Assembly: GCA_015680905.1 (NCBI GenBank)
Contig: CM027381.1
Location: 90,607,501-90,671,500 of the forward strand
From: Coptis chinensis
Taxonomy: Eukaryota; Streptophyta; Magnoliopsida; Ranunculales; Ranunculaceae
Direction: 5' to 3'
DNA: 64,000 nucleotides
Under the pieces are notes generated by a model. That model saw only the letters and a list, made by a program, of their open reading frames with translations. It did no database searches and was not told where the DNA came from. Shown in pieces: positions 1 through 64,000 of the stretch. Each line of letters starts with the position of its first letter. The stretch's first letter is position 1. The position numbers and the translations under genes were made by a program.

Positions 1-1243
1 ATGGTCATTATAGGAAATCCAATATTTTAGGATATATGCTAAATATCGGTTTCTATCTTGCACAATATTGTGCAATATCCTGTCTTGATGGACGGCTGAG
101 ATTAAGGAAATCCTAATTGGTAGAATCGATCCTCTCTCCACCTATAAGTAAAAAGCTTTTGTTCATCACAAAACTACTTCACAAAAATTCAACACATTAC
201 GATTTGTAGGCAAGGAGAGAGAAACAGATCTATTCTCTGGCGATTAAAGCATTCAATAATTAACAACATCAGACAGCAGGATCGGCAAGCTCTCTGCATC
301 AGGATGTTTGGAGGTAACATTTACATTGTTTTTTATTAATCCTACATGTGATTATTATGTAGTTCACGATCTTAGGATTCATGTTAAGAAATATCTAACA
401 ACACTCCCTCTCAAACGTTTCAATAGAAAGCAAGATGGTACCATGAAATATGATGGTGACAAATTGTGTTTGACTATCTTCTTTAATTGTAAACAACTTC
501 ATCTAAGACTCTCTCACACATGTTAGATATTTCTTAACATGAATCCTAAGATCGTGAACTATATAATAATCACATGTAGGATTAATAAAAAAAAAAAACA
601 ATGTAAATGTTACCTCCAGACATCCTGATGCAGAGAGCTTGCCGATCTTGCTGTCTTATATGATATTGTTATTGATTGAATGCTTTAATCGCCAAAGAAT
701 AGATCTGTTTCTCTCTCCTTGCCTACAAATCTTAATGTGTTGAATTTTTGTGAAGTAGTTTTCTGATGAACAAAAGCTTTTTACTTATAGGTGGAGAGAG
801 GACCAATTCTACCAATTAGGGTTTCCTTCATCTCAGTCGTTCATCAAGGCAGAGGGAAATCCAATATTTTAGGATATATGTTAAATATCAGTTTCTATCT
901 TGCACAATATTGTGCAATATCCTCTGCCTTGATGGACGGCTGAGATTAAGGAAACCCTAATTGGTAGAATCGGTCCTCTCTCCACCTATAAGTAAAAAGT
1001 TTTTGTTCATCACAAAACTACTTCACAAAAATTCAACACATTAAGATTTGTAGGCAAGGAGAGAAAAACAGATCTATTATTTAGCGATTAAAGCATTCAA
1101 TCAATAACAACATCAGACAGCAGGATCAGCAAGCTCTCTGCATCAGGATGTCTGGAGGTAACATTTACATTGTTTTTTTTTATTAATCCTACATGTGATT
1201 ATTATGTAGTTCACGATTTTAGGATTTATGTTAAGAAATATCC
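1..1243. repeat. Triplicated LTR-like repeat in direct-inverted-direct order
   Basis: A block of about 400 bp occurs three times: direct at about 13-401, inverted at 518-855, and direct again at about 857-1243. The ends read TGTTAGATATTTC on one side and GAAATATCCAACA on the other, so each copy has TG...CA type termini. Each direct copy has a TATA-like CTATAAGTA followed by an untranslated-leader-like stretch, as in an LTR. No primer binding site, polypurine tract or coding region is attached, so these look like solo or rearranged LTRs of a copia-type element; the family is uncertain. Copies 2 and 3 can pair over about 330 bp with a loop of about 65 bp. A piece of the neighbouring F-box gene (about 402-517, matching 1244-1373) was duplicated along with the repeat. 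Confidence 0.6.
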
Positions 1244-2440
1244 AACAACACTCCCTCTCAAACGTTTCAATAGAAAGCAAGATGGTACCATGAAATATGA
1301 CAGTGACAAATTGTGTTATATGTTCGACTATCTTCTTTAATCGTAAACAACTTCATCCAAGACTCTCTCACACCATAGTCCTTCATGACCCACAATTCAG
1401 CACTGGTTTTATATAGATAAACTGCAGAAAGGTTCCCATCCAACATTGCAACATTAGTGTCAAGAACACTGTCATGCTGACCATTCGATCGGTTGTGGCA
1501 CTCCTCAAAACCTTTGACCTCCAATGTCAAATGCAATGACTAACTTATAAGTATTGTCCAGTGGTTTAGGCCAGTGTCTCGCTCTCCGGTGTTGTATAGT
1601 GTGTTGCCGTCCAATGAAGTGCACCATTAACATGTACTCCCATTTTACTACAAACTCTGTAAGGGATGTCAGGAATACTTGTCCATAATTTACTTTTTAG
1701 TGAATATACTGCAACTTCGGAAGGATGAATATGAGTGGGCTTGCCAAAGCACACAATTTCAATGATCTCGTAATCCTTTACAATTGCACTGTGACCAAAG
1801 CCATATATATACCGTAATGTAATACCGTATACCAACTTACCAAGTATGACTAGGTAAATCTTCGAGACAGGTATTCGGGACAATTTCCCAGTCGACAGAT
1901 TCCATAGGCAGTTGGTGTTGTTCTGATTGACAATGTATAGTAGTCCGTTACAAGAACCCAGCCCAAGTTTTGGTTTCATGTCTTAATGGATAACGAATCA
2001 CTACTTCATCAAATCCTTCACAATCTAATTGAAATATCAAGTGTTTTTTTGGAAGCATGAGTCTAAGATTTTTCTTGTTGTTCTTTAATTTGATTGCTTT
2101 AGATGCATGTATCTCCACAAAAGAAGGTTCTGTGACAAGCCTACATCATGTTTTGGCTACGCACCTAAATCGTAAAAGAGACACAGGTAGTCGTGAAAGT
2201 ATTTCCTCCATGTCGCGTGGGAGGTCATTCTTTGATTTTGACCCCTCTTTTTCTTCTTGTTTCTCTTCACTTCGGATGTCATTCTTTGATTTTGAGCCTT
2301 CCTTTTCTTCTTTTTCCTCTTCAATTAGCTTGTAGGAGGCAAGGTAATCCAGATAGCGTGAACGTATGAAGTATATATAACACTTGCTTAAGAAAAGAAA
2401 CCACTTTTGACACCCTCTACTTCTTCCTACTCTTATTATG
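1244..2440 (-). pseudogene. F-box/FBA-domain protein pseudogene
   Basis: On the minus strand an F-box starts with NDLPRDMEEILSRLPVSLLR (about 2225-2165) and is followed by an F-box-associated domain: LGSCNGLLYIVN, then a tract ending HWTATHYT, then LWVMKDYGVRESWMKLFTI near 1375. Members of this family act as substrate adaptors in SCF ubiquitin ligases. The copy is broken in three places: the conserved Trp after RCVAKT is TGA (2148-2146), there is a frameshift near 1980, and another between about 1566 and 1540. The acidic stretch before the F-box holds an imperfect tandem duplication of EEKEGSKSKND. The start codon cannot be placed; the frame is open to at least 2440. The 3' end runs into the LTR-like repeat, and a second copy of its last 115 bases lies at 402-517. 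Confidence 0.85.
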
Positions 2441-3050
2441 GAAGAGTGTTTATATCGAGTATAGCAAAGGCAAACAATGAAGCAAACCTAGACAAAAGAC
2501 AATGGTTTTTGTTTTGATTAGGAATGGCATATTCTATTAAGCTTTCCTAAAACGTGTCAAAGTCAAACTTTTGCAGTGGATGAATCGAGGTGGTTTTTTG
2601 CTACACAAGCCCAAAGCCCAACCCATGTTTTTAAACAATTGAGTAATTGACACCATACCTTCAGCTCTGTTTCGGGGCATTAGCTGTTGCGCTTGTACTC
2701 ATCAAATTGTTTCTCTCCTTGGACATGATTGAAATGTGCGAATGTGATCTAAATCGACCCAACGAATAATATGGGCGACATGTTTGGGCATAAACATTGC
2801 AGACTATGGCCGGGCACATTTATTGCCGCTATCAACAGTAACAAAATGCTTGATCGAAAAAAAAATGTGAACAGAAATGTAGGCTACTTAATATAAGATC
2901 AAATAATACCATTATTCAGGCAGAACGTCGTACCAAGACATCGATAACACCGTAACAAAGCCAACTGGGTGAGCACTCCCTAACTCAACTTCAAGCACAA
3001 AGTAAAAGACAAGAATAAAAGCTTAACCTAGACACTTCATTATAACACTA
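2441..3050. other. Intergenic, nothing recognised
   Basis: I see no coding potential, structural RNA or clear repeat here. It lies between the F-box pseudogene and the 3' end of the EC1-like gene. Confidence 0.5.
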
Positions 3051-3058
3051 ATGACGTA

Positions 3059-3451
3059 CTAAACTACACCAGGAGGTGACTGCAGAGGAGTCTGAACTGG
3101 TCCTGTAGGAGACGCTGATGTTGTGTCGCAGTAGCCATTAAGTATATCACCCTCTTGGGATGTGAAACCAATTGAAGTAAGCATACCAGGCCAGCAATTG
3201 CGAGTAATGATACGTATTGCGCGGCAACATGGGATGCCTAGATAGGCCTCACCATCCAAGAAGAAAATAATAATCTCACTGGTGCAAGACTTCAGCTGTA
3301 ATAAGGCGTTCCAGCAATCTCCTCCCCCCTCGCCGTAGAGCCTAGCCTTAAGGTTGTGCCCTGGCCTAAATAGCGGCTTGTTGGCCGATGCAGTAATAGC
3401 TCCCATGATGTATGAAATTGCTAAAAGAAGAGCAAATATTTTGAAAGCCAT
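3059..3451 (-). CDS. EC1-like egg-cell-secreted cysteine-rich protein (prolamin-like)
   Basis: This intronless frame encodes 130 residues. Residues 1-23 form a signal peptide (MAFKIFALLLAISYIMG start, hydrophobic core). The mature part has six cysteines at 46, 56, 75, 76, 86 and 108, in the spacing of the prolamin-like/DUF1278 family. Two blocks are diagnostic: CWNALLQLKSCTSEIIIFFL and CCRAIRIITRNCWPGM, followed by GFTSQEGDILNGYCD. Arabidopsis EC1 proteins are stored in egg-cell vesicles, secreted on sperm arrival, and needed for gamete fusion; that role is inferred here from family membership. The single exon, the length and the short proline-rich tail fit the family. A TATA box (TATAAATT, minus, 3522-3515) lies about 65 bases before the ATG. 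The frame is intact, with no neighbour of related function. Confidence 0.92.
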   Translation of the reverse strand: MAFKIFALLLAISYIMGAITASANKPLFRPGHNLKARLYGEGGGDCWNALLQLKSCTSEIIIFFLDGEAYLGIPCCRAIRIITRNCWPGMLTSIGFTSQEGDILNGYCDTTSASPTGPVQTPLQSPPGVV

Positions 3452-3514
3452 GGAAAGATCAAATGAGTTGGAGATTGAGCAAACATGTGAAGGATGTGAT
3501 TTCCCGGAATGGTG

Positions 3515-3522
3515 AATTTATA
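3515..3522 (-). promoter_or_regulatory. TATA box of the EC1-like gene
   Basis: TATAAATT on the minus strand, about 65 bases upstream of the ATG at 3451, leaving room for a short 5' leader. Confidence 0.55.
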
Positions 3523-3879
3523 AGGAAGAGCCGGAAGATAAAAAGACATCCGTTTTAAAGAACTCCATATAAGTTGCATACCTCTCTAATTATATGTAGA
3601 AAGCGTAGGTTACAAATTATACATCTTCCTCTCCTGCCATTCCATGATAAGAAAATGAAAAGTTGTACTGTACTTGTATCATCTAAACAAGGCCATCCAT
3701 GGACTTATTTGGTGGTGCACCTAACGAAAACTTCCGTGTTTGCAAGGCTCATTCTTTTTGTTCAATTTCATTTTTCTGGACATGGTTTTCTACTTTTCTT
3801 CATTATTAACTCCCAAAGAAAAAATTAATTAATTAATATAAATAAAACAATATAATAATAAACGTCATCACAGTACTAG

Positions 3880-3915
3880 CTAGATCAACAATCCGTCGTA
3901 ACCTATTACCTTGAT
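3880..3915 (-). mobile_element. Left part of a Cassandra-like LTR, split by the outer hAT
   Basis: The last 15 bases (acctattaccttgat) continue directly into gttgtctgcattttgcc at 15323 once the hAT is removed. The joined sequence matches the second Cassandra-like copy near 21977-22010 at about 26 of 32 positions. The LTR limit on this side is not clear. Confidence 0.5.
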
Positions 3916-3968
3916 TAGTGGTAGAGCCAGAAAATTAAGTGAGGGTGAGCCACCCAGATAGGGGTGGC

Positions 3969-5508
3969 CAGTGGCGGAGCCAGAGGAATTTAAGTGAGCG
4001 TGAGCCACTTAGAAACCAAACATAAAAAAAAATAAAAAAAATAAAAAAATAAAAATACACTAATTTTTTTTTAACTAAAAATTCAAACCCGATCACAAAA
4101 CAAATATATTTCGAACATAAAAAAAATCATATAAAATGATTGTAATAAATGTAATATAAAAAAATAAAAAAATAAAAAAATAAAAAAATCTAAACAAGTA
4201 CTTCTTCATAGTTGTTCTCGGCGGCCTTCTTTTTTGTCATCCTTATTTATTTTTTGGAAGTGTTGCAAGATCAACTCGGTATCAATGCTATCAAAAACTT
4301 CTTTTTCAATATATATTATTAAATAATCATTCAACCATTCATCCGCCATCCCGATTGCATAGACAATTCTTTATGATATTCATAGCAAAAAATGCCCTCT
4401 CCACGGTAGCAGTAGCAATAGGTAAAATTAGCGTCAACTTAATCAACAAATACACAAGTGGGTACACAATGTCTTTCATCGTCTCAACCATTTTTTTTGT
4501 TAGACTGCTAATTCCATTTACTTTATCAAACTTAGTATCGGAACGCACATCAATGATATAATTCTCAAGCTGATCCGCTAATTTCATTTGATCTATTTTT
4601 GAAAAACCATCGAGATAAAGTCGAGCAAAATGAATCAACTTTTGTTTATCGAAAGCAGCAAACGACTCACAACCCGCTTTGATGTAGGTTGTTCAACACC
4701 ACCATCCTCAGTTTCTTGGTAACTTCGCTTTGAAGAGGATCCTACTTCAACACTAACAACATGATCTGTGTTACTAGTTGGTTGGGCGGGCAACGACTTT
4801 TCTTTGATCAAATATTTTAACATAGTTATTTAAACAATTAAAATAAACCACCAATCAATTTAATTGATATTGCATGAAATTAAAATAAATCATCAATAAT
4901 GTGCACAAAATAAAATAATAATCACAAACATATAAAAATCTAAATAATATGGTTTAGGAATAAGTACAAAAAGACGACAAAAAATTAAATAATATAAGGG
5001 TTACCTAGTTACCTCCACAAAATTGGTAAGTGTAAAAGTGCTTGTTTGGCTAGAAGAGTAGAAGACTTAAATTTTAATATAAAGTAATAGAGAATGAAGG
5101 AGAAGAGAAATAGAGTAACTCATAGGGTTTTTTTTTTCTTTCTTATTTTTTTAATGAATATGAGAGAATTTCTTTGTTTGGGTTTATATATGGGTTTGCT
5201 TTTTCCGTGGAGTGATTTGTTGAGTTTTCTATTTTCTTTTTTTAGTTTTTTTGGTACTTTGTTCTTTTTACTACATCAAGTACTGAAATATATAATACAT
5301 CAGCACAGCACATGACCTTTTGTTTAGTTTCTACTCACTTGTTTCTACCTCAAGTACGTGTGAGTACGTATATCAGTGGCACATGGGCCAATATTTTTTT
5401 GCTTGTTAACTTGTGCTATTTTGTAATTAATTGATAACTTTTTTTTTTTTTTGATAGAGTTGAGGGTACGCCAGGGTGTACCCTGGGCCCCCCCTGGCTC
5501 CGCCACTG
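3969..5508 (-). mobile_element. Young hAT deletion derivative with perfect TIR and TSD
   Basis: The 15-bp TIR CAGTGGCGGAGCCAG (3969-3983) and CTGGCTCCGCCACTG (5494-5508) is perfect. The 8-bp TSD ggggtggc is perfect (3961-3968 and 5509-5516). The element is 1540 bp and holds the two ends of a TTF-type zinc-finger hAT transposase on the minus strand, with the catalytic middle deleted. The intact TSD and TIR make it one of the youngest insertions in this nest. Confidence 0.93.
4200..4823 (-). pseudogene. hAT transposase remnant: N-terminus joined to C-terminal dimerisation domain
   Basis: The N-terminal frame (4823-4635) begins MLKYLIKEKSLPAQP and has the SSSKRS-type basic stretch of TTF-type zinc-finger hAT proteins. 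The next frame (4638-4339) begins at AFDKQKLIHFARLYLDGF and carries the hAT dimerisation signature YPLVYLLIKLTLILPIATAT followed by VERAFFAMNIIKN. One further frameshift near 4345 separates a tail reading RMADEWLNDYLIIYIEKEVFD. The RNase-H-like catalytic core between the two parts is missing, so it cannot transpose by itself. A dimerisation-only protein could in principle interfere with active transposase, but there is no evidence of expression. Confidence 0.82.
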
Positions 5509-5715
5509 GGGGTGGCAATGGGTCATGTTGGGTCGGGTTCGTATTGTGTCATATTCGGGTCACGTGTTAGGAGAGCAAACCCAAACCCGACCCAATTACT
5601 AATCGTGTTAAGTTTGTCAAACCCAAACCCAACCCGCATATGTAACAGGTTACCCAACGGGTGACCCGCTAAGCCAGTGGGTCAATTTTGGATCGGGTTA
5701 ACAGATAACCCGTAA

Positions 5716-5965
5716 GTTCTATTTTTTTTTTTTTTTTTGGATAAAGAATATTTATTAATCTAAATAAGAACTTGCAAAAGTGCGCAGAGTTGTTGAAGCA
5801 CATGCATCTGCTAAACGCTTGAACCAAACAAGTGAAACAACCTGTTACCCAAACAAAAAACATAACCGAACTAGAAACAACAACCATGCATGTCCAGTTT
5901 ATCCACTTTGCTACCTCGTGGGCAAACCTATTATTAAATAAATGCAAATATTATTGTGACTTTGG
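5716..5965 (-). mobile_element. 5'-truncated LINE-like tail
   Basis: A run of 18 T at about 5719-5736 on the plus strand is a minus-strand poly(A) tail. Just upstream on the minus strand the frame reads NNRFAHEVAKWI, which resembles the RNase H end of plant LINE ORF2 proteins, followed by an A/T-rich 3' part. A clear TSD was not found. Confidence 0.5.
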
Positions 5966-6565
5966 CGGCCCGTTGTTCTCTTTATATAATTGAGACTAGG
6001 GTAAGGGTTCAATGTTAATGTGCGTGATAATATATTTTATTGAATGAATCTATAATATTCTATATCTTTGGATTGCCGGCTTATCTTTCTAAATCTAGTT
6101 GATCATTTTTGTTTTAGTATTTTCTTTTTAAGTAATTGGGATTATGAGATTTAATAAAATTAGGAAACATATATGTTTAAGGACTTAAAACAGGTCATAC
6201 AGTCACGGGTTGATGACCCGACCCATTGACTTCGGGAACTAATCGGGTATACTAACGGGTTACCAGGTTAACATGTGTGACCCTAACCCAACCCATTTAT
6301 TTGATCGGGTTTGGCGGGTCAACCTTTAAATGACCCAAAAGCTTTTTTTCCAACCCAAACCCACTAATTTTAAATTGCCGGATTAGGGTGTCGGGTTAGC
6401 GGTCGGTACAAAACCTGCCACCCCTACACCCGGACAACCAAAACATTAAAAAAAAAAAAAAATCATTTTTTAAACAAATATTTATTTCAAACCTAATAAA
6501 AAAATTCATTATTTTTTCTTTTAACTAATATTTCAACCACCATCCTCAATATTTTGGTAACTTCA

Positions 6566-7759
6566 TGATAACCGTAAAAATAATAGAATCCTGAATATTA
6601 ATGTTAACAACACTAATACGTAATCCTACCGTTCTTACGTTTAAATCAATTCTTCTTACTCTCAAAACATAATCATGCAATATAATGAGTAAGGATTCGT
6701 TCCACTCTTAAACCTCAAGACTTAAACAAATTCAACTAATCAAACCCAAAAGGAACAATGGTGAGAGTAATGATTTGATGTGAAATTTCTATTCTACCAT
6801 TCCCAACAATTGAATCTAAACAAGACATAATATAAATATTTGAACTTTATTTGTTTAAACTCAATTCGAAACTACTCATGCAATAATTGAATTAAACTAA
6901 TAATGACAAATAAGTAAATCTAAGGATTTAAGCTAATAAATAAATGAAAATGAAACTAGATTATGGAGAACTAATTAACTTTATTTATCTAATAGAACAA
7001 TAAGAACAAGATATGATTGAATGAATAACAACTATTTTATTTATCTAATGAATGATATTCAATGATTTAAATAACTAATCTAAAACAAAGAATGAAACTA
7101 ATTAATGGAATGAAAACTAACTAATTAACTAATCTAGATCTAACTATCTTTTTTCTAACCCTAAACTCCATTAACATTAGCTTCCTAACCTAACTGCCTT
7201 AACAAAGAGTCAAGCTTTTGTTTTTATACTTCCAGATCCAAAAATCGTGCATGGGCTTGGAGCCATGTTTTGGGCCGGAAAATCGGGCCCAAAACCCAAT
7301 TTCTTTAGTCCAAAATGGGCTCTTCAGCTACAGTTGGCTTCGACAGATGTTTCATCCACTTCTGCTCCTCTGATTAGGCCAAAGCTTGGACCATTGGAAA
7401 GCTCTTTCCGAGCCGGTCATTTTGACATAAGATACTCCCAATTCAGTCCGAGTCAAAGATACGCCCGGAAGTCTCTGCGACTTGTAATTTGTTTACGCCC
7501 GTGTTGACTTTTCAGCTTTTGACCGGGCTTTACAAAGGCTTTGCCTCCTTGAATCTTGGCCTTTATTCACAAAACTCCTTAGCAACCGACCTTTGCTCCT
7601 TTATCTCGCTAAAGTGGCACATTTATGCACATAATAGACTTTGAAGCCCGAAATGCATAAAAACACGTGAATCGATATTAACTCTTAATTATTACTCACA
7701 TAATTGGTCTAAAAGTATGATTGTTAAGGGGTTAAAACTACAGTTTTGGGCTCTTATCA
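6566..7759 (-). repeat. 3' LTR of the gypsy element
   Basis: This is 1194 bp bounded by TGATAAGAGCCC (minus, from 7759) and CGGTTATCA (minus, ending 6566). A TATA-like GTATAAAAAC (minus) lies near 7232-7222. The part from 7759 to about 7225 matches the other LTR; the rest does not. Confidence 0.75.
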
Positions 7760-7775
7760 AACCACCCCCAAACAG

Positions 7776-10740
7776 CATTTTGCTTGTCCTCAAGGAAATA
7801 TGAGAAATTAGAATAAGTGACCAAAATGGAGTTTCTATCTACGTTTATTTGAGTGCGATTGCATTGACCATATGCAACAAGGCTTTTAAACCACTAGGAA
7901 TTCCCTAGTGGATGAGTTATAACCTCGTGAGAGTTTTCGATTGAAGGTACTCACAAACTTCATCTATACTACAACGACTAAGAAATAAAACTATTGTTTC
8001 CTTATTTATGTCTCAATTATCTATACATCTCACTAGCAATGAATACTGAGAATAATCATGTCAAAACCTAAGCTAATATATGCATAATAATCAATCATCT
8101 GAATAAACATATATACAATGAGTAATGCTATGAAATCACGATGTGAGGTCCTTTTGAAACTTTGGAATAAGCGTCCTTAAGTAGGTTCTCACATAAAAGT
8201 CAAGACAAAAATCACTCGATTTTTCCACTCAAGTTTTGCTACTCTAGTGTGCGGTGGGCATACTTTACCTTACAATCTCAATGACACACAAGGAAGCCTG
8301 AAGTTGATCAAACACATCTACCACTTAATATCCCACTAACCTATTCCTAATTGAGCTAGAGGTCTTTTTTATTAGGTGTTCAAGGGGATTAGGAGATGGT
8401 TTAAGAAGGAAGGAAATGGATATTCAAAAAGGCAAGTCTGAGATAATAGAGTCTTCATATTATGTAACTAGAGAAAACCTTGTTATTTACTTTTGCTTCT
8501 ACACTTTGTTTCCATCCTTAGCCATTTTTTTTTTTTCTTTTTCTTTGACTTTTTGACTCCTTTTTATTCTATTTTTTGGAGTTTTTATTTTATTTTATTT
8601 TTTTTTTTTCTTTTCTTTGGATGGAAACTTCTTTTTCTTTATTTTAAAAGCAATTAACTAACTTTGTTTACACAGGTTTTTCTCTTCTTCTTTCTTCCTC
8701 ATTCTATTCTCAGACTTATCTAAATTGGGTAGGTTGAATTTTTTTATTTTGTTTTGTTTTGTAACAGGGTAAAGGATTTGTGGTTTATGAAAGGGCTAAT
8801 AAAAGGCTCAGTGGGGCGACTAGCGGAAAATATACTTAGGTCAGAATTTCTAGCTATATCGATCCAAAAAGGGCCTAAATTCTCTCTTAGGACATGGTAT
8901 AATGGTCAAGCAAGTGGACGTGTGATTTCTCTATTCGGAATATACTTCTCCCTTGTGTCATTTCTCAAATGTTTCACTCATATAAGACTTTAGGCTATAT
9001 TCTCACGCGAGGATTTGTAGAATAAGTACTCTAGCCTAGATTTGTAAACTTCTTGCCAAACAATCATAGATACTCATGTAATATATTTATAGATAGATGC
9101 AAAGATTATTACCTACATATTAACCTAAGTTTCTAAAAACTATTCTAATACAAAAAGCTCATTGAGACTTCTAGATTATTAAGAGCATAGAGAAAGAAAC
9201 AATACCAATATTCCTAAGTGTATAACATAAACTTTTTTTTATTTTTATTTTTATTTTTATTATTTTTAAGACAAATAATACGTAATATACAACCTAATAT
9301 GTGCTTAACATTTACATCATGTTTCTATACCACCCCAAACAATTTGGGAGGAGAAGGGGTTCATGAAACAATTCAATAGCACAATTAAATTATGTAACTA
9401 ACTAATTTTTATAATTTTTAACATTTTATAAATAAAAGTCGTAATTTACATCCTAAAAGTGTCTAATTTTTGCAAATGTTTCTACCCCACCCCCAAACAA
9501 TCTAGCTTTGTCCTCAAAGTGTAAAGAGATAAGGAAAGAATTTACCATAGAAGCGTGGCAAAAAATTGGCAAAGCACCTATAATGAAATATTGTAAAGAT
9601 TATTTGAGAATATGAAGCATAATTAAACTGGTACGTACTAACTAACACAAACTCTACTGGAGTAAACATGACAGGCAACATGATTTGAAATAAATACCAA
9701 AATACGCCACCCCCAAACAAAATTGGAAAACTCTTTTTAAGTTTGAAATTTTTGTTTGGCCTATACTCCAAAAAGTTGGTATTGAACGAAACTTGGGTCT
9801 TTTAAAGTCAGATTCCCTAGACTTACTAATATATGTTTATGTTTTTATTTTATTTAGTTTTTATATGTTTGATTTTTAGAAAAATGAAACAAAATTACGA
9901 TAAAGAAATAAAAATGAAACTCACTCCATAGAGAAGCACTACTCAATCCACGAGAAAAAGTGCAAGAGATAAATCGTGTGAGTCACATGAAGCGTAGACT
10001 AGGAATCCGACACTTACAACCACTCACTCAAAAGGAGGGTCCGGTTGCCTTAATGGTGCACTCCCATAACATAAGATTGGAATGGAGTACACCGAAGAAT
10101 AAAATGAGTCTTTTATAGTCGGATACTTTCGAGACTTTATCTAATATATATGTATTAAAATGCGGTTGACCATATATCAACAATCGAAAAAGTTGTGGGT
10201 CTTTCCACAAATAATTAACATGGAATGCACCATCAAAACAGAATTAAGCACCAAGATTTCCTATGGCGTAGCTTAGTGGAATGAGAGCAAAGCCTTATAG
10301 ATCTAAAACCTAATCGAGCATACAGTTTCTTCTTTGTCCTCCTACGAAGGGGATGCCAAGTAAATGAGCGTTGGAAAATTGATGGTTGTGGAAGATCATT
10401 AGGATGTGGATAATTTTGAGAAGGGAAAAATGGAAAAAATGAAAAAAGTGTCGGTGGCTTGTCCTTGGGTGTTAATTCTTCACCGGTTGGTTTTAGATAG
10501 TTATGAAGCATAGGAGAAACGCCTTGATGTCAAGTACAAACTCAATGGTTCTTTGAAAAGGTAGAGGGCGAGGAACATTCGTGATGGAAGGTGAATGAGT
10601 GACATGAGGATGTGAGGTGGGTGAATGGTGTTCAACTAGTGTTCTTAGGTTTATATCATCGAGGAGGCCTTGAGATATGCAAGACATTCCTCAATAGGTG
10701 GGTAAGAAGAATCCTTTTGGGATAGAGGGCTGAAAAATTC
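7776..10740 (-). other. Gypsy interior without recognisable pol
   Basis: This is the 3' third of the gypsy element. It includes a long T-rich tract (8520-8640) and no reverse transcriptase, RNase H or integrase motif in any frame. The scattered short frames here are not supported as genes. Confidence 0.5.
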
Positions 10741-10749
10741 TTCAAAATG

Positions 10750-11640
10750 TCATGGCGTCAAGAGATGAATGGATGTCGATAATAGGAGAGAACTTCGCTG
10801 AGGTGACAAAGAAGGGTTGCAAAAGAGTAGAAGGAAATCCTCCTTGATGTTATCTACGTCTAGGGAGTAGAAATTGTGATCCTTGTCTTCTTCCATAAGA
10901 GGGGTATCTACTAGTGTGGGGACTAAAGTGTCACCCGCACTAATGTGAGGTACAAAACTCTCAATGGACTTCACTTCCCTTCTACGAGCAAAACCTAGTT
11001 GTCCCTGTTTTTTGTCTAAACATGTTAACTTCTGAGAAAGATTTCCAAAAGAAAGAGTCATTGAGCCATCCCAACAATTGATTTGGGCATTGGCGGTTGC
11101 CAAGAAAAGGGCCCTAAGATGATGGGAATGGAATCATGAGCAACCACGTGTCAAGAATAACAAAGTCAATTTTGGATAGTAAAAATCACGAACTTTAACG
11201 AGAATATTTTCAACTACACCCTTGGGATACTTAATAGAACGATCGCCTAACGCAAAGTCATTTTGGTTGGTTGAAGTTTTGTTAGACCTAGTTGTTTATA
11301 TAAATAAAAAGGGAGTAAGTTAACACTCGCCCTAGTCTAATAAAGCGGTTGTTATGAAGGTATCACCTAAGGTGCATTATCATGATGGGGCGACCGGGGG
11401 TCCTTGTACTTAACAATTAGTTATATTAGGATAAAGAGGGATATTGTTTAGATTAAGAATGCTTCGTGGGGTATGTTGGTTTTCCTCTTCTTGGTACCAC
11501 AACTCTTTTAGAAACTTAAGCGTGTCGAGGTAGACTTTTATAGCTTCTAGAAAAGGTAGGTTGATAGTTAGATTTTTAAACACTTCCCTAATCTCATCAA
11601 AATTCTCATCCTTTTTAGACCACAATTAGTCTCTCGGGAT
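10750..11640 (-). pseudogene. Gypsy gag-pol linker and aspartic protease remnant
   Basis: On the minus strand, REVFKNLTINLPFLEAIKV (about 11590-11530) resembles the linker between gag and protease in Athila/Tat elements. Downstream, broken frames read FVILDTW, then GPFLATANAQINCWDGSMTL and SFGN (about 11115-11040), the C-terminal flank of the protease domain. The Asp-Ser/Thr-Gly catalytic triplet is not readable in the damaged stretch near 11330-11290. No reverse transcriptase motif follows. Confidence 0.68.
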
Positions 11641-12659
11641 CTGATGGGTTATCTTTATACCTAATATGAGGGGAACATATTTGTTAACCGTTGTTTTTAT
11701 CTTTTATCACTTCGAACTAGGTTTCCATATTGGAACTTCTACAGTGTAAGTCTTCACTTTCTATTATTGGGTCTTATAATGTTTTCCCTTTTGGTTGTGG
11801 TTTAACCGGTACTTCTACGGTTGTAGGGTATTGGTTTCTATTATAGTATTTGGTATGGTATCATTTTTAGTTTGCGGGTAATCTTTAGGCATAGTCACTT
11901 GGTTATCAACTACTACACCGAGCGAAGGGTAGTATTCACTGTAGGTCCCCTTGGTTTATATTACCATTATAGTAAATATTGTTTATTTCAAAAGCGGTGT
12001 TTGTTGACTTAGGATTAGTAATCGCTTGACTTGGAAACACTTGGTTTGGTTATTATTTTGGTTAGAAGACATGTCAATAACCTTTTGGCACAAAGACGCA
12101 TCATTTGCATCGTTTGTTTCATCATATTAGAGTTTTGATCATCTTGATCTTTCATCAAGTTGGAGTTTTGTTGCATAATTTGATTTTGTTTCTCCAACAA
12201 GGTCACTACTACTTTGTCGTAGATGGTTGTAATGGAATTAAAGCTTGTTGGCGTTCATGTCTTGATGTTGATAATTCGGGTTATGGGTACTAAACCTCTA
12301 TTCCGGTCACCTAAGTTCCCTTGTCCTTGATGTTGAGTTAACTAGTTGGCGTGTGATGGTTGTGGTGGTGTTTGTGCATAGACAAGAGGACAATAGAAGT
12401 CGGAATGCTCAAGACTACAAATGACATTACAACGAGTAGAGTTAATGTTCATGACCTGGAGTGGGTTGTTGTTGAGCAGAGATGGCATCTACCTTTTTAG
12501 TGAGGGCATCGATAAGAGTTTTAAGCTTCGGTATCATGTTTAACCTCAAGAGAAGAAGGAGAGGCCCGGGAGGAATCGTTACCTCCCCAATTGTTGTTCT
12601 TCTTAGATTGATCTTCTAAGAATTTATAAGCCTCAAGGCTTCTTTACTAAGAAAACTAC

Positions 12660-13216
12660 CCCGGTCATGATATTTAGAACCTCCTTACGACGATGTAAAG
12701 CCCTTGAAGAAGGCCACGAACAAAGCGTGTCTTTTCGCAAGATTATGATGCGGGCATTCAATGAGAAGATCGATTGAAGCGATTCGTGCTCTGAAAAGGA
12801 TTCATGAGGATTCCGATTTCAAGAAATGAATCTTGTGAAGCATTTCATCCGTCTTGGTGGTGGGTAAAACTGTTCCATGAACAATTGAACAAGTTGAGCC
12901 CGTGAGTCCACGAAGTTTGGCGTTTGGGCGGTTAACCAAGACGCCGCCTTTGTCGGCTAGGGTGAAAGGAAACACCCTAAGTTTAACTTGATCTGGACTT
13001 ATTTAGGATGATGGAATGTAGTGAGAACTTGGTCTATCCTAATGCTTTGTGTAAAGGCTTCTGGGTGGTCAAAAACCATGAAAAACCGGTAACAAGTTAA
13101 ATATATTAGGGGATTCGAAAAATCCCCCACTAGGTCCGCAAGAACGATGCGACTTAGGGCCATCGTTTAGGGCTTTATAAAAATCGAGGAGAAAGGAGTC
13201 TCTTGTTCTTTAGCCA
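12660..13216 (-). pseudogene. Gypsy gag remnant
   Basis: The minus-strand reading begins MAKEQETPFSS near 13216. It continues through FPFTLADKGG, a tract near TVLPTTKTDEMLHKIHFLK, and RARIASIDLLIECPHHNL, which matches the retrotransposon gag (capsid) domain in order. Several stop codons and frameshifts break it, for example a stop after FIKP and another after LKSESS. Confidence 0.72.
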
Positions 13217-13696
13217 TTGATGCAAGTGTAATGTGTGAAATTCTAGATAGGCATGTTGTATTTATTTCTACGAAAAACAAGCCTAATTATACTAGAATTA
13301 AAACTCCTCGACGTAAGAAAGAGGGTGGAAGAAGGAGTACTGAATGCCTCCTTGCTACGCGTTTGAATAGCGTCTTGTATCACGCGATCTCGGTGTATTT
13401 AACAAGTTAGAAACACTTGAATAACTTGAAGAAATAGAAATTTGAACTAACCCTGTGAAAATCGGGCATTTTCACTTAAATTTTCGAGGTGAGTCGCTCT
13501 GTTTAGCAAAAGGTGCGCTCAAAGTTTTCGAATGTCCGTGTTTTTGGGCGCTCGGTCGGGCTGGTCGGCTTAGTCGCGGGGGTTTCAATTTTGCGTTTTT
13601 TGCCGGATGGCGCTTCGGTTTGAAGCGCAGTCGCTAACTTGTGGGTTTCGAATTTCCGGTGTTTTGGCGGTCGCCGTGGTTTTCGATTTTTTAGGC

Positions 13697-14228
13697 CTTT
13701 TATACTTCGGATCCAAAAATCATGCATGGGCTTGGAGCCATGTTTTGGGCGGAAAATCGGACCAAAACCCAATTTCTTTAGTCCAAAATGGGCTCTTATT
13801 CTGATTGATTGGCCGACAGATGTTTCGTCCCTTCGCTCCTCCTCGATTGGGCCAAAGCTTGGACCATTGGAAATCTCTTTTCGGGCGGTCATTTTGACAT
13901 AAGATACTCCCAATTCGGTGGTCCGAGTCCAAAGATACGGCCTTCGGAAGTTCTCACGACTTGATCGCGTGTTGACTTTGACTTTTGGCCCAGGACGCTT
14001 TACAAAGGCTTTGCCTCCTTGAATCTTGGGCCTTTATTCACGGAACTCTTTAAAGAACCGAACCTTTTGCTTTTATCTCGCTAAAAGTGGCACATTTTAC
14101 ACATAATAGACTTTGAAGCTGAAATGCATAAAAAACGTGAATCAAGATTAACTCTTAATTATTACTCACATAATTGGTCTAAAAGTATGATTGTTAAAGG
14201 GGTAAAACTACGTTTTGGGCTCTTATCA
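13697..14228 (-). repeat. 5' LTR of the gypsy element (U3 part only recognisable)
   Basis: The sequence matches 7225-7759 along its length (shared tracts such as gcatgggcttggagccatg and atttctttagtccaaaat). The match stops at the TATA-like motif near 13700. Below 13697 the sequence is G+C-richer and unrelated to the rest of the 3' LTR, so the R/U5 boundary cannot be placed. Confidence 0.72.
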
Positions 14229-14233
14229 CTTTG

Positions 14234-15314
14234 CTTTGAGGAGGATTCTATTTCAACATTACCAACATTTTCTATGTTTGGCGGTGGTTGAGTGGGCAAC
14301 GATTTTCCTTTGATCAAATACTTTAATATAGTTGTTTAAACAGTATCTAAGTAGCAATTAATTAATGAAATCTCTTACTTTGAATTTCAATGAAAAAATA
14401 AAACCATCAAATTTAAACCTACAAAAAAAAAAAAAAAAAAATTAGAAAATTTACTTAAAACTTATAGTGGCGTCCTAAGTATAAAAGAGAGTGAGAGACC
14501 GAGGTCAATAGTGAGTGGTTTTTGGTTTTTATCTATTTACTTTTTTAAAAGAAAAGAGTGTGTGAGCCTGTGAGGTTAATTTTTGGGGAGTCTACTTTTT
14601 ATTATTATTTTTGGGGAGCAGCTATGCAGTAACCGGTTACTGGGCTGGGAACCAGTACCGTATAAAACTTTGTACCATGTGTCCCGAGTTAATAGCTAGT
14701 TAACTTCCGTTTTTTAGTTTTTATTTTATTTTCTAATTGAAACACAACAAACCCCATGAAGGCTTTTAATAAAGAAAACCCAAGATGAACTTTGTCTTCC
14801 ATCCCCTCGTCCTCTAAAACCCACACACAGAATTCATTAATATAAATCAAATAGCCAAAAACCACAGAAATTACAAACCCACTTTCAGCCGTTCAAACAA
14901 GATGTGTGTTTGTATAGAAAGGATGGTACTGCTATATATAACAGTATTCTAAACAAGATGGGTGCTTCAACTAGTTACCATTGATTCCAGATTAAATGTT
15001 ATAGCCTCAAGCTTCTTGTTATCTGATGGCATATGAGAACCGGGTATGCTTGATGATTTGTGTTGATGCCTCCATTTTCGTTTCAGCAGTTGCGGGGTCT
15101 GGGTTACTATTTTTGGGAGAGAGAAAAAGTACTTGAGGGGTTTGGGTTACTGTTTTTGGGCTGGGTTTGGTTCCCTTTTTCGTTTTTTTTCTTTTCTATT
15201 TGCCCCCTCGGGTTTTAGGTTTTGGTTACGACGATGCGGACAAATAGTATTTTTTTTTGGGTGGAAAGTAAGGGTGCGCCAAGGCGTACCCTGGCCCCCC
15301 TAGCTCCGCCATTG
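14234..15314. other. Right part of the outer hAT
   Basis: The first 100 bases match the N-terminal transposase region of the younger hAT (minus). The end, gtgcgccaaggcgtaccctgg then CTCCGCCATTG, matches the younger element's 3' end. The middle contains a short palindromic motif gcagtaaccggttactg near 14626-14642 and no gene. Confidence 0.7.
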
Positions 15315-15322
15315 ACCTTGAT

Positions 15323-15495
15323 GTTGTCTGCATTTTGCCGCTGCAGACCTCTAGTGGAATTTTTATCACGATGAGACTTCTCAGGAGGTCACCATCTCGA
15401 AACTATGACCACTGAACACGCTTAAGTGCATAATTCTTACCAACACGCAGCGACGCAACCAATAGTGATATTACAAATAATTAGATGTATTTGGA
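15323..15495 (-). mobile_element. Cassandra-like TRIM LTR with embedded 5S rRNA-like segment (copy 1)
   Basis: On the minus strand 15440-15373 aligns with plant 5S rRNA from its middle to near its 3' end: TTAAGCGTG, then a TCGAGATGG-TGACCTCCTG block and GAGAAGTC. Cassandra TRIM elements are known for carrying such 5S sequence with the internal Pol III promoter inside their LTRs. No second LTR or internal region is attached, so this is a solo LTR. Its left part lies before 3916, split off by the outer hAT. Confidence 0.72.
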
Positions 15496-15614
15496 TCTAG
15501 GGCCAGGGGCGGATGCAAGATTCTCCACAAGGGGGGGTTATTAGCCTTAATTGCCACTACCATTTGGTTTTTGAGAGGCGGTGGGGGTGGGGGTGCACTA
15601 CACCATAACAGTTT

Positions 15615-15930
15615 ATTTGTAACGGATATACATCCGTTACAAAAAATATTAGTAACGGTTATCTTACGTTGACACAAAAGTGTGACTAATATTAGTAACG
15701 GATATTTGTAACACTTATTATCCGTTACAAAATTTACTAACGGTTATAAAGTGTCACTGAAATTAATTTCAGTAACGGATACGTAACCGTTAGAAATTTA
15801 TTAGTAACGGTTACCAAACTTTGATTTTCTGTTACTAACGGTTTCAGATCCGTTACTTGCTAATTTTCATTGTATAAAAAAAAAAATTACTAACGGTTTT
15901 CAGATCCGTTACTAACGAATTTTCATTGTA
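15615..15930. repeat. CACTA subterminal repeat array
   Basis: At least ten copies of GTAACGG or its complement CCGTTAC occur here, several as the longer GTAACGGATA/TATCCGTTAC. Such arrays bind the element-encoded protein in En/Spm systems. Confidence 0.8.
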
Positions 15931-16436
15931 TAAAAAAAACAAAATGGTTTCATACTTTTAACATTGCAATAATAAATTAACATTATTCCTCATTTCGAAA
16001 TACATTCACAGATTTTCTTCTTGTTATTTCACAATACAAATCCTAGCAACTTACCATTTGAATTCCAATTACATACGAATGTAAATAATCATAAAAATAA
16101 GGGAAAGCATTTACCACATTCTCAATTGCAATCTCATATATAATAAAATATACTTTAACCAGGCTTATCATTCTAACAAAATTTGAGTTTAAATAAAATT
16201 GGAAGACGACTGTCCTAAAAGATGTCTTCATTTTTCGCCCAAGGTGTTTTATAACAAAGCTAGCCCAAAATAATTACCAACCAGTATAATTGACAGAAGC
16301 GCCCAGACCTCATTGAGAGATCAGAGCATCGAACAACCTTTCAGGCCCCATTACAAGAGAACAACACTTGCGCCAAGGGGAAGGTCAGGATGTCAATAAT
16401 AGAAACGAGAAGGTAGTGGCACCTTAATAACTATCT

Positions 16437-17245
16437 TCTTGCATTTGTTGTTGTCTTAGATTTGTTAAGGTCGGCGAGCTCTTCAATCAGCTTTCGCTCT
16501 TCACCACATTACAAGTATTACAAGGGGTGGAAAATTCACCCGTCCCTCTGTGCATGATTGGCACATCATTACCTGCTGGAAAACACCTAGAGGAGTCCTT
16601 GCTAATAATTGGATGACCTGACCTTGCCCCCCACAGGTACTACATTTGGATGCCTTGGTCCCGGGTTTAGCACCAAACCCATTATAGGTGCCACAACTCT
16701 CCAAACGGGTTATCTCAATCTTTTTTTCAACCCCAAAAACTGCTTCCTTGAAATTCAAGACAAGATTGTACACCTCATCCTCGCCATCCACTGCTCTTGT
16801 TCTAGTGCCTCGTCCTCCTCCACCCATAACGCGCCATACCACCCATGTTCTCAAATAAAGACTCAAAGCGGATCAAAGGGGTTGCTTTGAAATCCTCCGC
16901 AATTAATACAAATCTCCCCGTGAGTGGGAAATGCAAACCGATAGTAGCGTTTGATATTTGGAGATTGTTTCTTCAAGTGATAAATGATGATGAACTCACC
17001 CCGTGCCCATGCCAACACCTTTTAAGCCCAACCTCTCCATAATTGTCATATAATGATCGTTTCTCATCATCCAACAACACAGTATATAAAATTTTATTAG
17101 TAGCCAAAGTCATAAAGTCACACAAAGAGGCAAATCTTCCATGGCTGAAACATTGATCACGAGGATATGATAGTAAAAACCGACCGCTTACCTCATAGGC
17201 ATTGCTAATGTCCTTGAATTTTTGCTCTCACTTGAGGTTCCCCGC
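16437..17245 (-). pseudogene. Captured DnaJ (plastid-type Hsp40) gene fragment with introns
   Basis: Exon pieces read on the minus strand in gene order. First EQKFKDISNAYE, ending at 17192 with a gtaagc donor; then DDEKRSLYDNYGEVGLK (to about 17000, with a gtgagt donor). Next comes a long exon (about 16893-16501) with [35 protein letters not shown] and [10 protein letters not shown] from the zinc-finger region. Last is ERKLIEELADLNKSK ending TTTNARR and a stop (about 16500-16437). This matches DnaJA6-type chaperones. The HPD part of the J-domain and the substrate-binding domain are missing. An extra A in the GLKGVGMG codons and other shifts break the frame, and zinc-ligand cysteines are partly lost (CGTYNG for CxxCxG). 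Retained introns show capture at DNA level. Confidence 0.85.
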
Positions 17246-19963
<2,718 letters not shown>

Positions 19964-20834
19964 CTACAACAAAACAAAGCAAAACCATCTTAATAAATAA
20001 GCCACGTACAAGCTCCAAAAACACCCATGAGCTGCTATTAGCATTTGTCTTAATCTTTTTCTATAATACACCATCTCATTGTACAAGCAAGCACATCCAA
20101 TACTAACAGTAATAACAACAATTAGAAAATCAAATCACAACACATGGAGCAAATAGATCTAACAAAAAACCTAATTTTTTTCGAATCAAATAACTAATAA
20201 CTATTAATCAAGCTTCTTTTGTATAAAAGATGCATCTTTTATCTGATAATCCAAAGTTGGACCAAACCAATTAGCAACAACCAATTTTAAAAAATTAAAA
20301 TTGATGTGTAAATCCGTTACCTTGAGTAGAGCGAACACTTGGTGGCAGAAGCAATGAATTGATACCCGCCTAGAACATAGATCAATTTTAACTTTAGAAA
20401 CCCGGAATCAATTTTGAACAATAATTTAAAGGGGGAGGAGAAAGAGAAAAAGAACAAGAGGGAGGACGACTTATGAAGTGAGGAATCGAAACCTTAGCCG
20501 ACAACACCGCTCCACTGGATTTTTTTTTAGGACATCGGGTTTAGATGAGCAAAAAAGACTCTCGCTGAAGTTTTCGTTATTTCTTTTTAGTGTGATTTTT
20601 CTTTTTCTTTTTTAACGTAATTCTTCCCCAACTCTAACGTATACTGAAATGTGACAAAATATACAAAAAATGTTACATAATATTACCAACGGATACTTGT
20701 ATTGCTAACAGATTATAAATGTTTTAAATTACCTAAGGGATGTGTATGTGTTACTAATGAAAAACCTCATTGGTTGCAAATTAGCCCAAATGGTGTAGTG
20801 GTGGGGTGGGGGTGTATAATTCATGAATGGTGAC

Positions 20835-20836
<2 letters not shown>

Positions 20837-20899
<63 letters not shown>
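20837..20899. repeat. (AT)n microsatellite
   Basis: An uninterrupted AT dinucleotide run of about 31 repeats, just outside the right end of the CACTA element. Confidence 0.95.
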
Positions 20900-20900
<1 letters not shown>

Positions 20901-21493
20901 TAGATATATATAGGGCAAACCTTAGCCCGCACAACCCCATAGCCATGCCTTAGTGGCCTTAGCCATCGGAAATAATCTTTATCGGAAATGTTTATCAATG
21001 TTTTGTTTTTTTTTTTTATTTAACTTTTTCATGAAAAAAAGATATTAGAAAAATTAATAATAGTGAAGATAATTTGCCCGAAATGCCATGGTTATTGCAC
21101 GAATCCAAGTACCATAGTTATCGATCTCCAGAGAGTAGTAGATATACTAGAATTGATGTAGAATTGTTATAATGATGAGCGAAGAACGGATCATTGCTTT
21201 CTTGAGTTTCGGCGACACCAACTAAAACTTCATTATTCTAGCTCATTTGCCATGACTAAGAATTGAGGCAATAATAGTGTAGGAAGATGCCTCTGGTCAG
21301 TTGTACACTAGACTATAGTTCTATTTTAATACAGGTGAGGGTCTGCCTAACCCTAGCTTATTTTGGAAAAAAAAAATAATTGAGGCAATTAAAAAAAAAT
21401 GATAAACGAGATGAAAGATTAAAGGGGCTCTAATACCATAAGAAAACTTAAAAAGAATGAGTTGGTGTTTTCCTCAACTTGAGGTTAGACTAA

Positions 21494-21846
21494 GGTTGGG
21501 TGTAATGGCTCCGCATTCCCTCAAAATCGGTGGAGTTGTGGTGGTTTTCTCTCCCTATCTGTATTTAACTCTCTATATATAAAGAGTATTATTGAGGAAG
21601 GAGAGTGGATTCCACACGAGTTGAAATGGCGTGGTTTGTAAAAACCAAAATGGCGCCACTTGAAGTTTAGGAATGTAAAAAATGTTATTACCATTGTTTT
21701 CAACAAAACCGGTCTCTATGGCATTATAAAAATGTTTTTTGGAGGGATAGAAATGGAGAGGATTGTTCATACCATTGGACAAAACCATTCTAAGAGACAT
21801 ACTATTTTGGAGAGATAGAAATGGAAAGTCTGGTTTGGACTCATCT
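21494..21846. mobile_element. Harbinger/Tourist-type MITE
   Basis: The termini GGTTGGGTGTAATGG and (inverse) AGATGAGTCCAAACC are imperfectly inverted, flanked by the TSD taa (21491-21493 and 21847-21849). The inner part (ctctccctatctgtatttaa, then tctatatataaagagtatta) is also present in the MITE at 59135-59496, so they are one family. Confidence 0.72.
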
Positions 21847-21959
21847 TAAAAGATATACATGAACCGGTTTACAACTTAAAAGATATATACATCAAGAGTT
21901 CTATAACTAATTAACTCAAGTGATAAGCCTACGAACTGATCTTAACCTATCACAAATAT

Positions 21960-22168
21960 CCCATGTGTTATTACAACATATTACATTAATGTTATCTACA
22001 CTTTGCCGTTGTAGACCTCTTGCAATGGGGAAGTTTTATCCCGACGAGACTTCTCAGGAGGTCACTATCTTGAAATTACGCTCATTGAACACGCTTAAGT
22101 GCATAATTCTTACCAACCCGCAGCCAATATTGATATTAGTATATTACGGATAACTAGACTTTTCCAAC
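21960..22168 (-). mobile_element. Cassandra-like TRIM LTR with 5S rRNA-like segment (copy 2)
   Basis: The minus strand starts TGTTGGAAAAGTC at 22168. The 5S-like part is at 22112-22046 (CACTTAAGCGTG, then GTGACCTCCTGAGAAGTC). It is about 80 percent similar to copy 1 over 150 bases. The far end probably lies between 21850 and 21960 but is not certain. No internal region or partner LTR is attached. Confidence 0.7.
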
Positions 22169-22198
22169 ATACCCCAGCGGCCTAGCCACACCCTGACG

Positions 22199-22606
22199 TA
22201 TATATATATATGGGTAGGTTTCGTTTACAACAATTTTTATACAATGTTTTATATAATACTCTTTGAAAATATGAATTGAGCCTTGATTCATTGTAGATAT
22301 GATCTTCACACTATGGATATCATCTCTACAAAAATTAAGCCCATTTGAAAACTCCTAACCATGAGAAAAATTGCTCTCAACCTATGAATTTTATCAACGG
22401 TCCAGAAATATCGATTTTGTAACCCTTTTTTTGGCAAACTTAGAAATGTTCAAAGAACCCGATTTTTTGTGGAGGTCATATCCATAGTGAGAACATTTTA
22501 TCTACAAAAAATTAGCCCTTAAAACATCTTGAAGGGTTTGGTGGGGGGTATTATATAAAACGTTTGTATAAAAAGTATTGTAAACGGAACCTATCCTATA
22601 TATATG
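22199..22606. mobile_element. Long-hairpin MITE E1
   Basis: The whole element is one imperfect palindrome. The ends read TAGGTTTCGTTTACAA (22215 on) and, inverted, TAGGTTCCGTTTACAA (ending 22593), extending outwards into ATATATAT. The inner arms pair nearly to the centre, where cggtccagaaatatcgattt sits. It shares that core with E2-E4 although the termini differ. Confidence 0.72.
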
Positions 22607-22611
22607 GCTAC

Positions 22612-22948
22612 ATTAACACCCCTAAATGACACTCCAAATAGACACTCCTACCAAATACAATGATTTAATGAATGATTTTTGGTAGATATGATCTCCAAAA
22701 AAATTCAGCTCATTTCAATATGTTTAATATTGTCAAAAATTGTGTCGAAGCTTGCAATTTTTTTAACGGTTTATAATTTTTCAGTTTTGTAAATAAATTT
22801 TGACAAAGCTAGAGATATCAAAATGAATTGATATTTTGCAGACATAATTAACAAGGTAAGAGGGTCATCTCCACAAATGATTAGTTATTAAATCATTGTA
22901 GAAATGTACTTTTTGGTACGGGTGTCAATTTGATGTGTTAGGGGATAG
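22612..22948. mobile_element. Long-hairpin MITE E2
   Basis: This is a palindromic element with ends like acacccctaaatgacac and, inverted, cccctaacacatcaaattg. It shares the inner motif (ggtagatatgatctcc) with E1 and E3. It ends about 270 bases upstream of the kinase-like gene start, so it may lie in that promoter. Confidence 0.62.
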
Positions 22949-23216
22949 TTATATGAACTCTACTTTATAGTGACTCCAAAGTTATATTATACCCCATAGA
23001 CTTCGAAGAAAGATGAATTGAGGGATAATATCTACTCTTTATGCTGGAGGTGATAAAAAAAAATATTAAAAAAATTAATAATAGTGGATATAATTTGTCC
23101 TTGTTCGAGTGTGTATATCCACTCCAAATCCTTGCATATCGGACACGTGTGAGGAGTTACCTATAAAATCTTGTATCATTAATCGAAAGTCGAAACCAAA
23201 GTCAAGCACCACTCTG

Positions 23217-26200
23217 ATGGAGCTCTCTTCGTTGTCCACCACACCAACAAAAATTTACCCCCGTCCAACACCAGGTATTGTTCTTTCCCATCATCTCTCA
23301 ATTTCTGCTAAATTAAAATATTTATTTTATTTATTTATTTGCAGAATCGTCAATGCTAATGAGAAAAGAAAAGTGTAATCTATGGCAAAAAGTAATACGC
23401 GGTCGGCTCGGGCTGGTTGTTCCAAAGCATAATCGTTTTAAGGTTTAACTAGCTTAATAGTGTATATATATATATTTTTTTAGATTCAAATTTTTATTTA
23501 TTTATTTTTTAATGTTTCATAGGTTCTGGGGTCGAGTCAGAAGAAAGAACGTTCAGTTTTAGAAGCTGGGTAAGCTTTATTATTTTTCATCTTCATAATA
23601 TTAGTTATTGTTATGCTTATTAGCAAGTTTTCTGTTCTATTTAGGTCTATGAATGAGATATTTGATGCTTTAGCTCAACGTCTTGTTCCTACTGTAGAGA
23701 CAGCATCAAACTCAAATTTAAAGTAAGAATCTTTATTCATCATTAATTGTATTTAACAGTGCGTAATCATGCTATAGTATACCCATTATTGACTATTTAT
23801 TCCTGTGTCTTTGATTCTGGTTGTTTTCTTTTCTCCCCCCCAACTCTCAAGAAGCTGAAATAGCCAATTTATGAATGCTCACTCAACTCTTGACCTGACT
23901 ACTCAACTACATATATGGTTGTTTAAGTTTCATTTACGTTCTGAAATTTGTTTCGAGATGTTCTCTACAATCTGTAACTTGGTTATTCCAGGAAGTCTAG
24001 GAACTACTGTAGCCCAATTGGTTTTACTTGATTTGATTTCAATGTCCTATATAACTACTTTCAAATTTCTTTTTTGTAATTTATGCATGTATTGTGCTCA
24101 ACACAGTCAAGCTGACGCTTAGTCAAAAATGTTTGTATTTTCTCTATAGGTATATTGTTGGTGTTGCTGGTTCTCCTGGTGCTGGGAAGAGTACCTTAGC
24201 ATCGGAAGTAGCTCGTCGTGTAAACATGCTATGGAACCAAAGAGCTTCTGCCATGGATTTTCTTGTTGACTGTCCAGATGTCGCCATTAGTCTTCCCATG
24301 GATGGTTTCCATCTTTATCGTCATCAGTTAGACAAAATGGAGGTTAGCTTGCTCTAGCTTTATGTATGGAAGACACAATCACACTTGTTGTCTCTAACTT
24401 TTATGTTATGTTATAGTCATCCTTTGAGTCTGTTAAAATTAATCTGTTATTTAATCCGTTAAAATATCTTTCTGATCTAGTCTTATTTGTTTCAATTCCT
24501 TAAATGACATACGCCATTGTCATATATAGAATCCAGAAGAAGCTCATGCAAGGAGGGGAGGTGAGGGTTTACTGACTCGGTTATGCTATATACAGATTTC
24601 GTAAGGAGAAACTAACTGACCTTGCGATTGGTGAACTCAGCCCCATGGACATTTGATCCAGCATTACTACTAAAATGCCTTAAGAAGCTGAAGACTGAGG
24701 TAATTTGGAAATGTTGAGCATGATGTTTTTAGCCTTTGAATGCTTAGCAAATGTTTTTGTCGCCATAGTCATATGCCTTTTGTAGTAGATCAATATTGGG
24801 ATTTGGTAAATTTTTCCAGGGAGTATTTTGTAAATTTTAATTTTCTAACCTAGAGCTAAGATTGGGATTTTTGTACATTGGTTAATAGTGGACAATGTTT
24901 ATTTCAGGGATCAGTTTATGTTCCATCTTTTGACCACGGTGTTGGAGATCCAGTGGAAAATGATATTTTTGTGAGCCTTCAGTAAGTCATTTTCTTCAAG
25001 TACTTGAGTCATCCAGATCATCTACATTGAATCCAACAATATAATTTTCTATACAAACTGGATATACACAAGCTCGTGGTTTTTCTGATTTCCCCCCCTT
25101 ACATTTACCCTGTAGCCTCAGTGACGTTTATCTTTTCTGAAAATATTGGCAGGTCTCTTTATTTTGTATGGTTGTCATTTAGTAGTCCTGGATTTTCTTA
25201 TGACGTTCCTCTTTCTTGCTCCTCTCCAGGCATAAAGTAGTGATAGTAGAGGGGAATTACTTACTTTTGGAAGAGGGTATCTGGAATGAAGTTTCCTCTA
25301 TATTTGATGAGAAATGGTAAGCCTCAAGTCTGAAATGTTAAATGTTGTGTTTGGCAATCAAACTTATTTAATGCCAGAGAAACTAGTATAAGGGGATAGT
25401 TAATCACTCCCCCTCCCCCCACCCCCCACCCCACACACACACCACACACACACAATATAAATAAAATTTTACTCAGTATTAAATTATCAACTATTTAGTA
25501 ACAAATGGTGCAATTTTGAATGCACACTTGAAGAATGCGTTGCAGAAGTGGCAAATCAAAACTCTCATGTTTTCTCTAGCAAAAATGTGTGGATATTCGT
25601 AAGTCTTGTATCATATTCCCCCATTATCATTAAATTGAGAATTTGAATACAATGAAAAATTACCTAGCAAAAAAAGAGAACCTGGAATTCTGTATGAGCA
25701 TGTGCTCTTTCTGTGGCAGCCTAATCTCCAGTCACCCACCGGTCAAGCCCTGGGGGGTTGGGCCCAAGGTCTTGGGTTTTGATTCCCACCTTCACCTGGG
25801 AAGGACGGTTTAGTTGTTAAAATGAACAGAAGTAGTTGTAACAATTAAAAGGAAAGGTATTCCTACCAAAGTTTTGAAAATAGAGTACTGTCAAACAGTG
25901 AAGCATTCTTTATAGTCTTCAGCTGAGAACTCGAAAGGTTCTTCAAATTTCTTATAACCCCTGTTTGACTATGTAAAGGTTCCTTGAGGTTGACATTGTA
26001 ACAGCTATGCAGCGAGTCCTGAAGAGGTTTACTTTGGAGATGAGTAAGTTCATGCCAACATATGTTCAACAACCAATAAATATGGACAGATAAGTAGAAG
26101 TCTCATGTTATTTCTGTCTTTATTTTCAGGATTACCACTAGATACTGCGAAATGGCGGGTAAGTTTAATACTCAGTGCAGTCTCCGCTTAAACTCTAGTT

Positions 26201-26381
26201 TTATGATGTTGGAAATTTGCTTTACATCTCTTACCTTTTGGCCCTGTAATAATATTTTTCTTCCCTTAATTATACATTTATACCTCAACTTCAGATTGAG
26301 TACAATGACCGACCAAATGCAGAGATTATTAACAAGTCCAAGAAGAATGCAGATCTTGTAATTAGGTCAGTGAACTTGTAA
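23217..26381 (+). CDS. P-loop kinase-like protein, uridine kinase/phosphoribulokinase family
   Basis: Twelve exons join to 906 nt (301 aa): 23217-23274, 23345-23442, 23523-23569, 23645-23722, 24150-24342, 24530-24560, 24641-24699, 24908-24981, 25230-25316, 25979-26043, 26130-26158, 26295-26381. All introns are GT-AG and the phases are consistent. The Walker A motif is GSPGAGKST (residues 101-109). It is followed by LPMDGFHLYRHQLD, APWTFDPALLLKCLKKL, PSFDHGVGDPVENDIFV, VVIVEGNYLLLEEGIWNE, and a final EYNDRPNAEIINKSKKNADL ending VIRSVNL. It resembles Arabidopsis At1g03030 in the PRK/uridine kinase superfamily; the substrate is unknown. The N-terminal 90 residues are basic and serine-rich and could be an organelle targeting region. 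The start at 23217 is the first in-frame ATG. The gene looks intact. Confidence 0.93.
25384..25455. repeat. C-rich and (CA)n simple repeat in intron 9
   Basis: The tract runs from ccctcccccc to cacacacacacaccacacac, inside the 662-base ninth intron of the kinase-like gene. Confidence 0.85.
25715..25830. mobile_element. Possible SINE fragment in intron 9
   Basis: The sequence gggttttgattcccacc resembles a degenerate tRNA box B within a G/C-rich stretch unlike the surrounding intron. No box A, tail or TSD is seen, so the call is tentative. Confidence 0.3.
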
Positions 26382-26399
26382 TCTTACTATTATGTAACT

Positions 26400-29035
26400 T
26401 CAACAGTGAGGAAACCTATGATTGAAAAAAATGTAGTTATTGCAGTCTTCTTTACATGGCTGTGTTGCACAGGTCGACTTAAGTTATACTTTTTAATAAC
26501 ATGTTTTCTTGTTATTGTTATTGTCTCCTCCTTGCTGAGACTTGTATGGATGCTAGTGTTTGTTGATTTTGAGAGTTGAAACAGTTGAGTTGATAGTACA
26601 TCGCGCTAATGTTACAAGCATCTTGCAAATTTGACTTGATCGATTATGACAGCCATTACACAGAAAAGGTTTCAGTTCTTGCATAATGACGCATTAACAC
26701 TATATTATGCCCCATATAATGGCCACTATTCAGACTTCAGAGTGGCCTCTGTTGGGCCCAGAAGAATTATAGTGGACCCCTATATAACTCTCTATCCACA
26801 CAAGTTAGTTGCAAACTTACTAAACATGTACTACGCGTTTACGCCCGTGCAAAATTATAAAGAGAGGGAGGGAGGGGTATGTAAAAGAACAGAAAAATGA
26901 GTACAAAAAGACTTGTTTGGAACACTTTCATTCTTGGTGCACTTATGTTGAAAGTTAAAAAATAATCAATGTGTGGTGACTTTTGTGTAAATCGGTTGGG
27001 AAAAACTTCAATTAAAATATTAACAGTTACCGTCCTGTGAACAATAATTAATCTCCAACAACTTAATTTGATGGAATACACATTGAGTTGTAGCACCAGA
27101 TTCCTTAGATTTTGAAGGGACGTCATAAGAATGTGGTGCAGTTTTGTGCTTTAGAGGGTAATACTAAAGTTCTGGCCTGATGTAGATGTATACTTGGGCT
27201 AAATTCATAGCTAAATCATGTAGAGGCATAATTGGATTTGGAGCTTGTAAGTGCATTGTCTGTCTTTATAGCGAAACCTTTTATAAATCTATGTTGTCAA
27301 CACCCTTCAAAACTCTGTAAAACTTCGCTCAAGCAAAGCAGGGTTATAGACCACAAGCTTAAACTTGTCGATTATCAGGTGATCCATTTTAGTCGGTATT
27401 ATAAGAATCAAGAGTGCTTATATTTTGTCTGCCAACAACAAAAGAAGTTCTCTTCAGCAAATAGCAGGTTGGTTTTATATTTTGTCTAACAAGTTCTCGA
27501 TCTTCAGCAAATAGCAGGTTGCTGAGTGTGAGTGTGTGTGTGTGTGTGGGTGGTGGGTGGGTAGCAGCAACGAAAACTTTGGTCTTGGTAGTGAAAGCAG
27601 AAACAAAATCTAAATTAAATTTGTTGTTGCTAGGGTATTGGTGGTCTTCAGCAAATGCAGGTTGAAAGATCTGAAAGCAAAATCTGGGTGTTCTTAAATC
27701 CTGCGTTGTGGGGTTCCAAGTGTGTCTTGTTGTATGCAGGACAGAATAACAGGTAAAACCAAACGCCCGGAAAGGCTTTTTAGGGAAAGGGGTGGGGGTA
27801 GCAGCAATATTAAACTTGTTCAAAAAGACCTAAAAAATTTAAACTGTTATTGATGATCCACTACCCACTAGTCTAATAGCGCCAGCCCATGACACGACAG
27901 CGGTGCTTGGTGGAAAGGTGGTGGTGGGGTGAGTCCTCCCTCCTAACACAAAAGTGAAAAGACGCCTTATGAAAGAGGTTCAAAATTGCTAGTGGTGGTT
28001 CATCAATGTGGGACTAAACAACACACAAGTATTTGAAATACACATGAAGATTCCAACATGTCTTCACATAAAGCTTCTGCTAGGAAACCATGGTGTTCAC
28101 AACTCTAGCAGCTAGGGCATGATGCTTGTTAATGATTCATTTGCCTAAATCTTGCTGTGGTTTGTAGTGGACTCTTTAAGCAAGATATGAGTAGTTTTTT
28201 CTTTGATAACACTAAATAAAATGTGTAGATGTCCAGTATCGAAGAACTCACTGTGTGCTATGCTACCATTAAGCAATGGAAACTCAATAACTTCAACAGG
28301 GATGACTTTGGGTAGACATTTAAAAATGAAAATCAAATATATTAGTATCTCCTGAGATATCCATGTCCGCCTAAAGATGAACAACATGCAAGTTAAGTGC
28401 TACTAACCACCATGTGCATTATGATATTCCAGAATCCAGACTAATCAAAGACTGAAGCCACTGGCAAATCAGAATACTTTAAGATCAATATCGAATTTTA
28501 TATAGATAGCCAAGGGCTTAACGAAAACAAATTTATACTTGGCAAAGCTTGTTAAATTTATGGTATGATTTAATGCTTCCCATCCAAATTCACATGGCAA
28601 AGCTCCCTCCATGATTTGAGTCATTATCTTTATCTGTTAACTCCCATACTCTGATACTCCCCTAATAAATTGAATAAAAGCATACATCATGATACAAGGA
28701 ATCTCATGTGGAAAAACAGCACTGAAATTCATAAAACAAAACATAAACAACTGCAACTGTGACCAAACACCTTCACAATAACAATAATGACAACAACAAC
28801 AAGGAAATCATTATTAAGCAAGCCATTTAACAATAAACAAGCAAGCCAGATATAGGTTATTGCCTCTTGTTCATAACAAATGTCCCATATTTTCTTTTTA
28901 TATCTATATATAAAACCATAGTACAGACACACCCAGACACCCTGCTCAATCGATCTAACGCACATTCGTTGTCGGTTTCCCTCCATCGAAATTAGGAGAT
29001 TGAATATTGAGAAGGTCGTACTAGTGACTTCCACT
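26400..29035. other. Intergenic between the kinase-like gene and IAA gene 1
   Basis: No gene is recognised. A (GT)n stretch lies at 27527-27550, and the tract cttcagcaaatagcaggttg occurs twice (27453 and 27501). The short open frames, including one at 26646-26900, lack family motifs. Confidence 0.5.
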
Positions 29036-31050
29036 TTAGCTTCTGTTCTTGCATTTCTCCACAGCTCTGGGTGCTGCATTTCAGAATTAATACTAATTAG
29101 GCATAGAATATAAAATTTAAAATTTAAGTTTGAACATATATTCGTTTTTTTTTTGGTGCAAAAATTGCATATTCATAGTTATTAAAGAAACTAACCAAGT
29201 CCAATAGCTTCTGATCCTTTCATTATGCGCAAGCGCTTGCATGAATCAACAAACATCCTGGATGTAGCAAACATGAGAGTTTATTAGTAACTCCCCTACA
29301 GTGCATAGCTTCATGAAAACTGTCCAACTCAAAGTTGATACTTTGAAGTTCATCAAACTGATACCATTTTCTTCCATTACTTTTAGTTTTTGACAAAAAT
29401 AAAAGGAGAAAATTTAATGGCGAACTTACTCCCATGGTACATCTCCGACTAGCATCCAATCACCATCTTTATCTTCGTAAGTAGGTACATATTCCGTTCC
29501 ATTCAAAAGATCCATCAGCTTGCTCTCATTCATGAAATCCTTCATTCCTTGTGTCCCGCAGTTACCTTCAAGGGACAAACACCGTAACTAATTTAGAATT
29601 TAAATCTTTGAATCTAGTATAAGAAGGAATACATTCAAGACGAGCAAGTCGAGGGAAAAGAGTTCCTTAATTATATATGTCCTTACCAATTGTGAAGGAA
29701 CTGAACATTTTGCCCAAGGCATCAGAGAGTTCTTGGTAGCTTTTGTACATCTTTAAGTCCACTTTACGTAGATAAGGTGCACCATCCATGCTAACCTTCA
29801 CAAAGGCTGCACTGCTCATACCAGTATCCTCCTTAGTGTTACTCTTCTGAACAGACAGGATGTTCTTGCGGAATGATCGGACTGGTGGCCAACCCACCAC
29901 CTGTGCCCTGAAATCCATACTCAACTCATAAATACAAAAGTTTTAAGAAATATTAACGTACCAAAAAATTCTAGTAAGGCTTAATTCTACTTCCCCAAAA
30001 GCCAAAAACAAATGGAATTTTAGTTCAGGAAGTTTAGGAAATTATAGAGCTAACGTAAGAAAAAGGACGTCAAAAGAAATTCAATGTTCTTGTTTCTGTG
30101 TTTCTATTCCTTTCTTAAGCATTTTTTTTTCTAGAAATTATTTTTCTACATACTATAATAATATAATAAATTAGATATATTTCGTAGCATTCATATTTCC
30201 CTCCTATATGTGTGTGTGTATATAACAAATGGTATTACTTGGAAAAAGCATAATTCATGTAGTCTTAACTAGTAAGGCCAATTTTTCCTTAAGCGTACAC
30301 AATAGTAAAGAAGAACTCTTCATATCCATTTTCTCTCAATTATTATTTCTAGTGGTATTCCTAGGCCCTAGGGGGCAAAACTAATAGATTTATCTTTTAG
30401 AATAGTTTAGAATTGAAGGAATGAAGGATATGAACTAACACTTTTTTTTCTCCTTTTTAATGAAACTTAAGCTTCTTTTTGGGGAAAAAAGAAAATCGAA
30501 AGTAGAATATATACCTTGTTCATTTGTTTTTAAAGAACATACAAAAGTAAATTATTTTCCAACCACTACTCCTAAAACACAACATGTTAGAGTGTTCCCA
30601 AACTTTTTTGATTTTATTTTTGTTCTCCTTTTTTTGATTGGCAATAAATCAATCAAACCCAACAGAAAGCTACAAACGTAATCCCATACTCATCAACCAC
30701 AAAAAATTAAAAAATTAAAAAAAACGGGAAAAAAAAATGAGAACAAGAATATGGTACTAGGAGACTTACTTGGCAGCTGGTGGTTTTGCAGGATCATTAG
30801 CGGGAAGGAGGTTCTTCTCCTTAGGTAGATTCTTAGTTTTCTCACTTGGATCCATCTCCAAATCCTTAGCAGGGAGTTTAAGCTTCAAATCAATAGTCTC
30901 GGCAAATCCTCGCTTACCTGAACTCTTGCCAGTCTCACCTTCACTCCCACCACCAGGCAGTCCCAGACGCAATTCCGTCTCTTCAAAATTCATGGTATAC
31001 TGATCATGCTCAGTGCCGAGCATGTTTGTCATATTTCGACAAACTTCCAT
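29036..31050 (-). CDS. Aux/IAA auxin-response repressor (IAA7/14/16/17-like)
   Basis: Five exons on the minus strand give 738 nt (245 aa): 31050-30770, 29907-29687, 29565-29430, 29257-29196, 29073-29036. Splice sites are GT-AG. Domain I is TELRLGLPG (25-33), which recruits TOPLESS co-repressors through the LxLxL motif. The domain II degron GWPPV (99-103) binds TIR1/AFB with auxin. The PB1 part (domains III/IV) starts at [19 protein letters not shown] and includes [16 protein letters not shown] and [16 protein letters not shown]. The C-terminus [12 protein letters not shown] and the intron positions are those of the IAA7/14/16/17 clade. Such proteins are nuclear and repress ARF activators until auxin triggers their degradation. 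All key residues are present, so the gene looks functional. It points away from the second Aux/IAA gene at 61314. Confidence 0.96.
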
Positions 31051-31251
31051 TAAATTTTGTCAAACAAATTTATCCACACTTGTTTCTACTTCCTTCAGCT
31101 CTAATTCTCTCTATACCTTCTTCTTGTTGCTTTGTTTCTTGGTTTTGGCTTTCTTGCTTAGAGAAAAAGAGAATGTATATGAATATATGAAACTTTGGTG
31201 CTAATAAAGCTATCAACTTAGAAGAAGAGTGTATTTGGCCTAGTACGTGTT

Positions 31252-31260
31252 GTTATATAT
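31252..31260 (-). promoter_or_regulatory. Probable TATA box of IAA gene 1
   Basis: AAATATATAA on the minus strand about 205 bases upstream of the ATG at 31050. This would allow a 5' leader of about 170 bases, common in Aux/IAA genes. No strict TGTCTC element was seen close by. Confidence 0.4.
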
Positions 31261-34230
31261 TTGATGAAGGTACATTGTTTTATTGTATTTTGACCTTTGT
31301 GATGTTGACACGTGGAGGAGTTGAATTAGCTGAGATTTACTGATTGGTCACTAATGTCAATTCTTGCATGATCCTTGGAGGGCTTTTAGAGAGTGGACAG
31401 CCTCATCAAGTCATCAGTCAAACTCAAGTTCTGCTCTTTGCACATCAACTTGTCATACCATAATACCATATATATTATATAAAGTATAAGGTAGCTAATT
31501 ATTTGAAAAATAGATAAATAGATGACAATTTTATTTTATGCTTAAAGGTGTGATATGAATTGATCTCTTAACTTGTATTTAATGTCACTGGATCCAAGAA
31601 TGATGCACTGTACACTTTTTCCTATCAATTCTCCCCACAGATTAGTTTGGGTGATCTGGAGGCCATGAAACCGTGTATAATTTCCTATTTAGAGAAAGAG
31701 TTCGTCTCAGGATATTAGGGACTGTTGGATGTATGATCCAATGGTCCAAAAATAAAAAATATATCAAAAATATATTTTTGATTTTTGAACCGTTGGATCA
31801 CACATCCAACAGTTTCGAAACTTTCATATTTACGAGAATATTCTCATGGTAGCCCAAGCCTTAAGGAAGTAATTTCAAATTTGGGAAAATACATAACGGT
31901 TGCTTTCAAGTGGGGCCACTTTGGAGTACACTCAGCCTAGTCAATCGAAATCAAACTGGCGCTTAATTCCCAAATAACCACAGTTACATTTTCTGAGAAA
32001 TAGTAATAATTTTAAGACTAAATAACTACAATAACCCCTAAAAATAAGATTTTTCTGTATTCTGAAAACATACATTTGAACATTAGTAATGTTCATTTGG
32101 TAGACTTAATTAGGAGATAGAAAACTTGATAAAAATAAAAAAATGCAGTTTTCAGAAGACTACATTGGCATCAGTCATATTTTATAAGATCAAAAGTGTT
32201 ACATTGTAATATCACAAGTTCACAACATTAAAGCGTTACTCTCAATACCATAAGCTTTGAAATGCAATAGTATAAGAGCATGCTATGCTCTTTTGGAGAA
32301 AGTGAGTGTCATGGTGCCTCTAGTACTAGAAAGTAATCATAGCCGAATTTCATTTCAGTGATAAAGTGCTAATAAGGCCTATAAAGTCTTGATTAATATA
32401 TGGAATTGGCATTATGAGTTGGCCTACATGCTTCCTGTAATAAAATTCTCTGAGAAACTAAATTATACACTTTTCGATAAAATCTTTACTGAAATCATCA
32501 AAATGCTTAATAAAACTACCAATTGCCTTATTTTATACATGAATCAACATATTATAAGCACAAAGATCAGAACGCATGGTAAACAAGAAAGAAAAGGGAC
32601 CACTTTAGAGATCACAAAATCAAAAAGATTAAACCCTTTTATTTATTCTTGATCATCTTTTTATGTGGTCCTGATTAGATATAACACAGAGGATAGGATC
32701 ACTTTTTAGATGATCTTGATTTTATTTGTTTAATACATTTTTCCTAATAGGGAGTGGTGTTTAATTATACAAAATTGCTAAACGCGTGGTTTAGTTTCTC
32801 TCTCTGTCCATAAATAGAGTAGGAATGCTCAAAAGCAATCCTACCACCGTGCCAGTGATTTTCAGTGATCGACTATTGAGATACGCAGGGCTGGCTCAAC
32901 CCTATAGTGAAATATGCAGTTGCTTAGGCCACTAATACAATTCGTCCAATATTACTTTTCAGCCCACTATTGGTTAAATAACGTTTTTATATTGGAAACC
33001 AGAAAATTATGTTAGTTCTAACTTCTAAATAGACCTTTTGTTTTCCTTTCCTCTTCTCCAATCCCATACTCTTCTCCAACAAAAAAATTTCTTGTATCCA
33101 TTGCCATTCGAACTTTGCTTAGAGATTCCAATTGTCTTGAGCCGCTCCTGGAGATACCTGGGCCATTACAATTCATATTTCTAGTCTCAATCATTTTATA
33201 TCTATGTAACTATAAATACTGGTGTTCAATGTAAATGCTATTTTTTTTCTCCCTGAAATGGTTGTGAATTGTATTATAGCTTTGGAGCTGCACGACCGCA
33301 ACAGTTAAAATGCTAGGTGCCACACGTAGCGATGGAGGGAGCTTATCTATAAAATAAATCTGTAAATACAATTATATTTGAACAGATTCGTTTATCTAAA
33401 GTTAAACAATGAGTTGACATTATCCAATTAGTATGAGACTATGAGCCCACCCTCGATAATTCCTGTATTTATCACTGCTTCCTAGAAGGCTAGAAGACAT
33501 TTATTGGACTTGCATGGTGCAACTCTTAATAGCATTGCCCCACAATATTCTTTCACTGCACTACTGCAGAAGTACGGAAGTTCTTTTTTCCTTTCTCTTT
33601 CTTTTTTGTTCCTATTTATGGGTTCCATAATTCAATTGTTTGAGGTAGTTTCTTTCGTTTAGATCTTGGTGATCTTGGTGGCTAGTTTAAATTTAGAATT
33701 TGAAAGACTTAGGGGGAAGAGAATTTGAGATGAAGAACTAAAAACGGAGGAGTTCGGGATAGTAGGACCCATGTGTTAAGGGGTCGGGACAAGTCAACCT
33801 AGCCAATGCATGTGCTGAGATTCAATGAAGTGGTGAAAAGGGTCCCACCATGTCCATGTGAAATTGTTGGCATGTCGCCTAGCTTCAGACCCTCATCCAT
33901 GTGCGCTGCTTCAGGGAGTCCCCACAGTACCCAATCTTTGTATCTTTCCCTAAGACCCTACCAAGACCCTCCGTTTTATTACCTACAATCCTAACAAACA
34001 ACCACGAACTTCTATTGCATTACTACTTTTGTGAAACAACATCTTGTGTTGCAAAACCAGAACCTAAGAACAAAATGGAAATTAGGTTCAATCATTTGAG
34101 AACATCATGTTATTAGGCCTTCATAATGATCATCTGATTGCAATCAGAGTTCTAGATTCTGGTCTTCCAAACTCACGACACTGCTCGAGGCAAAGGCTAC
34201 AATGCGTTATGGAAAAAAATTCTAAAATTT
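31261..34230. other. Upstream and intergenic DNA of IAA gene 1
   Basis: No coding region is recognised apart from the foldback at 31721-31813. Several short open frames carry no motif. The first 1-2 kb is likely promoter of IAA gene 1. Confidence 0.45.
31721..31813. repeat. Foldback: 33-bp inverted repeat with short loop
   Basis: The arms ACTGTTGGATG...ATCCAATGGTCC and GGACCGTTGGAT-like...CATCCAACAGT pair over about 33 bases with an A/T loop of about 27. It looks like a small foldback MITE; a miRNA-type precursor is possible but has no other support. Confidence 0.7.
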
Positions 34231-34241
34231 GAGATTCTAGC

Positions 34242-34509
34242 TAAGGGTGGAATTCGAGCTAAACGAGCCGAGCTGCTCGTTAATTATACGAGTTTTAAAT
34301 TGAGCTCGAGTTTGGCTCATATAGTTAAACGAGTGAGCTCGAGCCGAACTTAAACAAGTTGAGCCCGAGCTGAGCCCAAGTGGCTATTTGAGCTAAACGA
34401 AGGCGGAGCTTCATTAAACTTATTTGTTACACGAGTTTAATTTGAGTTCGAACTCAGCTCATATAGTTAAACGACCGAGCCCGAGCCGCTCAGCTCGAAT
34501 TCCACCCTT
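34242..34509. mobile_element. hAT-type MITE, AAGGGTGGAATTCGAGCT family
   Basis: TIRs TAAGGGTGGAATTCGAGCT and AGCTCGAATTCCACCCTT bound 268 bp. The flanking 8-bp TSD attctagc is perfect (34234-34241 and 34510-34517). The interior is rich in GAGCTCGAG-type motifs in both orientations. It is non-coding. Confidence 0.9.
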
Positions 34510-35091
34510 ATTCTAGCATATGTACAAGGGATTTGAGATGTTCTCCGGAAAGCATAGATAATCAGAGCATTATGGCAGTATGTATGTGATTTGTGGAATA
34601 ATATTTTTCTGTTAAAAGTCAAAATTTGCAAAATAAATACAGGAGTCAATGGTCAATATCTTGAATAACTAGAATTAACCAAAGTAATCGCCTTTGTTTA
34701 ACTCCAAACAAATCCAATCACTTAGCTTGTCAAGTATATAAGATCTGTATACTCTTTGTTTATGTCGATATCCATTATACACTGTACACTCTTACCATTA
34801 TACTATGTTATGAGTAGAACTACGCGGGTTATACCATTTCCAAATAACTTTATTGGCAAGTATAGTAAAATAATGAAAATGTTTTTAGAAAATATCTGCA
34901 TTGTATGCTCCTTGTAACAGGGTTACAGGGTTGAACACACCAAGCCTATAGTTACCAACAAAAAAAAAACATACCAAGCCTATCTTCTCAATCAATGGAG
35001 TCGGTGGGGAGCATAACCATTAAGTCATGATTAAGTTACTGATAAAATATTTTATACATTTCAATTAAGTGATACATACATAATAGTCAAA

Positions 35092-35233
35092 TTCTAGAGT
35101 ACACAAGTTGTACCTGCGCTATCACATTTGGACCCTCCATCAGGCAAGGAGTGATCGAAGGTGCATTACATGGCAGAGTCTATAATCAAGGGTATACTGT
35201 ACCAGCGCACCCATAAGAGGGTGTACTCTAGAA
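35092..35233. mobile_element. Small TIR element, 142 bp
   Basis: There is a perfect 13-bp inverted repeat TTCTAGAGTACAC (35092-35104) and GTGTACTCTAGAA (35221-35233). The interior is G/C-richer than the surroundings. The TSD is unclear. Confidence 0.55.
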
Positions 35234-35239
35234 CTGCTA

Positions 35240-38200
35240 TACATAATATATTTGTAGATGAATTATATAAAGCTAAAAGCTTGTTCTAAAGGTCTGAGGG
35301 TAAAGTAAAGGGGAATTGATTACAAGAACTGTAAGGTTAAGTATGTTTAATTAGTTTTTTTTTTGGTAACCAAGGTTAAGTTTAGTTGTCTGCTTAAAAT
35401 CTGCTTGAAAAATCATAATTTCAGCCAGCAATATTTTCTCATCAGGAACCTTTAACAAGTTTGAATGATGAAAATTATAGCCATGACTGTGTACGTACAG
35501 GTGACCGCACAATTGCACTAGCGGGAACCTCGTGCACTGAGCTAGCCATGCCCCATTATGCGAAGGGCCCTCTGGTTGTAATTGTAAATTAACATGTTTT
35601 TTAATACATATATATAATTCCTATTGATTTAATACTTTATATGTGTTCTCTCTTTAAAGTTTAAACCTGCTACCGATATACCACAGCCTTAAGGAAAATA
35701 ATACAGTTGTCGATCTTGTAATAATAGGAACGTCACTGGAATACAATCACGTGAAACCAGTACTGCAAAGTTCATAACAGACCAAAAACTTGAAGGCTGG
35801 AAACATACTTTCAATCCGTATAACGTTGGTTTGTATAACAAATGGAAAAAAGAATTGATCGAGGCTCCATAGTCCACACAAAAGAGAAGATTTCACTACT
35901 TAACAAAACTTTCCTCCTCGTGAAAGAAACATATCACGTATCTTATGAGTAGGGGAAATTAAGTAGTACTATTTAGTCTATTTATCGAGTACTACTCCAT
36001 AACATGACATGTTTTAGCCCAAGTGGTTGAATTTATTTGAATTTTAGTCATCATCTCTTGTTACCAATTTCAGTCACCATTATAAGCCCTGATTTGTAAT
36101 AAATGAATTCTTCTTCCAGCCAAAAGAGTGCAAACTTCTAAAAGGTAGGAGAAGGCGGGTCACTTGGGAAAAAAGAAAAACCTTGCCTGGTAAATGTCAG
36201 AATATATAGGGAGATAACTAAACTATAGTTCTGAACTTCTGATAATCAGTTTTTCTCTTCCTTACGTGTGAACGACAATATGTTTTACCAAGAATCAGAT
36301 TGACAAAGTTGCCATAGTTTTCAGAAAGAAGTGTAAAACATATTGTAATTAACAGATATATTGTAGATTAAAATTGTTGCAAGTTGCAACCACTCAAAGA
36401 TGTCAGGTACATGTACCGGTAAAACAGTGAGGTGTGGACGCTATAAGCATGTACGTACATTTGACAAAACACGACAGTGTATTAGTCTGTGATGTTCTAA
36501 CTTCTAAGTTTGGCATATGTATTGTTGTTCTTCTTCAGTTCTTGTGCAGATTTACTGTCACTTGCTACATTTTGTACGGCAGAGAATCTTGATGTCTCCT
36601 AGGTTTTGTTAACATCATTAGAGATCACTATGATTATTTTCATCACATTTAAAATTAGGTTCCAACAACACAAATACTCTGTTTACCTATTAGCCATTCA
36701 ATTCGTCTATTCTAAATAAAGTAAAGCTTGGTCGTCTATACCAACCTTGCTTGCTAATCCCAAAAATAAAAATAAAAATAAAAAATCGTCTATTCTAATA
36801 GTTTTTGGCTATTCTAATAGTTTGGTTTATCTTTCTTCTAACGGTAATCAAATTAGTTTTGTGTATCTAAACAAAATTAACATCAAATTGCTAACTCATC
36901 TTCCGAGAAGCTTAGGACAAACTTATCATCCAAATGCATATATCACGCTCTTGACGATTTCTAAATAATATGTCACGATCATAGGTGGATGCATGGAAAT
37001 ATGGAATCGCGGTTTCACCCCGAAAAACTTTTTCTTGTTAGTAGCTCCAAATAAAATCAACTTTTAAGGGGCCAAAAGTTGGAGTTTTACAATATGAACA
37101 ATTGAATGGTAGTTGAATTGCTTTTTACATGCATGAGAACATTTGTTCTACACTAAAGATATTCCTATCATGTATAGTACATATCATCCAAACTCAGCAA
37201 CTTTTTAGCCTAAGGTGTAGAACTAGAGGCAGGTCACATCTTCATGAGAAGGAAACGTCCCCAACCTTATATTAGCTCAACTGTTGCCTTATCAACATTC
37301 CCAAAGTTTGGAGTTTTATTTTCACTTCAACCACCACTCCCATGTTTAAAAGGAACCACACTTACATTCTCTTTTGAACGTACATAATATGCTCAATTAA
37401 TATATTTCACTTTTTCTATCTCTGTGACTTTAGGTCAAAATCAAATATATACTAATATACCCATATATATATATACACACGAATAGTTTTTGATTTGAAA
37501 AACCAAACAAACCCCTTCCTGAAGGAAAGGGACTTTAGGTGTGTTACTCTAGTTCGTAGCTGTTTGTAATTTGCAGGGTTATCAAAAGTTTTTAGTTTTC
37601 GATCTAGTGCGTCTCGTTGGTGATCGAATTGACAAATCATGCAAAGTATATGTATTCTTCACTGAAGCTTGAATTATTATGTGCAACAGTAAATTGGTGA
37701 CTTTATCTTCTTTTTCCAGCAGGGTCGTCATGCAAGCAACATGGACTGATATCAAAATTTGTTAGTATATGTGTCATGTGTGGTCCATAAGACCATAACT
37801 GTACAAATTTCGTTTAGTTCGTGACTTCGTGAGAACGACATTTGCATTTTGGTTCTAAGGAAAATTGTGAACTTTGCATTTTTCAAAAGTATTACATTGG
37901 AAGGATGATCATATATATTATTGACATGGAGAACTTAACCTATGGTGGGATTGATGATTATGATGTATACTGGGTCCAAGTAGAGAGAGTAACAACATGG
38001 AGTAAGCATAAAGAGTGTATAGAGTGACTCCAAAATGTTAGTTCCATGGTTAAATTCAAATGAGTTGCCGTTGAGATTCAATTATATATATGCCACATTG
38101 CTTCGGTCGTACGTCGTAGTAATTTTCAGGTCCTAAAACAGAGTTGTTGAAGCTTAAATGGGCTGGACCTGGACAGATCTTGCATCTGCCTCCCACCGTC

Positions 38201-38840
38201 AAGTAACTTACTAGCTACTACGTATATCTAGTCTCATACTCTCGTTGGGGGTACAATTTATCCTAAAGAATAGTAGCAGCAGCCCGCCTAGCTTGAGGAT
38301 CCTGGATCCGCTCCTGCATGTATAGACATGTACAGCAGATAAAACCTTACACCACAGGTGTTAAAAGAATTAAAGAAACAATTGATATATAAACAATTAT
38401 CAGGACGAACTAGAATTTAATATAATTCATAACAAAATTATCAGACACAAGATATAAACAATTATCAGGACGAAGTGACGAACTAGAGTTTAATGTAGAT
38501 GTTGACGTTGCTCCTCCCTACTCGGAACAAGGAGGGGACATTTATCCTTCTCGTGTGACTCAAAAGAGCCCGGCCCATGCTCGCTATCAACATCCATGAC
38601 ACACCACACGTGTGCATTGATGGTATGCTCCCTTCACTTCATCTACCATTAATTCCAAATCCTCTGCCCTTATCCTTGGATGTGTGTCGTAGTACGAAAT
38701 ATTTGGTTCTTTCACCAACCAATATGCTCTGAATTTAGAGCAACTGCCAGATTCACCACCTTTTTTTGAGGTTCATATGGATTTTATCCACATTTTTTTC
38801 AACGCAAGTACCGGTGAATTTCTAAGGGAAAAGAAAATTG
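35240..38840. other. Intergenic, no gene recognised
   Basis: Only simple A/T tracts and a local direct duplication are seen. Near 38385-38510 the unit atataaacaattatcaggac followed by gaactaga...tttaat occurs twice, about 67 bases apart. Confidence 0.45.
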
Positions 38841-38899
38841 AAACGACAATATTTTTGACGATATTTTGGTCTTTCAGTTGTTTGTTGTTCAAGTGTTCC

Positions 38900-41130
38900 T
38901 CGCAGTTAAGAATGTCCCTGCTATGCATGATGCCCGTCCGATGGTGTTACTCTTAAATTATGATCTTGCGCATGTTTATTTTCGAGCGCACCAAAGTAAT
39001 ACCTGAATATGATTCATGGAATCGATGCCAGGCCACCACATATCTTTTGTGGACTACGTCTTGGATCATTAGGTTACAATATTTTTCAGAAGACTCAATC
39101 TCTTGATCTGTCATCATCAACATCTCATGCATCTATTCAAGACCTTATCGTCGTTGCATTGCGGTCACGAATGGGTTGTCCCCTTCTTGCCTACCGGACA
39201 TTGACAAAGATTTTGAATAACAACAAAAAACATTTATAGCACATACAAATCTTATGCAAATTGATATTAATAAACATTTTTAGAGGAATTTAATTTATTT
39301 CAAAAATTGAAAATAAATTTTGCAAAATGATGAAAATGGAGATGATAATTTGGAAACATCAATCGGTGGTGGCGACGGTAGTACTTGAGAAGTTGAGAGG
39401 GTCCATATCATTATGGAGCTGGGATCTAAGTGGCTGGACTTTGGGTGAAATGGTGAATATATGCACTGGCCTGATGGTTCACAAAGTGGTCCAATGTGTT
39501 TAAGGATATATTATGGGTGCAGGCTATATGTATTGGGGTGGACCTGTGTGTTTGAGACTTTGTGGTCCTTAACAAGGAAAATAATGGACATGGGTTTCCT
39601 GGAATTTATAAAGTGCCACTCTGGGAGTCTGGGATGCTTAATTTGTTCATTGTTTCCCATTGAAAGCTCGGAGTCTCATACTCTCATGAGCTGTACCAGT
39701 ATTGATTTGGATGCCAAATTAAACCTAAAATAGTTGCTTGGTCTAGGTTCATAGGCACCGTTGATTAAGTAAGTAGCAAGCTCGCCAACCTTCCCACCCA
39801 CCCACAGATCAATGATAGGGTCTACAAGAAAAATAAAAAAAATAAAAAATTTTAGAATGACATTAACGATAAATTCCACTCCTATAGTAGTCTGGTAATC
39901 GAATTATTGTATTTGAAATTGACAATACAATGAACCATTATGATATTCTCAGCATACAAAAGCAATGCTAATACGCAAAATCGTTGAATATTCTAATTAA
40001 AGTGGCAAACCAAAAATGAAATAGACACAACTTTATTAATATCTTAACTAATATGGCTTTCATCAAAAAAGAAAAGCAAATGCCTTCTTGCAGAAACTAA
40101 CCAAGCAAGATAAGTAATTAGCAGACGCCGGAACATACCATCAAAGATTCGAGAGGCAACACAAATTCGGTAAGACATGGTAATATCAAACTAATTGAAC
40201 GACTTTAACACTTTTCGGTAAAGTCAGTGATGTCAAGTTGTAGCAATCATTTTCTTGGATACTATCAAGTGTAACTGTGTATGAGGGCCCACCTTAACTA
40301 GGGTGGTGTCATGTCAGGCCCTACTGGGGAGTGGGGACTGAGGAATGATCAGTGTTGTCCATCCAAATGTCCACCCCTAAACGAGCTGCGAGACGGTGGT
40401 TATGGACTTCATCTGATACGGACAAATGGGCCTTGGGTGGTGACTTTGCGAGCTGGTTACGCTAAAGTCCTACTCTAGGCCCAGCCCTGCAAATTTATCT
40501 GCTTCTCCAGGCTCCATGGTCTACAGGTACATACAAACCTGTATCAACAAAACCAGGTACGTGTTTATGCGTCTCTATTTATTTGAGGGTGCTATCACTC
40601 AATTCAAAACAAACGGAAAATCTTCATCACTGTGGTATATATTGTTGCAATTGTATGGTTGCGCTTGCTTCAGGTAATTTGTAACTGAACTTAATCCTTG
40701 TAAATTTCTACTTTAGAGCAAACAACCGGGGCTAGCTGGAATACGCAGAAATAATAAGTAATTGGGTTGAGAATAAATTTATATTTTCATATACAAATTT
40801 AAATTTACATATAGAAAAAAAAAAATTATGTAAATTTAAATTTATATAAGATTTGTGACGAAATTAAAATTGAAAATGTATTCTTGAACTAATTGAAATT
40901 ATAAATAAAAAGTGATTCCGTTAGTCCGGTTTGGAACTTATGGTGAAATTATGATTGGGCTTTGTTCTTTTGTTCTTTGGCCGTAATCTTGCAAAAATAA
41001 ATACCTTCCGGCTAGATTGTCAACATCTTATCATTCACCAATATCTAAACCAAACAGGTTTAGTATTTTAATTAACGTGGTCATATATAGCACAGATATT
41101 TGTTCATTACTTGGCCACACAATGGGCTGC
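38900..41130. repeat. Diverged non-coding segmental duplicate, copy A
   Basis: Anchors shared with copies B and C are, in order: cacgaatgggttgtcccc (39166), gtccatatcattatgg (39401), gtggtccaatgtg (39486), ctgtgtgtttgagactttgtg (39545, B only), ccaaattaaacctaaa (39714) with cataggcaccg (39750), and taacgtggtcatatatagcac (41074). No protein motif is present. Confidence 0.65.
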
Positions 41131-41559
41131 CTTGCCAAGTCCGGCTTTCAAATTTCTAGAGCTTGATTAGTCATGTCAAAGCTAAGTCAAGTATTTTGTT
41201 TTTTTTCCCGCTAAGTCAAGTATTTTGGAAGAAAGCTACATTTAAAAGTCAATGTTGTGGACCAACTCGATGCTACTATTTTTCATTCCTAACAATTTTA
41301 AAAAAATATCTGTGCGAAACCATACAAAAAAGAAAAATAATTTCACCAAATTAGAAGAGTTTCTAAATGTGGATCAAGACACTCTAATTTTGTGACAATA
41401 AACATCAAAATAATTATAAAATATATGCGTAAAGCACGCAATAATCATATGTGTGTATGATTAGTAGTAGGGTCTCTCTCTCTTACTTTATTTGTGGTAG
41501 GGTCTCTCTCTAAAACAAAACATAACAAATGTGGTTATTGACTTTTGTTTTGATTTTTT

Positions 41560-41697
41560 GTGGCTCAAATGGTTAACATTAGACGTGTCAAACTATTAGA
41601 TTTTGTTAGAACCGAGTAACAGTTTTTGGTGGCTCAAATGGCTTAATATATGACGTGTCAAAAAACTATGCAAAGTTAGAACCAAGTAACAGTTCGT
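41560..41697. repeat. Tandem duplication, two 69-bp units
   Basis: Units begin gtggctcaaatgg at 41560 and 41629 and both contain gacgtgtcaaa and gttagaacc(g/a)agtaacagt. They lie just right of segmental copy A. Confidence 0.85.
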
Positions 41698-41876
41698 GTT
41701 GCTAACTCAACCACGCCACGTATAAGTAGTAGAGATGTACACGACCAAGTCGTCAATTTCTCAAAATACAAATAAAACTATATGTCTATATTGAACTAGA
41801 GCTAAAAACTTTAATATACAATCTAAATATTTTGCATAAACGTACTGTTACTGTACCTCAATAACATGTACTAATG

Positions 41877-42201
41877 TAGGGCAGGGAATCGGGTCGGGTT
41901 TGACTCGAATCTGATTGGAATCTGAATAGTTCAAGTTCGGGTTGATTTTCATATCTGTTTATTTATTCGGGTCGGGTTCGGATTTGGGTCTGTCAGATTC
42001 GGATATATATATATATATATATATATTTATTTATTTTTTTTTTGTTTTTGTTTTAGTGTTATCCGATCAAGTCAGTCGGGTTCAGATAGAAGATTTCGGT
42101 TCGATTCGGATTCGGATTTAGATTTGGATATTGTCAAACTATTCAGGTTTGGATTCGAATATAGCCATATCTGACCCAAACCCAACCCGTTCCCTGCCCT
42201 A
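41877..42201. mobile_element. Non-autonomous TIR element, AGGGCAGGGAA type
   Basis: The ends AGGGCAGGGAATCGGGTCGGG and (inverse of) CCCAACCCGTTCCCTGCCCT bound a GGGTC/GATTCGG-rich body that includes an (AT)n run at 42003-42027. The TSD is ambiguous. Confidence 0.68.
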
Positions 42202-42203
42202 AC

Positions 42204-43205
42204 TAGGAGTGTGCATAGGTATCCGATTACCCAAAACCAAATTGGAACCGGAACCGGAACCGTTTTTAACGGTTTTGAGTCTTAAAATGTTGGACCCATT
42301 AAAACTGGGTCTTCAAGAACAGAACCGATGAATAACCGAACCCGTTAGAACCAAATAGTAAACAACCAATGGGTTCCTGAACCGAAACCGAAACCGATGA
42401 TTATTATGATTTTGATATATAAAATTTAGTATTATATTACACTAAATAAATGCAAACTCAAATATTATAATATATAGTTTTTTTTTAAGTGTAAAAGTCT
42501 ATTAAATATAATACTAATAGTGAATGTATGTTATTAAATGCATGTTTTGTAACGTACATTACATTAAACATGTGTATTATAAATATTAATAATAATATCA
42601 ACAACTACATACACGCACGTATACTATGAATTAATTAATACACTGTATATATTAATTAATAAACGTGTACATGATAATATTTATATAAGTACACGTGTTT
42701 GATATATATATCACACGTGGATTCATGTATATACATGATAATGATGAATGCGTGCAATGCTAACAATTGTAGTACATATACTTATTATACATGTTAAAAT
42801 TTGTGTGATATATATTTATATAAGACGTATATATGTATGTATAGTATAATGTACACTTGTTTGATTTGAAATACAAGTTAATACCTGCATACGTACAACT
42901 TATGTGATGTATTTAAAAATTTTATAATTTTTTTAAAGATAATTGAATTTAAGACCATTACAAGTGTTATTGTCGCACTAAAAACCAACTTTTATATTGA
43001 TTACATAATTAAAAATGTAAGTTTAGTAATAATAATGTATAACCCGAGAAAGAACCGGAACCGACTTAATTAATGGGTATGGTTATGGGGATTTTAAATT
43101 AAGAAAAAAAAAACTGAAAGAACTAAACCTAGTAGGATCCGTTAAAAATAGAATCGTATCCGAAACTGGTAAGAACCGAACCGGAACTGACCCATAAACA
43201 CCCTT
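42204..43205. mobile_element. Probable non-autonomous TIR element rich in GGAACCGG
   Basis: The left end TAGGAGTGTGCATAGG and the right end (inverse TAAGGGTGTTTATGGG) are imperfectly inverted. Subterminal tracts of ggaaccggaaccgg occur at both ends, with an A/T-rich middle. A further stretch of cggtt/aaccg repeats (43270-43665) ending gtgtgcacacctac may be another such element. The TSD is not resolved. Confidence 0.5.
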
Positions 43206-43859
43206 AACCCGTATTTTCATCTAATCCAACAACACTCTAATGTCTAATCTAGCACTCTACTCTTTGAACGAATCGACAAAACCGATTGAACCGGTCGAAT
43301 CGACAAAATCGACTGAACCGAACCAAATTGGTCGGTTTCAAGTCGGTTATATTTATGAATCGGTTTGGTTCGGTTAAGTATATTTGAAAACCGGTAGGCT
43401 CAGTTCGATCATCGATTTAGTCCCAAACCCGACTTGATATATTTTAATTGATTTAATTTAAAAATATGTAAAAATAGGTCGGTTTGGGTCGATTAACATC
43501 TGTTAAATTGTAACCCAATCGACTCGATTGGAAATTAGTTCGGTTCGATTTGGTTTGGTTAGTATAACACAGTCGGTTCGGTTCCAAAAAAGTATAAACC
43601 GATAGAGTTGGTTCGGTTGTCAATTTAGACCCAAACCAAACCCAAACCGACCCGTGTGCACACCTACTTTGAAAGAAGCCACTAGAGAAAAAATAATTGC
43701 AATCTACACGGGCGTCCGGCCCATGAGGACCTTTTGAGAAGCCTTAACATTTAAGCCTTACAAGTCAAAACCTGAGCAGAAGCCCAAGCATACAAGCGAA
43801 ACTCACACTAGTCCGGCCCAAGCGATATTTTGATGTTTATCTTCAGTGCTGAACCTACG

Positions 43860-44251
43860 AACAAAATCTACCAATGTCGGTAATGCATCAAGTATTTTCG
43901 TCCCTAGGCCCCAGTTCATTCAATCTTTCCCTACTATCCCTACTCAGCAGTTTGTAATTTGTCATATTATATTGGGCTGGTTATACTAATATCGTTTTCC
44001 AGTTTCTTGTCGTGATCAATCATAGTCTACCTCTCGTGCGCCTAATTAATACCGTATCGTCGTTTCATTGAGGCCACGAATGGGTTGTCCCCTCATAGAG
44101 TGCCTAACAGACGCTTGAGAGGTGCCAATAATAACAAAGGACATTAATTTGTTATCAGCACTTGCATAATTTGGGCTTGTCTCGGAGCAACCCATATTTT
44201 TCTTGGAAATCCTCGGTAAAATACTTTAAATCACTGGATGTTGGTTTATGC
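43860..44251. repeat. Segmental duplicate copy B, left part
   Basis: This matches copy A (for example tatcgtcgtttcattgagg then cacgaatgggttgtcccc, 44047-44093). It is cut by the copia element and resumes at 50449. Confidence 0.62.
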
Positions 44252-45592
44252 TGTTGGTTTTATCTCTCATATGAAGAGGAAAGGATTTTATTAGCAAGAC
44301 CCGCGTCCAGATTGGCCTTGACCAAAGTGTGACCCGCGCCCATGCCGTAGAAGCAGTGTTCGTGATTCCGAACGAAATCTCAGAATTCCACTTAATATTT
44401 CGGTTTTTGGGAAAACCAAAACAGCATCGAAATCCAAAATATTCGATATGTGCTGAGGGGTATTATTGTAATTACGGTTAATTATTCGAATTAACAACTA
44501 CTAAAACATATCTCAATCTCTAACCCTAGCTTGACATCTCCAGCCAAATCTCAAAATTTTACCACAAAAGTCTATTGATCTTTAAATAAATATGACGAAA
44601 TGAAGAAAAACTAATACTAGACGATGAAATTGAAGAGGAGATTATGGAATTGAAGAAATATGGAATGGAAAATTAGATAACTTGAATAAGAGATGATGAA
44701 ATTAAGGAAGAATGTTGGACATTAAGGATCTCATCGACTTCTTTTTCACAATCAAGTACGTTCACCTTCTTCTCTCACTAGAGATGATACCACCATTAGA
44801 GAATCCATGGTAGTGGTGGTGCTCTTTTAAGCTCCCACCATTATTTTGTTGAAGAAATAACATTAAAAGGTTAATCAAAGCCTAATTAAAATGGTCGATG
44901 GTGATAACCAGATCTATAGAATCCAACGGCCCAAATGCATTTGGGAACCTTATTGATTTCGACACTGTTGGCGAAATACCTAATGGAATTCCGGGTTTTC
45001 AACAATTTAGAATTCCGATAATTTCAAAATCATGAACTATGCATAGAAGACCTCCAGTACTTTCAGCACGACCCGCGCTCAGATTGGTCTTGACCCGAGC
45101 GCGACCCGCGTCCAAGTCTAATTTCGTGGGCTTCGCTACAGTAACCGCAAAATTTGTTTTTTCCTATAAAAACAAAATCAAGGTTTTGGAAAACGAGGAC
45201 TAATACAAGCAAGCAACCAGAGAGAGAAAACCCAATCTTGAAAGCTATCAAAATTGAGAGAGATAACATTTACAGAGAGATAACCCTGTAAAGAGATAAA
45301 AGTGATCTAGTAAGGTGAGAGACTGAAAGGAGATTGTAATCTTCTTTCCCACTTTATAAAGAACTAGCTCTTGTGAAAGTAGGTATCATTGGCTGAACCA
45401 CGGCATATCTTTGTGTTGTGGTTTGCTTTTATTGCTTTACATTATTATTTGTTGTTAATAGTTGTTTAGCGAGTTAGGCATATTAGTATAGGTTGTAGTT
45501 GATATTTAGAATTTGTCTGGAGTTGAATTGTGTTCAAATACAAGTTATCTGTGTAGTGGGGGAATCGATTGACATTGGTATAAACCCCAACA
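44252..45592 (+). repeat. 5' LTR of the copia element, with a MITE inserted
   Basis: This is 1341 bp against 628 for the 3' LTR. The extra DNA is at about 44366-45040. Outside it the two LTRs align well (for example cgtgggcttcgctacagtaacc) but with many substitutions, so the insertion is not recent. Confidence 0.9.
44366..45040. mobile_element. MITE inserted in the copia 5' LTR
   Basis: The ends AGTGTTCGTGATTCCGAA and (inverse) ATAGTTCATGATTTTGAA are similar. The flanks gtagaag and atagaag suggest a short TSD. The gaattccg/cggaattc-rich ends are shared with two further copies near 59540-59735 and 60220-60400. Confidence 0.55.
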
Positions 45593-45594
45593 AG

Positions 45595-45607
45595 TGGTAT
45601 CAGAGCC
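45595..45607 (+). promoter_or_regulatory. Primer binding site of the copia element
   Basis: tggtatcagagcc, complementary to the 3' end of initiator Met-tRNA, two bases after the LTR. Confidence 0.92.
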
Positions 45608-45727
45608 TTTGGTTGGATTAGCCTAGAGTGTTATCCAAATCTTGGTTGGAAGGTGTTTGACAAAACTCCTGAGAGAAGATTTGAGTTTAAATAACTTGTA
45701 GAGATAGACAAGTCCGTGAACACTCGC

Positions 45728-46460
45728 ATGACGAGTCTGAATAGGAAGAACTACACCATCTGGAAAGCCAAGATGGAAGACTTGTTATACTGCAAGGACT
45801 TGGCACTAACCATTGAGAATGGGGGAGTAAAACCGAAAAAAGGCGATGAAATGAGGTCGAAAGAAAAAGCTTGACAGAAAAGCGATTGGATACATTCGAC
45901 AGTGGATTAACGACAGTGTCTTTCACCATGTGTCCCAAGAGACTACAGCCTTCATCTTGTGGAAGAAACTTGAAGTCCTTTATGAGAGGGAGTCGGGTGG
46001 AAACAAAGTGCTGGTCGTTAAGAAGTTTGCCGACACGAAGTACCAAGAAGGTTCTTCAATATCTGAGCATCTTAACGAATTATAGAATACCATCAATCAG
46101 ATGCATTTGATGAAGATTGATTTGGGAGACGAAGTTGAAGCTTTGTTTCTATTAGGCTCTCTACCCGAAAGTTGGGAAACATTAGCAGTCTCTTTACACG
46201 GGGCAGCTAAGGATGGAATTGTTACCATGGAGATGGCTACCACGTCTTTGTTGAATAAGGAGACTAGAAGGAGTTCAAAAGGCAGCTCCTCTCACTCAGA
46301 GATCCTTTTTATAGAGAAACGGGGGAGAGGTAAAAGTAGAAAACCATCTTGTTCTAGAGGTGATGGCAGAAGTAAATCTAGGGGTGAAGCTAGAACTCCT
46401 AAGGCAGAGAGGCAATGTTACTATTGTGCCACCAAAGGTCACTTCAGATATGAGTGAAGA
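45728..46460 (+). pseudogene. Copia gag remnant
   Basis: The reading starts MTSLNRKNYTIWKAKMEDLL, a copia gag start. It continues with LLGSLPESWETLAVSL (UBN2-type capsid) and ends in a zinc knuckle CYYCATKGHFRYE whose last Cys codon is a stop (TGA). Stops and shifts break 45870-46085. Confidence 0.88.
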
Positions 46461-46779
46461 ACACTGAAGAGGGATGAGAATAATAACCGCGGTACATGAA
46501 GACATGGTGCGCAGGAGCCGAAAAACACAGAGAGAGATACTACTGCACTAGCCTAAGCGACATAGTCGCTTAATTGTGTCGGATTGTGGTGTGTGGCCGT
46601 CTTAGTACCTCATGTCGATACGAGAGTGGGTGATAGATACGAAGCATCATATCACGCCACACCGCATTGTGGGATTCTTCACTACTACACACCGTGGTGA
46701 ATATGGTGAAGTAAGGATGGGTAACGATGGCGCCTCAAGATTATAGGCATTGGAGATGTTCATGTTGAAACCAATGTCG

Positions 46780-49771
46780 GCTACACCTTGACACTCAAGG
46801 ATGTAAAACATGTCCCTGACATACGATTAAGCCTAATTTCAGCTGGGAAATTAGATGACGATGGCTTTGTAAACTCGTTTGGTAACGGGGCATGGAACCG
46901 AAAGCAGAGGTTCCATCAGAGCGGCCGGAAGAAAAACTTGCTCTTTTACAAAATACAGGCTAGTTTGTGTAAAGCAGAAGTGAATGCGGCAGAAGAAGAA
47001 GCTTCCTCCGAACTATGGCACAAGAGACTGTGTCATATAGGCATAAAAGGGATGGAAGTTCTTGCTAAGCAAAAGGCCTTGCCAGACATCAAAGGTACAC
47101 ATTTAAATACATGTACTCATTGTTTGGTAGGAAAGCAACACGAGTGTCTTTCCAAAGATTCCCGTCTCACAGAAAGGACATTGTCCTTGAACTAGTGCAC
47201 ACAGACTTATGTGGTCCTATAAAAGTGAAGTCCCACGGGGGAGCTTCATACTTCGTGACCTTCATTGATGATGCATCAAGAAAGATATGGGCCTATAGTC
47301 TGAAGACCAAGGATGAAGTACTTGGCGTGTTTAAGAAATTCCATAGCATGGTAGAAAGAGAGACTGGGAAGTTGTTGAAGTGTATTCCCTCAGATAATGG
47401 GGGTGAGTACATTGGGCAGTTTGAAGAGTATTGCCAGAGTCATAGGATTCGTTATGAGCAGACCGTTCCCAAGACACCGCAATAGAATGGAATAGCAGAG
47501 AGAATGAACCGTACCATTGTAGATAGGATGAGATGTATGCTATCTCACTCTAAGCTACCTAGAACCTACTGGATAGAAGCAATGCGTACAACCATGCATG
47601 TGATCAATCTATCGCCGTCAAAGCCTCTGAATAGTGATTATCCAGAGAGAGTATGGTCAGGTAGAGATGTTGATTATGGATACTTGAGGGTATTTGGGTG
47701 CAGGGCATTTGTGCATATTCTGAAGGATGAGATATCCAAGTTTGATGACAAAGCCAAGCAGTGCATTTTTCTGGGTTATGGAGATGAAAAGTTTGGTTAC
47801 AAACTCTATGATCCGATTAACAAGAAGGTAATCCAAAGTCGAGATGTTGTGTTCTTGGAAGACCAAACCATAGCAGACTTTGAGGAGGGTGAGAAGCTAC
47901 ATGCTTTCACCAATGATCTTGTTGATTCAGAACCAGAAGTTCCTACTGTGAAACGTGCAGAAGGCATTGAGAATGCAGAGAACCATGAGCTTGAAGCTCA
48001 TGATGAGAATCCTATTGCTCATGATGGGATAAAACCTATTGGTATAGAAGATGCAGATGAGATGCATGAACCACCACCAGAGCAAGCAGAAGTGCATTCT
48101 CTTGAGGCACTAACAGATGGGGCAAGGAGGTCAGAGAGAGAGAGACTAGCTTTTAACTGCATCCACCACATATATGTGCGTCTTCTACTATCGGATGGTG
48201 GAGAACTTATGTACTATCAAGAGGCACTTGAAGGTACGACAAAAAGAAAAGTGGTTGAAGGTCATGCATGACGAGATGGATTATTTGCATAAGAATCACA
48301 CTTATGAGTTAGTTGAGAAACAGCAAGAACGAAAAATTCTCAAGAATAAGTGGATATACAAAGTCAAGCATGAGGAGAACAATCCTCACCCAAGGCACAA
48401 AACTCGCCTTGTTGTGAAGGAATTCGGTCAAAGAAAAGGGATTGACTTTGATGAGATTTTCTCTCCTATAGTGAAGATGACTTCTATCCGAGTGGTATTG
48501 GGTATGACCACAAGTATGACCCTAGAGGTTGAGCAGCTAGATGTGAAGATAGCTTTTCTTCATAGAGACCTTGAAAAAGATGTCTACATGGACCAGCCAG
48601 AGGGGTTTGAGGTCAAAGGCAAGGAGCACCTAGTATGCAAGCTGATAAAGAGCTTGTATGGGTTGAAGCAAGCACCGAGGCAAATGGTACATAAAGTTTG
48701 ATTCATTTACGGGCGGCAAAGGATACAAGAAGTCCGCTTCGATCATCATTGTGTGTTTGTTCGAGAGATTTCCAAATGGGGATTTTCATAGTGCTATTGC
48801 CAGATATGGATGATATGTTGATAGTTGGCCCAAACATCAACAAGATATCCAAGCTGAAGAAAGACTCGAGTAAATCCTTTGAGATGAAGGATTTGGGTCA
48901 AGCAAAGCAAATACTTGGGGATCTGGATCACTCGTGATAGAAAGAGTGGGAAGTTGTGGCTTTCTTAAGAAAGCTACATCGGAAGCGTGTTGAAGAGATT
49001 CAACATGGATCGCTGCCTACCGGTTGTTATCCGGGTGGCGGTTCATGATGACCAAAGAGATGTGTCCAAAGGGGGAGCATGAGCAGAGTCGGATGAAAAA
49101 GATTCCTTATGCATTTGTAGTAAAAATTTGATGTACGCGAATGGTGTGTACAAGACCCGGATATTGCTTTTCGCCGTTGGCGTTGTAAAGCCCGTCACAA
49201 ACCGGAGAAAGAGCATTAAGAAGGTGTTAAGTGAATATTGAGATATCTCAAGGGCACTTCCAAATCGTGTTTGTGCTTTGGTGGAAGTAAGCCCTTACTT
49301 GAAGGCTACACTGATGCAGACATGGCAAGTGATGTTGACTCGATGAAGTCTACCTCCGGTTATCTTGTTACTTTTGCAAGGGGAGCAGTTTCTTGGCAAT
49401 CAAAGTTGCAAAAGTGTGTTGCTCTCTCCACTACAGAAGCCGAATATATTGCAGTCACTGAGTGTTGCAAAGAGTTGCTATGGATGAAGAGGTTATTCGA
49501 TGAACTAGGGCTAAAGCAGAAACAATTTGTAGTTCTATGTGACAGTCAGAGCGCCATCCATTTGAGCAAGAATCCGAATTTTAATTCTAGATCCAAGCAC
49601 ATACACGTGCGTTATCATTGGATTAGAGAAGTACTCGAAGACAAGCATTTGTGTATCGAGAAGATCCATACTGACAAGAACGGGTCGGATATGATGACCA
49701 AAGTCTTACCAAAAGGTAAGTTTGATGTTTGTTGTGATATTGCCGGAATGGCCGCACTCTCCTCCTATTGA
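46780..49771 (+). pseudogene. Copia pol remnant: protease, integrase, RT, RNase H
   Basis: Protease flank VKHVPDIRLSLISAGKLD (46801 on) is followed by the pre-integrase zinc-binding ELWHKRLCHIGIKGM...CTHCLVGKQ. The integrase core LVHTDLCGPIKVKSHGG and IPSDNGGEYIGQFEEYC is interrupted by a stop (tag, 47483-47485) in PKTPQ-NGIAERMNRT. RT motifs are NKWIYKVKHEE, EIFSPIVKMTSIRVVLGM, QLDVKIAFLHRDLEKDVYMD and a damaged active-site box DMDDMLIVG near 48805, where family members have YxDD. RNase H contains GYTDADMASDVDSMKSTSGY and ALSTTEAEYIAVTECCKELL. Between about 48940 and 49230 the frame is scrambled. Confidence 0.92.
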
Positions 49772-49807
49772 TTTGGAAATTGCATGGAGGTATCCCCCTC
49801 ACTGTTT

Positions 49808-49820
49808 GGGAGGGGGAGAT
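49808..49820 (+). promoter_or_regulatory. Polypurine tract of the copia element
   Basis: gggagggggagat, directly before the 3' LTR. Confidence 0.88.
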
Positions 49821-50448
49821 TGTTGGCTTTATCCCTCACATGAGGAGGAAAGGATTTTATTCTACGTGGAAATGTCAGAGCACGACCCACGTCCAGATTG
49901 GTTTCGCTGGCCAGCGACCGCCACCATGCCGTAAGACCTCCCACTTTTAGCGACGACTGGGCCAGATTTGATCTTGACCCGAGCGTGACCCGCGCCCAAG
50001 TCTAATTTCGTGGGCTTCGCTACAGTAACCGCGAAATTTGTTTTTTCCTATAAAAACAAAATCAAGGTTTTGGAAAACGAGGACTAATGCAAGCAAACAA
50101 CCAGAAAGAGAAAACCCAATCTTGAAAACTATCAAGATTGAGAGAGATAACTCTATAAAGAGATAAGAGTGATCTAGTAAGGTGAGAGATTGTAATCTTC
50201 CTTCCCACTTTATAAAGAATTAGCTCTTGTGGAAGTAGGCATCATTGGCCGAACTACGATATATCTTTATGTTGTGGTTTGTTTTTACTGCTTTACATTA
50301 TTATTTGTTGTTAATAGTTGTTTAGCGAGTTGGGAATGTTAGTATAGGTTGTAGTTGATATTTAGAATTTGTCTGGAGTTGAATTGTGTTCAAATACAAG
50401 TTATCTGTGTAGTGGGAGAATCGATTGACATTAGTATAAACCCCAACA
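49821..50448 (+). repeat. 3' LTR of the copia element
   Basis: 628 bp, TGTTGGCTTTATCCC to CCCCAACA. The region around 50046-50058 (ctataaaaacaaa) holds the likely TATA box; the same motif occurs in the 5' LTR at 45165. Confidence 0.93.
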
Positions 50449-51680
50449 TATGCATCACGAACGCAGCAAGCGTTCACACTTCACAATGCCAGTACGTTGA
50501 GATTTGAGAGGGTTGTCCTTGTTATATATCTAGTAGGGCTCCTATCTAGTAGCTGGCCTTATATTGAGTTTGCACTGGCCATAGACTCTCGAACTAACTC
50601 ATAATGTGGTCCAATGTCTTGTTAAATTGAGAGTTGCAATGCAATGGTGGCCCTGTGTGTCTGTGGTCCTTCACAAGAAAAGAATGCACATGGCAATGGA
50701 CTTATTGGAAGGAAAGTTCCACTACGTCGTACTTAAATGTTTCCAAATTTCCACTTTCTGAAAATTGAAAGTGTGAATGAGCTTCATGAGCTGTTCCAAG
50801 TTTCAACTTACAACTTAGAAGTGTCTGTTTGTGTTGGGAGTACTTGGGGACCCAAATTAAACCTAATTTAGTTGGCCTATGCTATGTGCATAGGCACCGC
50901 CACTTGAGGCACTTGCAAGTTGCAACACAGTCTGCTTACTTCATCTCTAATATATGAAACATCAACTACATACTTCCCCCACCACACAGAAAGACGAGTG
51001 ATTCTAGGGTGTCTAGGTTTATAGTTGGCCTGGCACTCTGGCCTCACTGATCCTAAATGAATAAACATATATAGCTATATAATAAAGAATACATTCTTGC
51101 TCAAATAGTATATATAACTCTATGATTTAATTACTTAAGATAATATTATTTCCACAGATGTTATATTTCCCTAAAGTCAGCTGGTAGTGATCTTTTTCAT
51201 GAAGTGCTTGTCCTCTTTCTTACCCAACTTTAATAAACTTTAAGATCGATGTTATTCTATCTTGAATTTGGTTTGAAATGAGTGCATGATCTATAAGTTG
51301 ATGTTTAGGGCAACACATGCCTGATGAATATAATTTGATGTTTGTCCTCATAGACTCATAATAAAAATTTGATTCTCATCAGCATCAATTTTATCATACG
51401 TTTTCAATCAAATTAGGCAAATAATAAGCAACAAGTGGTATACATCAACATAGTTTATGAATGATTTAGCTTGTTCCAAGCAGGTTTATCATTAGTTGAC
51501 CCTACTTTCCTAGAAACGGACTACAAAATTTGTGATCAATTTTTCGATTGTGTACATCATGTATTTATGTTTCCATTCGTCAGTCTCTATTCCATACCAA
51601 ACAGTAGGCATCGCAATTGACGTGGTCACTAAGTAGTTGTTCGCTTGTTCTGTTGTTCAATACATTACCACATATATATA
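50449..51680. repeat. Segmental duplicate copy B, right part
   Basis: This continues the match to copy A after the copia element: gtggtccaatgtc (50599), ggccctgtgtgtctgtggtcc (50648), cccaaattaaacctaattta (50849) with cataggcaccgcc (50888), and ttgacgtggtcactaagtag (51616). Most of A 39390-39780 is represented. Confidence 0.7.
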
Positions 51681-51940
51681 GATCCTTGATATTCAGATAT
51701 TAGCACCTGATATGATTGATTCAGTCAAATCCAGTTCCAAACTCGAGGAATAAAGAAACATATCATGTCAAGTTAATATTGTGGCCACCTCAAGTTTATC
51801 TGTGAGGGTATGATACAATTATGTAGCCTATGATAATGGACAATTGAATATGAAGAACAACAAGTTTATAAAACCCACAATCTCCAGAGAGAGTAACTCT
51901 ATTCCTTAGTTGCGAACCAATAAAAGCAGAGCAGATGAGG

Positions 51941-52026
51941 TATAGTCGATCACCCTATTGAGCGCCCATAATGCTCACCATATTGAGCGCCCATAATGCC
52001 GGCCGGTGAGGCGGTGATCGACTATA
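51941..52026. repeat. Perfect 14-bp inverted repeat enclosing two 25-bp tandem units
   Basis: TATAGTCGATCACC (51941-51954) and GGTGATCGACTATA (52013-52026) are exact complements. The loop holds two copies of the unit attgagcgcccataatgc (51956 on and 51982 on), then gccggccggtgagg. It carries no coding sequence. Confidence 0.9.
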
Positions 52027-52149
52027 TAACTTCTCTTGTATTATCTTTTATTTGTCAACCTGTAAGTATTAACAAGTTCTCCCCTACCAGTTTACCACAT
52101 TGCCTAACGAACTGCATGCCATGAGGATACACTTAAGAAATTCTTGTTT

Positions 52150-53475
52150 GATCAAAATAGAAACCAGGATGTTATTAATTAAATAGACGGCACGAATGCA
52201 TTGTCGCCTTCATACCTACCGTAAACTCATTTTTTTTTGAATAATTTGATTCATGAGAGAAATGGCATATGCAGATCAAGTCCTGTTCTTTATCCTTAAT
52301 TATACTTCTATGGTTTTGGTTTTTCCTAAAAGACAATGAAGAAGAGCACAACGATAATGATAATTCGTAGCCGGATATGCACAACTTGAGTTCACATTGC
52401 CAGCTGATGCAAGGGTCCCTGTTATTATGGAGTGTAATGGTTCTATATAGATGGCTACAGGGTGGTTATGCATTGGCTAAACATTTGAACCCGTATTGTG
52501 GTCCAATTTTCATTTTGACATTCAGATAGGCAAATGCTACAGGTAATGAGGGTCCTCTTCTGTTTTTGTTTTTGGTAAAGAGGGTCCTCTTTCGCTGTAG
52601 TTCTTTCGGTGAGTGAGTTCTGCAAATAATACCCTTGGATATTTGTGGAAGAATTCTCTCTCCCGGCCAGAGACACAAAACTTGTCCAATGTTCCTCTTT
52701 TTAGAGATGAATTTGGAGTCAAGTACTTTTTTTTTTGCTAACCGGGTGTCCGGGCCGCTTACGCGCACCTCGACTATTCTCGGTTGGAAATTCGACTGGG
52801 TATTGGATATCTTCTCGTCAGTGGCCTTGAGGAGAATCGAACTAGTGACCATTTGAGTCAAATACTTATTACTGTTATTAGTTATTAGTTGTATGTTCTT
52901 GAATGTGTTGGGGATCCAAACCAAGCCAAACTAAACCTATGGTGACCTAGGTTCTTCAGTTTTTACAAAAGTTTTAACATATGTGCAAGGAAAATGGGCC
53001 AAGGTCACGTCCTTAGTGAAATCAAGGAGGGGACATCTCATTTCATGACATTATTACACAACCACACCTCAAAACAAATATATAGCCGCGCATCCCTTAG
53101 CTACACACTGCCATCGGAGTTGCAGGTGCGTCTTTCACTTGGGCGAGCTTCTATTTGCAATTTCTGAAGTGGACCTCCAATTAGCTAGCTCCAGACTGAA
53201 GTCGAAAGATATCTTTAATCAGCGACGCTCGTGTTCTTTGGTCAATCATTCATTCCCACTTGTTATTTCATACACGACCTACCATAAAGTGTAGTCCTAG
53301 ACTCGTGTGTGTATATGCTACAGAGTAATGAACCTTAATTGCATGAATTTTTTAGTTTGTCACTTAAATAGCTCTATAGCAAAAGCTCTGAGCACCACAA
53401 TTAGCAATTTACGTGGTCGCCTATGGCACAAGTACTTGTTCTGTTCTTTGACCACACATTTTCATCTCAAAATGT
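52150..53475. repeat. Segmental duplicate copy C
   Basis: Anchors in the same order as A and B: cacgaatgcattgtcgcc (52191), gtccctgttattatggag (52416), gtattgtggtccaat (52493), ccaaactaaacctatgg (52926), and tttacgtggtcgcctatggc (53409) with gttctgttctttgaccaca (53438). It is the most degraded copy and carries a SINE insertion. Confidence 0.58.
52720..52862 (-). mobile_element. SINE fragment, Au-like, 5'-truncated
   Basis: The minus strand reads GGTCACTAGTTCGATTCTCC (tRNA-type box B), then the ggccactgacgagaagat tract and GAGGTGCGCGTAAGCGGCCC with a CGGACACCCGGTTAGC end and an A-tail (plus-strand T run at 52728-52737). This order is that of Au-type tRNA-derived SINEs. Box A is missing. Confidence 0.65.
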
Positions 53476-53539
53476 TGTGGTAGTGTTTTCAGCTTATTCT
53501 TTTGTTATGTCTTGGGTACCTGAAACATTGCTAAGAGTA

Positions 53540-53990
53540 CCGTTTGACAATTAAAACTGGAAACTAATCAAGAATAGAATGGAGTTGGAAACCATTAGAA
53601 TGGAATCCACTATAATAGAATTCGATTCCAACTTACAAAATGTGTGTTTGTCAAACATTTATAAATCATCAGAATTCAATTTCTACTTAAATTTTTGTGT
53701 TTGGTTATCATATATAATCCTCTAATAGACTCCAACTTTTAGTTTATTTCATTTCATTTTTATTTTTATTTTTATTTTCATTTTTGATTAGAAATAAGAA
53801 ATCATTCCCATTGTCTAAAATTCCATTGGATTAACAGGGGTCTCTTAAAGACTTAATAAAAAGAGTTGGAATCTGTTTAGAATCCAATTCTATTGGATTC
53901 CATGCCTCCCAAACAAGCCAAAAGTGGATAGTCCACAAAAAATTCTAGTTAATTCCACTCCTCAAATCCAATTCTTGGTAAACAAACATA
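53540..53990. mobile_element. Possible MITE, GTTTG-ended
   Basis: Inverted similarity between gagtaccgtttgacaa and ttggtaaacaaacat, with inner tracts ggaatccactataatagaat and gaatccaattctattggatt. The TSD is not clear. Confidence 0.4.
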
Positions 53991-54410
53991 ATATATATAT
54001 ATATGTACACACTTAAAATGGCCTTAAAATAAGTACCAAACTAAGTACCAAATCTAAAACAATCCACAATTTCACCTACAAAATGAATTAAAACCTAATT
54101 TTTTGTGGATATGATCTACTGACCATAAAAACTTGTTTGATACCCTCTAACTTAGATAAAAATTGTTGTCCATTTTGAAAAAAATATAAAACCGTCAAGA
54201 AATGTCTAGTTTTTGCAATCATTTTTTGCCAATGTTAAAAATTGTCAAACGAGTTGAATTTTTGTAGAGATATTATTTGTGGTTAATAGATCATATCTAC
54301 AAAAGATTAGGTTTTAAATCATTTTGTAGGTAAAGTTGTAGGTTGTTTTAGATTTGGTCCTTATTTAAGGTCTTTATAAGAGCCGGGCTTATATATATAT
54401 ATATATATAG
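53991..54410. mobile_element. Long-hairpin MITE E3
   Basis: A palindromic element. The left arm taccaaatctaaaacaatcc pairs with ggttgttttagatttggtcc, and the outer parts run into ATAT. The inner tract gaattaaaacctaat, then ttttgtggatatgatcta, is shared with E4 and E1. Confidence 0.7.
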
Positions 54411-54416
54411 TTCGGG

Positions 54417-54467
<51 letters not shown>
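54391..54467. repeat. (AT)n microsatellites
   Basis: Two AT runs (54391-54408 and 54418-54467) split by agttcgggc. Confidence 0.93.
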
Positions 54468-54470
<3 letters not shown>

Positions 54471-54475
54471 TAAGT

Positions 54476-54596
54476 TTTTTTTTTGGGCAAACCTATTTTA
54501 AATGAGATCAGTAACTCTTTGATGCTAGCGGGGTTCGACCCCCGGACCTTTGGTATCATCACCCAAAAGTTTTACAAAAAAAAAAAAAAAAAAAAA
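54476..54596. mobile_element. Probable SINE with A-tail
   Basis: The sequence gcggggttcgacccccggac has the box B pattern of tRNA-derived SINEs. It is bordered by a T run (54474-54484) and by 22 A (54575-54596). Box A is not evident. Confidence 0.45.
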
Positions 54597-54956
54597 ACTT
54601 AAGTAAACTTAAGATAACTACGTAAGTAAAACTTCACTTATAAAATGAATTAAAACCTAATTTTAGGTGGTTAAGAAACACTCACCATAAAGATCATCTT
54701 CACGAATTTTCAACTCATTTGGAAACCTCTAACATAGATAAAAATTGTTGTTATCTTTAAAAAGAAATCTAACAACGGTCCAAAAATGTCGAGTTTTTGC
54801 AATTATTTTTTGCCAATGTTAGAGATTTCCAAATGAGCTGAAATTTTATAGAGATGGTCTTTATAATGAGTATATCATATCCACAAAACGTTGGAGTTGA
54901 ATTCATTTTCTAGGTGAAATTTTACCTACGTACTTATTTTAAGTTAACTTTTCTAG
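54597..54956. mobile_element. Long-hairpin MITE E4
   Basis: A palindromic element with ends acttaagtaaacttaagata and, inverted, aagttaacttaaaataagta. The centre holds aacggtccaaaaatgtcgag then tttttgcaattattttttgc, shared with E3, and a related core is in E1. Confidence 0.72.
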
Positions 54957-55240
54957 TCAATATTAATTAGGATACTTTGTGATTTGTATATATCACAGAT
55001 TCATAGTTATCATTACAACTATGCTCGTGGGTGTAAATTTTTGCTTAATTTGCTTTCTTTTAGTTTTCAAGTGGTGGAAACACACTAAAAATTACGTTGT
55101 TGCATTAGTTAAACCAAAATTGAGATCCAAGGCACTCAAACGCCGGATTTGAGACTATGAGTATATCTCAAGTCTCAACATACAACCTAAAAATATAAGC
55201 AAACTGGGATGTATTGATCTACAGTCGCCCTGCGGATGTA

Positions 55241-55660
55241 TTGATCTACAGTTGGTCTGAGTAGAGACATGCATGTGTTGATGTAACTGGAGTCTCCCTA
55301 TTGGTAGAGCTTGGGAATTGAGTCTTTAAGGTAGGAGAAACGGCCAATAGAGCAGCGGCAGGAAAAATTAAGAAACACGAGAAAGCTTGTAGAGCTAACA
55401 GTATTGTTTCATTCTGTTCAGTTTTGATACTTTTGGTTTCTTGGCACAACAATCTACTGAGCTCTTTAAGAGATTGTAGAAAGTTATGGACTGCAACGTA
55501 ATGACAGCTGATTTTAACGAGTTTGTATTTATGAGGATAGAATTTGCCGTCCAGAAAGGACTTGCGACACAGTTTGTGCACAATTGTCCTAATTATTTGT
55601 AAAACTCGTTATCTTCATCAATAAAATTTCCACTTTATTAAAAAAAAAAAAAAAAAAAAC
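55241..55660 (+). pseudogene. Retroposed non-LTR-type C-terminal fragment with poly(A)
   Basis: Broken plus-strand frames read AAAGKIKKHEKAC, then FSFDTFGFLAQQSTELF, then VMTADFNEFVFMRIEFAVQK and GLATQFV. Plant retroelement-derived proteins end in a similar way (FDTFGFLAPEAV... and IGFAIQKG). An AATAAA signal (55620-55625) precedes a run of about 20 A (55640-55659). This fits a 5'-truncated retrocopy. Confidence 0.5.
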
Positions 55661-56099
55661 TTGTTTTTTAAACTTCATCATAAGAGTATCAATAAAAATT
55701 ATCTGTTGTTTCTTGATACTTTATAAAGTGAAATTTTGTCCCCTAAAGAAAGATAAACATCTATATTAATGTTCTATATTTCTGTGGGTGGGTTAGCTTT
55801 TCTTTACTTAAATCGAGTGTTTGTTGAAACCTGCCGAGGTTTGCTTTTAAATTTAATTTAGAACCCACTTGCATGAAATCAGTTCTTTATTGTAAGCATC
55901 AGAATTCAGAATCAGAAAATGATCTAAGAATTAAGAAAAAAGAAATCTTTTGCTTTTGGAGAAACTTAAAATTGCAAACCAAAATTTAATGTGTGCAACT
56001 AAACTTGTGTAGTAGACTAAGCCATAGTACAAAATATCAGGATATGGCTATATGTCCACCCATGATTTATGGATATGTACCGTGGATATATTCTTCTGT

Positions 56100-57690
56100 G
56101 TGGGGATAGTTTACATTAGGACACTTGCAAATATCGTGAATATATCTCGATATATCAACAAATATCCACAAAAATCAACAAACTGTGTGTAGATATTTTT
56201 TACTGCAAATATCGTGGATATATTACGATATATCGATAAATATCCACAAATATCAATAGTAAGACTATGCTAATGAAGCACCAATTCCATAATTTATTTC
56301 CTCTTACAAGTTAAAATCATACCCATGAAACACTCTAATTCTTAATTAGTTGTAATTTATCACTATTTTCTTGATAAAAAAGAAATAAAAAAATCATCAC
56401 CATAAAATCACCTCACCATTTTTTTTTCCGTCTCTAAAAAGTACTAATCAATTTCTTTTTCTTTAAATTGTACTAGCTATTGTTGCACTCTCGATGAGCG
56501 TCATATTTACGTGAATAAAAGAAAGAGTAAAAAAAAAAAAAAAAAACTCAAGTGTAGATACTAGCCATAATTAACGTTTTACTTTTTCCAACCAATCAAA
56601 TTAGTTTTGCTTTGTTTGAGCTTTTATTAAATGTAGATATTTTTGTATTTAATTTTTAATTTTAGCAAAAGAGAGATAGAAAAAAAAAATAAGATATATA
56701 AAAAAAAATTGATAATCTAATTCTAATATTATATACTATACTCTATTACAAATTGAATTCAAGATATAAGATACTAGCAAAAGGCACGTGCTATACGCAC
56801 ATTTGCAAGTTTGCAACTGTGTAGGCAGCTATTGTTGACTAAGTCTTAGAATAGAGTAGGGTTACATTAGGTAAATAACCATAAGATATAGGAGCAAAAA
56901 CGTCATAAAAAATAGAGAAGTGATTGAGAGATACATAAAAAAAATATTAAAATACTATTGCGGGACTGTAACTGAGGGGCGCAAATTTTAAAGTACTACC
57001 AAAAGGCATGTGTTACACGCACGCTTGCAAATTTGCAACTGTATAGGCAGCTATTGTTGACTAAGTCTTATAAAAGAGTAGGGTTATATATATTAGGTAA
57101 ATAATCAGAAAGTATAGGGGCAAAAACGTCATAAAAAATAGAAAAGTGATTGAGAGATACATAAAAAAAAATATTAAACACTATTGTGGGACTGTAGCTG
57201 AGGGGTGCGGATTTTAAAGTATTTTAGATTTTAGATTTTAGATTTCTCCACAAGGAGAGTGTGTTCCCATAAAAAAAAAACGTAAGGAGAGTGACTGATC
57301 CACAACCACGTGTGGAGGTTATAGCAGTACACATGTACTTCATCACACCAGTACTTGTAGTAAATTGAGGTGTTTGTTGGTAGCTTTTTGGGTGTAAAAA
57401 AACGAGTGTCAAAAGTGGGCATAATTACGTTTTTGCTATGCCAAAAGTAAGATAAAGTCACTTGGTTTTATTGTAAATTTGGCTAGTTTTAGGGGCATCA
57501 ATAATTTTGTTGACTAATAATACATTGAATATATCGTAGATATTTTCAATTTATCACGTTTTTATGAATTTATCGTGATATATCACGATATATCGATGAT
57601 TTTTACACATGCAAAAACCCTTTGTATATCCTTGATAATCTCGTATCATTTGTCAAATTTTCAATAGATAATGCAATATATCACGATATT
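56100..57690. repeat. Region bounded by GATATATC-rich repeats, with an inner direct duplication
   Basis: Tracts of cgatatatc/gatatatcg lie at 56130-56245 and 57530-57690. Between them a unit of about 221 bp occurs twice in tandem, about 56773-56993 and 56995-57215. Both start actagcaaaaggcacg / actaccaaaaggcatg and contain gcagctattgttgactaagtc and gattgagagatacataaaaa. It may be a non-autonomous element of unknown class. Confidence 0.6.
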
Positions 57691-57746
57691 TTGTATTATG
57701 GACTAAGCTATTAACTATTAAGAAACTGTTATTTTATCAAAACTTA

Positions 57747-58425
57747 GGTAGTTTGTTTTTTTGAGTCTCTGAATGCTGAGTGTTGGACGCTAAATGGCCC
57801 ATCCTCTGAATGTTAAATGCTGATTGCTGAAATCTTAAAAACATGTTTGTTTTCTATTAGAATAACCTAGTTCTAAAGGCTGAATATAAATCATTCGGAC
57901 AATTTTACTCATGCTATCTATTTTAAACACTAACTTGATTTTTTGTAAAGCAAAATATATATTATATTTGAAGAGGAGAGATAGATTATCGAAGAAAAGA
58001 AATGATAAAGAAATTTATTTAAAATATGCTTTTACAAATATATTTTAACGGTTTATTTTCATATTTTGTTTACTTTCAGAAAATGTATATGTAATTCTAT
58101 TTTTAACAAAGTCGATATCATTCACAAAAAAAAAATGAAAAAACTGTGACGCCAACATCAAATTTTGAAGAACCTATTTTGAAGTCATAAAAGTCCAGGT
58201 AAGAAAATAGACGGGTTCTTGAAATTGGATTCTTAAGAAAGAACAAGAAGAACTTCTTCATTTCAAGTATTAGAATTCAGCATTCAAGAAAATTTTTAGT
58301 GTCACTGAATGCTTAAACTACTTAAAAAAAACAAACAAGTTTTGAACATCTGAATGTTTAAAATTTAAGTTTAAGAGACTCTAAAATACTGAATTCAAAA
58401 AAAAACAAACAACCTTTAACCCTTA
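57747..58425. mobile_element. Probable TIR element, GGTAGTTTGTTTTTTT type
   Basis: The left end ggtagtttgtttttttgag and the right end (inverse ggttgtttgtttttttttga) are inverted. Inner tracts ctgaatgctgagtg and cactgaatgcttaa are also inverted. It is non-coding and the TSD is not resolved. Confidence 0.55.
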
Positions 58426-59134
58426 GCAAAATTTAAACTAAAATAATTACATCTAAGACTAAAATAATATACACATCACTGCGATGATACCTCTTCAGTT
58501 GATAAGGTGACTACTGGGGCGGATACTGAATTGTCACTCAAGGGGACTACTCATACTAGTTTATACTTTATACTACTATATATTTGTTTGGGGTAAATTC
58601 TATACTTATAAATATTAACACTACTATAATACTATTCCCGTGACACAATTTACGCAATAAAAAAGTAAACTGTGATTTTCCATTGTCATAGAAAACAAGA
58701 ACGTTGCGATAATTTGGTGAAATTTTCGAAGTAGATCTGTGCGTGCAATAGACTATTATTATAGGGTGGTCAGAACTAGTACGACAAAGCAGTGACTAAA
58801 AGGAACAGGAGAAGTTGAGATCCCATGTTAACGCGTGCACCACATTAATGTCAGTGCTTGGTATGTTCCTCCTGAAGTTCTGAGTTCTGAGTGCTGATTT
58901 CTGAATTGACTGACTTCCTTCCGGGTATTTCGCGGTCCTTGGCTTTACAGAGTTCACTGCTACGTTTGTCCGGCCATAATAAAACAGCACTTAGAAATTA
59001 GAATTAACTTGTAAAGACTTTGTCTCCTCGAAGTCTTCAACATATTGAGAGCCCTTCAACGGAACAAGAAAATCTTATCATCATGTTCTTCTAGATATTA
59101 CTGTTCTCTAAAGAATTGATTTTGTCAAATCTAA

Positions 59135-59496
59135 GGCTAAGTCCAATGCATTTTATCCTTTTAAAAGAGGAGGCCAAAGTGGAGGTTTTTCCTCTCTATC
59201 TATAATTTACTCTCTCTATATAAGGAGTATTATTGAGATACAGAATACATTATGCAATACATTTTGCACTTCAAATGGAGTAGTATGACTTATTTTTCTA
59301 TTCCGCGCTAGTTCAAATAGAGTGATATGATTTACTTTATTATATATTTTTTCTTTATTTGCATTCTGAGCCAGGTGAAGTGGAGTGGTTTGTTGAGGTT
59401 TTCATTAAACCATGACCCATTTTCTTTATCTATATTTGTAAAACATTGTTAAATTGAGAAATAAGGATAAAGAGTCCCAAACCATTAGACTCAGCC
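59135..59496. mobile_element. Harbinger/Tourist-type MITE
   Basis: TIRs GGCTAAGTCCAATGCATTT and (inverse) GGCTGAGTCTAATGGTTT, flanked by TSD taa (59132-59134 and 59497-59499). Its interior resembles the MITE at 21494-21846. Confidence 0.82.
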
Positions 59497-59537
59497 TAAT
59501 ATTTTGTTAAAATATTTTCTATTCTCTAAGTTTTATC

Positions 59538-59740
59538 CAGTGTTCACATTTCGAATGGAATGTCGGAATTTTGCCAGATATTTCAGTTTAAAAAAAACTT
59601 AAAAAACAATAATGATTTGAAATATTGATGATTCTAAAATTAGTCGAAATCAAAATATAAATAGGTCGAAATATTGTCAATTTCGGTTTTCCATTTTTTC
59701 AGAATTCTAATAATTCTGAAATCTCGAACTATGGTTTTAT
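59538..59740. mobile_element. Small MITE of the AGTTC...GAATTCCG family
   Basis: Ends cagtgttcacatttcgaa and (inverse) catagttcgagatttcagaa match those of the insertion in the copia 5' LTR. A third copy lies at about 60218-60400 (catagttcgtcgagatg to gacaattccaaactata). Confidence 0.5.
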
Positions 59741-61011
59741 CTCGTGTCAATGCTAAGTTTCAAGTTTTAATGGTAAAAAGGATAAATCCATGATAATAAG
59801 TTGCATGTTCATCTAACAATTCAACTGAAAAGAACAAAAAAAGAGAATTTTAGTACTTCTCAAGGTTTCATATTGATTTCATTGAACATAAACCAATTTT
59901 ACCTTCACAGATTTGGCAAAACCTAACTAAAATAATCATCCCAAAGAAAATCTTTAAAATGTTAGACCATCACCATCATGTGTAAGGACTTTGGACCAAC
60001 ATGTTTGTTGCACAACAACTTTAGATCAACAGTTAGATACTAAGATTCATACACAACAATTTCAGATCAATGGTGAGATTCATATGTTAATTTGATGATT
60101 AGCATTGTGCTTCGAATTTCATTTGCAAACGTAGTAGTACCATGGACTCTTGAGGTATAATAAATAACTTTCACAGCAGATGAATAATAATTCAATCCAA
60201 TATTAGTATGTTACACACATAGTTCGTCGAGATGAAATTTTTAGAATTCTGAAAATTATTTCGGTTTTTGAAAAATTTGGAATTCCAGTTTAAAAATTGA
60301 AAAATATAAAATTTCAGAATGCACACAGAATATAACAGAATAAGGACTGGAATTCCGGTTTTTAGATTTGTCGGAATTCGGACAATTCCAAACTATAATT
60401 ACACAACACCATATATATATATATTTGCACGCATTATTGAAGACGTGTGCAACATTAATGATGTTATACAAAAACATACTTTTTAAGGCAATAACGTCAT
60501 GCACCCCTTGCTTTTATCTGTTTGTAACACTAATTTAGCATACACAAAGTCACAAACACTACTCGAAAGTCGAAATGCTATATACCAAATTAATCTTTTT
60601 TCTTTTTCGAAAGTATAATACATTTTCTTTTTTCCTTTTTGATAACAAGAAAAACAAAATGTTGAAGAAGAATGGTGAGAATTGAGCCAGGGAATTGGGG
60701 CTGACCATGTCCATATGAGAAGTTACATGACATGTGCAACACCATAGCTTCATCAATGCATAAAGCCTGTTACTTTCAACATACACCCCACATGTTCATT
60801 CTTCTACCTAACGTGGGTCCTATACACACATGTGATGCTCTATATCTACGCTCCACGTTTCACTCTGATCACCCCAAAGTCAAATCTCAGCCGTCTCTTC
60901 CGTTTTCACTTTTCCATATGGGCTGCTGAAGTTCGGTCCAACTTTGTCCCCCAAATGTAGCTACAACAGCTTCATTTGGGTCCCTTGTGTCACCGGCAAC
61001 TTAGCTGTCCA

Positions 61012-61017
61012 TGTCTC
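61012..61017 (+). promoter_or_regulatory. Canonical auxin response element TGTCTC
   Basis: TGTCTC about 300 bases before the ATG of IAA gene 2 and about 70 before its TATA box. ARF factors bind this motif, and feedback by auxin is typical for Aux/IAA genes. Confidence 0.5.
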
Positions 61018-61084
61018 TAATCCATGCATGTAGATTGTAGAGAAATAAGTCTCTAGATTCTGTCCCTCCCTAAAGCTTACTATC

Positions 61085-61093
61085 TATAAAATA
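61085..61093 (+). promoter_or_regulatory. TATA box of IAA gene 2
   Basis: TATAAAATA, about 220 bases before the ATG at 61314, predicting a leader of roughly 190 bases. Confidence 0.7.
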
Positions 61094-61313
61094 CCTTAGA
61101 GTCTTACAACCTCCCCATCAAAACACACAACTATCTCCCATTTCAGTCTGTATAAACTCATCAGAAAGCAAAATAGTTTGGTTGGAATCTAGAAAGTGGT
61201 ATTGATCGATAGCAAACAGAGTTTGATTGAAAAATTTGTCCTACTAGCTAAGGCAAGAAAACTTGTTGGTTGATCGAACAATTGTATCAAGTTTAAAGAG
61301 TTTAATACATAAG

Positions 61314-62247
61314 ATGGAAACTGTGGCCAAGTATGAGGGTGATCTGAATCTGAAGGCGACCGAGCTAAGGTTAGGATTGCCCGGAGTGGAGGATTTTGAG
61401 AAACAAAAAACTCCTATTGTTAGGAACAACAAAAGAGCTTTGGTTGAGACTGGAGATGATTGTGGATCCAATAATAATTCAGATATCTCGGATGCAAGAG
61501 ACAGAGATCTAGAAACTGCTCCAGCAGCCAAGTAAGTCACTAGACATCCCAACCATTTGTTTGAATCTTGTAATGCCCTTATGCCCTTGGGGATATTAGG
61601 AATTAATTTTATTTCCAAATATTGACATGTGAACTTTATAATTTTGCAGGAAGCAAGTAGTAGGGTGGCCACCAGTCCGATCTTACCGCAAAAATAGCTT
61701 CCAATCGAAGAAGACTGAGGTCGAGACCTCTGGCATGTATGTCAAAGTGAGCATGGATGGAGCTCCTTACTTGAGGAAGATTGATCTCAAGATCTACAAA
61801 GGGTACCCAGAGCTCCTCAAGGCATTGATGGCCATGTTCAAGTTTACTATTGGTAAGAGAATATACATTATAGGAATTCTGTTATAATAATTATTATACA
61901 GAGATGATGTTGTTACGTTGATTCTGAGGTTACGTTGCTCCTGAATCCTAATCTGGACTTGTTCTTTGTGTTTATAGGTCAATATTCAGAGAGTGAAGGC
62001 TATAATGGGTCAGAATATGTACCTACATATGAAGACAAAGATGGTGATTGGATGTTAGTTGGAGATGTTCCATGGGAGTAAGTTCTTATTCCTTTGATGC
62101 TTACCACCATTTTTTTTGGTTTCTTCTGTCATTTAGTATGAAACTTACACGGTTCTTTATCAATCCTACAGAATGTTTATCTCTTCATGCAAGAGGTTGA
62201 GGATCATGAAAGGATCAGAAGCTAAAGGTCTGGCTTTAGGTCTATAA
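61314..62247 (+). CDS. Aux/IAA auxin-response repressor (IAA1-4-like)
   Basis: Four exons give 597 nt (198 aa): 61314-61531, 61650-61852, 61978-62077, 62172-62247. All introns are GT-AG. Domain I is [10 protein letters not shown] (15-24), the EAR-type TOPLESS-binding part. The degron GWPPV is at 78-82 in [16 protein letters not shown]. Domains III/IV run from [20 protein letters not shown] through [19 protein letters not shown] to [20 protein letters not shown]. The short protein and the SEAKGL end fit the IAA1/2/3/4 clade, which has one exon fewer than gene 1. The encoded protein would be a nuclear, auxin-degraded repressor partnering ARFs. Everything needed is intact. A good TATA box and a TGTCTC element lie upstream. 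The 5' leader has no earlier ATG in frame. Confidence 0.96.
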
Positions 62248-64000
62248 ATTACACTACCAAAAGATAAACCAACACACAGGAGTAAGAGAAAGAGGAAATG
62301 TTCCAGCTCCAGTTTTACAGAAGATACAGGATGTCTCTCAGTTGTATTAATTGAAGAGTGATTAAAGGTTTCAACATACAAAAGCAAAAAGAGTCAGAAA
62401 GAGAAAAAGCTTCCTCACATTACAGTTTTCGGGTTTTTTCTTTTTTTAAGAAGATCCATGGGTGGTTTTGGTCCTCTATATATGTGGTTCTTGTCATGTA
62501 TTAGTCTGATGATCAAACCAAAACTTAATATAGAGATGGAGATATTTTAACTCCATGCATTGTATAGAGGAAAAATATTCCTTTCAAGTTTTGGTTATCT
62601 ATTACTACAAAAGATATAAGGTTGAATACAGTATGGCATGGTTTGATGATTTATGTATGCTTTATGGTTCATGGTTGATATGAAAATAAAAATAAAAATA
62701 AAAGGAACATATGCATGTAAGTTATGTTTCTAGCTATCATGTTTCCCATTCTCATATATTTTTCCAGTATTTGATATACAAATCAAATTTAGGAGGTTCA
62801 CACTGACGAATTAGGGTTGTCATCAGGAAGGACAGATAAAAAGTATACCGATCTATAGACTATAGTAATGTGCTCCATTTTAATTTTGTGGTTTAAGAGG
62901 TAACTCAGATCTAACATATAGTTTGGTTGGTCAGAATAAACTAAGAGAATCCATAAAAAGATGATAATTATTACAACTTGAAAGCACAGCAGAATATTAA
63001 TTTAGTTGGTATACAAGGTTAGATTTCTTTAGGGTCCATTTCTATTATTCGATCTATATATGATCAATAATACAGATCCAGAAAAGAAAAACATTGATCA
63101 ATAGTTATAATACGTTGAGGAGCTTAGAAATTAGGAGCTTAGATTTCATCTGATCTCTGTATAAACTGATGAATCCCAACTTGAATCGGTGGAATATTAT
63201 CAAAAGTATGTACTAATTATTAAATAGTTTAACTAAAATAAATATAAAATAGATACATGAAAGTCCCCTGGTTCACCTAACAGAGGAACGTTAGCAGGCA
63301 ACGCACTTCTCAGATGCATCTATGGAACCTCAGTAAAAGACACATATATGATATATGATATATCATATATGCAACCTCAGTAAAAAGTTAAAAACACACA
63401 CACTTGTTGTTTTGGGATTCTGAATATATCGTGTAGATTTTTGGAATCTCGAGACAAAGAATGTGTCCTTCAGTGGCGTTTCCTATTAGCACTGCTCTGA
63501 GCCTCTGACTGACTATATATTCTTGTAAGAACTTCACACAGATTTGGAATGAAGCCAACATGATATCGTGAAAATGAGCCACTAGTTTCTGTTCAAACTT
63601 TTATCAATGAAGAGAAGTTTTACTTTAACTGGTGGTAACAGCTTCCTACCTAACTCGGATATGTTTTTAAAATCCTTAAGAATAGAAGAACATAAAACTG
63701 AAAATGTGAAAGAAAAAGATGTCCTGTATAATGGAAAGGGTTGTGAACTTATGATCATCCGACTCTAAGAGAAGATTTGGGGAAAAAAAAATGGCTCTCA
63801 AAGCTTCCAGGATGTACAGCACATGTATGGTTATACCTACTAGGTGTTCCCTGGAATTTTCTCATAACAGATATGCACATGTATGGGCAGACAACAGTAA
63901 TGGTCTACCTACTAGGTGTTCCCTGGAATTTTCTCATAATAGATATGTGGTTTATATGTGAATGAAATACCAGCTTAAGTTGTTCTTGTTTAGTGAGTAA
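62248..64000. other. Region downstream of IAA gene 2
   Basis: The first 400-450 bases are probably 3' UTR. No further gene is recognised. The tract acctactaggtgttccctgg followed by aattttctcataa occurs twice, at about 63835 and 63907 (72 bases apart), making a short motif repeat in an open frame of no known family. Confidence 0.5.

Follow-up and report, generated by a model that had tools for sequence, protein, structure and literature searches.

Our analysis of a 64,000-nt stretch of the Coptis chinensis contig CM027381.1 (the window) identified an 11.4-kb nest of four transposon insertions (Table 1), which almost certainly accumulated sequentially: an outer hAT was followed by an element with TAGGGGTGGCA ends (the TAGGGGTGGCA element) and an LTR retrotransposon, in either order, and an inner hAT arrived after the TAGGGGTGGCA element. 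For each of the four insertions, sequence inspection located both ends and both copies of the target-site duplication (TSD), and every string and terminus lies where the original prediction had placed it. Judged by sequence, this order is supported by copies elsewhere in the same genome. The nest is a well-documented, ordinary case of transposon nesting that leaves general ideas on transposons unchanged. It is also a clean worked example of a history legible within a single genome, most of which can be read there because a duplicate ~11 Mb away retains the pre-insertion site.

Table 1. Features of the nest in window coordinates
Feature	Position	Strand	Remarks
Nest of four insertions	3908-15322		11.4 kb
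Outer hAT, host of the nest	3916-15314	-	strand from its transposase exon remnant
Outer hAT, own pieces	3916-3958; 6435-6560 (with TSD to 6565); 14234-15314
Outer hAT TSD, left ACCTTGAT	3908-3915	+
Outer hAT TSD, right ACCTTGAT	15315-15322	+
~485-bp stretch in outer hAT subfamily	14619-15107 (bounds approximate)	-	absent from more distant relatives
TAGGGGTGGCA element	3959-6426		920 bp without inner hAT (3959-3968 + 5517-6426)
TAGGGGTGGCA-element TSD, left CACCCAGA	3951-3958	+
TAGGGGTGGCA-element TSD, right CACCCGGA	6427-6434	+	7/8 versus left copy
Inner hAT	3969-5508	-	1,540 bp; identical 15-bp ends CAGTGGCGGAGCCAG (15/15)
Inner hAT TSD, left GGGGTGGC	3961-3968	+
Inner hAT TSD, right GGGGTGGC	5509-5516	+	8/8
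Remnant of hAT C-terminal dimerisation region	4339-4692	-	Pfam PF05699 at 17.3 bits (E=0.0042), short of the curated cut-off (21.4)
LTR retrotransposon	6566-14228	-	7,663 bp; inside outer hAT's first transposase exon remnant
3' LTR (left), full length	6566-7759	-	1,194 bp
5' LTR (right), truncated	13698-14228	-	531 bp align with left LTR
LTR-element TSD, left CTTCA	6561-6565	+
LTR-element TSD, right CTTTG	14229-14233	+	3/5 versus left copy today

Elements of the hAT superfamily are characterized by an 8-bp TSD, short terminal inverted repeats and a transposase with a hATC region. The two TSD copies of the outer hAT match at 8/8 positions, and ACCTTGAT occurs on the plus strand of the window at these two places only, with two more occurrences on the minus strand; all eight bases would agree by chance at a preset position with a probability of 1.5e-5. 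The termini of this element, TAGTGGTAGAGCCAG and CAATGGCGGAGCTAG, show three and two mismatches, respectively, to the hAT terminal 15-mer. With up to three mismatches allowed, this 15-mer occurs five times in the window (0.24 expected), and the two hATs account for four of these occurrences with their ends.

The site of the outer hAT was found empty in two duplicates of the flanking segment. The duplicate at C5:79.64 Mb carries a single ACCTTGAT, and the joined flanks score 680 there, compared with 309 for the right flank alone. The duplicate at C9:1.06 Mb carries the variant CCCTTGAT once at the corresponding place, as read from the BLAST rows and the turned letters (the joined-flank alignment on the unturned strand scored 29 versus 20). 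Another candidate, a relative within the window at 21983, was weakly supported, with 0.07-10% of window k-mers equally good depending on length and scoring, and has been superseded by the C5 duplicate. That the right flank is a high-copy LTR of the 5S-bearing Cassandra type (PMC10853983) was ruled out by the genome search, which yielded just seven matches. Positions 15367-15437 and 22044-22110 scored 54 and 55, respectively, against a plant 5S rRNA query (best of 300 shuffles, 33 for the former; shuffles, 28 for the latter), and Rfam detected no 5S RNA in the window at E≤0.1 or in 15250-15600 at E≤5. Given the seven genome matches and this Rfam result, the right flank is therefore a low-copy duplicated segment. 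We propose that the first arrival was a short non-autonomous hAT whose ends resemble those of Tip100 and which by then contained ~485 bp of foreign sequence. Its insertion into this duplicated segment, which is non-coding and lies upstream of a prolamin-like gene, would have duplicated ACCTTGAT.

All three relatives of the outer hAT that were fetched (C7, C9 and C2) are uninterrupted at the insertion points of both the LTR element and the TAGGGGTGGCA element. When the insertions are cut out with one TSD copy each, the joins align to these three copies elsewhere in the same genome, with scores of 221, 192 and 214 at the LTR site (halves, 85-119) and 128, 82 and 117 at the TAGGGGTGGCA site (halves, 39-65); the earlier claim that excision restores the sequence of related copies thus held, and the joined-flank comparison that could have refuted it came out in its favour. 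Both ends were recovered by script in just one of the three relatives, where the TSD matches at 7/8 positions. CACCCAGA is present as an exact 8-mer in one of the three, and its deciding A is present in all three. The inner hAT can also serve as a reference: against it, the joined flanks of the LTR element score 159 (halves, 44 and 118), a score tied when the join is slid by -1, and those of the TAGGGGTGGCA element score 79 (halves, 47 and 37), with 84 and 79 when the join is slid by +1 and +2 in this A-rich stretch.

These uninterrupted relatives also bear on the possibility that the outer element arrived with some or all of the inserts inside it, as a composite unit resembling double Ds. The two hATs do lie in the same orientation with common ends, their left ends 53 bp apart, and a single later move of the filled outer element would be conceivable. 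However, the three closest relatives fetched carry neither insertion and no filled copy was seen, making such an arrival very improbable compared with the stepwise filling of an outer hAT already in place. The same common ends, orientation and spacing would let a transposase pair an outer with an inner hAT end, so that the nest might behave as a composite hAT unit or one that breaks chromosomes; this is likewise very improbable, and such a unit would lie upstream of the prolamin-like gene.

In the stepwise order, the TAGGGGTGGCA element, non-autonomous and 920 bp long, would have entered the outer hAT, generating an 8-bp duplication. Its ends form an 11-bp inverted repeat, no coding capacity was seen in it, and TSD length and ends make it a probable member of the hAT superfamily. 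The TAGGGGTGGCA string on its own is the weaker evidence (three window matches with up to one mismatch versus 0.56 expected, equalled in 3 of 100 shuffles), and it is the family copies that carry the case. The genome search scored 40 of 615 candidates, and 29 other loci were fetched, all of which have the terminus within two mismatches. An end was found at 28 of these, where the TSD matches at 8/8 positions in 19, 7/8 in 5 and ≤4/8 in 4; no end was found at the remaining locus.

The inner hAT lies 10 bp inside the TAGGGGTGGCA terminus, as had been predicted, and 28 of the 29 other TAGGGGTGGCA loci run unbroken through its site. Of the transposase it retains a first exon and a remnant of hATC, which gives it the look of a deletion derivative; in broad terms, it shares its hAT family with the outer element. 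This 1.54-kb derivative would have entered after the TAGGGGTGGCA element was in place. Among 29 other loci of its family, both ends were found in 14, with TSDs matching at 8/8 positions in 10, 7/8 in 1 and 1-3 of 8 in 3, and no right end was recovered in 15. The suggestion that a hAT re-entered its own relative holds in an indirect sense, because the immediate host of the inner hAT is the TAGGGGTGGCA element. We infer cut-and-paste movement through transposases acting in trans. The idea that inner-type hATs repeatedly target TAGGGGTGGCA elements was rejected, since none of the 29 other inner-type loci was found by blastn to have that element. A diverged hAT-family piece lies near one of the 29 other TAGGGGTGGCA loci, and no relative was confirmed among viral contigs scanned with the hATC remnant.

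An LTR retrotransposon is defined by a pair of LTRs that end in TG..CA and by a short TSD. The LTRs here end in TGATAA..TTATCA and are 85% identical over 559 columns. CTTCG stands at the corresponding position of the inner hAT and of all three fetched outer relatives, and each TSD copy is therefore one transition away from it, at a CpG, consistent with the decayed CTTCG duplication originally proposed. The element would have integrated into the remnant transposase exon of the outer hAT with a 5-bp duplication. Judging from the genome search (45 matches listed, best 40 scored of 11,420 candidates), the left LTR is from a high-copy family: among the matches listed, 37, its own copy included, span positions 1-1194 at 92-100% identity, four are partial at 74-85%, and the starts of the two LTRs are separated by 8.96-9.07 kb in five pairs. 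Compared with one C2 family copy, this element lacks the remainder of the right LTR as well as the leader next to it; it would thus have lost ~1.5 kb around its 5' LTR and leader since its presumed retrotransposition. This deletion replaces the idea that the two LTRs came from different elements, which had arisen from their unalignable distal parts. The Ty3/gypsy class is recognized by its pol order, with reverse transcriptase before integrase, and a Retrotrans_gag domain is usual for gypsy. The 'gypsy' label was not borne out in this copy, as no Pfam retroelement family was matched by any of the 31 minus-strand pieces, each 38 aa or longer, taken from 7760-13260 (thresholds of 0.1 in one search and 1 in the others); one relative carries Retrotrans_gag (E=1.5e-11).

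The LTR element abounds in small indels in its right part: its two LTRs differ by 35 gap events and 26 substitutions, compared with 8 and 31 in another LTR pair of the window. Private indels number 14 in the right LTR, 2 in the left LTR and 3 in a C9 copy, and 42 gap openings occur in 1,333 columns against the C2 family copy. Such a pattern might indicate that the assembly is chimeric across the nest, or across the LTR element within it, and that the nesting is absent from the organism. However, a chimera should not yield TSD pairs that match at all four insertions, ends that match as well and an empty site in two duplicates. Among the stretches with relatives compared, the excess was seen nowhere but in this right part, and it could be consensus error or decay. 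We therefore regard a chimera as very unlikely and the nest as almost certainly genuine.

Kimura two-parameter (K2P) divergence is 0.044 (SE 0.006) for the flank duplication, 0.053 (SE 0.011) for the LTR pair and 0.027 (SE 0.004) between the inner hAT and the nearest among five copies. Unless gene conversion has intervened, the nest should postdate the flank duplication. The LTR pair nominally exceeds the flank duplication by about one standard error, an excess that might stem from decay of CpG sites in silenced repeats or from gene conversion acting on the duplicates. Any date in years would be an extrapolation from these values.

Several known systems resemble parts of the nest. Tip100 of Ipomoea purpurea is a functional 3.8-kb hAT with an 8-bp TSD, as for the hATs here, and an 11-bp end, CAGGGGCGGAG, matching CAGTGGCGGAG at 10/11 positions (PMC12511174); the hATs here are short and have no whole transposase, and the likeness lies in ends and TSD. 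Insertion of a hAT into a related hAT is already published for maize, in the form of nested Ds and double Ds, and Ds elements there are also interrupted by LTR retrotransposons, as the outer hAT is here (PMC3260210). In contrast to these maize elements, the inner hAT here sits in a third element that itself lies inside the outer hAT, and no sign of chromosome breaking was seen. Nested plant LTR retrotransposons likewise place an LTR element within another transposon, although PMC6911290 covers LTR-in-LTR nesting and the host here is a DNA transposon. The ~485-bp stretch of the outer hAT, bordered by a 12-13-bp direct repeat and missing from both distant relatives fetched, is older sequence, probably derived from the 3' end of a host gene; two of its peptides gave no Pfam match. 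It recalls the Pack-hAT/Pack-TYPE elements, non-autonomous hATs with host-gene-like DNA (PMC8903248), but is short.

The prolamin-like gene occupies positions 3059-3451, with a duplicate at C5:79.64 Mb, and the nest lies upstream of it at a distance of 457 bp. The gene copy with the nest and that without it offer a rough natural comparison, and the reading frame of the copy without the nest is altered.

The four nested insertions predicted at 3908-15322 are present in the sequence, with their ends and target-site duplications (TSDs) where they had been placed; the four-layer nest is confirmed. The inner hAT lies 10 bp inside the TAGGGGTGGCA terminus, as read directly in the sequence. Allowing up to 3 mismatches, the hAT terminal 15-mer occurs five times in the window (0.24 expected), and four of these occurrences are the ends of the outer and inner hATs. 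TAGGGGTGGCA by itself is weaker evidence: when up to 1 mismatch is allowed, three matches occur (0.56 expected), a number reached in 3 of 100 shuffles.

Components of the transposon nest and their flanking sequences (window positions)
Feature	Position	Flanking sequences
Outer hAT	3916-15314	ACCTTGAT copies
TAGGGGTGGCA element	3959-6426	CACCCAGA and CACCCGGA
Inner hAT	3969-5508	GGGGTGGC copies
LTR element (minus strand)	6566-14228	CTTCA and CTTTG
Left (3') LTR	6566-7759	
Right (5') LTR	13698-14228	

The original prediction hinged on whether the joined flanks would align to uninterrupted copies elsewhere, and they do so in the 936-Mb assembly (116 contigs; the window is C5:90,607,501-90,671,500). 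The right flank of the outer hAT (15315-15490) has seven genome matches, including the window's own. The match at C5:79.64 Mb continues through the left flank with a single ACCTTGAT and scores 680 when joined versus 309 for the right flank alone; the segment 1954-3915 plus 15315-15589 is duplicated there. At a locus on another contig (L033, C9:1.06 Mb), CCCTTGAT is present once, according to both the BLAST rows and the letters of the site.

The outer-hAT search had 314 candidates, of which 40 were scored, giving 70 matches. Among the matches listed, three besides the window span nearly the whole element (91, 91 and 88% identity). All three, when fetched, are uninterrupted at both the LTR and TAGGGGTGGCA insertion points and carry CTTCG at the LTR target, in agreement with the predicted original form of the decayed LTR-element TSD. 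Both ends were recovered in only one of the three, where the TSD matches at 7/8 positions. Of 615 candidate copies of the TAGGGGTGGCA element, 40 were scored, and 29 other loci were fetched; the inner-hAT insertion point aligned unbroken in 28 of the 29 loci, and the terminus was within 2 mismatches in all of them. The TSDs of the 28 loci with an end found match at 8/8 positions in 19, 7/8 in 5 and ≤4/8 in 4. In the inner-hAT family (40 scored of 480 candidates; 29 other loci fetched), 15 loci yielded no right end and 14 yielded both, with TSDs of 8/8 in 10, 7/8 in 1 and 1-3 of 8 in 3.

Within the window, flanks were joined with one TSD copy and aligned to the inner hAT. The joins outscored both halves (159 vs 44 and 118 for the LTR element; 79 vs 47 and 37 for the TAGGGGTGGCA element). 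Joints slid by 1-2 bp tied or once exceeded these scores (LTR element, 159 at -1; TAGGGGTGGCA element, 84 at +1 and 79 at +2); therefore, the joint is fixed to the base by the TSDs and not by the join scores. The LTR element interrupts the remnant of the first transposase exon of the outer hAT, and the same exon is unbroken in the inner hAT, where the target position reads CTTCG.

For the left LTR, 40 of 11,420 candidates were scored and 45 matches listed. The full 1,194 bp is covered by 37 of these, including the window's own, at 92-100%; another 4 are partial (74-85%). In five LTR pairs among the listed matches, the distance between starts is 8.96-9.07 kb. The nest element has a truncated right LTR, which aligns to the left LTR over 531 bp. 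Compared with one family copy on C2, the nest element is missing approximately 0.85 kb of the leader and approximately 0.66 kb of the LTR; between the missing parts lies approximately 0.12 kb of unmatched sequence. A piece of the C2 copy contains a Retrotrans_gag domain; the nest copy, searched as 31 pieces, had no retroelement match in Pfam. Small indels of 1-3 bp are abundant in the right part of the element (12282-14228), as compared with its own left LTR and a family copy. The nest LTR comparison contains 35 gap events versus 26 substitutions (8 versus 31 in another LTR pair in the window), and the right LTR has 14 private indels, compared with 2 for the left LTR and 3 for a C9 copy. Consensus error in the assembly is a possible cause of this excess. 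Another copy of this LTR family lies no more than approximately 41 bp left of the outer-hAT empty site at C9:1.06 Mb.

The inner hAT retains the first exon and an hATC remnant, whereas the outer hAT retains only the first exon, and the two thus look like different deletion derivatives. A stretch of approximately 485 bp (14619-15107), flanked by 12-13-bp direct repeats, is common to the outer subfamily (window and three relatives) and absent from both distant relatives fetched. Because a match on C36 (168 columns, 80%) has a short peptide end in common with it, this Pack-hAT-like stretch probably represents the final exon and the 3'UTR of a host gene.

hAT elements transpose by a cut-and-paste mechanism that produces 8-bp TSDs, and LTR elements insert a DNA copy of themselves flanked by short TSDs; successive insertion would suffice for the nest history, and nothing more would be required. 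The original interpretation is supported with refinements. The proposed re-entry of a hAT into its own relative holds in that the inner hAT lies within the nest, but it is not inserted directly in the relative. Together with the absence of the TAGGGGTGGCA element from all 29 other inner-type hAT loci, this gives no sign of self-targeting. Such structures are already well known; one maize study describes a Ds inside another Ds and terms this rarer than LTR nesting (PMC3260210).

K2P distances are 0.044 (SE 0.006) and 0.043 (SE 0.013) for the duplicated left and right flanks of the nest and 0.053 (SE 0.011) for the LTR pair. Distances to the closest copy are 0.061 (SE 0.008) for the outer hAT (three compared), 0.054 (SE 0.008) for the TAGGGGTGGCA element (four) and 0.027 (SE 0.004) for the inner hAT (five). 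Barring a reduction by gene conversion, the flank distance sets a limit on how old the outer insertion can be. The LTR-pair distance is nominally larger than the flank distance, the difference being about one standard error, so these values are compatible with the nesting order and are no proof of it by themselves. A distance of 0.044 would correspond to about 1.7-3.1 million years, and one of 0.027 to about 1.0-2.0 million years, if substitution rates are between 7e-9 and 1.3e-8 per site per year.

A prolamin-like open frame of 130 residues (3059-3451, minus strand; PF05617, E=6.1e-18), which presumably resembles EC1, has the start of the nest 457 bp upstream of its first ATG. In the nest-free duplicate at C5:79.64 Mb, the C-terminus encoded by this frame differs, and another residue takes the place of one cysteine. 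Two stretches in a low-copy duplicated segment (15367-15437 and 22044-22110) have a likeness to plant 5S rRNA sequence; Rfam gave no 5S match to either at E up to 0.1, nor to 15367-15437 at E up to 5. A second LTR retrotransposon, with LTRs 88% identical, is present at 45047-50448 and contains long open frames, one of which matches the retroviral polymerase SH3-like domain.
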